Shown here: piece by piece, positions 1 to 64,000 of the stretch
Layout: each line of letters starts with the position of its first letter
How positions within the stretch are numbered: position 1 is the stretch's first letter
Assembly (NCBI RefSeq): GCF_011250515.1
Contig: NZ_JAANOP010000005.1
Location: forward strand, 126,877-190,876
Length of the DNA stretch: 64,000 nt
Reading direction: 5' to 3'
Source of the DNA: Aquirufa ecclesiirivi
GTDB taxonomy: Bacteria; Bacteroidota; Bacteroidia; Cytophagales; Spirosomataceae
The notes under the pieces: model-generated
The model's input: only the letters and a program-made list of their open reading frames with translations
The model's database searches: none
What the model was told of the DNA's origin: nothing
Position numbers and translations under genes: made by a program

Positions 1-265
1 AGGTATTGAATCCGAGCTAGGCCGAGTGAGGAAACAATCATGGGAAGCTAGAATCATCGACTTGGATATTTTATTTTACGGAAATCAAATTGTCCAAGAA
101 AGTAATTTACAAATCCCTCATCCCTTTTTGCCTCTACGAAAATTTGTTTTAATTCCTTTGGCCGAAATAGCCCCCAATCTAATTCACCCTATCATACAGA
201 AAAGCATTGCTACCCTGCTGATTGATTGTCCTGATAGTTCGGAAGTAAAGCAATTGGAATTATAG
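1..265 (+). CDS. folK: HPPK, 6-hydroxymethyl-7,8-dihydropterin pyrophosphokinase (3' part only)
   Basis: C-terminal part of the folate-pathway enzyme that transfers pyrophosphate from ATP to 6-hydroxymethyl-7,8-dihydropterin. The frame is open from the first bases of the window, so the start lies upstream. The remaining 87 residues carry the HPPK signature: an R-x-x-W-x-x-R stretch followed by IDLDILFYG, whose aspartates bind Mg-ATP in the family, and then the conserved IPHP and FVLIPLAEIAP segments. The stop codon overlaps the convergent hydroxylase gene by 6 bp. The GTG at 26 is internal to the conserved region and is not the start. A folate gene (folA) occurs again near 12.6 kb. Confidence 0.93.
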   Translation, partial: GIESELGRVRKQSWEARIIDLDILFYGNQIVQESNLQIPHPFLPLRKFVLIPLAEIAPNLIHPIIQKSIATLLIDCPDSSEVKQLEL

Positions 266-904
266 GTTTTCCTGAACCTTATTCTTATCCATGGTATCCA
301 TCGTACCAAATACATAATCCCAAATAGGTGAAGAAACACCAAACACTGCATTCCCATCTTTATAATGGTGAACAGCATGGTTTACCCAAAGCATTTTAAA
401 ATAATTTTTGGGAGGAGGATAGGCATGAACACAATAATGCACCAATAAATAGGAAGCATATCCCCAGATAAAGCCCGGAAAAAACGCAAATGCATAATTG
501 TTGAGCGCAAAATAAGACATGGAAAAGAGCATACCTACCACTAGGATCGCTATGATTGGAGGCATGGCTAAGCGTGTCTTATCTTTAGGATACTCATGAT
601 GAACACCATGTGCGATATACTGAAATTTGGACCTAGCCTCCGTTGTTGGTTCTATGTGGTAAATACTGCGATGCACCCAGTATTCGATGAAAGTAAATCC
701 AAAAAATCCCACTAAAAATAGGCTTAAAATAACCATATTATCCAATACCGCATACGTAAAGGCAAAATATAATAGCACCATGCCTGTTAAGAAAAATAGG
801 CTAACAGGAATAGCTATGTGTGTTCTTGACAATTTCTCCAAAATTGGATTTTCAAATAATTGCTTAGAACCCGAATGTTTGGGACGTATGTTTTGTTTTT
901 CCAT
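260..904 (-). CDS. Fatty acid 2-hydroxylase-like membrane di-iron hydroxylase
   Basis: A 214-residue integral membrane protein of the fatty acid hydroxylase/sterol desaturase superfamily. Seen: four histidine clusters (HRSIYH near 88, HGVHHEYP near 128, HYCVHAYP near 157, HAVHHY near 177) expected to bind two irons, and hydrophobic segments at about 33-50, 58-75 and 117-150. The stretch HHEYPKDKTRLAMPP closely resembles the FA2H/Scs7 signature, so 2-hydroxylation of an acyl chain in a sphingolipid- or sulfonolipid-type lipid is the best guess. Unlike yeast Scs7 it has no cytochrome b5 domain. It stands alone between folK and bshA. Superfamily is certain; substrate is inferred. Confidence 0.82.
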   Translation of the reverse strand: MEKQNIRPKHSGSKQLFENPILEKLSRTHIAIPVSLFFLTGMVLLYFAFTYAVLDNMVILSLFLVGFFGFTFIEYWVHRSIYHIEPTTEARSKFQYIAHGVHHEYPKDKTRLAMPPIIAILVVGMLFSMSYFALNNYAFAFFPGFIWGYASYLLVHYCVHAYPPPKNYFKMLWVNHAVHHYKDGNAVFGVSSPIWDYVFGTMDTMDKNKVQENL

Positions 905-978
905 ATCTCGAATTTTTAGGAAAAAATCGGAATTGAATTGATAGTAGACTTAGGCTTTACACGCAAAATTAACAGAAA

Positions 979-2142
979 CTATTCGCTATCCAAAAGATTC
1001 TGAGTAGGGAATTTCCAACTTTGGCTAATAACCCTTTGATAATAGCTTTCGTAGATTGGAAGTATTTTCTCTATATCAAATAACTTGGCTCTCTCTAAAG
1101 AATTCTTCTTCATTTGGGTCAACAAAGCTTCGTCTGAAAGTAGTTTAATGGTATTTTTGGCCATATCATCGATATCGCCTATTTCACTTACATAGCCTGT
1201 TTCGCCATGTATATTCACTTCTGTAATACCGCCCGCGTTGGATGAAATTACTGGAACTTCACATGCCATGGCTTCTAATGCGGCTAATCCAAAGCTCTCT
1301 TTTTCGGAGGTTAAAAAGAATACATCTGCTAAGGAAAGGGCCTCTTCAATGGTATCCAATTTTCCTAAAAATCGGACATCCCCTTGTACTCCTAAATCAC
1401 GGCACAAGGCTTCAATCGCCGACCGTTCTGGACCATCACCTACCAATAATAATTTGGAAGGAATTACTTTTCTGACTTTTTCAAATACATGAATGATGTC
1501 TTCTATTCTTTTTACTTTCCGGAAATTGGAGGTATGCATCAATAGCTTTTCACCATGTGGACAAATCGCTATCTTGAAATGTTCCTTGGCTTGTTTTTTA
1601 AAGCGCTTGAGGTCAATGAAATTTGGAATAACTTCAATCGCACTTAAAATTTCAAATTCCGCATAGGTATCATTCCTTAGACTTTCTGACACCGCAGTAA
1701 CTCCGTCCGACTCATTGATAGAAAAAGTAACAACGGGTTCAAAAGAAGGATCTCTACCTACGAGCGTAATATCAGTACCATGCAAGGTCGTAATTACAGG
1801 AACGTGGATTCCTTTGTATTTTAATATTTGTTTCGCTAAATATGCTGCCGATGCATGCGGAATGGCATAATGCACATGCAATAAATCCAGTTTTTCATTG
1901 ATGGTAACATCCACCATTTTACTAGCCAATGCCGACTCATAAGGTAAGTACTGAAACAAGGGATAGGAAGCTACACTTACCTCATGGTAGAAAATATTCT
2001 CGGAAAAGAAATCCAATCTAGGTGGCTGTGTATAGGTAATAAAATGTACCTCATGACCAGCCGATGCTAGGGCTTTTCCTAACTCGGTTGCCACAACCCC
2101 ACTCCCACCATATGTTGGATAGCAAATGATTCCTATTTTCAT
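979..2142 (-). CDS. bshA: N-acetyl-alpha-D-glucosaminyl L-malate synthase (bacillithiol biosynthesis)
   Basis: A GT4-family glycosyltransferase that joins N-acetylglucosamine from UDP-GlcNAc to L-malate, the first step of bacillithiol synthesis. The N-terminus (MKIGIICYPTYGGSGVVATE) is diagnostic for BshA. The acceptor-side region HVHYAIPHA and the C-terminal nucleotide-sugar motif SEKESFGLAALEAMACEVPV (E-x7-E type) are intact. Length 387 aa matches the family. The ATG start places the glycine-rich loop at residues 11-15. It is a single gene, divergent from purN with about 90 bp between the start codons. bshB and bshC are not in the window. Confidence 0.96.
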   Translation of the reverse strand: MKIGIICYPTYGGSGVVATELGKALASAGHEVHFITYTQPPRLDFFSENIFYHEVSVASYPLFQYLPYESALASKMVDVTINEKLDLLHVHYAIPHASAAYLAKQILKYKGIHVPVITTLHGTDITLVGRDPSFEPVVTFSINESDGVTAVSESLRNDTYAEFEILSAIEVIPNFIDLKRFKKQAKEHFKIAICPHGEKLLMHTSNFRKVKRIEDIIHVFEKVRKVIPSKLLLVGDGPERSAIEALCRDLGVQGDVRFLGKLDTIEEALSLADVFFLTSEKESFGLAALEAMACEVPVISSNAGGITEVNIHGETGYVSEIGDIDDMAKNTIKLLSDEALLTQMKKNSLERAKLFDIEKILPIYESYYQRVISQSWKFPTQNLLDSE

Positions 2143-2179
2143 GTTCCGATTTTAACCTGAAGAAACAAAACTTCAATTT

Positions 2180-2213
2180 TTGCCTAAAGGTTCCGCAATA
2201 TGGCCTAAATTTG
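2180..2213 (+). promoter_or_regulatory. Predicted Bacteroidota promoter for purN
   Basis: A -7 box TAAATTTG at 2206-2213 matches TAnnTTTG, with a TTG at 2180-2182 as a -33 element and a 23-bp spacer, slightly long. It lies about 22 nt ahead of the proposed purN start. The last three bases of the box form a TTG in frame with purN, which is why a longer reading frame appears to begin there. Confidence 0.5.
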
Positions 2214-2234
2214 CAAGAAAATAATCGTTCAGGC

Positions 2235-2804
2235 TTGAAAAACATCGTCATTTTTGCTTCCGGGTCAGGTTCCAATGCGGAAAAAATCATTCAACATCTA
2301 GCAGGATCTTCCTTGGCTCAGGTAAGTTGTATTTATTGCAATAATCCTGAAGCGGGCGTCATTGAACGTGCCAAACGACTGCATGTACCTTGTCGAGTTT
2401 TCACTAGAGAAGAATATAAAAACGGAAAAGTCTTGAGTGAAATTCAAGCTTTAGCTACCGATTGGATTGTTTTGGCTGGATTTTTATGGTTGATACCAAG
2501 CAGTTTTGTGCAGGCCTTTCCTCAACGAATCGTCAACTTACACCCCGCACTATTACCTAAGTTTGGAGGCAAAGGAATGTACGGTCATTTTGTCCATGAG
2601 GCCGTCATTGAAGCTGGAGAAAAGGAATCAGGTATCACCATTCATTTGGTGAATGAACATTATGATGAAGGGGCTATTATACATCAAAGTTCTTTTAGCA
2701 TTGATCCTGGCGACAGCCCAGAGGATGTCGCCAGAAAAGGCCAGATTCTTGAGCACCGTGATTTCCCACAGGTGATTGAGAATCTAATCAAACAATCGAA
2801 CTAA
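2235..2804 (+). CDS. purN: Phosphoribosylglycinamide formyltransferase (GART)
   Basis: Third step of purine synthesis: formylation of GAR using 10-formyl-tetrahydrofolate. Seen: an N-terminal FASGSGSNAE phosphate-binding loop; the LAGFLWLIPSSF segment; the catalytic NLHPALLPKFGGKGMYG region with Asn and His; and the downstream HLVNEHYDEGAII loop with the essential Asp. There is no ATG; I place the start at TTG 2235 (189 aa), which begins exactly where PurN homologues begin. The in-frame TTG at 2211 lies inside the -7 promoter box and cannot be translated from that promoter. It converges with the TolC-type gene, the two stops being adjacent. Confidence 0.93.
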   Translation: MKNIVIFASGSGSNAEKIIQHLAGSSLAQVSCIYCNNPEAGVIERAKRLHVPCRVFTREEYKNGKVLSEIQALATDWIVLAGFLWLIPSSFVQAFPQRIVNLHPALLPKFGGKGMYGHFVHEAVIEAGEKESGITIHLVNEHYDEGAIIHQSSFSIDPGDSPEDVARKGQILEHRDFPQVIENLIKQSN

Positions 2805-4229
2805 TTACCAGCCTCCGCCTAATACTCGATACAGCTGAATGGCATGTATCCAGCGTTTTCTTGAAATTTCTAATAATTCAAGCTCTGAACGAAGTGCATT
2901 TTGCTGAGCTGTAAGAACTTCTAGATAATTAGCCTTAGCCGTGGTAAATAAAGTGCCTACGGTAGCGATTGCTCCTTTGGTCAACATCACTTCACGCTCT
3001 TTCAACTGATCCATACGCTGTAAATAGGCTAATGATTTCACCTGAGTATCCCATTCCAAAAAGCCTTTTAACAAGGCATTTTGATAGCTTAAATCCAGGG
3101 CTTTCCATCGAGCATTTTCTCTACTAATATTGGAATATAAGGCTGACCGATTTAACCAAGGTGCCGTAATGCCCCCAATTAATTGATAAGCCATAGAGCT
3201 TGGTAATTGAAATAAATAGGCAGGTTGAAAACCTTGTACCCCTAACATGCCTGATAAAACCACCGAAGGCTTTAGTGCTAAGTCGGCGCTTTGCTTGTTC
3301 AACAATTGGGCTTCTAGTTCTAACCTTGCCTGGCGAACATCCGGTCTTCTTTCTAATTGATCAATCTGAATTTGAGCGTACATGCTGCTATCCAAGGAAC
3401 AATTGAATGGATATTGAGAGCGTGCAATTTTTTTAGTTGGTTGGTTAAGCCAATAACGAAGTTGGTTTTCTAATTCAATAATTTGCTGTAATACCAAACC
3501 TTCCTGAGCTCGTGAATTTAACCACTGAGCTTCCAATTGCTGTACGGCAGATTCATTTACTTTTCCTGCTTCCTTTTGAATCTTAACCAAACTCAAAGCA
3601 CTAAATTGAATACCAATGTTGGTCTTCAAAATATCTAACTCTTGGTCCAAAGCCACCAATTGTCCATACATACCCGCTACCTCAGAAACTAAAGAAGTAA
3701 TGTACCACTGCTGACCAGATTCTGTCGCTAAATACCGCAAAGCACTCGCTTTTTTTCGTTTAGAAAGTTTACCCCAAATATCCACTTCCCAAGAGGATTG
3801 AAGTCCAATCATCACATCAGGCAAATGTTCTGGAATGATCTGCTCTTTGGTAATATTAGGAGAAAATTGAGTATCATAATTACCCACACCATCCATGGTG
3901 TATTTACTAAATTTTCTTAAACTCGGTTGAATAACTCCTGAAACAGTCGGCTTCATAGCTCCCCGATCAAAGGTATACTGGGCTCGACTGATCGCTAGAT
4001 TTAAGAACCCAATTTTAATATCATTACTACGAATGAGTACTGAATCAATCAATTGAACCAATAAACTGTCTTTTTTCCAACAAGCTTCTATGCTGGAAAC
4101 AGACTGCCCAAGATCTTTCATGCGATAGGCTTCTAGTTCCGCATCGATTTTACGGGCATCTCGGAAAATGGCTTGCTGACAAGACAGCAAGCTCATAGAA
4201 AATATACTTATTATGACGATTAGACGCAT
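2805..4229 (-). CDS. TolC-family outer-membrane efflux lipoprotein (NodT type)
   Basis: Outer-membrane channel of the RND tripartite pump encoded just upstream. The chosen ATG (4229) starts one base after the pump stop codon and gives a lipoprotein signal MRLIVIISIFSMSLLSC with the lipidated Cys at residue 17; a longer frame running back into the pump gene would destroy it. Length 474 aa is normal. Two outer-membrane-efflux repeats are visible, each with long amphipathic helices and the typical QLERRPDVRQARLELEAQ segment near 300. Third cistron of the adaptor-pump-channel operon. Confidence 0.9.
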   Translation of the reverse strand: MRLIVIISIFSMSLLSCQQAIFRDARKIDAELEAYRMKDLGQSVSSIEACWKKDSLLVQLIDSVLIRSNDIKIGFLNLAISRAQYTFDRGAMKPTVSGVIQPSLRKFSKYTMDGVGNYDTQFSPNITKEQIIPEHLPDVMIGLQSSWEVDIWGKLSKRKKASALRYLATESGQQWYITSLVSEVAGMYGQLVALDQELDILKTNIGIQFSALSLVKIQKEAGKVNESAVQQLEAQWLNSRAQEGLVLQQIIELENQLRYWLNQPTKKIARSQYPFNCSLDSSMYAQIQIDQLERRPDVRQARLELEAQLLNKQSADLALKPSVVLSGMLGVQGFQPAYLFQLPSSMAYQLIGGITAPWLNRSALYSNISRENARWKALDLSYQNALLKGFLEWDTQVKSLAYLQRMDQLKEREVMLTKGAIATVGTLFTTAKANYLEVLTAQQNALRSELELLEISRKRWIHAIQLYRVLGGGW

Positions 4230-4230
4230 A

Positions 4231-7200
4231 TTAAACCTTGGGTTTAGAAAATTTAGCTGATATAGTGGCAAAGACAACAAACAATCCTGGAATAAGAATC
4301 AATCCTCCTACAGTTCCTAAAATCATCCCACCTGCGGAGGCTGTTCCAATGGTTCTGTTACCAATAGCTCCTGCACCGTTTGAAATCATCAAAGGAATCA
4401 ATCCCGCCACAAAGGCAAAAGAGGTCATCAAAATTGGCCTCAAACGAGCAAAGGCCCCTTGTTTAGCTGCATCAATAATACTGGCCCCTTCTTTCATTTG
4501 TGCCAAGGCAAATTCCACAATCAAAATGGCGTTTTTACCCAATAAACCAATAAGCATGACCATCGCTACTTGAGCATAAATATTGTTTTGCAGTCCAAAT
4601 ACCTGTAAGAATAAATACACCCCAAAAGCCCCCATGGGTAAAAAGATTAATACGGGGAATGGCATAAGGAAGGATTCGTACTGAGCAGAAAGCAATAAAT
4701 ACACAAATACCAAACAAATGATAAAAATGAATATAGCTTGATTCCCTGCCAAAAACTCCTCCCTTGTCATACCTGACCATTCGATAGTATAACCTCTAGG
4801 TAGATTTTTAGCTGCTTGAGCTTGAATCTCCTTCAAAGCCTCTCCCGTACTAAAACCAGGGGCTGGTTCCCCATTGACCATGGCAGAGGTAAACATATTA
4901 AATCGGGTCAATTGCTCTGGGCCATATACTCTTCTCATCTTCATGAACGAAGAATAAGGAACCATTTCTCCATCCTTATTTTTGGCATAAAATTTCATGA
5001 CATCATCTGGATGAATACGGTAACTAGGATCCACCTGTACCATGACTTTATACATCTGACCAAATCGGATAAAGTTGGTGGCATAAAAACTTCCCAATAA
5101 GGTTTGTAAATTATCCATGGCCGTTAAGACATTGACGCCTTTCTGAGCCGCTGCCGCCTGATCTACCTCCAACATATACTGAGGGAAGGTTGGATCAAAA
5201 CTAGAAAACGTATTTTGGATAGCTGGAGATTCATTCAATTTTTTGGCAAACTCGAGTGTTACCGCAGAAAGCTTTTGTAAATCTCCACTACCCGACCTGT
5301 CTTGCACACGGAATTCAAAACCAGAAGCATTTCCAAAACCGGGCACCGCAGGTGGTGGAATGAGCTGTATACTAGCATCTTTAATTTCCTTGGTTTTTTC
5401 ACGAACCTCCTCAATCACTTGATCTAAGTTTTTATCCCGCACATCCCAAGGTTTTAAGGTCACAATACCCATTCCAAAGGAAGCCCCACTACCGTCCGTC
5501 AATAAGCTAAATCCTGCCAAACTAGAAAAAGACTCGATGGCGCTAACACTTTTAATTTGCTTATAAACATCATCCATCACTTTTTCAGTTCTTTCCAAAG
5601 TGGCCCCAGAAGGAGTCGTGACATTGACATATAAGGTTCCTTGATCTTCCGTTGGGATAAAACCTGTTGGCACTTGACGAACTAAAAAGACCGTGGCCAA
5701 AGTGAAAATCCCTAAAGTTCCCCACATGATGGTTCTACGATGAATGAAGAATTGCACCACACCTAAGTACTTTTTGGCAACCTTATCATAGCTATGGTTA
5801 AAGGCAATAAAGAATCTGCCTAAGATATTTTTATCATCCAAATGAGGCTTTTTCAAGAGCAATACACAAAGCGCCGGTGTCAGGGTCAAGGCCGTTAATC
5901 CTGATAAGGCAATAGAAATAGCCATGGTAACAGAGAACTGCCTAAAGAATACACCCACAGGTCCTGATAAAAAGGCTACTGGTACAAATACAGAAACCAT
6001 CACTAATGTAATGGCCATGATTGCACCCGATATTTCAAACATAGCTTCCTTAGTCGCTGCAAGAACGGACATATTCTTCTCTTCCATTTTGGCATGGACC
6101 GCCTCCACCACCACAATGGCATCATCCACCACAATACCAATGGCCAATACCAAAGAGAATAGCGTCAGCAAATTGATAGAAAAACCAAAAAAGAGCATGA
6201 AACTAAAAGTCCCTACCAATGAAACAGGTACTGCGATAATGGGCACCAAGGTTGCTCGCCAATCCTGCAAGAATATAAACACCACCAATGCTACCAATAA
6301 AAAGGCTTCCAAAAGTGTTTTGATTACTTCATGGATGGAGGCATCTAAAAAGCGAGATACGTCATAACTGATCGTATAACCCATACCTGGAGGAAAAGTG
6401 CTAACTTTTAACTCTTCCAAGCGTTTCTTTACATTAGCAATAACCTCTGCCGCATTGGAACCTGGTCTTTGCTTAAGTAATATGGCAGCCGATGGCTTTC
6501 CATTTTCCTTCGATAATACATCATAATCCAAGGATCCAAACTCGATATCTGCCACATCCTTCAATCGCAATAATTGACCGGATTCCGTGGACTTAATGAT
6601 CAGATTTTCGTATTCTGTCACTTGAGTAAATTTACCCGTATACCGAAGTACATATTGTAAAGCTTGAGCTCTTTTACCTGAACTTTCCCCAATTTTTCCG
6701 GGGGCTGCCTCCACATTTTGACTCCTTAAAGCTGCCACAACATCATCAGCAGAAAGCTTATAAGCAAACAATCGATCTGGGTGCAACCACACACGCATAG
6801 CATACTCACGTTGACCCATAATGTCGGCAAATCCAACACCGTTGATACGCTTCAATTCAGGCAATACGTTGATGTCAGCAAAGTTGTAAATAAACTTTTC
6901 GTCGATGCTTGGATCTGAACTTAGCAAGTTCACATACAGCAACATACTGTTTACTTCTTTTTCCGTCATCACACCCGCCTTAATTACTTCCTCAGGCATT
7001 TCATCTAAAACTGTCTGTACCCTAGTTTGTACGTTGACAGCCGCCACATCGGGATCAGTACCCACTTCAAAATATACTTGAATAATACTTGTTCCATCAT
7101 TTCCAGAAACGGAAGTCATGTAAGTCATACCGGCTACTCCATTTATCGCCCTTTCCAAAGGGGTCACAACGGCTTTCGCACATACTTCGGCATTGGCTCC

Positions 7201-7350
7201 TGTGTATTTGGTGGTTACCGTCACTGCGGGAGGAACGATGTCTGGAAACTGAGTAATAGGTAACTGCTGCATGGAAATAACCCCCAAAATCACAATGAAG
7301 AGGGAAACAACAATCGCTAGAACCGGACGCGTTATAAATTTTTGTACCAT
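4231..7350 (-). CDS. RND efflux pump permease, HAE1/AcrB type
   Basis: Inner-membrane proton-driven drug exporter of 1039 aa. N-terminal TM helix at about 10-28 with FITRPVLAIVVS; large porter domain; TM block 2-6 around 340-490; second porter domain; TM block 8-12 at 860-1035. The proton-relay residues are present: Asp409-Asp410 in the GIVVDDAIVVVEA helix and Lys939 in GLLGKNAILIVEF, matching AcrB D407/D408 and K940. This is the HAE1 (hydrophobe/amphiphile) group rather than the heavy-metal CzcA group. Substrate cannot be read from sequence. It follows the adaptor gene by 9 bp. Confidence 0.96.
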   Translation of the reverse strand: MVQKFITRPVLAIVVSLFIVILGVISMQQLPITQFPDIVPPAVTVTTKYTGANAEVCAKAVVTPLERAINGVAGMTYMTSVSGNDGTSIIQVYFEVGTDPDVAAVNVQTRVQTVLDEMPEEVIKAGVMTEKEVNSMLLYVNLLSSDPSIDEKFIYNFADINVLPELKRINGVGFADIMGQREYAMRVWLHPDRLFAYKLSADDVVAALRSQNVEAAPGKIGESSGKRAQALQYVLRYTGKFTQVTEYENLIIKSTESGQLLRLKDVADIEFGSLDYDVLSKENGKPSAAILLKQRPGSNAAEVIANVKKRLEELKVSTFPPGMGYTISYDVSRFLDASIHEVIKTLLEAFLLVALVVFIFLQDWRATLVPIIAVPVSLVGTFSFMLFFGFSINLLTLFSLVLAIGIVVDDAIVVVEAVHAKMEEKNMSVLAATKEAMFEISGAIMAITLVMVSVFVPVAFLSGPVGVFFRQFSVTMAISIALSGLTALTLTPALCVLLLKKPHLDDKNILGRFFIAFNHSYDKVAKKYLGVVQFFIHRRTIMWGTLGIFTLATVFLVRQVPTGFIPTEDQGTLYVNVTTPSGATLERTEKVMDDVYKQIKSVSAIESFSSLAGFSLLTDGSGASFGMGIVTLKPWDVRDKNLDQVIEEVREKTKEIKDASIQLIPPPAVPGFGNASGFEFRVQDRSGSGDLQKLSAVTLEFAKKLNESPAIQNTFSSFDPTFPQYMLEVDQAAAAQKGVNVLTAMDNLQTLLGSFYATNFIRFGQMYKVMVQVDPSYRIHPDDVMKFYAKNKDGEMVPYSSFMKMRRVYGPEQLTRFNMFTSAMVNGEPAPGFSTGEALKEIQAQAAKNLPRGYTIEWSGMTREEFLAGNQAIFIFIICLVFVYLLLSAQYESFLMPFPVLIFLPMGAFGVYLFLQVFGLQNNIYAQVAMVMLIGLLGKNAILIVEFALAQMKEGASIIDAAKQGAFARLRPILMTSFAFVAGLIPLMISNGAGAIGNRTIGTASAGGMILGTVGGLILIPGLFVVFATISAKFSKPKV

Positions 7351-7359
7351 GGTTCTTGC

Positions 7360-8481
7360 TTAAAGTGTTTTAGATTTTTCCAAAATGCGGCGCATGGGAA
7401 CATACTCTCCCTTGATTTTTTGTCCCTGCTTCACCAATTGAATACCTTCTACTAAAACGGTATCTGAAGAAGTAAATCCTTTGACTAAATAAAAGTGCGG
7501 CATCCGAATTTCAGGTATTAGGCTTTTCATTTTCAAAGTACCCGTTTTGTCCTTGACGAAAACATAATTTTTTTCCTGAATTTCGAATACCGCCTTTTGT
7601 GGTATTAACCAGTAACCATTCACCTTTTTTGGCATTTGAACGCGACCAGAAGAACCATGTTTCAACAGTTTTTCTGGGTTATCAAATCGTGCACGAAAGG
7701 CAATATTACCTGTGTTCTTATCAAACTCACCCTCAATCGTTTCCACCTTACCCCCATGAGGGTACAATTCTCCATTGGCTAATAATAATGAAACGGAGGT
7801 ATTGTGCTTAAAGCCTTCTCCCAATTCGGCAAATGCTAAATATTCCTTTTCAGAAACATTGAAATAAGCAAATACATTTTTGGTATCAGACAAGGTGGTG
7901 AGTAAAGTTCCCTCGTCAACTAAGCTACCTGTTTTGAAAGGTAAGCGGTCCACAACTCCATCAAAGGGTGCTCGAATAGAAGAATATTCCACGCGCAATT
8001 GGGCGGCTTTCACATGCGCTTCAGCCTCCTCTTTTTTCGCTTTTAAACCTTCTATTTTTGCTAGAGCGATGGATAATTGATTTTTGGCAATGACATTTCT
8101 GTCCACTAATAATCGCGTATTGATTAACTCCAATTCCTCGGCTTTGATATCCGCCATGGTTTGGTTCAATACGGATTTGGCACGCATCACTTCTGCCAAA
8201 TACTCCAAATTATTAATCGTGAATAATACTTGCCCTTTACGAACCGCTTTTCCCTCATCCACATGTATTTTATCCAAATACCCTTTTACCCGAGCTCGTA
8301 TTTCTACGTTATTGATGGCATTAATATCTGCCACAAACTCTTGTGATATCGTGGTATCCATTTGGATAGGTACACTCACCTCTAGACTGGATATCTCCTG
8401 ACTATTGGTTTCATTTTTTGTACCACATGCTTGTAAAAGGAATATACCCATACAAAACACTAGCTTAGACGCTCGATTCAT
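7360..8481 (-). CDS. RND efflux periplasmic adaptor (membrane fusion protein), lipoprotein
   Basis: Periplasmic adaptor linking the pump and the outer-membrane channel. The N-terminus is a lipoprotein signal with lipobox LLQAC (Cys19). A split biotinyl-lipoyl domain follows (IRARVKGYLDKIHVDEGKAV near 62-81 and IRAPFDGVVDRLPFKTGSLV near 172-191), with an alpha-helical hairpin between the halves (about 95-160), then beta-barrel and membrane-proximal domains. 373 aa, typical of AcrA/MexA. The small secreted-protein gene upstream ends one base before this ATG, so the two are probably co-transcribed. Confidence 0.94.
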   Translation of the reverse strand: MNRASKLVFCMGIFLLQACGTKNETNSQEISSLEVSVPIQMDTTISQEFVADINAINNVEIRARVKGYLDKIHVDEGKAVRKGQVLFTINNLEYLAEVMRAKSVLNQTMADIKAEELELINTRLLVDRNVIAKNQLSIALAKIEGLKAKKEEAEAHVKAAQLRVEYSSIRAPFDGVVDRLPFKTGSLVDEGTLLTTLSDTKNVFAYFNVSEKEYLAFAELGEGFKHNTSVSLLLANGELYPHGGKVETIEGEFDKNTGNIAFRARFDNPEKLLKHGSSGRVQMPKKVNGYWLIPQKAVFEIQEKNYVFVKDKTGTLKMKSLIPEIRMPHFYLVKGFTSSDTVLVEGIQLVKQGQKIKGEYVPMRRILEKSKTL

Positions 8482-8482
8482 T

Positions 8483-8755
8483 TTACTTTTCTTTAGATTG
8501 GGCTGTCGCCTGTTGTTTATAAGAACTACGTTCTAGTCCCCTGTTAACTGCTACTTGTTGTTCTATCAATGTTTCTCTCTTTCTATACTTGGGAGTTTCC
8601 AAACTCGTTTGTTGAGAATACTCCTTATTGATAACTTGAATAACTGTAGCTTCGGACTTTATATTTTTATTTAACTGGGCTTTATAATTAGCCGGTACTT
8701 GGCTAACTCCCATGTGCGCACAGCATACACATAGGATTAACATGAAAAATTTCAT
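8483..8755 (-). CDS. Small exported protein leading the RND operon
   Basis: Unrecognised 90-residue protein. The ATG at 8755 gives a clear signal peptide (MKFFMLILCVCCAHMGVSQ) with likely cleavage after VSQ; an in-frame GTG at 8800 would only bury that signal. The mature part is about 70 residues, hydrophilic, rich in Lys, Gln and Glu, with no cysteine and no membrane segment, and looks helical or disordered. It ends one base before the adaptor gene. The position suggests co-expression with the pump; a direct role is inference only. Confidence 0.7.
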   Translation of the reverse strand: MKFFMLILCVCCAHMGVSQVPANYKAQLNKNIKSEATVIQVINKEYSQQTSLETPKYRKRETLIEQQVAVNRGLERSSYKQQATAQSKEK

Positions 8756-8847
8756 ATAATTCAAATTAATAGATGCGTGAAAGCTAAAAGCTCCACTCAC
8801 CGGTTCAAGAAATGATTTTGTTTCGTTTTGTTACTAATTGTGCGGAT

Positions 8848-9168
8848 TTAAACCGACAATTGTGGAGGTGGACTAATCATATCCAAGGAAATATCCTGAT
8901 ATGGATTAGACTCTAACTGAACAACCAATTCATGTTGATTCACTTGAAATATATGCAACTGGGATACGGGCTGTAGAAGAAAAGCAAAACCTTCTTCTTC
9001 CATATCTGGAACTTCATCAGATGATGCACCCGCTATATTGATGTCAGAGAACTGATCTAGCCTAACCGTTGAGTCCTCACGTGTGTGTTGAATCGTGCTC
9101 AGAATCAAGCTATCGTTTATCATCAAAACGGCAAGCAAGACAAAACACCACGTTAATAAATTCCTCAT
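8848..9168 (-). CDS. Small exported protein of unknown function, upstream of the RND genes
   Basis: A 106-residue protein that I do not recognise. It begins with an uncleaved-looking or weakly cleaved hydrophobic segment (about residues 3-26, LLTWCFVLLAVLMI) and continues as an acidic periplasmic domain with a C-terminal proline cluster (SPPPQLSV). No metal-ligand pattern is obvious. It lies 92 bp upstream of the other small exported gene in the same direction and is probably the first cistron of the efflux operon. It is not a known family member to me. Confidence 0.6.
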   Translation of the reverse strand: MRNLLTWCFVLLAVLMINDSLILSTIQHTREDSTVRLDQFSDINIAGASSDEVPDMEEEGFAFLLQPVSQLHIFQVNQHELVVQLESNPYQDISLDMISPPPQLSV

Positions 9169-9260
9169 TTAGGCAATTAAAATATTGGTAGGTTTAAACA
9201 ATGTACGCAAGATATAACTGAAAAACATCTAAAACGTTTTACATATACAAAAAATACAAT

Positions 9261-9509
9261 TTATTCCTTAATCTCTTCAAAAGGCACATAATCACCATCG
9301 TCAGCTTTCGTTGACCTAGGCTTAGATTTAGTTTGTGGAGGCACAAAATCCACATCAATACTTCCTTCTCTCTTGGCCTCCTTTTGTCGATATGCCTGCT
9401 CAGATTGCTGTCTATGAACTTGCGTGATGACGTAACTCTTAAACAGCAATTTGAACAAAGGCCTAATAACGTAAATAAACAAGAAGATAAGTCCGAGAAT
9501 CTTTAGCAT
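9261..9509 (-). CDS. DUF4834 family small membrane protein
   Basis: An 82-residue protein with one N-terminal hydrophobic helix (MLKILGLIFLFIYVIRPLFKLL) followed by a charged cytoplasmic tail ending DDGDYVPFEEIKE. This architecture and the closing YVPFEEI motif fit DUF4834, a family restricted to Bacteroidota with no known function. It starts 18 bp after carB ends and is probably co-transcribed with it, although nothing ties it to pyrimidine metabolism. Confidence 0.75.
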   Translation of the reverse strand: MLKILGLIFLFIYVIRPLFKLLFKSYVITQVHRQQSEQAYRQKEAKREGSIDVDFVPPQTKSKPRSTKADDGDYVPFEEIKE

Positions 9510-9527
9510 GTTTTTATTTTTTGTCTA

Positions 9528-12356
9528 TTAACGACTTAAATATAAATTTCGTTCCCCATACACCTTTCTAAAAAATTCATCTTTCAAATCATCAATGAAA
9601 TAAATGGCTTCCCCCGTAGATTTCATCTCGGGACCTAATTCCATGTTGACATTCGGAAATTTATTGAAAGAAAATACAGGAATCTTAATGGCGTATCCTT
9701 TCTTAACGGGTTGGAAGTTAAAATCCTTTACTTTTTTATCACCTAACATTACCTTGGTCGCATAATTGACATAAGGTTCTTGGTAGGCCTTACAAATAAA
9801 TGGCACCGTTCTAGAAGCTCTAGGATTTGCTTCGATGATGTATACCACTTCATTTTTCACGGCAAATTGGATGTTCAACAAACCTTTTGTTTTTAAAGCC
9901 ACCGCAATTTTCTTCGTATGGTCTTCAATTTGTTTGATCACATTTTCGGATAAATCAAATGGAGGTAACACCGAGTGTGAATCTCCTGAGTGGATACCAG
10001 CAGGCTCAATATGTTCCATCACACCAATGATGTACACATCTTCTCCATCACAAATGGCATCAGCCTCCGCTTCAATCGCATTTTCCAAGAAATGATCTAA
10101 CAAGATTTTATTTCCCGGAATATCGCGTAAAATATCCACGACATGTTGCTCTAGCTCTTGCTCATTGATCACAATCTTCATCGATTGACCACCCAAGACA
10201 TAACTTGGACGTACCAATAAAGGATAACCCAATTCACGGCCTAAGAGCACCGCATTATCCGCATCTTCGCAAACGCCAAATTTAGGATAAGGAATGTCTA
10301 AGTCTTTCAAAAGACTTGAGAAAGCACCTCGATCTTCTGCCAAATCCAAGGCTTCAAATGAAGTACCTAATATTTTTATACCATATTTAGCTAACTTCTC
10401 AGCTAATTTCAAAGCTGTTTGACCACCCAACTGAACAATCACCCCTTCTGGTTTTTCATGTTGAATGATGTCATACACATGCTCCCAGAATACAGGTTCA
10501 AAATATAATTTGTCTGCAATATCAAAGTCCGTAGAAACCGTTTCTGGATTCGAATTGATCATGATGGTCTCATAGCCTGCTTCTTTAGCCGCTAGGACAC
10601 CGTGCACACATGAATAATCAAATTCAATTCCTTGACCAATGCGGTTAGGACCAGAACCTAAAACCACGACTTTTTTGCGGTCAGAGGATTTGGACTCATT
10701 GTCCATGGAGTCGGTACTTTGACCAAAAGTGGAATAATAATAAGGTGTTTTTGCTTCAAATTCTGCGGCACAAGTATCTACACACTTGTATAAACGCTTA
10801 ATTCCTAGACTATTACGCTTATCATAAACTTCAGATTCTAAGCAACGTAGCGTATGAGCAATTTGGCGATCAGCAAATCCTTTATGTTTCGCTTCTTCTA
10901 ATAAATCGGTTGGAATGGTAGCTAAAGTATAGCGTTCGATTTCTTTTTCTACACGTACCAAATCTTCAATTTGATTCAAGAACCACTTATCGATTCTCGT
11001 TAATTGCTGGATAGTCTTGAAAGAAATACCCATTTTAAAGGCGTCATAGATATGGAACAATCGGTTCCAAGATGGATTAGCCAATGAATGCATGATGGCT
11101 TCTTGATCTCTCAATTCTTTTCCATCTGCACCGAGTCCATTACGCTTAATTTCCAGGGATTGACACGCCTTTTGCAATGCTTCTTGGAAATTACGACCTA
11201 TACCCATGGTTTCACCTACGGACTTCATTTGAAGACCTAAGGAACGATCAGCGCCTTTGAATTTATCAAAATTCCAACGAGGAACTTTTACAATTACATA
11301 GTCTAAAGCAGGCTCAAAATAGGCCGAAGTAGTTCCTGTAATGGCATTCGTTAACTCATCCAAATTATAACCAATCGCCATTTTAGCGGCAATTTTTGCA
11401 ATTGGATAACCAGTCGCTTTAGAAGCTAAAGCAGATGAACGAGAAACACGTGGGTTGATTTCAATGGCAATGATTTCATCTGTTTCAGGATGTAAGGCAA
11501 ACTGCACATTACAACCACCCGCAAATTTACCAATGGCGTTCATCATCATAATGGCCATATCACGCATGCGTTGGTAGATCGTATCTGGCAAAGTCATAGC
11601 AGGCGCCACCGTGATGGAATCACCGGTATGTATACCCATTGGATCAAAATTCTCAATGGAGCAAATGATGATAACGTTTCCTAAATTATCACGCAACAAC
11701 TCTAATTCATATTCTTTCCAGCCCATGATGGACTGCTCGACTAGCACCTCGTGAGTAGGCGATGCATGCAAACCCTTATTTAAAGCAGCATCAAAATCTT
11801 TAGGATCATGTACGAAACCTCCTCCAGTACCACCTAAGGTGAAAGAAGGACGAATCACCAATGGGAAACCCGTTTCTTGTGCAATTTCTTTACCTTCTAG
11901 AAAGGAACGAGCCGTTCTACCTTTACACACGCCTACACCTAATTCCAACATTTTCAAACGGAATTTCTCCCGATCTTCGGTGGTTTCGATGGCCTTGATA
12001 TCAACTCCAATAATTTTTACTCCATATTTCTCCCAAACTCCCGCTTCTTCGCAATCGATGGCCAAGTTCAACGCTGTCTGACCACCCATGGTTGGTAAGA
12101 CCGCATCCACTTGATGTCTTTCCAAAATATGAATGATAGATGCTCTATCTAATGGCTTCAAATACACATGATCGGCGTTCATAGGGTCCGTCATGATGGT
12201 AGCAGGGTTGGAATTGATCAAAATCACTTCGATTCCTTCTTCTCGCAATGAACGAGCAGCTTGAGAACCAGAATAATCAAACTCACAGGCTTGACCAATT
12301 ACAATAGGACCAGAACCGATAATCAGAACGGAACGGATAGATAAATCTTTTGGCAC
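9528..12356 (-). CDS. carB: Carbamoyl-phosphate synthase, large subunit
   Basis: Synthesises carbamoyl phosphate from bicarbonate, ATP and ammonia delivered by CarA, for pyrimidines and arginine. The two homologous halves are evident: each begins with an N-terminal GSGP loop (IGSGPIVIGQACEFDYSG at about 13 and LGSGPNRIGQGIEFDYS near 568) and has an ATP-grasp core with a RPSFTLGG or RPSYVLGG stretch. The protein ends at residue 942, shortly after the second synthetase domain, so the roughly 130-residue C-terminal MGS-like domain that binds UMP and ornithine in E. coli is missing; a shorter form is known from other Bacteroidota. carA is not adjacent. Confidence 0.96.
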   Translation of the reverse strand: MPKDLSIRSVLIIGSGPIVIGQACEFDYSGSQAARSLREEGIEVILINSNPATIMTDPMNADHVYLKPLDRASIIHILERHQVDAVLPTMGGQTALNLAIDCEEAGVWEKYGVKIIGVDIKAIETTEDREKFRLKMLELGVGVCKGRTARSFLEGKEIAQETGFPLVIRPSFTLGGTGGGFVHDPKDFDAALNKGLHASPTHEVLVEQSIMGWKEYELELLRDNLGNVIIICSIENFDPMGIHTGDSITVAPAMTLPDTIYQRMRDMAIMMMNAIGKFAGGCNVQFALHPETDEIIAIEINPRVSRSSALASKATGYPIAKIAAKMAIGYNLDELTNAITGTTSAYFEPALDYVIVKVPRWNFDKFKGADRSLGLQMKSVGETMGIGRNFQEALQKACQSLEIKRNGLGADGKELRDQEAIMHSLANPSWNRLFHIYDAFKMGISFKTIQQLTRIDKWFLNQIEDLVRVEKEIERYTLATIPTDLLEEAKHKGFADRQIAHTLRCLESEVYDKRNSLGIKRLYKCVDTCAAEFEAKTPYYYSTFGQSTDSMDNESKSSDRKKVVVLGSGPNRIGQGIEFDYSCVHGVLAAKEAGYETIMINSNPETVSTDFDIADKLYFEPVFWEHVYDIIQHEKPEGVIVQLGGQTALKLAEKLAKYGIKILGTSFEALDLAEDRGAFSSLLKDLDIPYPKFGVCEDADNAVLLGRELGYPLLVRPSYVLGGQSMKIVINEQELEQHVVDILRDIPGNKILLDHFLENAIEAEADAICDGEDVYIIGVMEHIEPAGIHSGDSHSVLPPFDLSENVIKQIEDHTKKIAVALKTKGLLNIQFAVKNEVVYIIEANPRASRTVPFICKAYQEPYVNYATKVMLGDKKVKDFNFQPVKKGYAIKIPVFSFNKFPNVNMELGPEMKSTGEAIYFIDDLKDEFFRKVYGERNLYLSR

Positions 12357-12425
12357 GATATTAATTTATTTTGTATCAATAGAAAACAAATTTTCAGACC
12401 TTTACACTTAGGCTCAAAAATTGTA

Positions 12426-12433
12426 CAAAGTTA
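12426..12433 (-). promoter_or_regulatory. Predicted -7 box for carB
   Basis: On the minus strand these bases read TAACTTTG, a match to TAnnTTTG, about 70 nt before the carB ATG. No good TTG lies at the -33 distance, so the call rests on the -7 box alone. Confidence 0.35.
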
Positions 12434-12539
12434 GTAGTTGAAGCCCGAATTGGGAAACGTTATTGAAAATAAAAATCAGGAATTTTAAGCACACAGACCT
12501 TTTCACTCATTTGATTTCTTTTCGTCCCATTATTTCCCG

Positions 12540-12547
12540 TAATTTTG
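12540..12547 (+). promoter_or_regulatory. Predicted -7 box for folA-moaE
   Basis: TAATTTTG matches the TAnnTTTG consensus and ends 17 bases before the GTG start proposed for folA, the usual spacing for a short Bacteroidota leader. The nearest upstream TTG (12511) is 26 bp away, rather far for a -33 element. Confidence 0.4.
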
Positions 12548-12564
12548 ATAAAAATAAAAATCCC

Positions 12565-13056
12565 GTGATCAAAATAATCGTGGCTTGTGATGAAAAAAAC
12601 GTCATTGGCAAAAACAATCAACTCATTTGGCACCTTCCGGCGGATCTAAAACACTTCAAAAATTTGACCACCGGGCATTCCATTATCATGGGAAGAAAGA
12701 CTTTTGATTCCATCGGCAAAGCCTTACCTAATCGCAATAACTTAGTTGTCAGCCGACAAAAAGCCATCCACAGCGAAGGGATCATACTTTGCCATTCATT
12801 GGAGGAAGCCATTTTAAAAGCAAAAAGCCTATCTAGAGAGGATGTTTTCATCATTGGTGGAGCGGAAATTTACAAACAAGCCATCGAGATTGCCGACCAA
12901 GTTATACTCACCCGCCTGCATGATTATTTTGATGGAGATACCTTTTTTCCCGAACTTTCCAGCCAAGATTGGGAAGTCATACAGACAGAAAGAGGCATTA
13001 CCGATGAAAAAAATCCCTACCAGTACAGTTTTTTAACTTACCAAAGAATCCAATAA
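12565..13056 (+). CDS. folA: Dihydrofolate reductase
   Basis: NADPH-dependent reduction of dihydrofolate to tetrahydrofolate. From the GTG at 12565 the protein is 163 aa, the normal DHFR length, and begins directly with the first beta strand (IKIIVACDEKNVIGKNNQLIWHLP). Asp27 in the W-x-L-P-A-D segment is the catalytic acid; the MGRKTFDSIGKALPNRNN cofactor loop and the FIIGGAEIYKQA motif are present. The frame is open further upstream to a TTG at 12463, but that extension is low-complexity and would contain the predicted -7 box. moaE follows after one base. Confidence 0.95.
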   Translation: MIKIIVACDEKNVIGKNNQLIWHLPADLKHFKNLTTGHSIIMGRKTFDSIGKALPNRNNLVVSRQKAIHSEGIILCHSLEEAILKAKSLSREDVFIIGGAEIYKQAIEIADQVILTRLHDYFDGDTFFPELSSQDWEVIQTERGITDEKNPYQYSFLTYQRIQ

Positions 13057-13057
13057 C

Positions 13058-13477
13058 ATGGAAAGAAAAGTGGCTTTACTCGAGCAAGCCATCCAACTGG
13101 ATGCATTTTACCCTTTTTTGCAAGATGACATGGCAGGAGGAATATGTTTGTTTATTGGCACCATTCGAAATAAAAATCAAAATAAAGACGTGAAATCACT
13201 GGATATGGAAGCTTACCCTCCCATGGCTGTGAAACAAATAAACCTATTGATTGATCAGGCTGGAGCCAAATGGCCCATTGAAAAAGTAGTTATGGCTCAC
13301 CGAACAGGCCCATTGAAAATCGGGGATATCGCTGTATTAATAGGCGTAACTTGCGTACATCGAGCAGAAGCTTTTCAAGCTTGTCAGTGGTTGATCGACC
13401 GACTAAAAGAAGAAGTACCTATTTGGAAAAATGAATTTTATGAAGATGGTTCCTCTTGGCTAGTTCCCCATCCTTGA
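13058..13477 (+). CDS. moaE: Molybdopterin synthase catalytic subunit
   Basis: Large subunit of molybdopterin synthase, which moves sulfur from the MoaD thiocarboxylate onto precursor Z (cPMP). 139 aa. Family residues are visible: Arg37 in FIGTIRNKN, the HRTGPLKIGD loop (81-90), His101-Arg102, and the catalytic lysines Lys117 and Lys124 in RLKEEVPIWKNE. It follows folA by one base, and its 3' end overlaps the convergent LuxE-like gene by 40 bp. No moaA, B, C or D gene is in the window, so it is separated from its pathway partners. Confidence 0.93.
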   Translation: MERKVALLEQAIQLDAFYPFLQDDMAGGICLFIGTIRNKNQNKDVKSLDMEAYPPMAVKQINLLIDQAGAKWPIEKVVMAHRTGPLKIGDIAVLIGVTCVHRAEAFQACQWLIDRLKEEVPIWKNEFYEDGSSWLVPHP

Positions 13478-14517
13478 GCGAGCATCAAATTACAGCCCCT
13501 TTGTTCCGAATTATCAAAACGCCCCAATACCTTAAATCGAATCCCATCCGCTTCCAATGAACCCAAATCTTTGGTTTCAATAAATGAACAGGAATCTATA
13601 TTGGCGAGATCAATAACCTTGATACCTCCCACTCGTCCTGCTTGAGTGACTTGTCCAAATGGATCATTGACCTCCCTTAATAACACCCGCATGCTGATTC
13701 CTGGAGTAAATACTCCATCTTTATCCGCATATGCCTGAGAAAATAACTCTGTCATACCGTATTCTGACGCAATCTGCGGTACCTGCATTTTCGCTTGAAG
13801 AAAAGCATGAACCTCTTCTCGTAACCATTCTTCCCGTCTCCCTTTCATCCCACCTGTTTCCATCACCATGATGCGACCCGCTTCCACGGCATCTTTCCAA
13901 AATGTAAAATCCTGACCTGCATCTACCCAATCCAACAAACCAAAAGTTACACCCATCAACCAAATCTTCCGGTCAGTCTGTAACGCAGCTTTCAAATTTT
14001 CAACCAAAAATTCGTATTGATTTAAATAAAATCCTCCTAACTCCGATCCCGACTGTTTGATAAAATAATCCATCATAAAGACCAAAGAAGAGCTACTTCT
14101 TTCCAAATAGGAAGGCAAAAGCGCAAAGATATGGTAGTCTGTCAGTGAGCCATAATTAGCCTCAAATATTCTTTTTGCCTGAACTTGATAAAATTCGGGA
14201 TCACATACAATATGCTTGGAGGGGATTTGACCCGTAGTTCCTGAACTTTCAAATTGAAATAAAATGGGAGCAAAGCCCGATTGAACCAAATGGTTTTTAA
14301 ATAACTCAATGGGTAAAAAAGGAATTTCAGCCAAGGAGGAAATGCTATTAATATCTACGCCTAATAATCCAAGGTATATATGATACAGTGGATTATGAGT
14401 TGCTTGATAGCGAAAAACATCCAAAGCTAGGTTTTCAAAATCAGCATCTTTCATCTGACTCACCCGATTCTTCAAACTCAAAGAAAGGCTTTCCCAATCT
14501 TCGTTTCCACTCTGCAT
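13438..14517 (-). CDS. LuxE-like acyl-protein synthetase / acyl-adenylating enzyme
   Basis: A 359-residue member of the LuxE (PF04443) branch of adenylate-forming enzymes. The P-loop-like motif FESSGTTGQIPSKH near 100-113 and the later SEYGMTELFSQAY motif fit ATP-dependent activation of a carboxylate; in LuxE the acyl group is then passed to a cysteine. No luxC, D, A or B gene is nearby, so bioluminescence is not implied; Bacteroidota homologues are usually called acyl transferases. The ATG at 14517 is chosen because the upstream TTG (14541) sits inside the -7 box. Confidence 0.8.
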   Translation of the reverse strand: MQSGNEDWESLSLSLKNRVSQMKDADFENLALDVFRYQATHNPLYHIYLGLLGVDINSISSLAEIPFLPIELFKNHLVQSGFAPILFQFESSGTTGQIPSKHIVCDPEFYQVQAKRIFEANYGSLTDYHIFALLPSYLERSSSSLVFMMDYFIKQSGSELGGFYLNQYEFLVENLKAALQTDRKIWLMGVTFGLLDWVDAGQDFTFWKDAVEAGRIMVMETGGMKGRREEWLREEVHAFLQAKMQVPQIASEYGMTELFSQAYADKDGVFTPGISMRVLLREVNDPFGQVTQAGRVGGIKVIDLANIDSCSFIETKDLGSLEADGIRFKVLGRFDNSEQRGCNLMLAQGWGTSQEEPSS

Positions 14518-14538
14518 AGCTTTTTTTGAAATTATGCA

Positions 14539-14546
14539 CAAAATTA
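14539..14546 (-). promoter_or_regulatory. Predicted -7 box for the LuxE-like gene
   Basis: The minus strand reads TAATTTTG, a TAnnTTTG match about 22 nt before the ATG at 14517. Its TTG is in frame with the gene and would be mistaken for a start codon. Confidence 0.42.
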
Positions 14547-14590
14547 ATGCAAATCATTAACTTTACGCTTCTAATGACCATCGAATCTTC

Positions 14591-15145
14591 ATGATTAAAC
14601 TAGGTAGTCTCTTCATCATCACCTCATTTTGCACTTGGGCATTGTTTGCCTGCGTTCAAGAACCTGATTATGGTACTACTCCCAATATTGAGTTTGAGTC
14701 CATTAAAAAAATCACCAAGATCAGTAATGATGGTTTCGGAGGAAAAGCCAAAATTGATTCCGTCGTGATGACGATCAAATTCCAAGATGGCGACGGCGAT
14801 TTGGGAATTAGCACCGCTGAAAAAAATTCCGACCCCAAATACAAAGATTACCGCAACTTCGAAGTTGATGTTTTATTGAAGAAAAATGGCAAATTCATTC
14901 CAGTAACATTTAGCCCCAAACTTGGAGGCCTAATGAATTTCCCTTTTAAACCTGATCAAAAACCCGGACCTATCGAAGGCTACATTTCCTACTCCACACA
15001 ATTTGTATATGCCTTTTACAAAGGTTATTCTCCAGATTTTACGGAGAAAAACGACACCTTGGCATTCCGTATTTCTATCAAAGACAAAGCATTTCATCAA
15101 AGCAATACGATTGAGACAAGTCCGATTGTGATTTTTCAAGACTAA
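14591..15145 (+). CDS. Conserved Bacteroidota lipoprotein, DGDGDLG type
   Basis: A 184-residue predicted lipoprotein: signal peptide with lipobox ALFAC (Cys21), then a beta-rich domain. The segment FQDGDGDLGIS near 60-70 is a short acidic loop that recurs in many Bacteroidota lipoproteins and resembles a calcium-binding loop; calcium binding is inference. It is followed after 8 bp by the remains of a dipeptidyl-peptidase gene in the same direction, so the two were probably once an operon. Function unknown. Confidence 0.75.
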   Translation: MIKLGSLFIITSFCTWALFACVQEPDYGTTPNIEFESIKKITKISNDGFGGKAKIDSVVMTIKFQDGDGDLGISTAEKNSDPKYKDYRNFEVDVLLKKNGKFIPVTFSPKLGGLMNFPFKPDQKPGPIEGYISYSTQFVYAFYKGYSPDFTEKNDTLAFRISIKDKAFHQSNTIETSPIVIFQD

Positions 15146-15153
15146 ATATCCTT

Positions 15154-15553
15154 ATGATTCTACGTTTTTTTCGCACCCTCAGCTACGCTGTTATTTTTCT
15201 ATTGGCTCATGTGAGCATGGCCCAAAAAAGTGTTAGCTTAGAAGATGTTTGGCAAAATTATACTTTCCGCCAAAGAAGCATCCAAAATCTAAATTGGACA
15301 CATGATGGGCAGCATTATACCGAATTAAAAGAGGGTAAAATCATCAAATATTCCGTGATAGATCCTAAAAATTCCGAAATTTGATTAAGAAGTACATTTT
15401 CAAAATGCAGTGGCTTTACAAGAAGCGTTAATCAAGGCCAATAAGCAATTTCAAAGTTTCTATTATCCCAATAAGAATCATAGCATTACAGGAGGAAATA
15501 CCCGATATCATTTGTATCAAATGATGACCAACTTCCTTCTAAAGAATTTATAA
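15154..15553 (+). pseudogene. Remnant of a dipeptidyl-peptidase IV (S9B) gene with a large internal deletion
   Basis: Residues 1-76 in the first frame are the N-terminus of a Bacteroidota S9 peptidase: signal peptide ending SMAQ, then VSLEDVWQNYTFRQRS and the HDGQHYTELKEGKI strand. The frame stops at 15382. In the next frame (15392-15553) the bases encode the extreme C-terminus of the same family: VHFQNAVALQEALI, then YYPNKNHSITGGNTRYHLYQ with the catalytic His, ending at TAA 15551-15553. Intact homologues have about 700-730 residues, so roughly 1.7 kb containing most of the propeller and the catalytic Ser and Asp is gone. A stop and a frame change sit at the junction near 15382-15391. It cannot make an active peptidase. 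Confidence 0.88.
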
Positions 15554-16963
15554 TGATTTGAGAATTTGATAAACTTCTGCATTTAGACGGTAAGTAAACA
15601 TTCGTTGATCTTTCTCGTCGGTATGGACATCTAAAATTTGCTCTTTACCAAGTAATAAACGCAAGGATTTGGTCAAATTCTCAAACATTTTTGCCCTAAA
15701 TTGTCGCTGTGATTCGGGTGAACTTTTGTGTTTGCCAAAGAAAGCGATGATTTGATGCCCTGAAATATACCCTATCGTGTAATTCAAAATCAAGAAATCT
15801 AACAACATTTTTTCATTGTCTCCCAACATGATTTTTAGTTGTTTTCGAAGTTTCCTCTTCATCCACTTCTTGTACAAAAAGAAAGCAAGCACAAAAAAAC
15901 CGATGGAAATCATCACCATGGAACCTTCTAGAATGGATTTATACCAAGGTACTTGACTAAGTTTTCCTAAATAATCTGATTCCCGAAGCAAATCATTCAC
16001 CATCATACGATGATTTTTAAGGGTATTGGGAGTAGACTGATTGGATATATTAGTCCAAATGAGCGTATCTCCATTGACATGAAAAGCTTTATCAAAATTT
16101 CCACTATAAGGACCTTCTATGACCAACCGATTCTTGTTTTTCCAAGCATAAGTTTTGAAATCATCCAACACATCAATGATGTATATGGTATCAAAATTCT
16201 TTTCACGACCCGATTTGTCCAATAAAAAGAAATAACGCCCATTAAATATATAATAACGGGTCAGGTCCTTTTCTAAATAGGATTTAACTTCTTCTAATTC
16301 AATGTTACCCTGACTGACAAATTCACTTGTTGAAAAATTATATTCATAGATATTCCAATCCAAAACATCCAATCGTTTAGAATCTGTATCATTGATAAGG
16401 TGATTCCCCATCGTAATAAACTTATCCTGGCTAGGCACATAGGCGGTGAGGCCCATGGAAATAGCTGGTGGCACGTCTCCTTTAGCTTGAATACTCAACC
16501 ACTCCTTGCCATCAGCATTGTATTTAGTCAGAATATTGGTGGAAGTCCAAAAACCATAACCGCCAAAAGAATAAAGAATTCCATTTCGATAAAAAGTACT
16601 ACTCAAGCAGTTCGCTCCACGAAAATAGGTTTCATCAATCCGTTTGAGTGACAACTGCTTTTTATTAATTTGATAAACTTGATTAGTACAAGAAATTAAG
16701 AGATAAGCCCAGTCTGAATTTTCAATTTTAAATTCTTTCACGGCATAATTCGCCGATATCAAATCTTTCTTTTCGACATTTTCAAAAGACAATTCCCCTA
16801 AGTTCATCCATGGAAGACCGTTCTTGGTTCTAGAAAGCTGACTATTCTCAAAATCGATTTTATAGAAATACCCTGTGCTTGGACTAAACCATTCAATTGT
16901 ATGGGCGCGAACACCCACCTGAATCAATAAAAAGAGAGCAATTAAATAGCCGCGTAGACGCAT
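15548..16963 (-). CDS. Membrane-anchored sensor-like protein with cytoplasmic putative HTH domain
   Basis: A 471-residue protein without a firm name. Seen: signal peptide (RLRGYLIALFLLIQVGVRAH); a periplasmic region of about 300 residues with kelch-like repeats (SSTFYRNGILYSFGGYGFW); one TM helix at about 344-364; and a basic juxtamembrane stretch followed by a 100-residue cytoplasmic tail. The tail contains KHKSSPESQRQFRAKMFENL and ends DQRMFTYRLNAEVY, a pattern I associate with winged-helix-like tails of Bacteroidota one-component membrane regulators. Signal-responsive DNA binding is inference. The ATG at 16963 is preferred to a TTG at 16975. Its end overlaps the peptidase remnant by 6 bp. 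Confidence 0.7.
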   Translation of the reverse strand: MRLRGYLIALFLLIQVGVRAHTIEWFSPSTGYFYKIDFENSQLSRTKNGLPWMNLGELSFENVEKKDLISANYAVKEFKIENSDWAYLLISCTNQVYQINKKQLSLKRIDETYFRGANCLSSTFYRNGILYSFGGYGFWTSTNILTKYNADGKEWLSIQAKGDVPPAISMGLTAYVPSQDKFITMGNHLINDTDSKRLDVLDWNIYEYNFSTSEFVSQGNIELEEVKSYLEKDLTRYYIFNGRYFFLLDKSGREKNFDTIYIIDVLDDFKTYAWKNKNRLVIEGPYSGNFDKAFHVNGDTLIWTNISNQSTPNTLKNHRMMVNDLLRESDYLGKLSQVPWYKSILEGSMVMISIGFFVLAFFLYKKWMKRKLRKQLKIMLGDNEKMLLDFLILNYTIGYISGHQIIAFFGKHKSSPESQRQFRAKMFENLTKSLRLLLGKEQILDVHTDEKDQRMFTYRLNAEVYQILKSL

Positions 16964-17123
16964 GGAAATATTCAAAAGGAAACTAAAAATGCGATTTTTT
17001 CAAGCAAAATTGTCAAATACTTGGGATTAGTTTGAAAAGCCATGCCCAATTTTTCAACAAAAATGGCTAATTTTACGGATTAAAGTTTATTCCATGGAAT
17101 GGTTTAAACCATAAAAATCGCTT

Positions 17124-17786
17124 ATGACCCTACACAGAGAAGGAAAAACTATCTTATTGACAGCTATTGTCATTGTATTAGCTATAAATGCTTTAGTAGC
17201 TTATTTTTTACCTGAGCAAGTTTACATACGAGAAGCTGTTGTAGTCATTACAGCCCTATTTTATTTGCTTTTGGTACAGTTTTTCCGTGTTCCTAAACGT
17301 GTAACCCCGATTAATCCCCAAGATATCATTGCCCCAGCTGATGGGAAAGTGGTGGTCATTGAAGAAGCAGTAGAGACTGAATATTTCAAAGATAAGCGTA
17401 GACAAGTATCCATTTTCATGTCGCCAATCAATGTGCATATTAACTTTAATCCCATCTCTGGTATCGTTTCGTATTTCAAATACCACCCCGGCAAATACTT
17501 AGTCGCTTGGCATCCAAAATCAAGTACGGAAAACGAGCGTACAACCTATGTGGTGAAGCATGAAAACGGAACAGAGATTTTATTCCGCCAAATAGCTGGG
17601 GCTTTAGCCAAACGTATTTGTTGGTATGCCAAAGAAGGAGATGCCGTGGTTCAAGGAACAGAATTTGGCTTCATCAAATTTGGTAGTCGTATCGATATTT
17701 ACCTTCCATTAGATGCTGAAATCTGCGTCAAATTAGACGACAAACCTGTTGGAGGAGAGACTGTTATTGCTAGACTTGCTCAATAA
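17124..17786 (+). CDS. psd: Phosphatidylserine decarboxylase (short form)
   Basis: Makes phosphatidylethanolamine from phosphatidylserine at the membrane. 220 aa with two TM helices at about 10-28 and 36-53, then the catalytic domain: APADGKVV near 70, FMSPINVHINFNP near 98-110, and the self-cleavage site FGSRID with Ser188 as the future pyruvoyl group. The compact form with a GS cleavage site is the one usual in Bacteroidota. It is a single gene on the plus strand; the dinB-like gene follows after 75 bp. Confidence 0.93.
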   Translation: MTLHREGKTILLTAIVIVLAINALVAYFLPEQVYIREAVVVITALFYLLLVQFFRVPKRVTPINPQDIIAPADGKVVVIEEAVETEYFKDKRRQVSIFMSPINVHINFNPISGIVSYFKYHPGKYLVAWHPKSSTENERTTYVVKHENGTEILFRQIAGALAKRICWYAKEGDAVVQGTEFGFIKFGSRIDIYLPLDAEICVKLDDKPVGGETVIARLAQ

Positions 17787-17860
17787 CCATTCATCATTTT
17801 CGAACAATTCAATCTTGGATGTGAACTCCCTATGGCGTATTTTTATCAAAAAGCATCGCC

Positions 17861-18364
17861 ATGTTTAGACAATTAACTGATTTTTATCGCGCTTGGGCTT
17901 ACGAATCCGATAGTACCATCAAGATGTTTCAGGCCATACAAGCGGGCCATTTACAAGATAATCCAAGCGAAAATTTCAGAAGTATGGCTCGATTGTCGTG
18001 GCATATCACGGAATCCATTGCCGAATTATTGCATCATGCTGGGTTAAAGGAAGTAGAGGGGATTGTGGATGCCAGCCAAGAAAAAAATGACCTCGATAAA
18101 CTCATTTCGGAATATCAAAAATCATCGGAATCTTTGATATTGGCTTTAAAAAATCATTGGACAGATGAGATGTTGGAAGAGAAAGTTCCTATGTACGGTG
18201 ACCATTGGGAAAGAGGTGTGGTATTAAGTATACTGATTCGTCACCAAAGCCATCACCGTGGTCAACTAAGTGTATTAATTCGCCAAGAAGGTCTTACTAT
18301 TCCGGGCATGTATGGCCCTTCTAAAGAAGAATGGCTGACTATGGGAATGAAACCTTTGGCATAA
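17861..18364 (+). CDS. DinB/YfiT-family metal-binding protein
   Basis: A 167-residue four-helix-bundle protein of the DinB superfamily. The three histidines expected to coordinate a divalent metal are visible in LSWHITES (about 48) and LIRHQSHHRGQL (about 126-131). Members include thiol-dependent transferases, among them bacillithiol transferases, so a bacillithiol-linked detoxification role is possible in a genome that has bshA; this is inference. It converges with the fRMsr gene with three bases between the stops. Confidence 0.8.
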   Translation: MFRQLTDFYRAWAYESDSTIKMFQAIQAGHLQDNPSENFRSMARLSWHITESIAELLHHAGLKEVEGIVDASQEKNDLDKLISEYQKSSESLILALKNHWTDEMLEEKVPMYGDHWERGVVLSILIRHQSHHRGQLSVLIRQEGLTIPGMYGPSKEEWLTMGMKPLA

Positions 18365-18367
18365 AGT

Positions 18368-18862
18368 TTAGTACCAAGAACTATAATTTTTTTCAATCAA
18401 ATCGATGATAGCCTGTAAACCCTCGCGATCTGTTTCACTAAAATCATCCAATTGATCGGAATCCACATCCAAGACCATCAACACTTCACCTGCAGAATCC
18501 ATCACAGGTAATACAATTTCTGATTTGGAAGCAGAAGCACAGGCAATATGACCTGGAAATTCGTCAACATTAGGCACAATGATGCTTTCCTGGGTTCGAT
18601 AGGCATGACCACAAACTCCTTTGTGATAGGGGATTCGGGTGCAGGCTACTGGACCCTGAAAGGGTCCGAGAACCAATTGATCTTGTTTATTTAGATAAAA
18701 ACCTACCCAAAAAAAGCCGAAATAGGCATGGATAGCTGCAGCAATGTTCGCTAGATTGGCATATAAATCTGTTTCTCCTTGAATCAGTGCCTCTACTTGG
18801 GGGATAAGAGCCTGGTATTTATCAGCTCTATTACCTTCTATAATCTGTAAATCTTCTGCCAT
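18368..18862 (-). CDS. Free methionine-(R)-sulfoxide reductase, GAF domain
   Basis: Reduces free L-methionine-(R)-sulfoxide with thioredoxin. A 164-residue single GAF domain with the three family cysteines: Cys74 (PVACTRIP), Cys84 (KGVCGHAY) and Cys108 (HIACASAS), each offset by ten from E. coli YebR/fRMsr Cys84, 94 and 118. The SEIVLPV and LDVDSDQ strands complete the signature. Last gene of a minus-strand operon, 3 bp after the conserved unknown gene. Confidence 0.93.
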   Translation of the reverse strand: MAEDLQIIEGNRADKYQALIPQVEALIQGETDLYANLANIAAAIHAYFGFFWVGFYLNKQDQLVLGPFQGPVACTRIPYHKGVCGHAYRTQESIIVPNVDEFPGHIACASASKSEIVLPVMDSAGEVLMVLDVDSDQLDDFSETDREGLQAIIDLIEKNYSSWY

Positions 18863-18865
18863 AAA

Positions 18866-19360
18866 TTAAACGGACGCAGTTACAAAATACTTTTTAAGCC
18901 ATGAGTCTTTTGCCTTGGCGGGCCAATTAGTATTATAATCTTCCAAATCCTTCGCTTGAGGAATAGCAATGTACGATTCTGGAGTTATTTTTCCCTCGGC
19001 AACCACTTGTTTTATTCCCAATAAAGGAAATAAAATAAGGTTATCTTCTTGAACCAAAGCCACAGAACGGTCAAAGAAATCTATTCCCATCTGAAATGCC
19101 AAATCCTTAAACCAGCCTGTAGAAGCATCAATAGAACAGCCTGATGCCGCATGCTGATGTTCATCCACGGCAATAACAATAATCTGATTATATCGGATTT
19201 GGAATGAACTTGCTAATGGAGCACCATGGGCATTCCAATCTTGCACAGCCTGTTTCAAATAAGATTGAATAAAAGCTAATTCTTGTTCATTAAAAGCTCT
19301 ATTGGCTTGGTAAACCCAAACGCGAGCATGAGCTGGTAATTGTTGAAATTCTACGTACAT
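18866..19360 (-). CDS. Conserved Bacteroidota protein of unknown function
   Basis: A 164-residue soluble protein, widespread in Bacteroidota. The conserved core includes RVWVYQANRAF near 15, the HQHAASGCSIDASTGWFKD stretch near 112, and QMGIDFFDR. Homologues are often labelled ABC transporter ATPase, but there is no Walker A, no Walker B and no LSGGQ signature, so that name is unsupported. It sits 4 bp after the CCG-domain gene and 3 bp before the fRMsr gene, in one operon. The His-Cys-containing core would suit a redox or metal role, which is a guess. Confidence 0.72.
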   Translation of the reverse strand: MYVEFQQLPAHARVWVYQANRAFNEQELAFIQSYLKQAVQDWNAHGAPLASSFQIRYNQIIVIAVDEHQHAASGCSIDASTGWFKDLAFQMGIDFFDRSVALVQEDNLILFPLLGIKQVVAEGKITPESYIAIPQAKDLEDYNTNWPAKAKDSWLKKYFVTASV

Positions 19361-19364
19361 ATCT

Positions 19365-20141
19365 TTATATCATGGTTTGCTGAACTAACTCAGCTAAATC
19401 TACTACTTGTATTTCTTTGTCTTTTCCGTGTTTATTTAACCCATCCTGAATCATGACCATGCAAAAAGGGCAAGCCAAAGCTACCTTTTGTACTCCAGAG
19501 TCCATAATTTCTTGCGAACGTTTGGTTTGTATGTCGATACTCCCTAGTTCTGGCTCTTTAAAAACCTGAGCACCCCCAGCTCCACAACATAAGCCTTTAG
19601 TTCTACAACTTTTCAGTTCTTTTAGTTCCTTTTTCAGACCAAGAATAATATCTCGAGGTGCTTCATATATCCCATTCCCTCTTCCTAAATAGCATGAATC
19701 ATGAAAGGCTACAGCTTCTTTTTCTTCCTCTTTTAATTGAATTTTACCCGCTGCCAATAGGTCGGCTAGTAACTGACTATGATGAATGACATCGTAATTT
19801 CCGCCTAATTCGGGGTATTCATTTTTCAAGGTATTGAAGCAATGGGGACAAGCCGTTACGATTTTCTTTACCCCATACATATTCAACACCTCTATGTTGG
19901 ACATAGCTTGCATTTGGAATAAAAACTCATTTCCACTCCTACGAGCAGGATCGCCCGTACAAGACTCCTCTGTTCCTAATACGGCAAATGAAATCTCAAG
20001 TTTTTGTAAAATTTCACAAAAAGCTCGAGTTACTTTTTTGTGACGATCATCAAATGAACCAGCACATCCGACCCAAAACAAAAACTCAGGGCTTTCTCCT
20101 TTAGCGGCCCATTCCGCCATCGTACTTATCTTCAGTTCCAT
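19365..20141 (-). CDS. Fe-S oxidoreductase subunit with two CCG domains (HdrB/GlpC-like)
   Basis: A 258-residue protein of the heterodisulfide reductase subunit B/LutA superfamily. Two cysteine-rich domains are visible: WVGCAGSFDD with later EESCTGDPARR and TACPHCFNT, and FHDSCYLGRGNG with GLCCGAGGAQ and LACPFCMVM. Such domains hold a non-cubane [4Fe-4S] cluster or bind a quinone/electron partner. It is in one operon with the membrane Fe-S protein at 22.0-23.4 kb and probably forms a two-subunit electron-transfer complex with it. Confidence 0.85.
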   Translation of the reverse strand: MELKISTMAEWAAKGESPEFLFWVGCAGSFDDRHKKVTRAFCEILQKLEISFAVLGTEESCTGDPARRSGNEFLFQMQAMSNIEVLNMYGVKKIVTACPHCFNTLKNEYPELGGNYDVIHHSQLLADLLAAGKIQLKEEEKEAVAFHDSCYLGRGNGIYEAPRDIILGLKKELKELKSCRTKGLCCGAGGAQVFKEPELGSIDIQTKRSQEIMDSGVQKVALACPFCMVMIQDGLNKHGKDKEIQVVDLAELVQQTMI

Positions 20142-20142
20142 G

Positions 20143-21024
20143 CTATTCTTTTTTCGACTTATCTTGTTGACGCATTTGTTCTACTGTTAATCTTGAACCA
20201 TCCGGACTCCATCCAGGAGGACCTATGACATAATTCCAAGCAGTTCTGAGGCTTTTCGAATGAATGATATCTTTGACAATTTGAACCCATTCAAAAAAGG
20301 CAATTTTGGCAGGATTATAACTTTCAATTTGCTTCGTCAATCCATAATGAGGTCTTTGGATTTCTGGCTGAAATGAGCCAAACATCCGATCCCAAATGAT
20401 CAATATCCCGGCATAATTGGTATCCAAATAATCCAAATCAGTTCCATGATGCACACGATGGTGAGAAGGCGTATTGAAGACATATTCAAACCAATTAGGC
20501 ATTTTTTTGATTAGTTCGGTATGTATCCAATATTGATACAATAAACTAATTTGTTGAAAAAAGAATACGATAAAAGGGTGTACACCTAGCATCAATATCC
20601 AAACATAAAATAAAAATGCTCCGGATAAATTACCTGTCCAAGTTTGTCGTAATGCCGCAGCTAAATTATACTTGGGGGAAGAATGATGCACCATGTGGGA
20701 TGCCCAAAAATAGCGAACCTCATGGGAAATCCGATGAAACCAATAATAAGTCAAATCATCTGCAAAAAAAGCAAAAACCCAGACCCACCACCAGCTTATG
20801 GAAAGATCAAATAGTCGCCAATGATCATAGACATAAAAATAACAAACATATATGACTGATTTAGTCAATAATCCAATGAAAAGATTACCCAGACCCAATC
20901 CAATGGATGTTAAGGAATCTTTTGTCTCCACAAAATCACGATGTTGCTTGAACACCACATAGGATTCCAAGATGACTGTAATCAAAAAGAAAGGGACCGC
21001 ATAAAGAATTAAATTGGGTGTCAT
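20143..21024 (-). CDS. Sterol desaturase/alkylglycerol monooxygenase-like membrane protein
   Basis: A 293-residue integral membrane di-iron protein. The histidine clusters HRISH (near 96), HMVHHSS (near 110) and SHHRVHHGTD (near 187-196) match the fatty acid hydroxylase superfamily. The YLDTNYAGILIIWDRMFGSF stretch is typical of the branch that includes alkylglycerol monooxygenase. Several TM helices are clear (about 5-22, 45-65, 75-92, 130-160). It lies between the CCG gene (1 bp) and the hydrolase gene (3 bp). The substrate, probably a membrane lipid, is unknown. A second superfamily member is at 260-904. Confidence 0.8.
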   Translation of the reverse strand: MTPNLILYAVPFFLITVILESYVVFKQHRDFVETKDSLTSIGLGLGNLFIGLLTKSVIYVCYFYVYDHWRLFDLSISWWWVWVFAFFADDLTYYWFHRISHEVRYFWASHMVHHSSPKYNLAAALRQTWTGNLSGAFLFYVWILMLGVHPFIVFFFQQISLLYQYWIHTELIKKMPNWFEYVFNTPSHHRVHHGTDLDYLDTNYAGILIIWDRMFGSFQPEIQRPHYGLTKQIESYNPAKIAFFEWVQIVKDIIHSKSLRTAWNYVIGPPGWSPDGSRLTVEQMRQQDKSKKE

Positions 21025-21027
21025 AAT

Positions 21028-22023
21028 CTACGGAAGATGAACTATTTCTTTCAAAAATTGAATACTTGCCTTCAAAGGTAAATCTGTTCTTTTGGCTAAA
21101 ATATCCGAAGTAATGACATGGTTTTCTGAAAGAGGAAAAGCCATTTCTTTTTTCTGCGTTGGATTAGTTCCTAAATATGGAAACATATGTTCCATCGCTT
21201 TTACAGATACCACAGGGTCTTGGTTGGCCTCATCTTTGTAATAATACCCCATAAATACAGGGCATTTCACTTGTTCAAAAACCTCGTCGGTCATTTGATT
21301 CGTCAGAAAATTCTGTAACTCCACAGCCCCCTCTAAGCGGTAGTGCAAGTTCCAATATTGATTATGGGCCTGGTTTTGAGCAGGAATATCTCTAAAATCA
21401 CTACCAATTACTTTTCTGGCCAACTGAAGACCCCAAGGATTATCCATTAAAATGGCCGCAGGATCTGCAATAGCGATGCAGGGGCTATACAAAAGCAAGG
21501 CTTTAATTTCTGGATGACGTGAAGTAAGAGATAAAGACAAGGCCCCTCCAAAAGAAGTAGCCAACACGACGACATTTTCACCCAATTTTTTGGCCACTGC
21601 CAATTGATTTTCCACACTTTCATAATAGTCGTCCGCCGTTACATGCTGCAACACACTATCTGATGTAGCAAAGCCATGACCTGCTACTCGGGTCAAAAGT
21701 AGGTTCGCTCCAAAAGTTTTTGCGATTTGCCGGTGTACTGGATTTCCCTCCATTTGAGAAGCAGAAAAACCATGCACATACATGAAAACCCATTTCGTTT
21801 TTTGTGGTTTCAACGAGTCTGCCCAAACTATTTTTGCTTCGTTATTCGCTTTAATTTGAGGGAAAGCTGCTTCTTTCTCTTGTAAATATTGAGCAATGGC
21901 AGGTAGTGAATCTGGAATATTTTTCCAAGTAACACCTCTATTCAGTAAAGGAGTTTGAGGACTTGGTCCCAAGGTAAAAAACAAGATTAACCCAAGGATG
22001 ATGGGAATAAATACTTTTTTCAT
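21028..22023 (-). CDS. Alpha/beta hydrolase, membrane-anchored or exported
   Basis: A 331-residue alpha/beta-fold hydrolase with an N-terminal hydrophobic helix (VFIPIILGLILFFTL). The core shows KWVFMYVHGFSASQMEG (oxyanion strand), a nucleophile elbow ATSFGGALS with Ser near 164, and a candidate catalytic His in SENHVITSD near 305. Resembles monoacylglycerol-lipase-type and other lysophospholipase-like enzymes. Substrate unknown. Its operon neighbours include a lipid hydroxylase-like protein, which makes a lipid substrate plausible. Confidence 0.78.
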   Translation of the reverse strand: MKKVFIPIILGLILFFTLGPSPQTPLLNRGVTWKNIPDSLPAIAQYLQEKEAAFPQIKANNEAKIVWADSLKPQKTKWVFMYVHGFSASQMEGNPVHRQIAKTFGANLLLTRVAGHGFATSDSVLQHVTADDYYESVENQLAVAKKLGENVVVLATSFGGALSLSLTSRHPEIKALLLYSPCIAIADPAAILMDNPWGLQLARKVIGSDFRDIPAQNQAHNQYWNLHYRLEGAVELQNFLTNQMTDEVFEQVKCPVFMGYYYKDEANQDPVVSVKAMEHMFPYLGTNPTQKKEMAFPLSENHVITSDILAKRTDLPLKASIQFLKEIVHLP

Positions 22024-22027
22024 TTGC

Positions 22028-23350
22028 TTATGATTTGGCCCAATTTAAACGATCCGAAGGGTTAAATTTCCAAGGAGCTTGATTTGTTTCAATATTAGAA
22101 AACATGCTATTCCAAGCGGCTGGGGCATCTGATTGCTCCATGATTTGGTAACGGCGCAATGCCAATATGATATTCAGGGGAGACAGTTCCATGGGACATG
22201 CTTCGACACATGCTTGACAGGTAGTACAGGCTCTTAATTCTTCAGCTGATATATAATCGCCTAAAAGTGATTTCCCATCTTCTGTCCATTGACCCTTGTT
22301 TTTGGCCAAACCCTTCCCCACTTCCTCCAGACGGTCGCGTGTATCCATCATTATTTTTCTTGGCGACAACGCCCTGCCTGTTTGATTGGCGGGACACTGT
22401 TCCGTACAACGGCCACATTCGGTACATGAATAAGCGTCTAAGGCATTTTTCCATGTTAAGTCCATGACATCTTTCGCACCAAATCGCATTTGATCAGGAG
22501 TGGCAGTATTGGTCTCAACCGGTTGACCTAACATCAACTTCACTTCGTGGGTAACGGAGGCCATATTACTCATCTTACTGGAAGGTTCCAGACTAGAATA
22601 ATAGGCGGCAGGGAAAGCAAAGAAAATATGCAAATGTTTGGAATAGGTGACATACAGGGCAAAACCCAAAATTCCAAGGATGTGAAACCACCATGCTACT
22701 CGTTCTAAAATCAATAAAACGGGTGTAGAAAGATTCGACAAAATTGGCATCAAATATTGGGAAACGAAAAATGCGCCAACGGGTTCAAAATGTGCTACCT
22801 GCCTCTCTTGTAGAAGGGCATCACTCGCATTCATGGTCCAAAGGGCAAACATTAAAATACACTCAATGGCTAAAATGGTATAGGCATCTTGTATCGGAAA
22901 ACCTTGCAATTCTCGATGTGCATCGGGTTGTAGCCGCTGCACTTTCGTCACTCCCCGACGCAGAAAAAACACCACACAAGCCACAAAGACCCCGAAGGAA
23001 AGGAGTTCAAAAAAATTGAGTAATAAAGGGTAAAGGCTTCCCAAAAAGGGAGCAAAAATACGGTGAGTACCTAAGATACCATCAATCACAATTTCCAGGA
23101 TCTCGACATTAATCAAGACGAAGCCAATGTAGATCAAAAAGTGAAAAATCCCAACTAGAGGTTTTTGGAACATTTTTTTCTGACCAAAAGCCAAAAGAGC
23201 TACTCGTTTCCAGCGTTCGCCAGGATTATCATTCAGCTCAATGGGTCTAGCTAATTGAATACTGGCTATGATAAGTTTAAATCGTTGCGTTACCAAATAA
23301 CCTAACCCGACTAGTACTAAAATAAAAAGTACTTGGAGAAAAATATGCAT
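22028..23350 (-). CDS. Membrane-bound 4Fe-4S oxidoreductase (HdrD/EtfD-like N-terminal half)
   Basis: A 440-residue membrane protein: five or so TM helices in the first 270 residues, resembling the NarI/HdrE-type cytochrome domain, then a ferredoxin domain with two cluster motifs, CTECGRCTEQCPANQTGR and CTTCQACVEACPMELSP. It starts at ATG 23350; a TTG 45 bp upstream overlaps the REP palindrome and is unlikely. It lacks the CCG domains of full-length EtfD-like proteins, which are supplied by the gene at 19.4-20.1 kb in the same operon. A likely role is electron transfer between a soluble donor and menaquinone. Confidence 0.86.
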   Translation of the reverse strand: MHIFLQVLFILVLVGLGYLVTQRFKLIIASIQLARPIELNDNPGERWKRVALLAFGQKKMFQKPLVGIFHFLIYIGFVLINVEILEIVIDGILGTHRIFAPFLGSLYPLLLNFFELLSFGVFVACVVFFLRRGVTKVQRLQPDAHRELQGFPIQDAYTILAIECILMFALWTMNASDALLQERQVAHFEPVGAFFVSQYLMPILSNLSTPVLLILERVAWWFHILGILGFALYVTYSKHLHIFFAFPAAYYSSLEPSSKMSNMASVTHEVKLMLGQPVETNTATPDQMRFGAKDVMDLTWKNALDAYSCTECGRCTEQCPANQTGRALSPRKIMMDTRDRLEEVGKGLAKNKGQWTEDGKSLLGDYISAEELRACTTCQACVEACPMELSPLNIILALRRYQIMEQSDAPAAWNSMFSNIETNQAPWKFNPSDRLNWAKS

Positions 23351-23384
23351 GATTGATGAGTGTTTTACTGAATCTTTTTCCCTT

Positions 23385-23417
23385 AACGCTGTCAAGGTTT
23401 AAAACCTTGACAGCGTT
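23385..23417. repeat. REP-like palindrome, upstream copy
   Basis: A perfect inverted repeat with 16-bp arms (left arm AACGCTGTCAAGGTTT) around a single central A. It can fold into a very stable hairpin. It lies directly upstream of the membrane Fe-S gene start (23350, minus strand) and about 135 bp before the RAYT gene. Confidence 0.85.
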
Positions 23418-23551
23418 GTTGAAATGCCAATAAAGCTAGCTTATTTTAATCAAATTTTTCATCACATTTCTGATATTTTTTACCAATTTTTTTAGATTCA
23501 ATGATTCCCAAATTCATGACATTTGTTTCATTCATTCTAAAATCACTAATC

Positions 23552-24172
23552 ATGAAAAAAAATACCGAACCTATGGCCCCTGAACAGTTGTACCATATTT
23601 ATAACCGAGGGATTAACCGTACTAAAATTTTCAAAGAGTACAGGAACTACCGGTTCTTTCTTAGAAAATACCAAAAATACATTTGTCCGATTGCTGACAC
23701 TTACGCCTATTGTTTACTGGGTAATCATTTTCATTTTCTCGTTAAAATTAAATCTGCCAATGAAATTTTTGAACACAAAAAAATAAAAACAGAGCAAAGA
23801 GAACATTACGACCTTTCAAGATTGATTGCTACACAATTTGGAATTCTATTTAATTGTTATGCTCAGGCATTTAATAAAACGAATGATCGAACTGGAGGAT
23901 TATTTGAGAATCCATTTAGAAGAGTCCTGGTGAAAGATGAAGTTTATTTTACTCAGCTCATCAAATACCTACACTTCAACCCAGAAAATCATGGCATCGT
24001 GCATGATTTTAGACAATACAAAAACTCCTCCTATTATGATATTTCAACGATGAAAAAGAGCTTTGTAGATAAAAAATCAGTTCTAAATTATTTTGGTGGA
24101 ATGGATGAATTCAAACAATTTCATACCACTGCTGTAGAAGAAAAAAACATTATCAGTTTACTGTTAGAATAA
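23552..24172 (+). CDS. REP-associated tyrosine transposase (RAYT, Y1 family)
   Basis: A 206-residue Y1_Tnp protein. Seen: an N-terminal YHIYNRGINRTKIF strand-turn motif typical of RAYTs; the HUH metal site His59-Phe-His61 in LLGNHFHFLVK; the candidate catalytic Tyr103 in FNCYAQAFNK; and the later GGLFENPFRRV and LIKYLHFNPENHGIV segments. The ATG at 23552 is preferred to one at 23501, which would add a non-conserved leader. All key residues are present and the frame is intact, so it may be active. Base composition is more AT-rich than its neighbours. Confidence 0.9.
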   Translation: MKKNTEPMAPEQLYHIYNRGINRTKIFKEYRNYRFFLRKYQKYICPIADTYAYCLLGNHFHFLVKIKSANEIFEHKKIKTEQREHYDLSRLIATQFGILFNCYAQAFNKTNDRTGGLFENPFRRVLVKDEVYFTQLIKYLHFNPENHGIVHDFRQYKNSSYYDISTMKKSFVDKKSVLNYFGGMDEFKQFHTTAVEEKNIISLLLE

Positions 24173-24195
24173 ATTTAAAATCCCTACGTTTTCGC

Positions 24196-24228
24196 AACGC
24201 TGTCAAGGTTTCGAACCTTGCCAGCGTT
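24196..24228. repeat. REP-like palindrome, downstream copy
   Basis: A 33-bp inverted repeat with 15-bp arms (AACGCTGTCAAGGTT / AACCTTGCCAGCGTT) and one mismatched pair. The left arm is identical to the upstream copy, and the loop differs. It sits between the RAYT stop and the uvrA stop and could also act as a hairpin for 3' ends from both sides. Confidence 0.85.
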
Positions 24229-24236
24229 AGGAAAAT

Positions 24237-27074
24237 CTAAGCTAAATTCAGCTCTTTCAATAAGAACCTTCCTGTATGACTTTGCTTTACTTTGGCAACT
24301 TCCTCTGGAGTACCTTCTGCCACTATTTCACCTCCAGCAAGCCCACCTTCTGGCCCTAAATCAATGACATGGTCTGATACCTTGATGACATCCAAATTGT
24401 GTTCAATAATCAAAACCGTATTTCCTCGATCCACCAATTTTTGAAGCACTTCCAACAATAATTTCACATCTTGAAAATGCAAACCGGTTGTTGGCTCATC
24501 CAACACATACAAGGTCTTACCTGTGTCCTTTTTAGACAATTCCTCGGCTAATTTCACCCGCTGAGCCTCACCTCCGGAAAGGGTTGTCGCATGTTGACCT
24601 AAGGTAATATAGCCTAAACCTACTTCCAATAAGGTTTTTACTTTACGGTAAATTTTAGGTTGATGTTCGAAAAACTCCAATGCTTGCTCCACAGTCATAT
24701 CCAATACATCGGAAATCGATTTGCCTTTAAAGCGAACTTCCAAAGTCTCGCGATTAAATCGTTTGCCTTTACATGACTCACATTCCACTAAAACATCCGG
24801 CAGAAATTCCATCTCGATTTTCTTCCTCCCTGCTCCTTCGCAACTTTCACATCTACCTCCTTTGACATTAAAACTAAACCTTCCTGCTTTATAACCACGA
24901 ATTTTAGATTCAGGCAATTCACAGTACAAGGTTCGAATATCGCTATACATATTGGTATAGGTTGCGGGATTGGAACGAGGTGTTCTTCCAATAGGCGATT
25001 GATCTACTTCAATCACTTTATCAATCAATTCCAAACCCTCTATACCTTTAAAATCCTTAGGATCTCTCTTGGTTCGGTCAAAATGCTGCTTCAATTTTAG
25101 CACCAGGGTGTCGTGGATCAAGGTAGATTTTCCAGATCCTGAAACACCTGTTACGGAAATCATTTTTCCCAAAGGAATTTTGACGGTAACATTCTTTAAA
25201 TTATTTCCAGAGGCACCTATCAATTTAATGACTTTATCAGTTCCTTTTCTGCGCTTTTTAGGTATTTCAATGGCTAATTGCCCATTTAGATATTGTGCCG
25301 TAGGCGTTTGTAATTTTAAAAATTCAGCTGGTGTACCTTGCCCAACGACATGTCCTCCATGTCTACCTGCACCTGGCCCAATATCCAATAAATAGTCCGA
25401 CTCCAGCATCATGTCTTTGTCATGCTCTACCACCAGTACACTATTACCCAAATCCCTTAAATCCTTGAGGGCATGAATTAATTTTTCATTATCCCGCTGA
25501 TGTAGGCCAATGCTCGGCTCATCCATGATGTATAAAACGCCAACCAACTGGGTTCCAATTTGAGTTGCCAAACGGATGCGCTGAGCTTCCCCACCTGATA
25601 AACTTTTCATAGGTCTATCCAATGTCAGGTAATTCAATCCGATTTGGGTTAAAAATCCAATACGTTTTTGAATCTCTTTCAGCACTTCTGCCCCAATCTG
25701 TTGTTGACGGTCAGAAAGCCGTAAATACAATCCTTCAAACCAAGTTTCCAAAGTCAAAATATCCATTTGAGCCAAGTCCCCAATATGTTTCCCGTCGATT
25801 TTGAAACAGAGTGCTTCTTTTTTCAAACGATAGCCTTGGCAATCAGGACAGGTTTTTACTTCCAAAAAATCCTTTAACCAATCCTGTGTTTTTTCCGATC
25901 CACTTTCCTGCTGTCTTTTCAAAAAATGGATAATCCCATCGTACTTCGTTGTCCATTCTGTTCCCACATATTTTTTAGAAGGTACAGGTACGGGTTCATC
26001 TGTTCCATATAACATCAGTTCAACAGCCTTTCGGGGGAATTTAGCAATTGGAGTCGACAAGCCCACTTGATAGGGCTTCAATAATACTTCCAACTGTTTG
26101 AAAATCCATAAATCACGGTATTCACCAATAGGAGCAATAGCTCCTCGAATAATACTTAATTCGGGATCTGGGATAACGGATTCTTCCGTAATTTCTTCAA
26201 TTTGGCCCAGACCATTGCAGGTAGGACATGCCCCGTAAGGACTATTAAATGAAAAAGAATTCGGAGCTGGTTCATCGTAAGACAAACCCGTCTTGGGATC
26301 CATTAAGGTTTGAGAGAAATAATGTAGCTTGGCTTTTTCATCCAAAATAAAGACTTGCCCTTTACCTACATTCATCGCCGTTTGTAAACTTTGAGAAATC
26401 CGAAAGCGGTCATCCTCTTTCACCACCAATCGATCTACAACAATCTCAATATCATGCACTTTGAAACGATCAACTTGCATTTTAGGCTCCAATTCCACAA
26501 TTTCTCCATCCACCCGCACTTTGGTATAACCCCATTTAGCAATTTGTACAAATAACTCTCGATAATGCCCCTTTCGCCCTTTAACCACGGGTGCCAACAA
26601 TTGCACTTTGCTACCTTGGAATTGCTGTAAAAGTGTGTTGATAATCTGATCCACCGACTGCTTGACCATTTTTTCTCCCGAAAGGTAACTAAAGGCCTCA
26701 GATGCTCGAGCAAAAAGCAAACGCAAAAAGTCGTATATCTCCGTGGTGGTTCCCACAGTCGACCTTGGATTTTTGGAGGTCGTTTTTTGTTCAATCGAAA
26801 TTACAGGTGAAAGTCCTTCAATTTTATCCACGTCTGGTCTTTCCATATTACCCAAAAAGCTTCTGGCATAAGCCGAAAAACTTTCCATGTAACGCCTTTG
26901 GCCTTCAGCGTAAATCGTATCAAAAGCTAAGCTAGACTTTCCAGAACCGGAGATCCCGGTTATAACGACTAATTGATTCCTTGGAATTTGAACGTCGATG
27001 TTCTTTAAATTATGCTCACGAGCACCTAAAACTTCAATGTGAGAAAACCCTGTTAAATCTTTAGGTGGCTGCAT
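24237..27074 (-). CDS. uvrA: UvrABC excinuclease subunit A
   Basis: DNA-damage-recognition ATPase of nucleotide excision repair. 945 aa with two ABC modules: Walker A GISGSGKSSLAF near 39 and GVSGSGKSTLIH near 647; signature LSGGEAQRIRLA and LSGGEAQRVKLA; and Walker B YIMDEPSIGL and YVLDEPTTGL. Zinc-finger cysteines are seen at CPTCNGLG, CPDCQGYR and the paired CESCEGAG...CESCKGKR. All core elements are intact. Single gene reading from its own promoter, which abuts the terminator of the TonB receptor gene. Confidence 0.98.
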   Translation of the reverse strand: MQPPKDLTGFSHIEVLGAREHNLKNIDVQIPRNQLVVITGISGSGKSSLAFDTIYAEGQRRYMESFSAYARSFLGNMERPDVDKIEGLSPVISIEQKTTSKNPRSTVGTTTEIYDFLRLLFARASEAFSYLSGEKMVKQSVDQIINTLLQQFQGSKVQLLAPVVKGRKGHYRELFVQIAKWGYTKVRVDGEIVELEPKMQVDRFKVHDIEIVVDRLVVKEDDRFRISQSLQTAMNVGKGQVFILDEKAKLHYFSQTLMDPKTGLSYDEPAPNSFSFNSPYGACPTCNGLGQIEEITEESVIPDPELSIIRGAIAPIGEYRDLWIFKQLEVLLKPYQVGLSTPIAKFPRKAVELMLYGTDEPVPVPSKKYVGTEWTTKYDGIIHFLKRQQESGSEKTQDWLKDFLEVKTCPDCQGYRLKKEALCFKIDGKHIGDLAQMDILTLETWFEGLYLRLSDRQQQIGAEVLKEIQKRIGFLTQIGLNYLTLDRPMKSLSGGEAQRIRLATQIGTQLVGVLYIMDEPSIGLHQRDNEKLIHALKDLRDLGNSVLVVEHDKDMMLESDYLLDIGPGAGRHGGHVVGQGTPAEFLKLQTPTAQYLNGQLAIEIPKKRRKGTDKVIKLIGASGNNLKNVTVKIPLGKMISVTGVSGSGKSTLIHDTLVLKLKQHFDRTKRDPKDFKGIEGLELIDKVIEVDQSPIGRTPRSNPATYTNMYSDIRTLYCELPESKIRGYKAGRFSFNVKGGRCESCEGAGRKKIEMEFLPDVLVECESCKGKRFNRETLEVRFKGKSISDVLDMTVEQALEFFEHQPKIYRKVKTLLEVGLGYITLGQHATTLSGGEAQRVKLAEELSKKDTGKTLYVLDEPTTGLHFQDVKLLLEVLQKLVDRGNTVLIIEHNLDVIKVSDHVIDLGPEGGLAGGEIVAEGTPEEVAKVKQSHTGRFLLKELNLA

Positions 27075-27095
27075 ATGTTGCTACAAATCAATCCA

Positions 27096-27103
27096 CAAAG
27101 GTA
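27096..27103 (-). promoter_or_regulatory. Predicted -7 box for uvrA
   Basis: The minus strand reads TACCTTTG (TAnnTTTG), ending 22 nt before the uvrA ATG. The box directly follows the T-run of the upstream terminator, so termination and re-initiation share a short stretch. No LexA-type operator was evident by eye. Confidence 0.5.
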
Positions 27104-27138
27104 CAAAAAAAAGAGGCTGCCCGGATAGGACAGCCTCA
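27104..27138 (-). terminator. Rho-independent terminator of the TonB receptor gene
   Basis: On the minus strand GAGGCTGTCC, a short loop and a GGGCAGCCTC arm form a GC-rich hairpin followed by eight T residues. It begins 16 bp after the receptor stop codon. Confidence 0.85.
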
Positions 27139-27154
27139 ATAAAAATTGGAAGAA

Positions 27155-30025
27155 TTATTTATTCAATAACTCATCAAATGTAATGCTGACATAATAGATG
27201 CTACCAACGGTTGGATTACCCCATCCTGTTGTATAAGCAGTACCTAATAAGTTAGAAGCCCCTACTTTTACAATGGATTTAATGCTAGATAACTTCTTGC
27301 TAATTTGTGCATCTAAGGTGCTGAATGAAGGTATAACACTTTGTTGAGTTTGGTTAACTAACTGGTTAACAAAACTAGATTGCCAAACATACTCATCTTG
27401 ATATCTCCATACCGTACTAAAGCCCCATCCTGAACCACCAATGTTGCGGTTACCTAAAGTGATGTTGGTACGATATGCTGGCGTGTTGTAAGCTAATTGA
27501 TAATTACTCAATCCACCGTTATCATTCACCGTATTGTAGGAAATATTTCCACCCAAGGTCCAATTCGAAGCTAATCTATAATCTAAGCTTAAACCCCAAC
27601 CACTTGTTTTAACTTGATTGTCTACGTTAGATGGGAAAGAGAAGTAGTTATATGAACCCACGATCGTGGTAGAAGGTTGTAACACCACTTGACCTGCTGA
27701 GAAATTAGTGAAAGTACTTTGGTAGTAATAGAAATCAGCTAATAAATTGCTTCCTAAATTCCCTTTGTAACCCACTTCAAAAGTACGAACCTGCTCTGGC
27801 TTCCAAGCTTTAGCAGTGTAAACTTCTGGCTTTCCTGCTAATACAGATTGTAAAGTATATGAATTACCAGATAATTTATAACGATCCTGTACCACTGGTA
27901 ATCCTCCCAATAAACGAGCTGAAGGAGTATTTAAATCAATGTATTGATCCTGAGTTGTTGGAATTCGGAAACCTGTTTGATACGATGCTCTAAAATTCGA
28001 TTGACCCACGGTGTAAACCCCTGATAATCTCGGGCTATACTGTCCTTCAAAGTTCTCATTCTTATCATAACGCATGGAACCTGTCAACTTAAACTTGTCT
28101 TGGAACATTTTCTTAGCCAATTGTAAATATCCACCATATTCATTGATGGAGAACTCCTGTCCATTATCTTGACGAGCAAATAACGTTCCCTCCGAATTTA
28201 AGGCATAAACACGGTAGTTAGCACCCACCAACATTTCAAATTTATCGTCTAACATCTCAGTGAAGTTGTACATACCTTCATAGTGATACAAAGCTGATTT
28301 GTCTAAGAAACGAGCCCCTTGAGGAAGTGGTTTACCTTTGATGGCCTCCACCGCATTCGTAAACGCGGCTGTTCCTGGAATCAAACGACCTACATCTGCT
28401 GTATTACGTGCGTTGTTATGATAGGTATTGAAAGCCGCTTGTGTGGTTGCAATCGCATTTCCTACCGCTAATGTTGGATTACCAGTTTGAGCTAAAGTAG
28501 TTCCCAAAACAGTTCCAAAGTTCGTCAATGCTTGTGTCGCAAATACACCGAAATACTGTGGATACCAGCTTGTACTTGGTTTCGCTGCTTCATTCACAAT
28601 TTGGCCTAAAGTTCCTGTGGCATAAGCATCACCCGAATTCTCTTGGGTAGTATAAGCGCGTAAGAAGAAATTTGATCCTTTTAATTCAGCCTTGTACTGA
28701 CCCATGCTAAAGTTTTTGATCGAGTAACGATCTGCTCCCGTGTAAACCGTGGTACCTTGGCCATAAGAACCTTGTAAAATCAACTCCACTTTATCATTAA
28801 AACGATAATGTAGGGCCGCATTAAATTTCATATTACGGTTGGCATAAGAAGCCAAATCACGCTCGGCATATCCTTCACGTGAAATGTTTACATTAGGTAT
28901 AACATAACCTAAAATAGTGGCAGGTGATAGTAACCCGCCAGTGGCCCTAGATATTGCATTAAAACCTGAAGCTAAGGCTCCGTTTGGATCTTTAACAAGA
29001 GCATCTGATAATGAACTCAACATATTCACGTTTGTCTCATCACCATAAATGTTCACACCATTGTAAGCTAAGTTAGTAGAACGTCCGCCTAAGCCTAAAG
29101 TCCTACCATTCAATAAACTTTGATCACGGTAATCGGATGCTTGCCAATCTTCGGCACTTAAAGTATTAAAGTTTAATTTGAAGGCAACCTTATTATTGAA
29201 TGCTTTCGCATAACGAATCGATATATCGCTGTAAGGTGTATTTTGAACGGTACGGTTAGGAGCATCCATAAATCCTCCTTTGACTTGTGCACTTAATCCT
29301 TGGTATAAAAATGGACTCTTCGAGTTCATTAACAAAATACCATTCATGGCGTTTGGACCATATAAAGCAGAAGATGCTCCTGGTAAAACTTCCACATTCT
29401 CTAAATCTAATTCTGAAATTCCGACAATATTACCCACCGAGAAATTCAATCCTGGTGCTTGGTTATCCATTCCATCAATCATTTGAACTACACGAACGTT
29501 ACCATTACTTCCAAAACCTCTCATGTTAATAGAAGAAAATGAAACTGACTGGGTCACTAATTCTACCCCTTTCAAATTACGAAGTGCATCATAAAAAGAA
29601 GCCGATGGAGTTTCTCTAATGCTCCTAATGTCCATCTTCTCCACCGAAACTGGTGATTTCATGACACTTTCTTCTACTCTACTAGCAGAAACAACGACGT
29701 CCTGACCTAGTACAGATTGCTCTTTTAAATTGATTTTTAAATCTGTTTTATTTCCAGAGATGGCAATTTCTTGTCTTTCATATCCAACCATTGAAACCAC
29801 AATGGTGAATGGAACGGGTGTCGAAGTGCTCAAGGAGAAATTTCCTTTAGCGTCAGTAATCGTTCCAATTACTTTTCCTTTAACGGCGATACTCACACCA
29901 ATTAAGGCTTCTTTGGAAGCTGCATCTGATACTTGACCTCCCACTTTCGTTTGAGCAAGTACAGAAAAACTCATCAAAAACATCACTAAAATAGCGGGTA
30001 GGAATTTGGGAGATAGTCTTTTCAT
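27155..30025 (-). CDS. TonB-dependent outer-membrane receptor with carboxypeptidase-like regulatory domain
   Basis: A 956-residue receptor. The ATG at 30025 gives a signal peptide (MKRLSPKFLPAILVMFLMSF, cleavage after VLAQ). Next come a CarboxypepD_reg domain (about 27-105, VGGQVSDAASKEALIGVS), a plug domain (about 120-235, with the ALYGPNAMNGILLMNS segment) and a 22-strand barrel ending in SIYYVSITFDELLNK. The absence of a SusD partner argues against a classical glycan SusCD pair; the substrate is unknown. A TTG in frame at 30070 is less plausible because it precedes the signal peptide by 15 residues. Confidence 0.92.
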   Translation of the reverse strand: MKRLSPKFLPAILVMFLMSFSVLAQTKVGGQVSDAASKEALIGVSIAVKGKVIGTITDAKGNFSLSTSTPVPFTIVVSMVGYERQEIAISGNKTDLKINLKEQSVLGQDVVVSASRVEESVMKSPVSVEKMDIRSIRETPSASFYDALRNLKGVELVTQSVSFSSINMRGFGSNGNVRVVQMIDGMDNQAPGLNFSVGNIVGISELDLENVEVLPGASSALYGPNAMNGILLMNSKSPFLYQGLSAQVKGGFMDAPNRTVQNTPYSDISIRYAKAFNNKVAFKLNFNTLSAEDWQASDYRDQSLLNGRTLGLGGRSTNLAYNGVNIYGDETNVNMLSSLSDALVKDPNGALASGFNAISRATGGLLSPATILGYVIPNVNISREGYAERDLASYANRNMKFNAALHYRFNDKVELILQGSYGQGTTVYTGADRYSIKNFSMGQYKAELKGSNFFLRAYTTQENSGDAYATGTLGQIVNEAAKPSTSWYPQYFGVFATQALTNFGTVLGTTLAQTGNPTLAVGNAIATTQAAFNTYHNNARNTADVGRLIPGTAAFTNAVEAIKGKPLPQGARFLDKSALYHYEGMYNFTEMLDDKFEMLVGANYRVYALNSEGTLFARQDNGQEFSINEYGGYLQLAKKMFQDKFKLTGSMRYDKNENFEGQYSPRLSGVYTVGQSNFRASYQTGFRIPTTQDQYIDLNTPSARLLGGLPVVQDRYKLSGNSYTLQSVLAGKPEVYTAKAWKPEQVRTFEVGYKGNLGSNLLADFYYYQSTFTNFSAGQVVLQPSTTIVGSYNYFSFPSNVDNQVKTSGWGLSLDYRLASNWTLGGNISYNTVNDNGGLSNYQLAYNTPAYRTNITLGNRNIGGSGWGFSTVWRYQDEYVWQSSFVNQLVNQTQQSVIPSFSTLDAQISKKLSSIKSIVKVGASNLLGTAYTTGWGNPTVGSIYYVSITFDELLNK

Positions 30026-30360
30026 GTTGATAAATTTAGATAACAATTTAAATATGGCATTTGACCACAAACAAATCTAAGGAAGAAAATAGAATTGCGC
30101 ACTCATTTTATTAAAAAATTACTAGTTTTTCAATAAATACTTAAATATTGAGCTTTATTATTATTCATTGATTTCGACCAATTCAAAAGAACTTTAAATC
30201 CAATGAAATTCTTGTTAGCTTTGAATTGTAATTCCAAGAAAACAAGCTAATTTCTTAAATTCTTAATGGAATGAGCATGATGCTTCATCGAATTTTTTGT
30301 TCCATTAAAAACAAGAATTCTCTAAAGCATTCGTTCAAATGAATTGAACGCATATAACGT
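30026..30360. other. 335-bp divergent intergenic region between the TonB receptor and manC
   Basis: AT-rich, no coding sequence found. On the minus strand 30072-30079 reads TAGATTTG (-7 type), suitable for the receptor gene with a leader of about 40 nt. On the plus strand TAGCTTTG at 30216-30223 could serve manC with a long leader. An imperfect inverted repeat (TAATGGAA at 30264-30271 with TTCCATTA at 30300-30307, and inner GCAT/ATGC arms) lies between that box and the manC start and could form a leader hairpin. Confidence 0.45.
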
Positions 30361-31425
30361 ATGAAAGACAATTACCTCATCATCATGGCTGGCGGAATAG
30401 GCACTCGCTTTTGGCCAATTAGCAGAAGTGCAAATCCAAAGCAGTTTCACGATGTTTTAGGTGTTGGCAAAACCATGCTTCAACAAACTGCCGAACGTTT
30501 TCAAGGCATTATACCGCAAGAAAATATCTATGTAGTAACCAGCGATGAATTTGCTGGATTGGTGGAGAAACAATTGCCATTTTTAAGTAAAGAGCAAATA
30601 TTAAAGGAACCCCAGCGAAAAAACACCGCTCCTTGTATTGCTTATGCTACCTATAAAATTGCCAAAAAGAATAAAAAGGCAAAGTTCGTGGTAGCACCTG
30701 CTGACCATGTGATTTTAAAAGAAAACGCTTTTCAAGAAAATATTAGAACGGCATTGGAAGTGGCGGAAGAAGGTGTTTTTGTTACTTTAGGTATCATTCC
30801 CACTCGGCCCGATACTGGCTATGGATACATTCAATATGTACCCAATGACAATAAAGCCCAAAAAGTAAAGACATTCACGGAAAAGCCCAATCTGGAATTA
30901 GCACAGGCTTTTTTAGAAAGTGGAGACTACGTTTGGAATGCCGGTATTTTTGTCTTCAAACTTCCAACTTTCAAAAAAGAATTAGAAAAGCATCAATCCC
31001 GAATGGCGGAGCAATTTGAAGAAGGATTAGCGCATTATTATACGCAAGAAGAAGAATCCTTCATCAAAAAAGTATATGCTGTTTGCAAAAACATCTCGAT
31101 GGATGTGGGTATTATGGAGAAAGCTCAGGAAGTCAAGGTTATTCTTTCTGATATCGGTTGGTCAGACTTGGGCACATGGCAATCTTTGTATGAAATCAAT
31201 GAAAAAGATGCGAATAATAATGTCGTAGAAGGCAATGTCATCACATATGATACTCAAAATTGCATCATCAAAACACCTGCTGAAAAATTGGTGATTATTC
31301 AAGGGCTGAAGGGCTTCATCGTGGCCGAACATGGAAATGCCCTGATGATTTGTCCCAAAGACCAAGAACAAGAAGTGAAGAAATTTGTAGAAGAAGCTAC
31401 TGCCCTAGATCCTAAATTTAGTTAG
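30361..31425 (+). CDS. manC: Mannose-1-phosphate guanylyltransferase
   Basis: Forms GDP-mannose from mannose-1-phosphate and GTP for surface polysaccharides and glycolipids. 354 aa, the monofunctional form without the C-terminal phosphomannose isomerase (cupin) domain. Seen: nucleotide-binding loop MAGGIGTRFWPISR at 9-22 (signature G-x-G-T-R-x-W-P); QKQ-like EPQRKNTAPCIAYA near 83; VAPADHVI; FTEKPN near 175; and WNAGIFVFK near 195. It converges with the MerR/B12 regulator, overlapping it by 8 bp. Confidence 0.95.
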   Translation: MKDNYLIIMAGGIGTRFWPISRSANPKQFHDVLGVGKTMLQQTAERFQGIIPQENIYVVTSDEFAGLVEKQLPFLSKEQILKEPQRKNTAPCIAYATYKIAKKNKKAKFVVAPADHVILKENAFQENIRTALEVAEEGVFVTLGIIPTRPDTGYGYIQYVPNDNKAQKVKTFTEKPNLELAQAFLESGDYVWNAGIFVFKLPTFKKELEKHQSRMAEQFEEGLAHYYTQEEESFIKKVYAVCKNISMDVGIMEKAQEVKVILSDIGWSDLGTWQSLYEINEKDANNNVVEGNVITYDTQNCIIKTPAEKLVIIQGLKGFIVAEHGNALMICPKDQEQEVKKFVEEATALDPKFS

Positions 31426-32302
31426 TATTCGCTAACTCAATCAATTCTTGAAAACTACGTAAAACGTGAATCTTTTCAGGAACTTCATGCCCCAAAGCTA
31501 GCAACTGGTATCCCGTTAATAAAATTTTCGAATTTGGAATTCTTTCAACTAACTGTTCCAAATAATCGGGCATGTCGTCGGGATTAGGCTGGGAAGTAAA
31601 GACACTTAAAATATAATCTGGTTGATGAATATCATAAGCCAAAACCAGTTCTTCAAAGGGCAAGGATTGACCCAAATAAATTACCTGATGTTTTCTGGCT
31701 CGCAATATATAATTAGCAAAAAGCAAGCCAATTTCGTGCAGCTCTCCTTCTGGTAAATACAACAGGAATTTTTTGGCAGTGGGCTTATAACTTAAATCTT
31801 GCTGATCGATTGCCGCTATAACTTTTTGACGAATCAAATGACTGATAAAATGCTCTTGTGCTGGTCCTACGGAGCCCGACAACCACAAGGTTCCTAAGCG
31901 CAGCATGAATGGATGTATGATTTGAATCAAATAATCTTCAAATCCATGCTTCTGAATGATATTTTTGGTCAATTGCTGAAACATAGCCTCGTTTAATTCC
32001 AACATGGAAATCGTCAAGGCTTGAATCTGATCTGGAAAATGAAGATTTCCTTCGGATAAACGAAGTAAATTGGCCGAACGCTCACTATCACTCATTTTAG
32101 CAATTTCAGAAATCTTAAAATCTCCTCTGCTTTGTAAAATGGCAATATTTAATACCAACTTTAATTCCTCATCTCCGTAAGTACGAATGTTCGTATCTGT
32201 CCTTTCGGGATTCAGTATCCCATATCTTTGTTCCCAAATCCGTAAGGTATGAGCTTTTATGCCACTAAGATGTTCTAAATCTTTAATTGAATAAACACTC
32301 AT
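31418..32302 (-). CDS. MerR-family regulator with B12-binding domain, CarH/LitR-like
   Basis: A 294-residue predicted transcription regulator. N-terminal MerR helix-turn-helix (YSIKDLEHLSGIKAHTLRIWE, about 4-24, with wing to about 45); a middle helical domain with the CarH-type W140-x9-E150-H151 motif (LWLSGSVGPAQEHF); and a C-terminal cobalamin-binding fold with E187-x-H189-x-x-G192 (Glu in place of the usual Asp) and an LGQSLP loop. In CarH/LitR these features bind adenosylcobalamin, and light breaks the tetramer and relieves repression of carotenoid genes. The carotenoid gene cruF is immediately upstream on the same strand, which supports that role. Family is sure; light sensing is inferred. 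Confidence 0.85.
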   Translation of the reverse strand: MSVYSIKDLEHLSGIKAHTLRIWEQRYGILNPERTDTNIRTYGDEELKLVLNIAILQSRGDFKISEIAKMSDSERSANLLRLSEGNLHFPDQIQALTISMLELNEAMFQQLTKNIIQKHGFEDYLIQIIHPFMLRLGTLWLSGSVGPAQEHFISHLIRQKVIAAIDQQDLSYKPTAKKFLLYLPEGELHEIGLLFANYILRARKHQVIYLGQSLPFEELVLAYDIHQPDYILSVFTSQPNPDDMPDYLEQLVERIPNSKILLTGYQLLALGHEVPEKIHVLRSFQELIELANTN

Positions 32303-32362
32303 ATAATCATATCTATTTTAAATCTAACCTGATAAGTCTGCTAATTGTTTTCATGTTTGGAT

Positions 32363-32995
32363 TTAAGCTTGCAAAAAAATCCAATGTCCCAAGAAAAACA
32401 TGAATTGTAATAAGAGAATCCACCGAAATAAAGACGATTTACTGGTAAGTTCTCCTGATTGGATGACCCAATGAAAAAAGAAACTGACTAGCCACCAAGC
32501 ACCAAAATTTTGAATAGGTACTTGATCTCCGTACCATTGCCAAAAATCAAAATGCATAGCGACTGGTTCAATCAATAAATCCAAGGCCGTCATCAGTCCT
32601 GCACCCAAAGCCGCTCTTCCAATCTTACCACCCACATTCCATTCCTCAACCACGGCACTAGAACCCAACAATAAGATAAGCCAATTAATACCAATGGTAA
32701 TGGGTACCTCCAAAACTTTAAAACCCAAAGTTTCTCCATAATGATAAACTCCAAAAATCTTACCTGTTCGAACACCTACTACTTCTAAAAACCAAGCTGC
32801 CACTACAATTCCGCCTAAGGTTAGATAAGCCGACAAACTGGGCTTGGGAAAATAAAACAAGCAGATGAAACCCGTAAACCATAAAGTCAATGGAACTAAA
32901 GAAACAAATAAAGCCTGAGTGGCAGGCAAGTTCATGCCTACTAAACCTGCCGCATATAAAATGATAAGAAACCTTTTTAAAAATACTCCTGACAT
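32363..32995 (-). CDS. cruF: Carotenoid biosynthesis protein, CruF-like (bisanhydrobacterioruberin hydratase family)
   Basis: A 210-residue polytopic membrane protein of the DUF422/CruF family, which hydrates the psi end of gamma-carotene or related C40/C50 carotenoids (1',2'-hydratase). Family features seen: WFLEVVGVRTGKIFGVYHYG, then LGFKVLEVPITIGINW, LMTALDLLIEPVAMHFDFWQW and the closing FGAWWLVSFFFHW. About six hydrophobic helices. The MerR/B12 regulator follows after 60 bp. Other carotenoid genes (crtB, crtI) are outside the window. Confidence 0.88.
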   Translation of the reverse strand: MSGVFLKRFLIILYAAGLVGMNLPATQALFVSLVPLTLWFTGFICLFYFPKPSLSAYLTLGGIVVAAWFLEVVGVRTGKIFGVYHYGETLGFKVLEVPITIGINWLILLLGSSAVVEEWNVGGKIGRAALGAGLMTALDLLIEPVAMHFDFWQWYGDQVPIQNFGAWWLVSFFFHWVIQSGELTSKSSLFRWILLLQFMFFLGHWIFLQA

Positions 32996-33019
32996 ATCTC
33001 AATATTCAATTTAAAAATA

Positions 33020-33640
33020 CTAGGCCCATTCATCGGGTCTTTCTAAAACAAAGCCATCTTCCTTATGCACATGCAAAGGAAATTGATTTTCTACTAATTT
33101 CTTTCTTCCTATCATTTGAAATGCTCTCGCTACAGCCACAACAGACTCATTTCTTCTTAAAGGAGGGAAAAATACAACAACTGACTTATCCAAAAAATGT
33201 TCATTTACACTTTGTATACAAGGAACAAAATCACTATCACCAGAGACCACAATAGCTATATCATATTGATCCTGAAAGGCATCCATCAATAAATGAGTTG
33301 CCAAATTAACATCCGTCATTTTTTCATTGGGGATAATCCAGCTATTCCCGCACTTTCTACAATCCGTAAATTTAGCTTGATAGGACCCATAAATTAAAGA
33401 TATTCCCGTAGATTCTAATGCTTCCAAATACGTCGTTTGGCGTTTTTGCTTTGGGGGATTGTGGGTAATCCTACTGGTAAAGTATTTAATCTCCACCAAT
33501 TCTTGATTAGATCGCAAAAAACTACGAATAAGCTTATCTACATTCAACCACTTACAATTCCTAAAGCCCGCATCCATCATCCCAAAATATAAATTGGAAC
33601 CATCGATATATGCCTTAACCCGATATTTTTTATCCTTCAT
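33020..33640 (-). CDS. NYN domain protein (LabA/DUF88-like putative nuclease)
   Basis: A 206-residue PIN-like NYN domain protein. Acidic active-site positions are visible: AYIDGSNLYFGM (Asp near 12), the EKMTDVNLATHLLMDAF segment with the central Asp, and VSGDSDFVPCIQSV near 120-132. A CRKCGNSW stretch adds two Cys that may form a small metal knuckle with nearby residues. Such proteins are predicted RNases; the target is unknown. ATG 33640 is chosen because homologues start at this lysine-rich segment, although an ATG at 33697 lies inside a hairpin. It ends 24 bp before cruF begins. Confidence 0.8.
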   Translation of the reverse strand: MKDKKYRVKAYIDGSNLYFGMMDAGFRNCKWLNVDKLIRSFLRSNQELVEIKYFTSRITHNPPKQKRQTTYLEALESTGISLIYGSYQAKFTDCRKCGNSWIIPNEKMTDVNLATHLLMDAFQDQYDIAIVVSGDSDFVPCIQSVNEHFLDKSVVVFFPPLRRNESVVAVARAFQMIGRKKLVENQFPLHVHKEDGFVLERPDEWA

Positions 33641-33684
33641 GAACTTATTTCTTCGATGAATTGTATCTTTGTACAAGTACTTCT

Positions 33685-33729
33685 CCAAAGATAGCATCTT
33701 TGGAATGATGCCCCACTCAGGTGGGGCAT
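33685..33729. other. Two tandem hairpins between the NYN gene and the CE15-like gene
   Basis: A perfect 8-bp inverted repeat CCAAAGAT/ATCTTTGG (33685-33703, loop AGC) is followed by a GC-rich hairpin ATGCCCCAC/GTGGGGCAT (33708-33729, loop TCAG) with a T-rich tail on the plus strand. The first repeat contains a minus-strand TATCTTTG (33686-33693) that could be the -7 box of the NYN gene. The second resembles a terminator, yet no gene on the plus strand ends here. Confidence 0.5.
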
Positions 33730-33808
33730 TTACTTTTTATAAGCTATGCTTCGCCATGACTAATTAAAGGAAATATTTGAGTAATATCGGTGAATGAATC
33801 ACATCCCG

Positions 33809-35164
33809 ATGAAACGTAATTTATCTTCCCTCCTCCTTTTTTTGCTTTTATTTTCCTACTGCGGTTGGGCTCAAATGGCAAGGACAGCCCTACAAGACAG
33901 CATTTTAGCCGAGCGAAATAGAAAGACTCAAGTTGATTATGATCAAATGTTGCAGCAATTACAAATCAACAACATCCGCCCAGGAGTCAATGGAAGTAAT
34001 CCCCAAGCACCCAATGCCGCCAATTATGATGAATCGAAAGCTACTATTTATCCCCAATTACCAGCGGTGCTGCAGCTAAATAATGGAAAGACAGTGGATT
34101 CTAAAAGAAGCTGGAACTACCACCGAAAACCTGAAATTGTAGAAGATTTTGAAAGGGAAATTTATGGACGTATTCCAGATAACATTCCTCCTATTTCTTG
34201 GAAAATGATCTCCACAGAAAATAAAACCATGGCCGGTTTTCCCGTTGAAGTTCAAAAATTGATAGGAACAGTTGAAAACAAACGATTCCCATCCATTTCT
34301 GTCCAAATGGAAGTGACCATTGGATTCAGAAAAGACATCAAAAAAGCCATGCCCGCTATGATGGAATTAGCTTGGGTATTTCCTCCAGGTATGAATCGGC
34401 CACCTGCACCCGCGAATGAAGTCCCTTGGACAGAGCAAGTGATAGCCAAGGGCTGGGCTTTTATTCAATTAAACCCAACAAGTGTACAAGCAGATCATGG
34501 AGCAGGACTAAAATCTGGGATTATTGGATTGATGAATCGTGGGGAATTTAGAAAAGCGGACGACTGGGGTTCATTACGTGCTTGGGCATGGGGAGCGAGT
34601 AAGGTATTGGACTATTTGGAAACATTGCCACAAATCAAGTATACCCATGTGGGTATTACAGGACATTCCCGATATGGAAAGGCAGCGGCGGTAGCTATGG
34701 CATTTGATTCCCGCTTTGCCATTGGCTATATCTGTTCCTCCGGAGCAGGTGGTCTAAAATTATACCGAAGAAATTATGGAGAATTAATTGAAAATGTTGC
34801 CGCTAAAAATGAATACCATTGGATGGCTGGTAATTTTCTAAAATATGCTGGGCCCTTGCAATGGAACGACATACCTATTGATGCGCATGAATTAATTGCG
34901 CTTTGTGCGCCACGTCCTATTTATATTGGTGTGGGAGGAAATGGCGACAGTTGGGCTGATCCCTTTGGAATGTATTTGGCAGGAAAAGAAGCTAGTCCAG
35001 TGTATGAATTACTGGGCAAAAAAGGTTTGGTTTCAGATAGTAACCCAAAAATCAACGAAGCTTTAACCCAAGGGAATATTGCCTTCCGAATGCATGATAA
35101 AGGGCATGTCACGGGCCCCAATTGGCCGAACTTCATTGAATATGCTTCGAAATACCTAAAGTAA
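33809..35164 (+). CDS. CE15-like glucuronoyl/acyl esterase, secreted
   Basis: A 451-residue exported alpha/beta hydrolase. Signal peptide RNLSSLLLFLLLFSYCGWAQ; then a linker region and the catalytic domain. The nucleophile motif GHSRYGKAA carries Ser287 (numbering from ATG 33809), corresponding to the G-C-S-R-x-G-K motif of 4-O-methyl-glucuronoyl methylesterases of family CE15; Cys is His here. The histidine in MHDKGHVTGPNWPNF near the end completes the catalytic set. It would split lignin-carbohydrate or similar esters outside the cell. An alternative ATG at 33794 adds five residues. No PUL-type neighbours. Confidence 0.82.
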   Translation: MKRNLSSLLLFLLLFSYCGWAQMARTALQDSILAERNRKTQVDYDQMLQQLQINNIRPGVNGSNPQAPNAANYDESKATIYPQLPAVLQLNNGKTVDSKRSWNYHRKPEIVEDFEREIYGRIPDNIPPISWKMISTENKTMAGFPVEVQKLIGTVENKRFPSISVQMEVTIGFRKDIKKAMPAMMELAWVFPPGMNRPPAPANEVPWTEQVIAKGWAFIQLNPTSVQADHGAGLKSGIIGLMNRGEFRKADDWGSLRAWAWGASKVLDYLETLPQIKYTHVGITGHSRYGKAAAVAMAFDSRFAIGYICSSGAGGLKLYRRNYGELIENVAAKNEYHWMAGNFLKYAGPLQWNDIPIDAHELIALCAPRPIYIGVGGNGDSWADPFGMYLAGKEASPVYELLGKKGLVSDSNPKINEALTQGNIAFRMHDKGHVTGPNWPNFIEYASKYLK

Positions 35165-35444
35165 ATTATAAATGATGAAGCATAAATTATGAATGGATTT
35201 GGCTACATTCTAATTTCTAAAAACTAATCAGAAGGTTAATCCCAACGAAAGATTGGAACGCAGCATAAGCGAAGCGGTAGGCGGAAAGGAAATTGTAAAT
35301 GATAAATTATAAAGTATAAATGGTAGTGGCTCATTCTACATTTTTCATTCTACATTCTACATTCCTAATTCTACATTCCTAATTCTACATTAAAAGCCAA
35401 AGGGATAAACAAAAAAAGTCCCAGTATAAATACTGAGACTTTCT
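35165..35444. repeat. Non-coding AT-rich region with short tandem repeats
   Basis: About 280 bp without a gene. It contains two exact tandem copies of ATTCCTAATTCTAC (35361-35374 and 35375-35388) preceded by related CATTCTACAT units (from 35332), and several ATGAT/TAAATTATAAA-like variants between 35165 and 35330. It looks like low-complexity repeat expansion or decay, of no known function. Confidence 0.6.
35408..35442 (-). terminator. Terminator of the tRNA-His gene
   Basis: On the minus strand AGTCTCAGTAT, a short loop and ATACTGGGACT form a hairpin (one mismatched pair) followed by a run of seven T residues, starting a few bases after the tRNA 3' end. Confidence 0.75.
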
Positions 35445-35445
35445 G

Positions 35446-35520
35446 GGCGGATGATGGGATTCGAACCCACTACCCCTGGTACCACAAACCAGTGCTCTAA
35501 CCGAGTGAGCTACAACCGCC
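35446..35520 (-). tRNA. tRNA-His (anticodon GTG)
   Basis: Minus-strand cloverleaf. Acceptor 5' GGCGGTTG with encoded G-1 (35520) facing C73 (35446), the identity pair of histidine tRNA; D-arm GCTCACTCGGTTAGAGC; anticodon stem CTGGT/ACCAG (35488-35492 and 35476-35480) around loop TTGTGGT, anticodon GTG at 35485-35483; T-loop GGTTCGAATCC. The acceptor stem has one U5-U68 mismatch. CCA is not encoded. Confidence 0.93.
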
Positions 35521-35531
35521 ATTTGGGATTG

Positions 35532-35561
35532 CAAAAATACACAAATCAAGGTACATCGCAA
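35532..35561 (-). promoter_or_regulatory. Promoter of tRNA-His
   Basis: On the minus strand TTG (35561-35559), a 19-bp spacer and TATTTTTG (35539-35532) match the Bacteroidota -33/-7 consensus; the -7 box ends 11 bases before the tRNA 5' end. Confidence 0.6.
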
Positions 35562-35571
35562 ATCCGAATTG

Positions 35572-35614
35572 AAAAAAATGGGGATAAAACCGAAATTTTA
35601 TCCCCATTTTTTTA
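35572..35614. terminator. Bidirectional-type terminator downstream of sodA
   Basis: Hairpin GGGGATAAAA/TTTTATCCCC (35580-35605) flanked by A-runs on one side and T-runs on the other, so it can terminate transcription on either strand. On the minus strand it starts 5 bp after the sodA stop. Confidence 0.8.
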
Positions 35615-36223
35615 TTTCTGCGCTGCTACGTATCTATTTTCAGCTGCATTCCAATCGATTACATTCCAAAATGCATCCACGTAATCTGGGCGCTTATTTT
35701 GGAATTTCAAATAGTATGCATGCTCCCATACATCTAAACCAATTACAGGAAAGCCTTTAACTTCAGCTACATCCATTAATGGATTATCCTGATTTGGTGT
35801 TGAAGAAACAGCAACAGATCCATCTTTTTGAGCAACTAACCAAGCCCAACCTGAACCAAAACGTGTAAGACCTGCTTTTTTGAATTCTTCTTTGAAAGCA
35901 TCGAAAGAACCAAATTTAGCCTCAATCGCTTTTGCCAAAGTACCTACTGGAGCACCTCCACCATTGGGTGATAAAATATTCCAGAACAAATCATGGTTAT
36001 AATGTCCACCGCCATTGTTACGAATAGCTGGACTTAAGCTAGAAATTTGACTGAATAATTCTTCTAAAGATTTCCCTTCAGACGGGCTGCCTGCCAAGGC
36101 TGCATTCAAATTGGTCACATAAGCATTGTGGTGACGGTCATGGTGGATTTCCATGGTTAATGCATCAAAATGCGGTTCTAAAGCATTATTTGCATAAGGA
36201 AGGGGTGCTAGTTCAAAAGCCAT
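35612..36223 (-). CDS. sodA: Superoxide dismutase, Mn-type of the Fe/Mn family
   Basis: Dismutates superoxide in the cytoplasm. 203 aa. Metal ligands by family pattern: HDRHHNAYV (His near 27), [11 protein letters not shown] (His near 79), then Asp and His in [13 protein letters not shown] near 160. The second-sphere GGGHYNH and the TPNQDNPL motif (Gln) favour Mn over Fe specificity; some members use both. No signal peptide. Single gene with its own terminator. Confidence 0.93.
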
Positions 36224-36315
36224 AATATAGGTTTTATTAATATGTAAATGTTATCTAAAATTTAATCCTATTTGTAGGATGCATAGGTTTTAAACAAGTA
36301 AACCATCGTTTCGGT

Positions 36316-36756
36316 TCAACGGCGCATCGAAAAAAATTCTTTTAATAAGGATTCTGATTCCTCAGCTCTAACTCCTCCACGTATTTCGGTTTTGGGATGC
36401 AACACTGCCTGTCCCACGCGTTCAAATCCTCGTTTTTCTTCTTTTGCTCCATATACCAGCCTTCCTAGTTGCGACCAATACAGTGCACCCGCACACATCA
36501 AACAAGGCTCCAAAGTCACATACATGGTGCAATCTTTCAAATATTTAGCGCCAATCGTTTGTGCCGCTGAGGTTATCGCAATCATTTCTGCATGTGCCGT
36601 CACATCCGTTAACACTTCTGTTTGATTATATGCCTTGGCCACGATTCTACCTTGGCATACCACCACAGCACCTACAGGAATCTCTTCCTCTTCTAGGGCT
36701 TTTTGAGCCTGAATAAGCGCCAATCCCATATAATATTCATCTTCCTGAATCAACAT
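36316..36756 (-). CDS. tadA: tRNA-specific adenosine deaminase
   Basis: Converts A34 to inosine in tRNA-Arg(ACG). 146 aa. Zinc deaminase motifs: HAEMIAI (His-Ala-Glu near 55) and PCLMCAGAL (two Cys near 85-88). The C-terminal KEFFSMRR fits TadA. The start shares one base with the aroC stop, so the pair is translationally coupled. Confidence 0.94.
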   Translation of the reverse strand: MLIQEDEYYMGLALIQAQKALEEEEIPVGAVVVCQGRIVAKAYNQTEVLTDVTAHAEMIAITSAAQTIGAKYLKDCTMYVTLEPCLMCAGALYWSQLGRLVYGAKEEKRGFERVGQAVLHPKTEIRGGVRAEESESLLKEFFSMRR

Positions 36757-37841
36757 TAGGAGGGCATTTGTATCACTCGATTCCTCAAATAAAAATCCAA
36801 AATAACAATGGCAGCCATGGCTTCCACGATAGGTACGGCTCTAGGTACTACACAAGGATCATGACGACCTTTACCTGAAACAGTAATCTTATCACCCTGC
36901 TCATTAATACTATCTTGATCTTGCATAATGGTGGCAACCGGCTTAAATCCCACTCGGAAATAAATAGGTTCTCCATTAGAAATCCCCCCTTGTATTCCTC
37001 CCGAATGATTGGTCAAAGTACGGACAGTACCATCCGCATCTTTCACGATGACATCATTATGCTCCGAGCCTTTCTTTTCTACGCCATCAAAACCACTACC
37101 ATATTCAAAACCTTTGACAGCATTGATACTCAACATGGCCTTACCTAATTCTGCGTGTAATTTATCAAATACTGGTTCCCCCAAACCTACTGGAACACCC
37201 GTGATATAAGCAGAAACTACGCCACCAACCGAGTCTCCTTGTTTACGAATCTCATCAATATAATGAAACATTTGATCAGCCATCGCCGGGTCAGGGCAAC
37301 GAACAGCATTGGTTTCCGTGAGATTCAAATCCAATTGTTCAACGGGAGTGCTGAGTTTTAAGGTTCCTACTTGTGACACATAAGCAGTAATTTGAACACC
37401 TATTTGTGACAAAACCATTTTAGCTAAGGCTCCTGCGGCCACACGGGCAACTGTTTCTCTAGCAGAGCTACGCCCGCCTCCACGATAATCTCTCAGGCCA
37501 TATTTAGCAAAATAGGTATAGTCGGCATGGGAAGGTCTAAACTGATCTGAAATATGTGAATAATCTTTGGATCGCTGGTCGCCATTCCAAACTAGCATGG
37601 CGATGGGGGTACCTGTAGTTTTACCTTCAAATACACCAGAAAGCACTTCAATGCTATCCGCTTCTTTTCTTTGAGTTGTAATTCTGGATTGCCCAGGCTT
37701 TCTCCTATCCAGTTCAGACTGTATGAATGCTAAATCAAATGAGATTCCAGCAGGACAACCTTGAACCACGACACCTACTGCCGCACCATGTGATTCTCCA
37801 AAGGTACTAATCTGAAATAATTTTCCGTAAATACTCCCCAT
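36756..37841 (-). CDS. aroC: Chorismate synthase
   Basis: Last step of the shikimate pathway: 5-enolpyruvylshikimate-3-phosphate to chorismate, needing reduced FMN. 361 aa with all three family signatures: [18 protein letters not shown] near 16, the [21 protein letters not shown] stretch near 119-139 (split here only for reading), and the C-terminal [18 protein letters not shown] near 327. Chorismate also feeds the isochorismate synthase at 54.9-56.0 kb. Upstream gene of tadA. Confidence 0.97.
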
Positions 37842-37847
37842 ATCACT

Positions 37848-39269
37848 TTATTTTTTTGTTTTCCATACTATGAAAACCAAGACTACAAAAATTGAGAAAA
37901 TGGTCAAATTGGCTAATTGTCGCCAGTTTACCCACCTATTCCACACCACGGTATCTGAATTCATGTTCTCAATACCTCGATATAAGCCATCCATTTCGCG
38001 GCTCGTATTCACGCGTGAATCCGAGGGTTGACCTTGAATTTCTACATCGATTTTTGATCGCAACGTATCAAACTTTTCCGTACGTGTGTTAAAATAAATC
38101 CAGTAAAAATACTGCTTTAATGCAAATTTACCCGGTTGTTTAGGAATAATCTGTATAATTTCTGTTTTATCTCCTACCATTTTATCCATGGATGGAAACA
38201 CGGAACTTTGTGTAGAAAGGCGATTAAAATCAATGAAGTAATCCGATTCTAGCCCTTTGGAATCCCATAAAATACCATTCCCATCACCAATGATACTGGA
38301 GGTATATACTAATTGTTCTCCCGTTTTGGCCAGATTTTTAGAAATAGATTCTTTCAGTGTATAAATTCCAACAGGTACTTTAGATGCCAAAGGATGATTG
38401 GGCAAAGCCCGAGGTTGAATCAACAAAGCAGGGGACTTAAAAACGATAGGTATTGATTTCAACTCGCCAGCGACCTTTTCCTTCTTCAAAATCTGCAAAC
38501 TGAGTGCGGGAATTTGAATGGGACGATGATTCAAAGCAAAATAGGTAGCTTGGAAAAAACGATATTCCGTGTATTTTTTTTGATTGATTTCTACTTTAGA
38601 AACTTTTTCAACTTGCAAACCAAAACTCTCTTCCCAGCAATTTCTGGGCCTCAATTGCTGAATAAGCTTGGGTATTTGAATATCATTTCGGTCAAACTCC
38701 AATTCCTGAGTATTATTTTCAGGGACAAAGAGGGAAAATTTTAAGGTAAATCCTTGTCCAACAAATGGCCGTACCTGATTACTTGCCACCAATAAAAATG
38801 GCTGGTTTGCTTTCGCCAAAACTTCATCGGCAAGGGATATTTCATCTGAATTATTTTCAATGCTCCCTCCATTCGTTGGATTCACAAAAACATAAAATGG
38901 CTCAAATTTTTGAGACTGTTGATTAACCATCACCTCCTCCGCAGGAATGTAAAACTGCCCCACTCCTACAGGTTGATAATGCTGTGAATAGATGATTCGT
39001 TGTTCTATTTGTCCATTCTGATAGTTAGAGGATTTCCCTCGACTAATCCCCAATTTTTGAAAATTAGCTAATTCAGGAAATTTATAGACAATGGACTCCG
39101 AGTTTGTGCCCATGGCTGGCACCGTGATGGAAATAACAAAAGTTTCATCCTGATTGATATTTTTAGAACCAATCTGAATGGTAAAATCCATTTTGTTCTG
39201 TGCAATCAAAGCATGGAATGCAACAAGAAAATAAAGAAATAAGCCCCAAAAGGCATTTCGTGAATTCAT
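37848..39269 (-). CDS. batD: BatD-family protein (aerotolerance operon type)
   Basis: A 473-residue exported protein with an N-terminal signal (FLYFLVAFHALIAQ) and a single C-terminal TM helix (about 449-468). The N-terminal MDFTIQIGSKNINQDETFVI and later FVGQGFTLKFSLFVPE strands fit the repeated Ig-like folds of BatD (PF13584). BatD normally works beside MoxR, BatA, BatB and BatC, none of which is here, so this is an orphan copy. Function in that group is poorly defined (named from Bacteroides aerotolerance genes). It ends 6 bp before aroC starts. Confidence 0.8.
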   Translation of the reverse strand: MNSRNAFWGLFLYFLVAFHALIAQNKMDFTIQIGSKNINQDETFVISITVPAMGTNSESIVYKFPELANFQKLGISRGKSSNYQNGQIEQRIIYSQHYQPVGVGQFYIPAEEVMVNQQSQKFEPFYVFVNPTNGGSIENNSDEISLADEVLAKANQPFLLVASNQVRPFVGQGFTLKFSLFVPENNTQELEFDRNDIQIPKLIQQLRPRNCWEESFGLQVEKVSKVEINQKKYTEYRFFQATYFALNHRPIQIPALSLQILKKEKVAGELKSIPIVFKSPALLIQPRALPNHPLASKVPVGIYTLKESISKNLAKTGEQLVYTSSIIGDGNGILWDSKGLESDYFIDFNRLSTQSSVFPSMDKMVGDKTEIIQIIPKQPGKFALKQYFYWIYFNTRTEKFDTLRSKIDVEIQGQPSDSRVNTSREMDGLYRGIENMNSDTVVWNRWVNWRQLANLTIFSIFVVLVFIVWKTKK

Positions 39270-39389
39270 TACGGCAATTTAAGCAATTGTCCCAAGCTCT
39301 ACAGACAAGTTCTTAAAAAAAAGGGAGCAAAAATGATTTACCTCCACTGAATCAGAGAATACTTTAAAACAAAAATGCTGTCTATGGCC

Positions 39390-40235
39390 CTATTTTGCTC
39401 GACCAATGGTAAAACCGAGTGCCCCATACAATTCTCCAAACCAAATAGTTTGAGAAGCATGATCAACTGACCGTCCTGTGGTACGCACTTCCCATAAATT
39501 GGTGTACCCGCCTTTGAACATGGCTTCAAAAAATAAAAGTTTGGTAAAATTCAAGCGAACACCAGATTTAGCTGATGCTCCTGCCCCTGACAAGTTCCAA
39601 AAATGATTGGCACCTACCGTAAATAAACGAACATCCGATCGAGGCACGACGACTCCCAAACCTAATCCATTGACCCAATCTAATTGGATATTTGATTTCT
39701 CTTTTCTCCAAATGGGATGATAATTTTCAATTTCCACAGCGGCATAATTGTAGCCGTCGGTATGTTCATATTGTAAAAAGTCCTTTGACTGAATCACAAA
39801 AGGGCTATTCGAATAAGTACCTACATAAGCAGGATTTACGGGAATTTGTGGGCTAGATACTTGGGCGTCAATATGGCCCGTAATATGGGACGCTTGATCT
39901 GGGTTCATCACATATTTCATGTGATCCCAACCTAGGCTAATTGACCAGCTATCATTGATAAAGTATCCTCCATGTAAATTGAACTGGGGTATGGAAAATA
40001 AGGAGGGGTTAAAATACGTTTGAAAACCATCGAAGGGAGTTGGCGCATCACTGGCTTTTACTGCATCCAAAGTAAAGTCATATCCAGGTCCCTGAAAACG
40101 AATATCGGAAGTGGGATAGGCAGAGCGATTATATCCCCAAAAAACATAAAAAGTGCCTTTGCGATGCAGGAAATCGGTTTGAGAAAAAGCAACAAATGGG
40201 ATAAATAAAAGAAAGAATAGGATGTACTTGGGCAT
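39390..40235 (-). CDS. Outer-membrane beta-barrel protein, unknown function
   Basis: A 281-residue exported protein: signal peptide KYILFFLLFIPFVAFSQ, then alternating short strands rich in aromatic residues with Tyr, Trp and Phe at strand ends, ending WFGELYGALGFTIGRAK. The pattern fits a small (8-14 strand) outer-membrane barrel. No substrate motif. I do not recognise a named family. It is monocistronic, with 230 bp of non-coding DNA upstream. Confidence 0.72.
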   Translation of the reverse strand: MPKYILFFLLFIPFVAFSQTDFLHRKGTFYVFWGYNRSAYPTSDIRFQGPGYDFTLDAVKASDAPTPFDGFQTYFNPSLFSIPQFNLHGGYFINDSWSISLGWDHMKYVMNPDQASHITGHIDAQVSSPQIPVNPAYVGTYSNSPFVIQSKDFLQYEHTDGYNYAAVEIENYHPIWRKEKSNIQLDWVNGLGLGVVVPRSDVRLFTVGANHFWNLSGAGASAKSGVRLNFTKLLFFEAMFKGGYTNLWEVRTTGRSVDHASQTIWFGELYGALGFTIGRAK

Positions 40236-40466
40236 GAATAAATGTATAAATGAACAATGAAAAGTAAGACAAATTGCTCTGGCTTAAAAATTTTACAAAG
40301 CTGCTATTTTTTCAACAAAGTATGCTCAAAATATCATGATTTTCATCAGAAAATTAGGTTTTAATAATCAAATTTTAGTAACATTGACGTAACTTGCGAG
40401 TTCAAATTTACAATTAGAGTACCAATACTAAGCGAGAAACAAAACGCGCAAAATTGGCCATAGAAT

Positions 40467-41294
40467 ATGAAAAAATCATCACCAAAGTTTGAATACAAAA
40501 CATTTACTTTAGGTAGTGAGATAACCCAGGAACAGAAAGACTACTTTACCAAATATGGAGTTATTCAGTTTAAGGGTTTCATTACCGATGAAACAGCCCA
40601 ACTATTTATCCAGGAATTAGCTCAAATTGAGAAAAAATGGCTAGATGAGAAGGTGGAGAAAATTAATGGAATCCCATTGAAATTTGGTAAAGATCCTCAA
40701 GGTAATGACATGATCCAACGCATGTGTTTTACCAATAAATACAGCCCTCTTTTAGGTGAATTTTTAAAAGATCCTCGTTTTCAGCTATTAACTGAATTTT
40801 TAGCTCCCTACGATGGTCGTCTCAGTGAAGATGAAAAAGATGGCTTGGTGTTTAATCATTATGTGAATCAACCCAATTCTAAATTCACTCAAATGGGCTG
40901 GCACACGGATAGCCCTAGAGATTTATTTTTAGGTCAAAAGATTTTACCTATGTTAAACGTAGGTATACATTTAGATAATTGCCCTTCTGCTAATGGAGGT
41001 TTACGTGTGATTCCTGGAACACAAAACCAGAGTGTCCTAAAACTTTTGTTCGGTAAGAAACAATTCATTGATCACCGTCCAGATCCACGTGAAGTTGCAT
41101 TTGAGATTGAGCGGGGCGACTTAACCATTCATGATGGCCGCTTATGGCACCGGGTAGAAGTTTCTCCAAATTTTGGAGAAAAATCGCGCAGACGTGTCAT
41201 GTATGTTCCGATTATCACGGGTAAGTTTAAACCGAAATCAGAAAACAGTAAAACACCTTTCTACCATCGCTTTGCGAAAGTAGTTCAGAAATAA
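40467..41294 (+). CDS. Phytanoyl-CoA dioxygenase (PhyH) family protein
   Basis: A 275-residue Fe(II)/2-oxoglutarate oxygenase. The iron ligands can be placed: His146-x-Asp148 in MGWHTDSPRDL and His228 in HDGRLWHRVEV, with GGLRVIPGTQNQ between them and RRRVMYVP at the 2-oxoglutarate side. Bacterial PhyH proteins hydroxylate very different small molecules, so the substrate cannot be named. Monocistronic, with its own terminator. Confidence 0.85.
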   Translation: MKKSSPKFEYKTFTLGSEITQEQKDYFTKYGVIQFKGFITDETAQLFIQELAQIEKKWLDEKVEKINGIPLKFGKDPQGNDMIQRMCFTNKYSPLLGEFLKDPRFQLLTEFLAPYDGRLSEDEKDGLVFNHYVNQPNSKFTQMGWHTDSPRDLFLGQKILPMLNVGIHLDNCPSANGGLRVIPGTQNQSVLKLLFGKKQFIDHRPDPREVAFEIERGDLTIHDGRLWHRVEVSPNFGEKSRRRVMYVPIITGKFKPKSENSKTPFYHRFAKVVQK

Positions 41295-41299
41295 ACAAA

Positions 41300-41327
41300 A
41301 AGCCCTCCAAATAAGAGGGCTTTTTTA
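41300..41327 (+). terminator. Terminator after the PhyH gene, possibly bidirectional
   Basis: AGCCCTC and GAGGGCT arms around CAAATAA, followed by six T residues on the plus strand and preceded by A-runs that would serve the convergent ruvX operon. The ruvX stop is at 41330. Confidence 0.85.
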
Positions 41328-41329
41328 TG

Positions 41330-41740
41330 CTATTTTGATTCCATATAAGACTGCAATATAATCGTTGCAGACACTCGATCCACTGTCGCTTTCACCCTTC
41401 GATCTTTTTTGGACATCCCTCCCGCTATCATGGCCTTCATGGCCATTTGAGAAGTAAATCGTTCATCGTGCAATCGCAATGGGATAGCCGGAAATTTCTT
41501 TTGGATTTGCTTGACGATATTCCTAACCGCTTGAGTAGAATCCGTATCCGTATTATCCAAATTCTTGGGCATACCGATCACCATTTCATCCACAGGTTCC
41601 TTTGCCATATAATCTGACAGAAATTTCAACAACTGGTGAGAAGGAACAGTTTCTAAACCATTCGCAATAATTTGCAATGGATCTGTTACGGCAATTCCCG
41701 TACGCTTTAAGCCATAATCTATGGCCAGTATTCTTCCCAT
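41330..41740 (-). CDS. ruvX: Putative pre-16S rRNA nuclease / Holliday junction resolvase YqgF
   Basis: A 136-residue RNase H-fold protein. Family motifs: MGRILAIDYGLKRTGIAVTD at the start (catalytic Asp7), MVIGMPKN near 53, and LHDERFTSQMA near 93. Needed for 16S rRNA 5' maturation in E. coli, with an earlier resolvase assignment. It follows the YcxB-like gene by 21 bp on the same strand. Confidence 0.93.
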   Translation of the reverse strand: MGRILAIDYGLKRTGIAVTDPLQIIANGLETVPSHQLLKFLSDYMAKEPVDEMVIGMPKNLDNTDTDSTQAVRNIVKQIQKKFPAIPLRLHDERFTSQMAMKAMIAGGMSKKDRRVKATVDRVSATIILQSYMESK

Positions 41741-41761
41741 GTTGGATGATTCCTAAGAATC

Positions 41762-42310
41762 TTATGATAACAACAAACCTTTGTCGCGTAAAATCTTATC
41801 CAATAATTTACGATCGTTATCGCTCGTCAATACGTTGAATGGAAGATGGATGAATTGATATTTACCCATGGTAAACACATAAGCATCTTTATCTTTATAT
41901 GCGCTAGTAATCATATCCCACTTGATCATTCCTCCTTCTTTGTCCGAGATTTTCATGAAAATCTGACGACTATCAATCTCATAACGATATTTATCAAACA
42001 ATTGCTTGTACTGAGCTAATTGGGTAATTCCCGTAAATTGAATCAACCAAAACAAGACATAACCAATAACGCCTACCACAATGAAAATATAAATCCAGTA
42101 GTTTTTATATACAGCTGTTAAGTTTAATGCCACGTTAGCAACAATCAAGGCTAAAGGCAAAAAAGACCATTTCCACTGATTAGAGAAGAGTTGACGCATA
42201 CACAAGCCGATGTATTTATTCTTTTCAAGAGAAAATTTCTTCGTCTTAATTGCTAAAGGGTTACTGGGTGCTTGCTGAACTCGCTGCTGAGCCCCATACA
42301 TTTTGGCCAT
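41762..42310 (-). CDS. YcxB-like membrane protein
   Basis: A 182-residue protein with two adjacent TM helices (about 48-66 and 72-92) and a C-terminal domain (KISDKEGGMIKWDMITSAYKD...FIHLPFNVLT) that matches the YcxB-like pattern. The N-terminal 25 residues are polar and basic. No enzymatic residues. Function unknown; co-transcribed with ruvX. Confidence 0.7.
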   Translation of the reverse strand: MAKMYGAQQRVQQAPSNPLAIKTKKFSLEKNKYIGLCMRQLFSNQWKWSFLPLALIVANVALNLTAVYKNYWIYIFIVVGVIGYVLFWLIQFTGITQLAQYKQLFDKYRYEIDSRQIFMKISDKEGGMIKWDMITSAYKDKDAYVFTMGKYQFIHLPFNVLTSDNDRKLLDKILRDKGLLLS

Positions 42311-42341
42311 ATATCTATTATTTTAATCGCTAAATAAGTCG

Positions 42342-42349
42342 CAAAGGTA
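42342..42349 (-). promoter_or_regulatory. Predicted -7 box for the YcxB-ruvX operon
   Basis: The minus strand reads TACCTTTG (TAnnTTTG), 31 nt before the ATG at 42310. No clear TTG at -33. Confidence 0.4.
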
Positions 42350-42391
42350 CAAAATTTGAATACTTTTTGGTAATTTCAGAGGCTATTTTGA

Positions 42392-42910
42392 ATGAATCCC
42401 ATTAGCATGAATTCCAAACAAATACTTGACGGCCCAGCTTTGCTTCAAAAAATTCGTCGGATTGCCTTCCAAATTTTTGAAAACAATTTTGAAGAAAAAG
42501 AAATCATCATCGCAGGGATAGTGGGTGAAGGCTTTTCTTTAGCCCAACTATTGTGTCAAAACATCCTAGAAATTTCTAGCATCAAAGCTCAAGCTGTGGC
42601 GATTCAACTGAATAAAGACGTTCCATATGATAGTCCTGTACAGTTTGATTGCGACAAAAGTATTTTTGAAAACAAAGTCATCATTGTGGTGGATGACGTA
42701 TTAAATACAGGGAGGACTTTCTCTTATAGCCTGGCTCCTTTCCTTAGTATGCACGTGAAAAAGATACAAGTAGCAGTAGTGGTAGACCGTAATTACCGAA
42801 AATTCCCCATTTCAGCTGATTACATAGGCTACCAAATGTCGACCACCCTATCCGAGCATGTAGAGGTTGTTTTATCAGACAAATCTCGACTTGGCGTTTA
42901 CCTCCGCTAA
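42392..42910 (+). CDS. Type I phosphoribosyltransferase, PyrR-like
   Basis: A 172-residue PRTase-fold protein. The PRPP-binding motif VIIVVDDVLNTGRT near 90-103 is intact, and the flexible-loop region and the GIVGEGFSLA segment near 44 are also present. It lacks close similarity to one named nucleobase enzyme; PyrR-like uracil PRTase/regulator or another purine/pyrimidine salvage enzyme are the options. An internal ATG at 42407 is an equally good start. It converges with aroE with a 4-bp overlap. Confidence 0.75.
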   Translation: MNPISMNSKQILDGPALLQKIRRIAFQIFENNFEEKEIIIAGIVGEGFSLAQLLCQNILEISSIKAQAVAIQLNKDVPYDSPVQFDCDKSIFENKVIIVVDDVLNTGRTFSYSLAPFLSMHVKKIQVAVVVDRNYRKFPISADYIGYQMSTTLSEHVEVVLSDKSRLGVYLR

Positions 42911-43665
42911 GCATTCCAGATTTCCCAAGCTTTATCAGCTTGTCCGTGAAGCATTTCTAGCCCTTCATAGATTCCTCCCACCCCTTGAGCAATCCCCTTC
43001 TCTAAAAAAGCGGTGCGTAAGGGATTGTAGACGATATCGTATAAATAATGTTGACAATTCAATAGACTATAATCAATCGGAGGAAATGTATCAATTTTAG
43101 GATACATACCAAGGGGCGTCGAATTAACGATCAATCCTACCTCATCCATGGATGCAGCTAAATCTTCATAAGAAATCTGTCCTTCTTCGGGAGTTCTTGA
43201 CACCTTCCATACCGCCAAACCTAAGTCTTCTAAAGCCGCTATGATGGCCTTTGCCGCTCCACCTTGCCCTAGAACAACAGCCTTTTTCAAATTAAATTGA
43301 GGAAAAGCATCCCAAGATTCAATCGTTTGACGAAAACCCCAATAGTCGGTATTAAAGCCTTTAGTCTTACCATCGGGGTAAATTTTAATGGTATTAACAG
43401 CACCTATCTTAGCCGCGGCAGGATCTATTTCATCCAAGAGAGGGATGATTTGCTGTTTATACGGAATGGTCACATTCAAACCTTTCAATAAGGCTTTTTG
43501 CTCTGACTTTAAGGTTAAAAAATCTTCGATTTGAGGAATTTCAAATTGCTCATATTGATGCGAATCAGACAAACCCATGGTGTTAAACTTCTCAGAAAAA
43601 TACTTTTTAGAGAAAGAATGGCCTAATGGATAACCTAACAAACCATATAAATGAGAGATGGCCAT
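42907..43665 (-). CDS. aroE: Shikimate dehydrogenase
   Basis: NADPH-dependent reduction of 3-dehydroshikimate. 252 aa. Substrate side: YGLLGYPLGHSFSKKYF (Ser-x-Ser type) near 7-23 and NVTIPYK near 65 (catalytic Lys near 71); NADP loop VLGQGGAAKAI near 130; and NSTPLGMYP near 193. The C-terminal LEMLHGQADKAWEIW is typical. It follows the dedA gene by one base, an unusual pairing with no obvious functional link. Confidence 0.95.
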   Translation of the reverse strand: MAISHLYGLLGYPLGHSFSKKYFSEKFNTMGLSDSHQYEQFEIPQIEDFLTLKSEQKALLKGLNVTIPYKQQIIPLLDEIDPAAAKIGAVNTIKIYPDGKTKGFNTDYWGFRQTIESWDAFPQFNLKKAVVLGQGGAAKAIIAALEDLGLAVWKVSRTPEEGQISYEDLAASMDEVGLIVNSTPLGMYPKIDTFPPIDYSLLNCQHYLYDIVYNPLRTAFLEKGIAQGVGGIYEGLEMLHGQADKAWEIWNA

Positions 43666-43666
43666 G

Positions 43667-44317
43667 TTATTTAGCGGTGAATTTTTGTTTGATAATTCCT
43701 ATGATGATGGGCAAAACAGAAACACCAACAATCCCTAAAACAACTTTTTCAAAATTGGATTTCACCCATTCATTATCTCCTAGAAAGTAACCCGCCAACG
43801 TAATGCTGGTCACCCAAAGACAAGCTCCCAGAAAGCCAAACAATAAATACACCGAATAAGACATCCGCCCAGCACCAGCTACAAATGGGGCTACCGTACG
43901 TACAATAGGTACAAAACGTGCAATAATGACTGTTTTTACGCCATATTTCTCATAAAATTTCTCCGTTTCTTCAAAATGCGAACGTTTTAAAAACAGGATT
44001 TTATCCTTGGAACGTACATAAGCACTGAAATATTTACCCATAAAATAGTTCACTTGATCTCCACTTAAAGCTGCCAAAATCAACATAGGAATTACGATGG
44101 CAATAGACAATTGACCACTGGCAGCGGCTATTAAACCTACAGAAAATAAGAGGGAATCACCTGGTAACAAAGGTGTTACCACCAAGCCTGTTTCCATAAA
44201 TACGATGGCAAATAATAAAGCATAAGTTAAAGAACCATGCGCTGCAATGAACTCCGTTAAAAAATGCAATGGATCTTTTAGCAGATCTAAGGCTTGTTGT
44301 ATCATGTTTGCTTCCAT
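43667..44317 (-). CDS. DedA-family membrane protein
   Basis: A 216-residue polytopic protein of the DedA/SNARE-associated (VTT) family. Seen: the LLFAIVFMETGLVVTPLLPGDSLLF segment near 34-58 and the FLKRSHFEETEKFYEKYG amphipathic stretch with the RFVPIVRTVAPFVAGAGRM motif near 136-154. Bacterial DedA proteins are implicated in undecaprenyl-phosphate or phosphatidylethanolamine recycling and in membrane homeostasis. Confidence 0.9.
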   Translation of the reverse strand: MEANMIQQALDLLKDPLHFLTEFIAAHGSLTYALLFAIVFMETGLVVTPLLPGDSLLFSVGLIAAASGQLSIAIVIPMLILAALSGDQVNYFMGKYFSAYVRSKDKILFLKRSHFEETEKFYEKYGVKTVIIARFVPIVRTVAPFVAGAGRMSYSVYLLFGFLGACLWVTSITLAGYFLGDNEWVKSNFEKVVLGIVGVSVLPIIIGIIKQKFTAK

Positions 44318-44328
44318 TAGGTAACATA

Positions 44329-44352
44329 AAAAACCCCGAATATTCGGGGCTT
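44329..44352 (-). terminator. Terminator of comA
   Basis: On the minus strand AGCCCCGAATATTCGGGGTT forms an eight-pair hairpin (CCCCGAAT/ATTCGGGG) followed by a T-run; it lies 4 bp after the comA stop and separates it from dedA. Confidence 0.85.
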
Positions 44353-44355
44353 AAC

Positions 44356-45117
44356 TTATTTGGTTAAGAAATGATCAAAGGTGTCTCCTCGTAGGCCTAG
44401 TCGGATGGTTTCTAATGAAATCACTTCATTCGGTGCAATATTTCCTACGTTGACATTGGCTCCTACCAATTTCACAAACCATACTTGTTGTGATTTTTGA
44501 GGTGCTTCCCAAATAATACTTTCTTCAGGAATTTCGGTTAATATTTCTTCCACTAATCCTTGACGAACTTCTCCTGATGAACGGAAAAGACCCACATTAC
44601 CACCCTCTCTAGCTTCTCCAATCACTTTCCATGCACCGGCTTCTAACTCCATGCGCATTAATTTAATCCACTTATAGGGAGGAATAATTTTTGCTTCATC
44701 TTTAGAACCTACTTCAGAAAGTACGGTTACTTGCTGAGATAGTTGACGGATATATTCACATTTTACATCGGAATTCATCTCGACAGAGCCATCTGAAATC
44801 TCGGCATATTCCATGCCATATTGATCCAATACACGACGGTACTCATCTACCTCACCACGGATATAAAAAGCTTCAAATAATGTTCCTCCGAAATAAACAG
44901 GAATACCCGCTGACTTATATATAGCTAGTTTTTCCTTTAAATTATTGGTAACATAGGAAGTCGCCCATCCTAATTTCACTAAATCCGTATAACTTCCTGC
45001 TACCTCTATAAAATCTTCAACTTGACGTAGGCTAAGTCCTTTGTCCATGACCATGGTCAAGCCTTTTTGACGTGGCTTTTCAAATCTTTCTGGTATTTGG
45101 GATAAATTATAGTTCAT
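44356..45117 (-). CDS. comA: Phosphosulfolactate synthase
   Basis: Adds sulfite to phosphoenolpyruvate to give (2R)-phospho-3-sulfolactate, the first step of coenzyme M synthesis in archaea. 253 aa TIM barrel. Family-typical stretches: RQKGLTMVMDKGLSLRQVED near 16, DLVKLGWATSYV near 45, IPVYFGGTLFEAF near 72, EISDGSVEMN near 106 and EVGSKDEA near 135. A methanogen-type CoM pathway is not expected here; sulfopyruvate or cysteate for sulfonolipids is the more likely destination, which is inference. Confidence 0.88.
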   Translation of the reverse strand: MNYNLSQIPERFEKPRQKGLTMVMDKGLSLRQVEDFIEVAGSYTDLVKLGWATSYVTNNLKEKLAIYKSAGIPVYFGGTLFEAFYIRGEVDEYRRVLDQYGMEYAEISDGSVEMNSDVKCEYIRQLSQQVTVLSEVGSKDEAKIIPPYKWIKLMRMELEAGAWKVIGEAREGGNVGLFRSSGEVRQGLVEEILTEIPEESIIWEAPQKSQQVWFVKLVGANVNVGNIAPNEVISLETIRLGLRGDTFDHFLTK

Positions 45118-45167
45118 ATAGAAACAAGCAGTAGGTTATTTGTTGATTGTTTTTTACTGCTATCCTA

Positions 45168-45198
45168 CAAAAATAAGCATAACATCTGATTGAGCCAA
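45168..45198 (-). promoter_or_regulatory. Promoter of comA
   Basis: On the minus strand TTG (45198-45196), a 20-bp spacer and TATTTTTG (45175-45168) fit the -33/-7 consensus, leaving a leader of about 45 nt before the ATG at 45117. Confidence 0.5.
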
Positions 45199-45248
45199 AC
45201 CTCCTATAATCCAATTCTAAGGAAAGCGTAAAAGAAAATATCCTTTTG

Positions 45249-45256
45249 TATATTTG
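45249..45256 (+). promoter_or_regulatory. Predicted -7 box for the DUF2147 gene
   Basis: TATATTTG, a TAnnTTTG match, ends 15 bases before the ATG at 45272. Its final TTG is in frame with the gene and can be mistaken for the start codon. Confidence 0.5.
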
Positions 45257-45271
45257 CAAAAAAAATCAGTC

Positions 45272-45694
45272 ATGAAAAACTCATTTTTACTTATCCTGTT
45301 CAGTTGCCTGTCAATTTCCATGAGTATGGCAGAGCCCCCAAGCGATGTTATTTTAGGAGATTGGATATCCCAACAAAAAGATGGGAAAATCACGGTTTAC
45401 AAACAAGGGGATAAATATTATGGGAAAATTTCTTGGAGTAAAACCCCGGGCAAAAAAGATCTAAAAAATCCGAATGAAGCCCTGAGAAATCGAGATTTAC
45501 TTGGTTCTGTTATTTTGAAAGATTTCACTTTTACAGGTTCAGCTTGGGAAAAAGGAACCATCTATGACCCGCATTCAGGCAAGACCTATGACTGTATCTT
45601 AAAAGTAAAAGATAATTATAAAACACTCGATATTAGGGGATTTGTGGGAGTTGCTATGTTCGGAAGAACCAGCACTTGGACACGTCCACAGTAA
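45272..45694 (+). CDS. DUF2147 domain protein, exported
   Basis: A 140-residue protein: signal peptide MKNSFLLILFSCLSISMSMA followed by a DUF2147 lipocalin-like domain (ILGDWISQQKDGKITVYKQ, then YYGKISW, YDPHSGKTYDCILKV and LDIRGFVGVAMFGRTSTW). DUF2147 is common in Bacteroidota periplasm and has no established function. The ATG at 45272 is required for the signal peptide. Confidence 0.85.
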   Translation: MKNSFLLILFSCLSISMSMAEPPSDVILGDWISQQKDGKITVYKQGDKYYGKISWSKTPGKKDLKNPNEALRNRDLLGSVILKDFTFTGSAWEKGTIYDPHSGKTYDCILKVKDNYKTLDIRGFVGVAMFGRTSTWTRPQ

Positions 45695-45724
45695 TATTGA
45701 ACCACCGCCTACACACACATCAAC

Positions 45725-46174
45725 ATGAAAGCAAACGATAAAGCCATCGCATTTTTGTCTCAATACATTGGCAAGAGAATGGCCCACGAAAATCCCAATC
45801 CGATTACTCGTTATTTGGATGGTATTTTAAAATCAGTCTCTGCCGGTTCCATGACAGCCGAATTTGAAGTGAGAGAAGATCAATGCAATCATGCGGGAGT
45901 ATTGCACGGAGGAGTGATATCCATGCTGTTAGATGAAATGATGGGAACTACGCTCATCACTTGTGATATCGAGCACTTATATGTCACCATCAACTTAAGT
46001 ATCGATTTTCTTTACGGTGCCAAAGCTGGTGAAAAAATCACCGTTGTTTCTGAAGTTTTCCGCGTTGGGAAAAAAGTGGCCAATGTAGAAGCTAAAATGT
46101 ACAATGCGGAGGGCAAATTACTTGCCAAAGGCTCAAGTAACCTGGCCGCTACATCCATTCCATTTAAAATGTAA
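45725..46174 (+). CDS. Hotdog-fold thioesterase (PaaI type)
   Basis: A 149-residue hotdog protein with the PaaI-type motif HAGVLHGGVISMLLDEMMGTT near 57-77, where the HGG loop and the following Asp carry out thioester hydrolysis in the family. The acyl-CoA substrate is unknown. It follows the DUF2147 gene by 30 bp and converges with feoB with no gap. Confidence 0.85.
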   Translation: MKANDKAIAFLSQYIGKRMAHENPNPITRYLDGILKSVSAGSMTAEFEVREDQCNHAGVLHGGVISMLLDEMMGTTLITCDIEHLYVTINLSIDFLYGAKAGEKITVVSEVFRVGKKVANVEAKMYNAEGKLLAKGSSNLAATSIPFKM

Positions 46175-48301
46175 TTAAGACAAAATTTGGTAGACCAAAA
46201 ACGCAGCCAAATAGGCTAAAGTGGTCATGTATCCAAATTGAATCAAAGGATATTTCCAAGATTTAGTCTCGCGATAGGTTGTCGCTAAGGTACTCATGCA
46301 TTGCATAGCAAAGGCATAAAATATCAATAGAGAGAATCCTAAAGCTGCGTCGTACATGGGTTTGCCCGTGTCTGGGTTAATTTCTGCCCGCATCCGATTT
46401 TTGATGGTGGCGTTTTCATTGTCCACCTCGCCTCCTAGGCTATAAATAGTCGACATCGTCCCCACGAAAACCTCACGAGCAGCAAAAGAGGTGATTAAGG
46501 CAATACCGATTTTCCAATCATATCCCAAAGGCTTGATAGCGGGTTCGATTAACTTACCAAAATGGCCAGCATAAGAATTTTCTAATTTTTCAGAAGCAAT
46601 CTTATTACTTAAATCTACACCCGTTAAACTCGGGTTTTTCAAGCGAACTTGCTCCTCGATCTTAGCCATACTATCTCCCGGCCCATAGCTAGCAAAGACC
46701 CATAAAACGATGGAAATAGCCACAATAATTTTACCCGCTTCAAAAATAAAGGCCCGAACAGAATTGTAAATGGAGATAGCCACGTGTTTGAAACGAGGAC
46801 CTTTGTAGGTTGGCAATTCCATGATGAAATAGCTTCTTTCTTTAGCTCGTAATATTTTTTTCAATACCCAAGCTGACAACAAAGCCATGAAAAAGCCTAA
46901 GAGGTACAATCCAAAAAGAGCTACCCCTTGCAAGTTAAATACTCCAAAAAGTGTATTTTTTTCAGGAACGACTAAGGCTATTAAAACCGTATAAATAGGT
47001 AAACGTGCGGAGCAGGACATTAAAGGTGTCACCAAAATTGTAATCAAGCGATCTTTCCAAGAACCAATGGACCGCGTACTCATGATGGCTGGTACCGCAC
47101 AAGCGATTCCCGAAATTAAAGGCACCACGGATTTTCCATTTAATCCAAATCGACGCATCATTTTATCCATGATGAACATCACCCGTGACATATACCCCGT
47201 TTCTTCCAACATGGAAATAAAAAAGAACAAAAAGGCGATTTGAGGCACAAATATCAATACCCCTCCGACACCAGCTATGAGTCCATCGGTCAACATCCCT
47301 GTCAATGGAGAGTCAGGTAAAATACCTTTTAACCAATCATTTAACTGAGCTACTCCACCATCAATCAAATCCATGGGATAGGTTGCCCAAGTAAATACAG
47401 CTTGGAACATGATGAATAAAATGGCTAAGAAAATCACATAGCCCCAAAAGGAGTGAATAAAAACTTTATCGAGACGATCCGTCCAAGTTTTAACAGGCTC
47501 AGCATCCCACTGGCGATTCAAATTAATTACACAACGTTCTACTACTTCTGAAATCTGCTCGTACCGCTTGACCGTTTCTGCCGATTTGTATTTCTTCGGT
47601 TCAAACTGATGTTTTTCCAACAAGTGATCGAAAGATTCACGCTGCTCTTGATTAAACATTTTCATACGATCATGTTCCATCAACCACAATAATGAACGAT
47701 AAGGGTCTGCTTCGCCAAATTGCTTTTGGACATCTTCGATCAATTCATCGGCGACCGACAAAGGTAAGGCGTCATTGGAAGCATAGCGATGCTTTAAGGT
47801 CTTAATCACCGCCAATTTCAAACCTCCTACCCCAATTCCCTTTTTGGCGTTGATTTCAGCTACTTCTACATTAAGCTCACGCGCCAACTTCAAGGAATTA
47901 ATCACATAGCCTTGATTTTCAGCCACATCAATCATATTCAAGGCCAAAACCGTAGGAATACCTAAGTCTCGAACTTGAGAAAACAACAATAAATTACGCT
48001 TTAAATTGGAGGCATCCGCCACCACAATCGCCATATCGGGATAATCGGGATGTTGAGGATTACCCAAAATATTAATGACTAACTCTTCATCAATGGATTT
48101 AGGGTATATACTATAGATACCCGGTAAATCAAGAATTTCAATATTTCTACCCGGTTCTAATTCCCAAATACCGGTCAACTTATCCATGGTTACCCCTGGG
48201 AAGTTTCCTGTTTTTTGGTTTAATCCTGTCAATGTATTGAACAAGGAGGATTTCCCAGCATTTGGATTACCAATAAGCGCTATTCTGGTTACGTTAGCCA
48301 A
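46175..48301 (-). CDS. feoB: Ferrous iron transport protein B
   Basis: Fe2+ permease of the inner membrane. 708 aa: N-terminal G domain with G1 GNPNAGKSSLFN near 11, G3 DLPGIYS near 58, G4 LNMIDVAE near 121 and a helical GDI region to about 260; then the Gate-type membrane domain with LMSCSARLPIYTVL near 432 (the Cys of the putative iron pore) and the second Gate LGFSLLIFYAFAMQCMST near 650. feoA precedes it by 8 bp. feoC is absent, as usual outside Enterobacteria. Confidence 0.97.
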   Translation of the reverse strand: MANVTRIALIGNPNAGKSSLFNTLTGLNQKTGNFPGVTMDKLTGIWELEPGRNIEILDLPGIYSIYPKSIDEELVINILGNPQHPDYPDMAIVVADASNLKRNLLLFSQVRDLGIPTVLALNMIDVAENQGYVINSLKLARELNVEVAEINAKKGIGVGGLKLAVIKTLKHRYASNDALPLSVADELIEDVQKQFGEADPYRSLLWLMEHDRMKMFNQEQRESFDHLLEKHQFEPKKYKSAETVKRYEQISEVVERCVINLNRQWDAEPVKTWTDRLDKVFIHSFWGYVIFLAILFIMFQAVFTWATYPMDLIDGGVAQLNDWLKGILPDSPLTGMLTDGLIAGVGGVLIFVPQIAFLFFFISMLEETGYMSRVMFIMDKMMRRFGLNGKSVVPLISGIACAVPAIMSTRSIGSWKDRLITILVTPLMSCSARLPIYTVLIALVVPEKNTLFGVFNLQGVALFGLYLLGFFMALLSAWVLKKILRAKERSYFIMELPTYKGPRFKHVAISIYNSVRAFIFEAGKIIVAISIVLWVFASYGPGDSMAKIEEQVRLKNPSLTGVDLSNKIASEKLENSYAGHFGKLIEPAIKPLGYDWKIGIALITSFAAREVFVGTMSTIYSLGGEVDNENATIKNRMRAEINPDTGKPMYDAALGFSLLIFYAFAMQCMSTLATTYRETKSWKYPLIQFGYMTTLAYLAAFLVYQILS

Positions 48302-48309
48302 TGTATAAT

Positions 48310-48540
48310 TTATTTTCGTTTGATTTGAATGGTAGCCGCTTCTTCTCTTCGCATGGTTAAGGTATAACCAGAAACTTTTAAAGCGATGGGGTCTCCAAAA
48401 GGAGCATGATGTGTTAATATCACTTCGGTACCGGGCAAACAGCCCATTTCTAAAAGCTTCAATGAGAGTAATTCATCCGTAAACCCTGTTATTTCACCAT
48501 GTTCTCCTATCCGTAAATCCGCCAGTGTTAGCATATTCAA
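48310..48540 (-). CDS. feoA: Ferrous iron transport protein A
   Basis: A 76-residue SH3-like protein required for full FeoB activity. Seen: TLADLRIGEHGEITGF, the LLSLKLLEMGCLPGTEV core and IALKVSGYTLTMRREEA, the normal FeoA fold. The second Met (residue 3) is also possible as start. First gene of the feoAB operon. Confidence 0.93.
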   Translation of the reverse strand: MNMLTLADLRIGEHGEITGFTDELLSLKLLEMGCLPGTEVILTHHAPFGDPIALKVSGYTLTMRREEAATIQIKRK

Positions 48541-48550
48541 TCCTCCATTC

Positions 48551-48585
48551 TTATTTAGAATAATTCAAAATTAGGAACAAATGTA
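48551..48585 (-). promoter_or_regulatory. Predicted feoAB promoter with possible metal-regulator operator
   Basis: The minus strand reads TACATTTG at 48585-48578 (TAnnTTTG). At the expected start site lies the inverted repeat TTATT-TAG-AATAA (48551-48563), the kind of AT-rich dyad bound by Fur or DtxR-type repressors. The dyad is short and could be chance. Confidence 0.35.
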
Positions 48586-48618
48586 CTAAGTATTTCCGAG
48601 CTAAAAAATGATAATTCT

Positions 48619-48626
48619 TAGTTTTG
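48619..48626 (+). promoter_or_regulatory. Predicted -7 box for the ccm operon
   Basis: TAGTTTTG matches TAnnTTTG and would give a leader of about 95 nt before the ccmB ATG. The TTG inside the box is in frame with ccmB and simulates a much longer N-terminus. Confidence 0.4.
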
Positions 48627-48725
48627 AATAATTTGATTTTAATTCCCCAAAATACTCGTAGGAATATTCATCAAAGCCAACTTTCTGTCGTAAATTGCAG
48701 GTCCTTTACTAATTTGACAGTGATA

Positions 48726-49391
48726 ATGCTTCAGGAAATCAAGGTATTGTTTCAAAAAGAGCTACAGCTAGAATGGCGTCAAAAATATGCCATTCATGGT
48801 TTGATGCTTTACCTGGCTTCGACCATTTTTGTCTGTTATTTATCTTTCAAAGCCAAGCAAGAGTCCATCAACCCAATTACTTGGAATGCGCTTTTCTGGA
48901 TTATTTTGCTCTTTATAGCGATCAATGCCATCAGTAAAAGCTTCACGCAAGAATCATCTCAGCGGGGTATATTCTATTATACTTTAGTAAAACCAGAGTC
49001 GGTCATTTATTCCAAAATTCTGTATAACTCAGTCCTCATGATCGGTATTTCCTTAGTCGGAATTATCATGTATTCTTGGGTGATGGGAAACCCAGTTGGC
49101 AACATGTCGCTTTATGTCATTGCCCTAATTTTAGGATCCATTGGCTTTGCTTCGACTTTATCTTTAGTCGGTGGTATCGCAGCACAGGCAGAAAATACTT
49201 CCACCTTGATGGCTGTTTTAAGTTTCCCTATTATCATTCCTTTATTACTATTCTTATTAAAACTTTCAAAAAGTGCTTTAGATGGTATATCCATTTCCGA
49301 AAACTGGGATGAAATCGCTGTACTAGCTTCACTTGACGTTATTGTGATTGTTTTATCTGGAATACTTTTCCCTTATATATGGAGACATTAA
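48726..49391 (+). CDS. ccmB: Heme exporter membrane subunit CcmB
   Basis: Membrane subunit of the CcmAB ABC complex in system I cytochrome c maturation. From ATG 48726 the protein is 221 aa, the family length, beginning MLQEIKVLFQKELQLEWRQK with an Arg/Lys-rich N-terminus and six TM helices. The in-frame extension back to 48624 has no CcmB similarity and overlaps the promoter. The ATPase CcmA is not in the window. ccmC overlaps by 13 bp. Confidence 0.93.
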   Translation: MLQEIKVLFQKELQLEWRQKYAIHGLMLYLASTIFVCYLSFKAKQESINPITWNALFWIILLFIAINAISKSFTQESSQRGIFYYTLVKPESVIYSKILYNSVLMIGISLVGIIMYSWVMGNPVGNMSLYVIALILGSIGFASTLSLVGGIAAQAENTSTLMAVLSFPIIIPLLLFLLKLSKSALDGISISENWDEIAVLASLDVIVIVLSGILFPYIWRH

Positions 49392-50059
49392 AAAAATATT
49401 ATTGGAAATGGGCTGGTATGCTTTTGCTAGTATACACTATGTACATGGGATTTGCAGGACAGGTCCCGCGTCAAGCCATTTTGAATGAAACGGTACGCAA
49501 CTTATATTTCCACGTGACCATGTGGTTCAGTATGATTGCCCTATTAGGCGTTTCAGTTTATCATTCCATTCAATACTTGCGTAAGTCTGATCCCATGGAT
49601 GATTTAAAGTCCAATGCCTATGTCGTTACAGGTCTGGTATTTGCGACTTTAGGCTTATTAACGGGGAGTATTTGGGCAAAATTTACCTGGGGCGATTGGT
49701 GGACAAACGACCCAAAATTAAATTCGGTAGCCATCGGCATGCTGATTTATTTGGCTTATGGTTTGGTCCGTTCTTCCTTGCCTGATGAACAACAAAAAGC
49801 CAGAATATCATCTGTTTATAATATTTTTGCGTTCATCATTTTCATGGTGCTAATCTGGATTTTACCTCGAATGACGGATTCATTGCATCCCGGTAATGGT
49901 GGAAATCCAGGTTTCAATTCCATGGATTTGGATAACCGTATGCGCATGGTATTTTATCCTGCCATTTTAGGTTGGATGGCCTTAGGTTTTTGGTATGCCC
50001 AATTACGCATTCGGATTAGAAAAATTGAAGTTTTATTAGAAGAAAAAGAACAAGTATGA
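49379..50059 (+). CDS. ccmC: Heme handling protein CcmC
   Basis: A 226-residue, six-TM member of the heme handling protein family that loads heme onto CcmE. The tryptophan-rich WWD-type periplasmic loop is seen as FTWGDWWTNDPKLNS near 101-115; the periplasmic histidine regions YFHVTMW near 43 and SLHPG near 169 supply candidate axial ligands. The start overlaps ccmB by 13 bp and the stop overlaps the CcmD-like gene by 4 bp. Confidence 0.93.
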   Translation: METLKKYYWKWAGMLLLVYTMYMGFAGQVPRQAILNETVRNLYFHVTMWFSMIALLGVSVYHSIQYLRKSDPMDDLKSNAYVVTGLVFATLGLLTGSIWAKFTWGDWWTNDPKLNSVAIGMLIYLAYGLVRSSLPDEQQKARISSVYNIFAFIIFMVLIWILPRMTDSLHPGNGGNPGFNSMDLDNRMRMVFYPAILGWMALGFWYAQLRIRIRKIEVLLEEKEQV

Positions 50060-50268
50060 AAACATATATCTTAACCTTATTGTTCAGTTTAACCAGCTTT
50101 TTAGGTTTAGCTCAAAGTGAAATCGAAATGGCGGATAAATTCCGTGCTGATGGAAAAATCTATGTGGTGATAGCCGTGGTACTCGTTATTTTAATCGGAC
50201 TATTCATTTATCTGATGAGTCTCGACAAAAAAGTTAGTGCCCTAGAAAAAGACATAAAAAATAAGTAG
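50056..50268 (+). CDS. ccmD: CcmD-like small membrane protein
   Basis: A 70-residue protein in the ccmD position between ccmC and ccmE. Unlike enterobacterial CcmD, it has an apparent cleavable signal peptide (TYILTLLFSLTSFLGLAQ) before a single TM helix (about 35-53) and a charged cytoplasmic tail (LDKKVSALEKDIKNK), the expected topology of the family. Overlap with ccmC is ATGA-like (4 bp). Identification rests mainly on context. Confidence 0.75.
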   Translation: MKTYILTLLFSLTSFLGLAQSEIEMADKFRADGKIYVVIAVVLVILIGLFIYLMSLDKKVSALEKDIKNK

Positions 50269-50269
50269 C

Positions 50270-50719
50270 ATGAAAAAGACACATATCATTGGTCTGATTC
50301 TAATCGCTGTTGCCATTGGAATTATTTTAATCACGACAGGAGATGCCAGCACCTACGTAGGCTTTGATGAAGCAGAACGGATTGCTCAAAATAATCCAAA
50401 TCAAAAAGTCCATGTGGTGGGGGTATTGAAAAAAGATGCACAAGGTAAAATTGTAGGTATGCACTTTGATCCTGCTGTAGATGCCAATCGCTTAGAATTC
50501 ATTGTTCAGGATAGTTTAGGACGGGAAAACCAAGTGATTTATCCAGCCCCTAAGCCCCAGGATTTTGAACGTTCCGAGAAAATCGTTTTGGTGGGAAGTA
50601 TGCAGTCCAACAAGGTTTTCTATTGCGATAAAATTTTATTGAAATGTCCTTCCAAATATCAGGAAGGAAAAATTTCGGCTGACTCAACAGCCACTTATGA
50701 AGCAAAAAAACAATTATGA
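50270..50719 (+). CDS. ccmE: Heme chaperone CcmE, C-x3-Y variant
   Basis: Periplasmic heme chaperone of system I. 149 aa: N-terminal TM anchor (about 5-23), then an OB-fold domain. The classical heme-binding His in H-x3-Y is replaced: the sequence reads LLKCPSKYQEG, that is Cys126-x3-Tyr130. CcmE proteins with C-x3-Y are known from archaea, Desulfovibrio and others, where heme is held through Cys. The start follows the ccmD-like stop by 1 bp and the stop overlaps ccmF by 4 bp. Confidence 0.92.
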   Translation: MKKTHIIGLILIAVAIGIILITTGDASTYVGFDEAERIAQNNPNQKVHVVGVLKKDAQGKIVGMHFDPAVDANRLEFIVQDSLGRENQVIYPAPKPQDFERSEKIVLVGSMQSNKVFYCDKILLKCPSKYQEGKISADSTATYEAKKQL

Positions 50720-53268
50720 TACACGAGACAATCGGATCAGTTGGTCACCTATTAGTCATCATATCCTTTGTAACTGCCCTATTGGCAACTTTTTCCTATT
50801 TCAAGGCCACTCAAGCGGCAGATGATGTAGCTGCCAAAGATTGGGTGAAATTAGCCAGAGCTATTTTCATCATTCACTTGATTGCGGTGATTGGTGTGGC
50901 ATCTAGCTTATTTGTCATTATTTACAACCACTATTTCGAATACCACTACGCCTTCTCCCATTCGTCCAAAGCCTTACCGATGGCTTTCATGATTTCATGC
51001 TATTGGGAAGGACAGGAAGGTAGTTTCCTTTTGTGGATATTCTGGCAAGCCATTTTAGGTGTCATTCTGATGGTTAAAAACCCGAAATGGGAAGCTCCCG
51101 TTATGACCGTTTTTGCCTTGGTTCAAACCTTTTTAACCTCCATGATTTTGGGAGTAATCCTTCCTTACATCGATCTAAAAATCGGCTCCTCTCCTTTCCT
51201 ATTATTACGAGAAGCCCAGCCAGATCTACCTGTATGGAGTCTGCAACCTAATTTCATTCCTAAAGACGGTCGTGGCTTAAACCCGTTATTGCAGAATTAT
51301 TGGATGGTCATTCACCCTCCTACCTTATTCTTGGGATTTGCCTTAACCTTAGTGCCTTTTGCTTATTTAATTGCGGGTCTATGGAAAAATAAATTAACCG
51401 AATGGATCAAGCCCGCTTTGCCTTGGGCTCTTTTTGGTGCTGGAATTTTAGGTATCGGTATCATGATGGGTGCCTATTGGGCATATGAAACATTGAACTT
51501 TGGTGGCTATTGGAACTGGGATCCAGTAGAAAATGCATCCTTCGTTCCATGGTTAGTGCTCATCGGCGCTATCCATACCATGATTGCCTACAAACATTCA
51601 AGTGCCGCTTTAAAAACCTCCATCATCTTGGTGATATCCACCTTTATTTTGGTCTTGTATTCTACTTTCTTAAACCGCTCGGGTATCTTAGGAAATGCTT
51701 CTGTTCACTCTTTTACCGATTTAGGTTTATCAGGACAGTTGCTCATCTACATGTTGACTTTCTTATTTGTGGCTATCTTTTTTGCCGTAAAAAGATGGAA
51801 ACAATTACCCGTGGATGAAAAAGAATTAGGCATTTACTCCCGTGAATTTTGGATCTTTATTGGGGCTTCCATTTTGGGATTATCAGCCTTCCAATTGATT
51901 TTCACCACGTCCATCCCCGTCTATAATAAAATAGCGGAGGCTTTCGGTATTGTATCCAATATTGCCTTACCTGCCGATCAAGTAGAACACTACAGTAAAA
52001 TTCAAATTTGGATCTTCCTAGCCATAGCAGCATTAAGCGCCGTTGGACAATATATTTGGTGGGGAAAATTAAAAGAATCTACTTCCTTTAAGCCCCTGAC
52101 CAACTCAGCTTTGGTGGCAACATTATTGACAGTCCTGTTTGTCAATTTGGGTAAAGTCTATACCGTTTCTTACATCTTACTACTATGGACCAGTTTATTC
52201 TCCGTCATTGCTAATTCCAATATCCTGATATTCTTAATTCGTCAGCGATTTAATTTAGTTGGAGGAGCCATGGCACACGTCGGTCTAGCGGTCATGCTCA
52301 TAGGTATCTTGTTTTCTTCAGGGTATTCCAAAGTCGTTTCATTAAACCGCTCTGGTTTTGCCATTTCCAATAAAGTGGAGCAGTTTACCAAAGATGACAA
52401 CAAAGAGAACAAAGAGAATCTTCCACTTTGGTTGGGCCAAGGGGCTCAAATGCAAGATTATTTGGTGACATACAAAGGCCGTATGATTGAGCTAAGAGGA
52501 AAACCAGGTTATTATCCAAGAAAAGACTTTGAAGTTATTGAGGGCGATTTCCATGCGGTTGCATTACGCAACGTGGAAAAAGACGGTCAAATGGTTGCTA
52601 AAAAAGGAGATACCTTAACCGTAGAACCTGAGAATACTTACTATGAATTAGAATTTAAAAATGCGGAAGGGAAATCCGTTTCTTTATATCCTCGCTGGCA
52701 GGTAAACCCGAAAATGGGGACGGCCATTTCGCCCGACGTGAAACATGCTTGGGGTCACGACATTTATACTTATGTTTCACTAGACCCACGTTTGGCAGCA
52801 GAAGCGGGAGAAGAAAAACAATGGAGTCAAACAGTCAATTCGACGGTGAGTATTGGTGATACTTTATTCCTGAATGATTTTGTGGCTGTTTTACAAGATG
52901 TATCTCGAGTGAATTCCGTAGAAGATATGACTTTAGGACCAAACGATGCCGCGGTAAAAGCGCAATTCCAGGTTCTAGGTAAAAACTTCCAACAATTTTC
53001 GCTAGCCCCTCTTTTCATCATCAAAGGTGGCATGGTCGCTATGCCAGCATTTGAAAGTGAGGAAACAGGTATCAAAATTAAATTCACGGCGATTAACCCA
53101 AAAACCCAACAGTTTAGTTTTGCGGTTAATACAACCCAACAAGATTTGATTATTATCAAAGCATTAGAAAAACCCTACATTAACTTGGTTTGGGTAGGTT
53201 CCATTTTGATATTTATGGGATTATTTGTGGCCATGTACCGTAGAATGCAACAACCCAAAGCTGCTTAA
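50716..53268 (+). CDS. ccmF: Cytochrome c heme lyase CcmF, extended form
   Basis: An 850-residue polytopic protein, longer than E. coli CcmF (about 650 aa). WWD motif GGYWNWDPVENASFVPWL near 261-278; periplasmic histidines in NYWMVIHPPTLF near 192-203 and SVHSFTDLG near 329; TM helices throughout. A large soluble C-terminal region (about 545-810, VEPENTYYELEFKNAEGK) precedes a last TM helix. It attaches heme to apocytochrome c. ccmG and ccmH, and CcmA, are absent locally. Confidence 0.94.
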   Translation: MIHETIGSVGHLLVIISFVTALLATFSYFKATQAADDVAAKDWVKLARAIFIIHLIAVIGVASSLFVIIYNHYFEYHYAFSHSSKALPMAFMISCYWEGQEGSFLLWIFWQAILGVILMVKNPKWEAPVMTVFALVQTFLTSMILGVILPYIDLKIGSSPFLLLREAQPDLPVWSLQPNFIPKDGRGLNPLLQNYWMVIHPPTLFLGFALTLVPFAYLIAGLWKNKLTEWIKPALPWALFGAGILGIGIMMGAYWAYETLNFGGYWNWDPVENASFVPWLVLIGAIHTMIAYKHSSAALKTSIILVISTFILVLYSTFLNRSGILGNASVHSFTDLGLSGQLLIYMLTFLFVAIFFAVKRWKQLPVDEKELGIYSREFWIFIGASILGLSAFQLIFTTSIPVYNKIAEAFGIVSNIALPADQVEHYSKIQIWIFLAIAALSAVGQYIWWGKLKESTSFKPLTNSALVATLLTVLFVNLGKVYTVSYILLLWTSLFSVIANSNILIFLIRQRFNLVGGAMAHVGLAVMLIGILFSSGYSKVVSLNRSGFAISNKVEQFTKDDNKENKENLPLWLGQGAQMQDYLVTYKGRMIELRGKPGYYPRKDFEVIEGDFHAVALRNVEKDGQMVAKKGDTLTVEPENTYYELEFKNAEGKSVSLYPRWQVNPKMGTAISPDVKHAWGHDIYTYVSLDPRLAAEAGEEKQWSQTVNSTVSIGDTLFLNDFVAVLQDVSRVNSVEDMTLGPNDAAVKAQFQVLGKNFQQFSLAPLFIIKGGMVAMPAFESEETGIKIKFTAINPKTQQFSFAVNTTQQDLIIIKALEKPYINLVWVGSILIFMGLFVAMYRRMQQPKAA

Positions 53269-53272
53269 TCAC

Positions 53273-53545
53273 ATGACAAGGAAAGAAATCATCATATTAT
53301 CTGCTGGAATTGGATTTTTCATCATTTGGATTATTGATTTAAATGCCCCAACTCCTGTTGAAATCCAAGGAAATTTTTGGTTAGAGATTTACTTTCATTA
53401 TGTTTGGCTTATGTTTGGTCTAGGTTCACTCCTATACTTTCAATATTCCAAGAACTTGCGCATCAAGGAAGAAGAAAAAAAAGCTGGAGAGCCCAAACAA
53501 GATATCCGTAGCCGAGCTATGAAAAGTAACAAGCGCAAAAACTAA
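53273..53545 (+). CDS. Small two-helix membrane protein linked to ccmF
   Basis: A 90-residue protein that I do not recognise. It starts at ATG 53273, 4 bp after ccmF; a longer frame reaching back into ccmF is not credible. TM helices at about 6-22 and 40-57 and a basic C-terminal tail (KEEEKKAGEPKQ...KSNKRKN). It sits in the ccm operon, 5 bp before the CNNM/CBS gene. A cytochrome maturation or oxidase assembly role is possible by context alone. Confidence 0.65.
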   Translation: MTRKEIIILSAGIGFFIIWIIDLNAPTPVEIQGNFWLEIYFHYVWLMFGLGSLLYFQYSKNLRIKEEEKKAGEPKQDIRSRAMKSNKRKN

Positions 53546-53550
53546 GTTAA

Positions 53551-54873
53551 ATGGACCCAGATCCCGGAATATATACCACTCAAGTAGCAGGAATCATCAT
53601 TTCCATGATATTCTCCGCCTTCTTTTCTGGGGTAGAAATGGCCTTCGTTTCCTGCAATAAATTGTATTTTGAGCTCAAAGCAAAACAAAATATCCTGGGT
53701 GCCAAAATCATTTCCAACTTTAACCAATCTCCTTCCCGATTCATAGGAACCATGTTGATTGGTAATACCCTATCCTTAGTGGCCTACGGTATTTTCATGG
53801 AAGAATTTTTGCACCATCAAATTCTAACGTACATCCCCTTTCTTCACAATGAAATTCTGGCACGTTTATTAGCCTCCATTATTGCCACTATTTTGATATT
53901 AATTACCTCTGAATTTACGCCCAAAAGTATTTTCTTAATCAACCCGGATGTCATTTTAGAGTTCTTGGCCATCCTCATTTGGATTGTCTATGCGCTGATG
54001 TTTCCTCTGGTTTGGGTGACAGTAGGTTTGTCTAAATGGTTCATTACCAAAGTACTCCGACTCAACTATTCAGAAGAAAAACCGGCTTTTGGTTTAACAG
54101 ACCTCAATAATTATTTGCAAAATTTGAATCGGAAAGTATCCACTGAAGAAGAAACTGAAGTAGATACCAAAATCTTTCATAATGCCTTAGAATTCAAGCA
54201 AGTGAAAGTACGTGACTGCATGATTCCTCGTACTGAAATCACCGCCATCGATTTGGAAGAAGGTATTGAAGGATTAAAAGAAGTATTTATAGAATCAGGG
54301 CATTCTAAAGTATTGGTCTATAAAGAAAGCTTAGAGGATGTTTTGGGTTATTGCCATTCATTAGCCCTATTCAAAAAACCCAAGGATATTCAATCTATCT
54401 TAACCAGCATTTTAATTGTTCCAGAAGCTATGCCAGCGAACGACTTGATGCTTAAATTTTCCAAAGACAGAAAATCCTTGGCTTTGGTGGTAGATGAATT
54501 TGGAAGTACTTCTGGCCTAGTTAGCATGGAAGATGTTATGGAAAAGATTTTTGGTGAAATCCAAGATGAATACGATGATTCCGAAGATTGGGTAGAAAAG
54601 AAATTGGATGAGAATTCTTATTTATTATCGGGGCGACATGAGATTGATTACCTGAATGAAAAATACGATTGGAATTTCCCTGATGGAGACTATGAAACAC
54701 TCGGTGGTATGCTGATTAGCTTATATGAGGATATTCCTAAAGCCAATGAAATTATTACCTTAGCCCCTTTTCAATTTCAGATTTTGACGTCTACCGATGC
54801 GAGAATTGATACCGTCAAAATGACGATTGTTGGCAAAATTTCTCCCAAGGAAGAATCAAAAACCAAACACTAG
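53551..54873 (+). CDS. CNNM/CorC family protein (hemolysin family, GldE-like)
   Basis: A 440-residue membrane protein: N-terminal DUF21/CNNM domain with four TM helices (about 8-28, 62-82, 98-120, 137-165); two CBS domains (about 215-340, with VRDCMIPRTEITAIDLEE); and a C-terminal CorC/HlyC domain (LVVDEFGSTSGLVSMEDVMEKIFGEI, then YLLSGRHEIDYLNEKYDW). Family members export Mg2+/Co2+. Bacteroidota gliding protein GldE belongs to this family but is normally beside gldD, not found here, so GldE is only an option. Confidence 0.86.
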   Translation: MDPDPGIYTTQVAGIIISMIFSAFFSGVEMAFVSCNKLYFELKAKQNILGAKIISNFNQSPSRFIGTMLIGNTLSLVAYGIFMEEFLHHQILTYIPFLHNEILARLLASIIATILILITSEFTPKSIFLINPDVILEFLAILIWIVYALMFPLVWVTVGLSKWFITKVLRLNYSEEKPAFGLTDLNNYLQNLNRKVSTEEETEVDTKIFHNALEFKQVKVRDCMIPRTEITAIDLEEGIEGLKEVFIESGHSKVLVYKESLEDVLGYCHSLALFKKPKDIQSILTSILIVPEAMPANDLMLKFSKDRKSLALVVDEFGSTSGLVSMEDVMEKIFGEIQDEYDDSEDWVEKKLDENSYLLSGRHEIDYLNEKYDWNFPDGDYETLGGMLISLYEDIPKANEIITLAPFQFQILTSTDARIDTVKMTIVGKISPKEESKTKH

Positions 54874-56018
54874 TTTTCCAGAACCCGTTGAAGGGTTTGG
54901 CATTTCATAACCGTTTCTTGCCATTCTTTTTCTGGATCAGAGTCCTCCGTGATACCACATCCTGCAAAATAGGTTGCCCGACATTTTCCTTCGCTTTGGT
55001 CTACTTTTACGGTTCGTAAGTTGACAAATAAATGAATCTCCTCCCCCAAATTGACAGGTCCTAAATAACCTGAATACAATTCGCGCGCATGTTTTTCTGC
55101 TTTGGCAATCCAGGCTATAGCCTCCTCCTTAGGTGTTCCACAGACTGCCGAGGTAGGATGCAAAAGGGATAACAAAATTCCCGGCAATTGAGAGAAATTC
55201 AAAGCCTTAGTATCCACGGTAAATTCAGTTTTTAAATGCAGCAGGTTACCTGCCAAAATCGTTTTGGGGCCAATCTCTTGGTATTCCCTTAATCGAATTT
55301 TCTTAAAGCATTCGATGATATATCGACAAACGTAGGCTTGTTCTTCAATTTCTTTTTGAGACCAGCGTGCATTTTGTGGAGAGATGATTTCTCCCTGCGG
55401 GTCTATAGCTGATTGCGTTCCAGCCAAAGCTATGGTACGAAAAATCCCCTGAGCATTTTGCTCCACCAAAGTTTCTGGTGTAGCGCATAACCAAGTACTT
55501 CCTAATTCCGGTATATACAAAGCGCAAACAAAGGCATTGGGATAGGCTTGGCATAATTGACCAAAAGCCTTTAGCGTAGAAAAATCTCCTGGAAATTCGA
55601 CTTCATCGGTTCTAGAAAGTACTACTTTTTGAAAATGTCCCGTCTGAATTTCTTTGATTGATTCACTTACCCAATGGGTGAAATGCTGATGTTTCTGTTC
55701 ATTTTCCTCGGCATTATGTTTGGGTGTTAACATGGATTCACCTACCACTTCTTCTTGAATTATAGACTCTTCCAATAATGTTTCAGCCTTTAAAAAATAA
55801 GGTAAACCCATGAAAGGAGCTACTAAAAATCCGGCTGGGAAAGTTTCTAAATCCAAAGAGCCTAGCTTCTCTCCACCACTAGAGTCAACCAAAAAATAGC
55901 GCTTATCGCTTTTGGGCAATCTCCACACGGCCATACCTCCACGCTTTTGCAACGTGTTTTGCCACAATTGTTCCCAATCGAGCAAGGAAGTCGTAGTTGA
56001 TGAAAGCGTAGTGGGCAT
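54870..56018 (-). CDS. menF: Isochorismate synthase
   Basis: Converts chorismate to isochorismate for menaquinone (or siderophore) synthesis. 382 aa, one chorismate-binding domain. Motifs: QKVVLSRTDEVEFP near 131, the active-site region TPETLVE near 181 with FRTIALAGTQS near 190-200, ILAGNLLHLKTEF near 256, and C-terminal YLGPVN and RATYFAGCGITEDSDPEKEW. Salicylate or aminodeoxychorismate functions are less likely because no partner amidotransferase is adjacent. The end overlaps the CNNM gene by 4 bp. Confidence 0.92.
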   Translation of the reverse strand: MPTTLSSTTTSLLDWEQLWQNTLQKRGGMAVWRLPKSDKRYFLVDSSGGEKLGSLDLETFPAGFLVAPFMGLPYFLKAETLLEESIIQEEVVGESMLTPKHNAEENEQKHQHFTHWVSESIKEIQTGHFQKVVLSRTDEVEFPGDFSTLKAFGQLCQAYPNAFVCALYIPELGSTWLCATPETLVEQNAQGIFRTIALAGTQSAIDPQGEIISPQNARWSQKEIEEQAYVCRYIIECFKKIRLREYQEIGPKTILAGNLLHLKTEFTVDTKALNFSQLPGILLSLLHPTSAVCGTPKEEAIAWIAKAEKHARELYSGYLGPVNLGEEIHLFVNLRTVKVDQSEGKCRATYFAGCGITEDSDPEKEWQETVMKCQTLQRVLEN

Positions 56019-56088
56019 ATTTGAAAATTGGAATATTAAAGTTAAAAAATTAAGATTAGTGTAAGCTGTTCTTCATTAAGATTTTTAA

Positions 56089-56658
56089 TCATTGTTGATC
56101 TAAGGTCCCCCTAAAATTTCCATTCCATCTTTCTTTTACCTGTGATTCAAATGCAACAACTACCTGCTTCAGTTTTACCTTCAAATCGGAGTCCAATGGA
56201 TTTCCTTCCCCATCCAACTTCCCGCGAATTCCTGAAATCAGAAGACTTGTTTCCTCCGTAAAATTGGCATTGAGCGTTTTCATGATTAACCTTAACTCTT
56301 CATTTCCCATCTTTCCATCAGCAGAAGCAGTAATTAGGCAAGTCGGTTTTTCTGAAAAAACAGTGGTGGCGACACACCATTCTAATGCATTTTTCAACAC
56401 ACTGGGAATACTAAAAATATATTCGGGACTGCAAATCATAATTCCGTCGGCCATCAAAATCCGATTTCGAATTTCTATCACTGAAATGGGTGGATCCACT
56501 TGTGATTGCTCGGGATTAAAATGCGGTATCTGTGCTAAATGATCAAAGATTTCTACCTCAAAATCACTAGAAAACTGAGTCTTCAAATAGTGTAGCAATT
56601 TCAAATTGGAGGACTTGGAACTAGCACTCCCCACTATGGCAAAAATCTTTTTTTTCAT
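56089..56658 (-). CDS. NADPH-dependent FMN reductase family protein
   Basis: A 189-residue flavodoxin-like protein (PF03358). Phosphate loop FAIVGSASSKSSNLKLL near 5-21; FMN-proximal MICSPEYIFSIPSVLKNALEW near 73-93, whose SPEY motif is typical; CLITASADGKMG near 103. It would reduce flavins, quinones or chromate-like electrophiles using NADPH. It lies between menF and the LLM oxidoreductase, all on the minus strand. Confidence 0.86.
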   Translation of the reverse strand: MKKKIFAIVGSASSKSSNLKLLHYLKTQFSSDFEVEIFDHLAQIPHFNPEQSQVDPPISVIEIRNRILMADGIMICSPEYIFSIPSVLKNALEWCVATTVFSEKPTCLITASADGKMGNEELRLIMKTLNANFTEETSLLISGIRGKLDGEGNPLDSDLKVKLKQVVVAFESQVKERWNGNFRGTLDQQ

Positions 56659-56725
56659 ATACCATTACGAATTAGGCTACCTGTAACATTGGAAGGAATG
56701 AGAAAAAAATAATTCTTGGTCTTCA

Positions 56726-57715
56726 TTAGGCCAAGGCTTCATGCAATATAGAATATGACCTCTTCTTTTTTTCTCCATCGAAAATATAGGTCGCCACCAT
56801 TAATTCATCAATCCCCGTTTCTTCGATAAAATTTCCCAATTGCGTACGCAAGGTTTCAGGACTACCATAAAAACTACAAGCCAGCATCTTATCTGCCATA
56901 GCTCTAATTTCAGGAATCTGGTAGGCTTCTGGCAATGGCCCTGGAGGCGCTAAAGGTACACGGCGGTTAGTTATGATACCCACAAACATACGGATTAAAC
57001 TACTGCGAAGAAAAGCAGCCTCCTCATCCGTGTCTGCTCCCACTACATTCACACAGGCCATCACATAGGGTTTATCTAATTGGGAAGATGGGATAAAATT
57101 CTTCCGATAAATATCAATGGCTGACCGAAATTGAGCGGGAGCAAAATGGGCGGCAAAAGCATAAGGCAAGCCCATTTTAGCAGCCAAATAAGCGGAATCG
57201 GTACTAGATCCTAAAATCCAGATGGGCACATCGATACCTTCGGCTGGAAAGGCTCGTACTTGAGCCAAGCTATTTTCATCACTAAAATATAATTGCAATT
57301 GCTCCACATCCTTAGGGAAATGGTATGCTGTATCCATATTATCCCTTCTCAACACACGAGCGGTTTGTTGGTCCGTACCCGGAGCACGACCGAGTCCCAA
57401 ATCTATCCGATTGGGGTACATGGATGCTAAGGTTCCAAACTGTTCGGCAATCACTAATGGGCTATGATTCGGTAACATGATTCCACCAGAACCTACACGG
57501 ATCTGGGATGTTTTTCCTGCGACATGACCTATCAAAACGGAGGTAGCTGAACTAGCGATAAACTCCATGTTATGGTGTTCTGCCAACCAAATCCGTTGAA
57601 AACCCAAAGCCTCCGCATGCTGCGCTATTTCCACCGTTCTTTCTATGGCCGTAGCGGCTGTTCCTCCTTGTGGAATGGGGGCAAGTTCTAATACAGAAAT
57701 GGGGATTTTAGGCAT
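56726..57715 (-). CDS. LLM-class flavin-dependent oxidoreductase
   Basis: A 329-residue luciferase-like monooxygenase (TIM barrel using F420 or FMN). N-terminal [34 protein letters not shown] near 43-62; [22 protein letters not shown] near 90; [13 protein letters not shown] near 114. The family label 'MsnO8/alkanal monooxygenase-like' is usual for this subgroup. The ATG at 57715 fits; a TTG at 57760 would add 15 unrelated residues. Substrate unknown. Confidence 0.9.
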
Positions 57716-57778
57716 GTCTATTGGAGAGGGATTAAGAAATAAAACTTCATTTCTTATCAATATGTTCCCTCATCTTAC

Positions 57779-58246
57779 TTATAATTTCACTTGCTTACTA
57801 TAATACTGATCATCTACTTTTCCATCAAGGTCAAAATCCTCCACTCCCCAATACTCGATTTGATTTTTCTTAATTTTGAATTTAAACTTATAGGTGATCC
57901 GCTTGGGAATGGTATCTTGGATGATTAAGGTATCTTGAACAATTCTCCAGGTTCCAGCAGGGTCATAGGTCGCCTTTCCTTGAAGATTTCGATGCAATGA
58001 ATGGTATCGCCCATCCGCCGAATAGGTGGTTTGAATATTTTTAGCTTTCATTTTTGCCTCCCAATCCTTTCCATAGACCTCGATCTTTTGCGTACTATCT
58101 GAATTCTTAAAGCTAGGCATGGTGATTCTCAAATGCGCTATTTCCCAAGTACCGATCATGGCTTTTGAAGTAGCTTGGCGGCAAGAAAACAACACTAAAC
58201 TAGAAAGTGTTAGTATTCCTAAAGCTAAGATCCTTGGAGTTTTCAT
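57779..58246 (-). CDS. Lipocalin-like lipoprotein, unknown function
   Basis: A 155-residue lipoprotein with lipobox VLFSC (Cys22). The first strand MIGTWEIAHLRITM and later YDPAGTWRIVQDTLIIQD resemble lipocalin-like and DUF4-type small beta barrels of Bacteroidota. It ends in FDLDGKVDDQYYSKQVKL. It may bind a ligand in the periplasm; unknown. Located between the LLM and thioesterase genes. Confidence 0.72.
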   Translation of the reverse strand: MKTPRILALGILTLSSLVLFSCRQATSKAMIGTWEIAHLRITMPSFKNSDSTQKIEVYGKDWEAKMKAKNIQTTYSADGRYHSLHRNLQGKATYDPAGTWRIVQDTLIIQDTIPKRITYKFKFKIKKNQIEYWGVEDFDLDGKVDDQYYSKQVKL

Positions 58247-58276
58247 GGTGAATTGGTTTAATCAAATTCGAGAAAA

Positions 58277-58696
58277 CTATGCCGACAAAATCGCCACCGT
58301 CAATCGACTCACGCATACTAAGTCGCCCTGCTCATTGTGAATCTTGATATCATACACATGCATGGTCCGACCAATCCGAATAGGCGAACAAGTTCCGATC
58401 ACCCAACCATCTCGCACGGCTTTCAAGTGATTGGCATTAATTTCTACACCCACGGCTTTCATCGTAGCAGGATCTTTGGCCACTAACATGGTCGCGATAC
58501 TTCCCATGGTCTCGGCTAAAACCACAGATGCACCGCCGTGCAATAGCCCAAAGGGTTGTTTGGTGCGATGATCTACTGGCATACGTGCTGTGAAATACTC
58601 TGGATGAATCTCTAAAAATTCGATTCCCAGATGCTCGATCATATTGCCTGTACTAAAGCTGTTTAGTTGTTCTATGGTGATGGATGTATTAAACAT
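58277..58696 (-). CDS. Hotdog thioesterase, EntH/MenI type
   Basis: A 139-residue hotdog-fold protein with the motif FGLLHGGASVVLAETMGSIA near 49-68, where the HGG loop and Glu are the catalytic pair of the YbdB/EntH and MenI (DHNA-CoA hydrolase) group. Because a menaquinone-type isochorismate synthase lies 2.7 kb away on the same strand, DHNA-CoA hydrolase (MenI) is a fair guess but not shown. Two such hotdog genes are in the window. Confidence 0.85.
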   Translation of the reverse strand: MFNTSITIEQLNSFSTGNMIEHLGIEFLEIHPEYFTARMPVDHRTKQPFGLLHGGASVVLAETMGSIATMLVAKDPATMKAVGVEINANHLKAVRDGWVIGTCSPIRIGRTMHVYDIKIHNEQGDLVCVSRLTVAILSA

Positions 58697-58704
58697 ATAT
58701 TTCG

Positions 58705-58712
58705 TATTTTTG
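58705..58712 (+). promoter_or_regulatory. Predicted -7 box for the phosphatase/LytS/LytTR genes
   Basis: TATTTTTG, a TAnnTTTG match, would give a leader of about 44 nt before the ATG at 58764. No TTG at the -33 distance. Confidence 0.38.
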
Positions 58713-58763
58713 TGCCTAAAATTCGTAATAATTTACTAATTCCAACCTCAATTCGCCTTTTTT

Positions 58764-59405
58764 ATGCACCCTATCAAAGACATTTACCTGATTCGCCACG
58801 GAGAAACTGATTATAACAGAATGGGGGTGGTGCAAGGAAGCGGCATAGATGCCCATTTGAATGAGTTGGGACGTCAACAGGCTCAGGCGTTTTTTGATCA
58901 TTATGAAGATTTGTACCTTGATAAAATATATACTTCGGCGTTAATCCGTACTCACCAGTCGGTAGATGGATTTATTAAAAAGGGAATTGCTTGGGAACAG
59001 CACCCGGGATTGAACGAAATCTCCTGGGGAAATAAGGAAGGGAAGTCGCCCAACACGGATGACGACCTTTACTATAAAAATTTAACCAGAACTTGGCGAG
59101 AAGGGAACATTGATGTACCTTCGGAAGAGGGTGAGAGCCCTGTACAGGTTTTGGAAAGACAAAAACCAGTGGTTGATTTAATCCTTTCACGTCCCCAAGA
59201 GCAGGCTATTTTGATTGCGATGCACGGTCGTGCTATGCGGGTTTTATTAACACATTTGTTTGAACAACCTCTACACAAAATGGATGATTTTGCCCACAGC
59301 AATCTCTGTTTATACCATTTACAATACTCTTACCCTGACCGTGTATTTAAACTGGTGAAAGGACCCTTGACCGAACACCTGAAGCACTTACCTGATTCCA
59401 TGTAA
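58764..59405 (+). CDS. Histidine phosphatase family protein
   Basis: A 213-residue phosphoglycerate mutase-like phosphatase. Catalytic motif YLIRHGETDYNRMG near 8-21 (RHG; His near 12 is the phospho-acceptor), the second His in IAMHGRAMRVLL near 153, and an intermediate Glu in EISWGNKEGK near 87. Substrate unknown; members act on phosphorylated sugars, alpha-ribazole phosphate or proteins. The LytS-type kinase gene follows by 2 bp. Confidence 0.88.
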   Translation: MHPIKDIYLIRHGETDYNRMGVVQGSGIDAHLNELGRQQAQAFFDHYEDLYLDKIYTSALIRTHQSVDGFIKKGIAWEQHPGLNEISWGNKEGKSPNTDDDLYYKNLTRTWREGNIDVPSEEGESPVQVLERQKPVVDLILSRPQEQAILIAMHGRAMRVLLTHLFEQPLHKMDDFAHSNLCLYHLQYSYPDRVFKLVKGPLTEHLKHLPDSM

Positions 59406-59407
59406 TT

Positions 59408-60445
59408 ATGAAGAGACGGAAGCTTTATTGGGTTTTACAATTTTCAGGCTGGTTTGCCTGGACGCTCAATGAGGCTTTATTGTACACCATGCAATATGGT
59501 TGGAGGTGGGCATGGCTCTATGCATTTGTGGGAAATATTTCCTTGGCCGTTTTATTGACACACCAGTACAAACAAATTACTCAAAAATACCAATGGCAAA
59601 ATTATCCTCTTTTTAAATTATTGAGGATAAATCTTCAAGCCCTCTTGGTCATGGCTTCCATTTTGTTGGCCTTTAATTTACCCTTGGACTTCGCCTTACT
59701 GCAAGAAAACTATGAAGTAAAATTAAACACCTTCATCATCTTGCAATACCTGTTCAATTTCATGAAACCCTTGGCTATTTGGCAGTTGATTTTTTTCTTC
59801 TTTCAATACTCTCAGAGGAAATTGGAAATAGAAAGGCAAAACGATCAATTGGAGCGAACCATTCAGGAGACGGAAGGAAAGATTTTACGTGCTCAAATGA
59901 ACCCCCACTTTGTGTTCAATGCCTTGAATAGTATTCGGGCATTAATTACCGAAGATCCGAGTAAAGCGAAAAAAGGGATTAACCAATTATCGAAATTACT
60001 TCGGAGTTCTTTACTGACCGAAAGAAAAAAAACGATTCCTCTGTCTGAGGAAATAGAAACCATACTTGATTACTTATCCTTGGAAAAAATCCGTTATGAA
60101 GATCGTTTATACTGGGAGGTTCAAATCCCCAAAGAACATCTAAAAGCAGAAGTACCTCCCATGATTTTGCAGACCTTGGTAGAAAATGCCATCAAACATG
60201 GAATCTCACATTCGGTCAAAGGGGGCACCATTCAAATTCAGGCACATAAAGTAGGGAATTTGTTGCATGCCTATGTCATTAACCCAGGTACCATTAAAAC
60301 CAAAGAAAGTGAAACGGGAGTGGGGATGAAAAACTCCATAGCACGTTTGAAGATATTGTTTGGAGAGACCGCTCAACTAAGGCTTAAACCTTTCGACAAA
60401 AATCAAGTGATTGCCGAATTAATAATCCCTTATCTTGTGCCTTAA
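59408..60445 (+). CDS. Sensor histidine kinase, LytS/YehU type
   Basis: A 345-residue kinase: four TM helices in the first 130 residues (about 12-30, 40-56, 73-92, 107-130), a coiled-coil stretch (RKLEIERQNDQLERTIQETE), the His_kinase domain with the phospho-accepting His in QMNPHFVFNALNSIRAL near 167, and an ATPase domain with LVENAIKHGISH near 258 and GVGMKNSIARL near 302. No extracytoplasmic sensor domain is seen, so it probably senses through its TM region. Partner regulator is the next gene. Confidence 0.92.
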   Translation: MKRRKLYWVLQFSGWFAWTLNEALLYTMQYGWRWAWLYAFVGNISLAVLLTHQYKQITQKYQWQNYPLFKLLRINLQALLVMASILLAFNLPLDFALLQENYEVKLNTFIILQYLFNFMKPLAIWQLIFFFFQYSQRKLEIERQNDQLERTIQETEGKILRAQMNPHFVFNALNSIRALITEDPSKAKKGINQLSKLLRSSLLTERKKTIPLSEEIETILDYLSLEKIRYEDRLYWEVQIPKEHLKAEVPPMILQTLVENAIKHGISHSVKGGTIQIQAHKVGNLLHAYVINPGTIKTKESETGVGMKNSIARLKILFGETAQLRLKPFDKNQVIAELIIPYLVP

Positions 60446-60475
60446 TTCCTGTGTTTTTACAAAATAAACCCTACT

Positions 60476-61219
60476 ATGAACGCTATTATTATCGACGATG
60501 AACGTTTAGCTAGAAACGAACTAAAACGATTATTAGAAAATTTCCCACATATCCAGGTCATTGGAGAAGCGGCAAATACCGATGAGGCTGGGGCCTTAAT
60601 TGAAGAATTACACCCTGACGTCGTTTTCTTGGATATCCAAATGCCCGGCAAAACAGGTTTTGAGTGGCTAGAAGAATGGGATGGATATTTACCTGAAGTG
60701 ATTTTCACCACGGCATTTGATGAATATGCCTTAAAGGCTTTTGAAGTCAATGCACTTGATTACGTATTAAAACCCATTGAACTTTCGCGCTTAAGTGAAA
60801 GTATTCAGAAATTAGAAAAACAATTAGCCAATAAAACCAAATCTCATCCTGAACAGGTTTCTATTTCTCCCCAACATTATTTGAGTGCACAGGATCAAAT
60901 ATTTGTAAAAGATGGAGAAAAGTGCTGGTTTGTTCGCTTGGATAAAGTTCGTTTATGCGAATCCATGGGCAATTATGTGCGCTTATTCTTTGATGATCAA
61001 AAACCATTGGTATTGAAGTCCTTAAATGCTTTGGAAGACCGTTTAGATCCTAAGGTTTTTTTCCGAGCAAACAGAAAACACATCATCAATCTCAATTTTA
61101 TTGAAAAAATTGAGCCGTGGTTTTCTGGAGGTTTGCAAGTAACATTGCAAGGAAAAGGAGAGAAAATCGAGATTTCGAGAAGGCAATCCATTCGTTTCAA
61201 GGAATTACTCTCCCTCTAG
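60476..61219 (+). CDS. LytTR-family response regulator
   Basis: A 247-residue two-domain regulator. Receiver domain: acidic IIDDERLARNE near 5-10, phospho-acceptor Asp in VVFLDIQMPGKTG near 55, and the conserved KPIE near 100 with Lys. A linker of about 25 residues leads to a LytTR DNA-binding domain (IFVKDGEKCWFVRLDKVRLCESMGNY..., ending HIINLNFIEKIEP and SRRQSIRFKELL). It is the second gene of the pair, 30 bp after the kinase, and its end overlaps the AI-2E-family gene by 15 bp on the opposite strand. Confidence 0.94.
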   Translation: MNAIIIDDERLARNELKRLLENFPHIQVIGEAANTDEAGALIEELHPDVVFLDIQMPGKTGFEWLEEWDGYLPEVIFTTAFDEYALKAFEVNALDYVLKPIELSRLSESIQKLEKQLANKTKSHPEQVSISPQHYLSAQDQIFVKDGEKCWFVRLDKVRLCESMGNYVRLFFDDQKPLVLKSLNALEDRLDPKVFFRANRKHIINLNFIEKIEPWFSGGLQVTLQGKGEKIEISRRQSIRFKELLSL

Positions 61220-62299
61220 TTTCTCTTCTTTTACTTTTTCTTCTTTCTTTTTGCGAGAAGGAACTTCTCCCAACACATAACCATAAGCCTGTAAGGATGG
61301 CACATAGTCAAAGATTACTTTGACTATGGCTGTCAACGGCAAAGCCAAAATCAACCCTGGAATTCCCCAGAGCATTTCCCCCAACAATAAGGCTAGCATA
61401 GCTACCATTGGATTAACACTGACTTTGGACCCGATCACTAATGGGGTTATAAAGTTTGCTTCAATAAACTGTACCGCCGCAACCCAAGCAATCACGGCAA
61501 ACGCGTGCGATGGGCTCAATACAATCAAACTCAAAACGATGGGACCACTAGCCCCCATCCAAATTCCGATGTAAGGAATCAGCAATAATAAACCAGTGAG
61601 TATACCAAAAAAGTAAGGATAGTCTACCCCAATCCACCAGAAACCTATGGTGTTCAAAATGGAAACAATGAGCATCACCACCATTAAACCGACCAAATAC
61701 CCTTGTACTACTTGACCTGTTTTACTCATGATCCCCTTCAAAACATGAGTTTCTGTTTTTGGGAAAACCTTTTCTAAAAATTGAGCAAAAAAGGTACGGT
61801 AATACAGGAAAAAGAAAACAAATATGGGAATCAGAATGATGGTGGTAATGGAATGTATAATGGTACCAAAGGTGGTCGTCAAAATAGCCCCAGAATTCTT
61901 CAAGAGGTTAATGGTTTGGTTACTGATTTCCACCATTTGTTTTTTCCTAGAAATATTCAGATTTCTGGATAAGAAGCTCTGTAAACTAGAGATATACGAT
62001 TCTGCTTTTTTGATAAAAATAGGCCAATCTGAAGCAAATTCAACCATTTGAACTGTCAAAATAGCCAATATTCCTGCTAACGCCGCCACAGTAATGATGA
62101 GGCAAATAGCAATGGAAATGGAACGAGGAAGACCCTTGCGTTCTAACCAAGAAGCCAAAGGCAACAAAAGCATCGCTAAGATTAAAGCCGCAGCTAAGAG
62201 GATCAATAAATCCTGCAAAAGGTATAATCCCAAAACCAATAAGGAAATGGAAATTAAAACAGAGGCTAAACGGACTATATAGGAAGATTCTTTCGCCAT
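61205..62299 (-). CDS. AI-2E family transporter (PerM/YdiK-like)
   Basis: A 364-residue permease with about seven TM helices; a long LLVALL-rich core (LVLGLYLLQDLLILLAAALI near 18-37) and the conserved GILTGLLLLIPYIGIWMG near 250 and EANFITPLVIGSKVSVNPMV near 290. The family is named for TqsA; most members are general transporters, not shown to move AI-2. It ends with a Lys/Glu-rich tail. The TAGCTTTG at 62304-62311 on its strand would place transcription at or inside the start codon, so the real promoter may be elsewhere. Confidence 0.86.
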   Translation of the reverse strand: MAKESSYIVRLASVLISISLLVLGLYLLQDLLILLAAALILAMLLLPLASWLERKGLPRSISIAICLIITVAALAGILAILTVQMVEFASDWPIFIKKAESYISSLQSFLSRNLNISRKKQMVEISNQTINLLKNSGAILTTTFGTIIHSITTIILIPIFVFFFLYYRTFFAQFLEKVFPKTETHVLKGIMSKTGQVVQGYLVGLMVVMLIVSILNTIGFWWIGVDYPYFFGILTGLLLLIPYIGIWMGASGPIVLSLIVLSPSHAFAVIAWVAAVQFIEANFITPLVIGSKVSVNPMVAMLALLLGEMLWGIPGLILALPLTAIVKVIFDYVPSLQAYGYVLGEVPSRKKKEEKVKEEKLEGE

Positions 62300-62343
62300 A
62301 AACCAAAGCTAATGATTAAATTTAGTCGAAAAAAATTAATAAT

Positions 62344-62370
62344 TTGGTAATATAGGCCTCTCTATATTTG
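62344..62370 (+). promoter_or_regulatory. Promoter of the OmpR-type regulator gene
   Basis: TTG at 62344-62346, a 16-bp spacer and TATATTTG at 62363-62370 fit the Bacteroidota pattern; the leader to the ATG at 62406 is about 28 nt. Confidence 0.5.
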
Positions 62371-62405
62371 CAGCAAGTTTTAAGTTACTTCACTAATTTC
62401 ATCTT

Positions 62406-63104
62406 ATGAGCCAGGCAACAGCCAATTCGACAAAAATTCTTTTGGTAGATGATGATCCTGATATTTTAGAATTATTGGAATATAATCTAGCGAAAGAAGG
62501 ATTTTTGTTAGCCAAAGCATCTGATGGGAAAGAGGCCATTGCGATTGCTCAGGACTTTAATCCACAATTAGTGATTTTGGATGTGATGATGCCAACCATG
62601 GATGGCATTGAGACGGCTCGTCGAATGAAATCCATGCCAGAATTAAAAGATGCCCTCATTTTATTTTTAACTGCCCGCGGAGAGGAATATACCGAAGTGG
62701 CGGCCTTTGATGCTGGAGCCCATGATTACATCATCAAACCCATTAAGCCAAGAGCTTTGGTGAGTAGAATCAAAGCTATGCTGAAGCGGGAAACCATAGA
62801 AGACAATCAAGATGTAATCGATATTGGAGGTTTGCACATCAATCGTACGCAATATGCCGCTACATTTGATGGAAAAGCTTTGGTATTACCCAAGAAAGAA
62901 TTTGAATTACTGTCTTTCTTAGCCAAAAACCCCAACAAAGTCTTTAACCGAGATGAATTATTGGAGAAAGTATGGGGTTCTGATGTCTATGTGGTGGAAA
63001 GAACAATCGACGTACATATCCGTAAATTGAGGGAGAAAATTCCTGAATATTACATCAAAACATTAAAAGGTGTTGGTTATTTATTTTCGATTGAAAAGAA
63101 TTAA
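62406..63104 (+). CDS. OmpR/PhoB-type response regulator
   Basis: A 232-residue regulator: receiver domain with KILLVDDDPDILELLEY near 9-25, phospho-Asp in LVILDVMMPTMDG near 58, and the Lys in YIIKPIKPRALVSRIKAM near 112; then a winged-helix DNA-binding domain (ALVLPKKEFELLSFLAKNPNKVFNRDELL..., WGSDVYVVERTIDVHIRKLR). The partner kinase is not adjacent. Similar regulators in Bacteroidota are often RprY-like; the target genes are unknown. Confidence 0.94.
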   Translation: MSQATANSTKILLVDDDPDILELLEYNLAKEGFLLAKASDGKEAIAIAQDFNPQLVILDVMMPTMDGIETARRMKSMPELKDALILFLTARGEEYTEVAAFDAGAHDYIIKPIKPRALVSRIKAMLKRETIEDNQDVIDIGGLHINRTQYAATFDGKALVLPKKEFELLSFLAKNPNKVFNRDELLEKVWGSDVYVVERTIDVHIRKLREKIPEYYIKTLKGVGYLFSIEKN

Positions 63105-63146
63105 TTCTAGCACAATTCCATCATTTATAGGTAAATTGCTCCCTCA

Positions 63147-64000
63147 ATGAGGGTTTCTAATTTAATTCTAGCGCTATTTTTTTCGATCCATTCCTTGGCG
63201 GCACAAAGCCCTAAGCGGGAATTGCGTGGAGTTTGGGTGGCTACTGTACAAAACATCGATTGGCCTTCCGCCAGAAATTACAATAGTATTAAACAAAGAG
63301 AGGAGTTTATTGACCTGATTGATTCACACCATCAAACAGGCATGAATGCCATTTTTGTACAGGTTCGCTGTGCTGCCGATGCGCTTTATGCCAAAAGTAC
63401 AGAACCATGGTCTGCTTATCTATCAGGTTTTCAAGGCCAAGCTCCTAGTCCATATTATGATCCCATGGAATTCATGATTGAACAAAGTCATGAAAGAGGC
63501 ATGGAATTCCATGCTTGGTTAAATTTGAATCGGGCAACCATGTCTTCTAAAACCATTTTAAGTTCGGATCATTTGGCTCGTCGGCATCCGGAATGGTTAT
63601 TTTCCTACCATGGTCAATTGATCTTAAACTTTGGGATACCTCAAGTTCGCCATTACATAGCTGAATTGGTCAAAAATTTAGTCAAAAATTACGATGTTGA
63701 TGGCATACATTTTGATGATTATTTTTATCCCTACCCTGTTAAAGGAGCTAGTATTCCTGATGAAAAAACCTACCAACAATATAAATTTCCAGAGGAAAGC
63801 TTGGCAGATTGGAGAAGAAGAAATGTCAATATGCTCATTCAGGAAATTGCCGAAACAGTGAAGTCGACCAAGCCTAAGGTAAAGTTTGGTATTAGTCCTT
63901 TTGGTATTTGGCGGCATCAGAGTATTGACCAAGAAGATGGATCTCCTACTCGCGCAGGTTTACAATCATACGATGATTTATTTGCCGATACGGAATTATG
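63147..64000 (+). CDS. Glycoside hydrolase family 10-like (DUF187/GHL10) protein, 5' part
   Basis: Start of a secreted glycosidase-like protein that continues beyond the window. The ATG at 63147 opens a signal peptide (SNLILALFFSIHSLAAQ) and then the GHL10-type fold: KRELRGVWVATVQNIDWPSA, FVQVRCAADALYAKS near 70, EFHAWLNLNRA near 117, and the active-site-like DGIHFDDYFYPYP near 190 followed by PKVKFGISPFGIW near 252. Two acidic residues in the DDY region suit a retaining hydrolase. It is open to the last base with no stop in frame. Confidence 0.87.
   Translation, partial: MRVSNLILALFFSIHSLAAQSPKRELRGVWVATVQNIDWPSARNYNSIKQREEFIDLIDSHHQTGMNAIFVQVRCAADALYAKSTEPWSAYLSGFQGQAPSPYYDPMEFMIEQSHERGMEFHAWLNLNRATMSSKTILSSDHLARRHPEWLFSYHGQLILNFGIPQVRHYIAELVKNLVKNYDVDGIHFDDYFYPYPVKGASIPDEKTYQQYKFPEESLADWRRRNVNMLIQEIAETVKSTKPKVKFGISPFGIWRHQSIDQEDGSPTRAGLQSYDDLFADTEL

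Follow-up and report, generated by a model that had tools for sequence, protein, structure and literature searches.

In Aquirufa ecclesiirivi, a member of the Spirosomataceae, a MerR-family regulator gene lies directly beside a carotenoid gene, raising the question of whether its product is a light sensor of the CarH type, i.e., a repressor that uses adenosylcobalamin (AdoCbl), and, if so, which genes it controls. By the window we mean the whole 64,000-nucleotide stretch of DNA that was analysed, whose nearest relatives are named Aquirufa strains (82-94% identity). The genes concerned are:

31418..32302, minus strand, regulator gene merR (CarH/LitR-type; open reading frame, 294 aa).
32363..32995, minus strand, cruF-family carotenoid hydratase gene (open reading frame, 210 aa; Pfam Caroten_synth, PF04240, over cut-off).
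33020..33697, minus strand, NYN-domain gene (Pfam NYN, 2.8e-16).

A first-pass annotation, made from the sequence alone, had placed cruF 5' of the regulator on the same strand, and the reading-frame coordinates bear this out: the order is NYN-cruF-merR, with gaps of 24 bp between NYN and cruF and 60 bp between cruF and merR. A profile search returned Caroten_synth for cruF at 1.8e-24; the NCBIfam CruF models match this protein under their cut-offs (TIGR03460, 65 bits vs 155). The three genes probably constitute one operon with NYN first, in which cruF would be cotranscribed with merR. The NYN gene beside the cruF-merR pair is kept in the genus and was seen in 10 related loci, and a manC-like gene converges on merR with an 8 bp overlap. 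Between the divergent NYN and esterase-like genes (window 33698-33793) lies a GC-rich hairpin, gccccacctgagtggggc, with no T run after it, which is possibly an attenuation or protein site.

The regulator divides into three domains:

Residues 4-72, MerR helix-turn-helix (Pfam MerR_1, PF13411, 1.8e-14; PF00376, 1.4e-8).
Residues about 90-166, four-helix cobalamin cap (B12-binding_2, PF02607, 4.7e-7).
Residues about 175-294, Rossmann cobalamin domain (B12-binding, PF02310, 7.7e-4).

These matches agree with the earlier reading of an intact MerR helix-turn-helix joined to a B12-binding domain, PF02607 scoring over its cut-off and PF02310 under its own. The best solved relative found by PDB sequence search was Thermus thermophilus CarH (TtCarH; 3whp/5c8d, E about 1e-19). 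When an AlphaFold2 model of the regulator (36 sequences, mean pLDDT 89.4) was compared with known structures using VIA-align, CtMerR scored Z 19.2, TtCarH 18-19, photocobilins 18.3 and MetH 15.3, the whole cobalamin domain aligning to TtCarH and CtMerR at Z 18-19. The modelled fold is closest to light-sensing cobalamin domains, ahead of MetH. Since the NCBIfam CarH equivalog model NF052513 gives the regulator 98.7 bits against a cut-off of 400, we regard it as a member of a divergent lineage and not as a CarH equivalog; probable light sensors of this type are widespread in Bacteroidota.

The residues expected to hold the cofactor are encoded as follows:

31850..31894, minus strand, codons of G137xxW140 ... 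E150-H151 (W-x9-EH, upper-face signature; alignment with TtCarH).
31727..31747, minus strand, codons of G186-E187-x-H189-x-x-G192, the lower axial cobalt ligand loop (alignment with TtCarH).
31658..31672, minus strand, codons of G211xxxP215, final element of the light-receptor signature (PMC11796333).

In an alignment with CarH of T. thermophilus HB8, W140/E150/H151 correspond to W131/E141/H142, G186/E187/H189/G192 to G174/E175/H177/G180, and G211/P215 to G199/P203. W140, E150, H151, E187, H189 and G192 therefore sit exactly where the first-pass annotation had put them, each with its counterpart in TtCarH. The published light-receptor signature, GxxW, EH, GxxH and GxxxP (PMC11796333), is complete in the regulator as G137xxW140, E150H151, G186xxH189 and G211xxxP215. 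Two reservations raised earlier did not survive this comparison. The Glu of ExHxxG had been considered a departure from the usual residue, yet TtCarH itself has E175 and Glu is the CarH norm. The second B12 loop had been cited as a source of doubt; its string, LLTGYQLLALG, is real and sits at about residues 261-271, not 258-265 as claimed, and its G264, which does not vary among 109 relatives, corresponds to the second Gly in the GG pair of TtCarH.

As for the cofactor itself, the genome encodes a PduO-type adenosyltransferase (over cut-off), a MetH-like protein and, downstream of a cobalamin riboswitch, a TonB receptor whose best model is a B12 receptor (BtuB-like). These supply genes, together with the residue equivalence, the full signature and the modelled fold, all support the proposal of a CarH-type cobalamin light sensor, as predicted from sequence and structure modelling.

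One position that had been overlooked is L141, at the place of TtCarH His132, which acts as upper ligand once TtCarH is in its light state; bis-His ligation is thus impossible in the regulator. In the 109 relatives the residue is mostly Leu, Gln or Val, with a single His, so the family, if light-sensing, must use another light state. H132A TtCarH was mostly still tetrameric after light in one study, an earlier report having disagreed (PMC10442372); given this retention and L141, the mechanism of light output must differ from that of TtCarH. The Leu, the near absence of His among relatives and the H132A tetramer could also mean that the regulator merely senses B12 availability, repressing with AdoCbl and having no useful light response for lack of the His132 switch. 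However, CtMerR carries Arg at this position and still photolyses AdoCbl, and other light-active members likewise lack the His (PMC11796333). Moreover, the regulator and its predicted operator mark specifically light-related genes (carotenoid, photolyase and proteorhodopsin, see below), and we consider such a B12-availability sensor quite unlikely.

Among the 109 relatives, W140, E150 and E187 are each invariant (109/109), H151 is found in 83 and H189 in 82. The 27 without H189 (Saprospiraceae-type, L054-L099) carry Gln there and, in nearly all cases, Asn, Ser, Ala or Tyr at H151 and Ser or Thr at P215. Because the first three residues never vary and H151/H189/P215 are kept or lost almost as a unit, this conservation is not due to chance. 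The His-less regulators form one branch (SH-aLRT 100), and every sampled member outside this one clade retains both H151 and H189. The loss was thus a single event, and the locus counts of the two groups are therefore not independent. As neighbours of merR at the 82 His-intact loci we found cruF, directly adjacent, in 45, a related ECF sigma gene in 20, a photolyase/cryptochrome-type gene in 14 and crtI-crtB in 6, and at the 27 His-less loci none of these bar one distant ECF match, all counts being lower bounds since many retrieved loci span only 3-4 kb. Most genes for His-less regulators have a conserved gene on the opposite side, its product about 976 aa long.

That W140, E150 and E187 persist even in the 27 members lacking both histidines indicates that part of the pocket motif is structural, and B12-independent paralogues are known; the regulator might accordingly be cobalamin-independent, like myxobacterial CarA or class II LitR, its pocket residues serving structure only. 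We find this very improbable: the diagnostic H151, H189 and P215 are intact in the window protein and were lost as a block in one clade only, the two histidines being retained elsewhere, including in all 30 regulators from rhodopsin-bearing genomes described below.

Regarding the genes controlled, phytoene synthase is encoded on a contig other than the regulator's, in an operon preceded by an inverted repeat (dyad):

L118:4820-7816, minus strand, ECF sigma-crtI-crtB operon (ECF start probably GTG at 7768).
L118 7816-7785, minus strand, candidate operator TTGTTTAA-N16-TTAAACAA, overlapping the promoter, its right half abutting TTTG.
L118 7822-7793, minus strand, putative promoter TTTG-N18-TAAATTTG of the ECF-crtI-crtB operon.

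This is the sole perfect copy of the dyad in the genome. The first-pass annotation had suggested looking for a regulator dyad upstream of cruF and of crtB/crtI; the search yielded this candidate and nothing at cruF. As neither dyads nor half-site pairs that we found credible lie beside merR-cruF or NYN in the window, autoregulation and direct control of cruF are unsupported here. The second-best dyad of the genome (one mismatch) lies by or within a UvrD/RecB-like reading frame and was taken as chance. Two-mismatch matches were treated as background, since at up to three mismatches a reversed control pattern gave 138 matches vs 86 for the dyad. Throughout the genus (L121-L145) an ATG or GTG shortly 3' of the dyad is the start codon of the ECF sigma gene; a longer, mechanically called ECF frame extends across the operator and is unlikely to be real.

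The dyad at the ECF promoter is kept across the genus as its flanks diverge, and in some species both arms change in step. When all loci were searched for dyads with any spacer from 6 to 25, N16 accounted for 86, N17 for 9 and no other spacing for more than 3, a tally that is not the unbiased count because some loci had been retrieved for the ECF gene or the pattern. In the unbiased count, taken within 1.5 kb of merR, N16/17 dyads turned up at 26 of 82 His-intact loci (43 dyads) and at none of the 27 His-less loci, and shuffles gave none. The full TAnnTTTG was present in 39 of 59 oriented dyads whose right half abuts TTTG. Paired dyads often lie 41-44 bp apart, providing four half-sites, which would suit a tetramer. 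Each half-site, TTAAACAA included, holds TAAACA, in agreement with the TnnACA core seen in known CarH operators. In those operators (TtCarH/BmCarH type), 11-bp repeats, nnnnTnnACAn, follow one another in the same orientation over the promoter (PMC9304148), unlike the inverted N16 arrangement of the operator predicted here.

Across the order, exact dyads were found in 95 of 194 genomes, and the reversed control pattern in 5. Only three dyad-bearing genomes had no regulator match (G082, G124 and G186, all at most 82% complete), a contrast inflated by the small size of many regulator-free genomes. In genomes of loci picked by regulator type, an exact dyad was present in 19 of 20 with a His-intact regulator vs 5 of 23 with a His-less one. 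In four of these five, a perfect dyad sits at the promoter of an ECF or crtI gene:

L276:9887; L277:4383; L279:85; L281:4333, dyads in His-less genomes, ECF or crtI promoter.

They may be bound either by the His-less protein or by another regulator, perhaps one encoded at a distance; regulator-like genes were not found near them within the retrieved 7-20 kb. The His-less clade, from which the operator and the neighbouring light-related genes are for the most part gone, offers a natural comparison for the His-intact regulators.

The link between regulator and operator is correlational, drawn from sequence comparison. The dyad could instead serve another regulator of the same pathway, with the MerR protein controlling something else, e.g., only cruF; its absence beside merR-cruF in this genome and its persistence in a few His-less genomes are in line with such an arrangement. 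Against it, the dyad has the CarH-type half-site core, co-occurs with the regulator across the order and, in many other genera, stands directly between merR and the ECF gene, or before merR. We hold the involvement of a different regulator to be unlikely.

Elsewhere among relatives, the genes with an exact dyad in front of them include ECF, merR, crtI, ECF-photolyase and folE-type genes. Two Cytophagales genomes have one before a rhodopsin gene, with lycopene cyclase next in one of the two. Independently of the dyad, we collected 30 rhodopsin loci across Bacteroidia by protein match and scanned 300 bp upstream of each. With no more than one mismatch allowed, 14 of 30 had an N16/17 dyad (shuffle mean 0.02); several loci come from one genus, and by eye the 14 represent about 8 of 17 genera. 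At most two mismatches gave 20 of 30 (shuffle mean 0.4). The loci concerned are:

L171:1600-3030; L174:686-1432; L191-L220 upstream regions, dyads before proteorhodopsin genes.

In each of the 30 genomes there is a gene for a homologue of the window protein, often beside ECF, crtI, crtB or photolyase genes, and these homologues all retain H151 and H189 (30/30). These patterns suggest that proteorhodopsin may be under light/B12 control in many Bacteroidia; a protein search of the window's own genome gave no rhodopsin match. Exact dyads also stand before secreted or lipoprotein genes, named by eye as DUF4397-like or fasciclin-like, in several Cytophagales:

L163:1593-2324; L164:703-1440; L169:3-1451; L172:1548-3032, DUF4397-/fasciclin-like loci with dyad.

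Taken together, with the residues, the fold, the cofactor supply genes, the conservation of the dyad and its co-occurrence with the regulator all observed, we put at roughly three in four the probability that the regulator is a Bacteroidota-lineage CarH/LitR-type photoreceptor-repressor acting via the ECF-crtI-crtB dyad. AdoCbl would be held between the Rossmann domain and the four-helix cap, H189 serving as its lower ligand and W140/E150/H151 surrounding the adenosyl group. Without light, the holo-oligomer would occupy TTGTTTAA-N16-TTAAACAA over the ECF-crtI-crtB start and promoter, blocking transcription. On illumination the Co-C bond would break and the grip on DNA loosen, allowing production of the ECF sigma factor, of phytoene synthase and of the desaturase, after which the sigma factor may turn on more carotenoid genes. 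With Leu at residue 141, a bis-His light state like that of TtCarH is impossible, and the state adopted probably resembles that of CtMerR. Cofactor binding, dark repression, light release and the regulator's action on this dyad are the steps we infer. More broadly, it seems to us an even bet that this photoreceptor lineage and the TTGTTTAA-N16/17-TTAAACAA dyad form the common light switch of Bacteroidota, with a non-bis-His light state, governing carotenoids (often via ECF), photolyase, pterin synthesis and proteorhodopsin.

CarH/LitR cobalamin photoreceptor-regulators are a known kind. In the open papers searched, among them papers on Bacteroidota, CarH and proteorhodopsin, we found no report of a Bacteroidota lineage without His132, of the His-less clade, of an inverted-dyad operator fused to a Bacteroidota promoter, or of the ECF, photolyase and proteorhodopsin associations. 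A Chryseobacterium has been described that makes carotenoids in response to light; the authors found no car or lit operon in its genome and suggested a new regulator (PMC7064467). For light sensing in the carotenoid synthesis of non-phototrophic Bacteroidota, a candidate protein family and a specific DNA site can now be named. As the site precedes many proteorhodopsin genes, it also predicts which proteorhodopsins would be light- and B12-controlled and, if true, would link the use of light by aquatic bacteria to their supply of vitamin B12.

Compared with known systems, the regulator resembles TtCarH (LitR; 5c8d/5c8e/3whp) in domain order, fold, the W/E/H/H and ExHxxG residues and its place beside carotenoid genes. 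It differs in sequence (about 28-30% identity), in having Leu for His132, in its candidate inverted N16 dyad in place of three tandem 11-bp repeats, and in a predicted target that encodes an ECF sigma factor. CtMerR (Chloracidobacterium thermophilum, 8jbs/8jbt) is the best structural match (Z 19), although the two sequences are just 14% identical across the aligned domain; both keep the signature residues, and neither has His at the TtCarH 132 position (Arg in CtMerR, Leu here). Myxobacterial CarA and class II LitR, which are B12-independent, find their parallel in the His-less Saprospiraceae clade, whereas the window protein keeps both diagnostic histidines. In actinobacteria, the MerR repressor LitR controls LitS, an ECF sigma factor for crt genes. 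The system here is alike in pairing the regulator with an ECF sigma factor and crt genes, although it belongs to another phylum and has the regulator and sigma genes on different contigs. Most likely, the regulator represses in the dark and is released by light, its first target being the ECF sigma factor, as in LitR-LitS.
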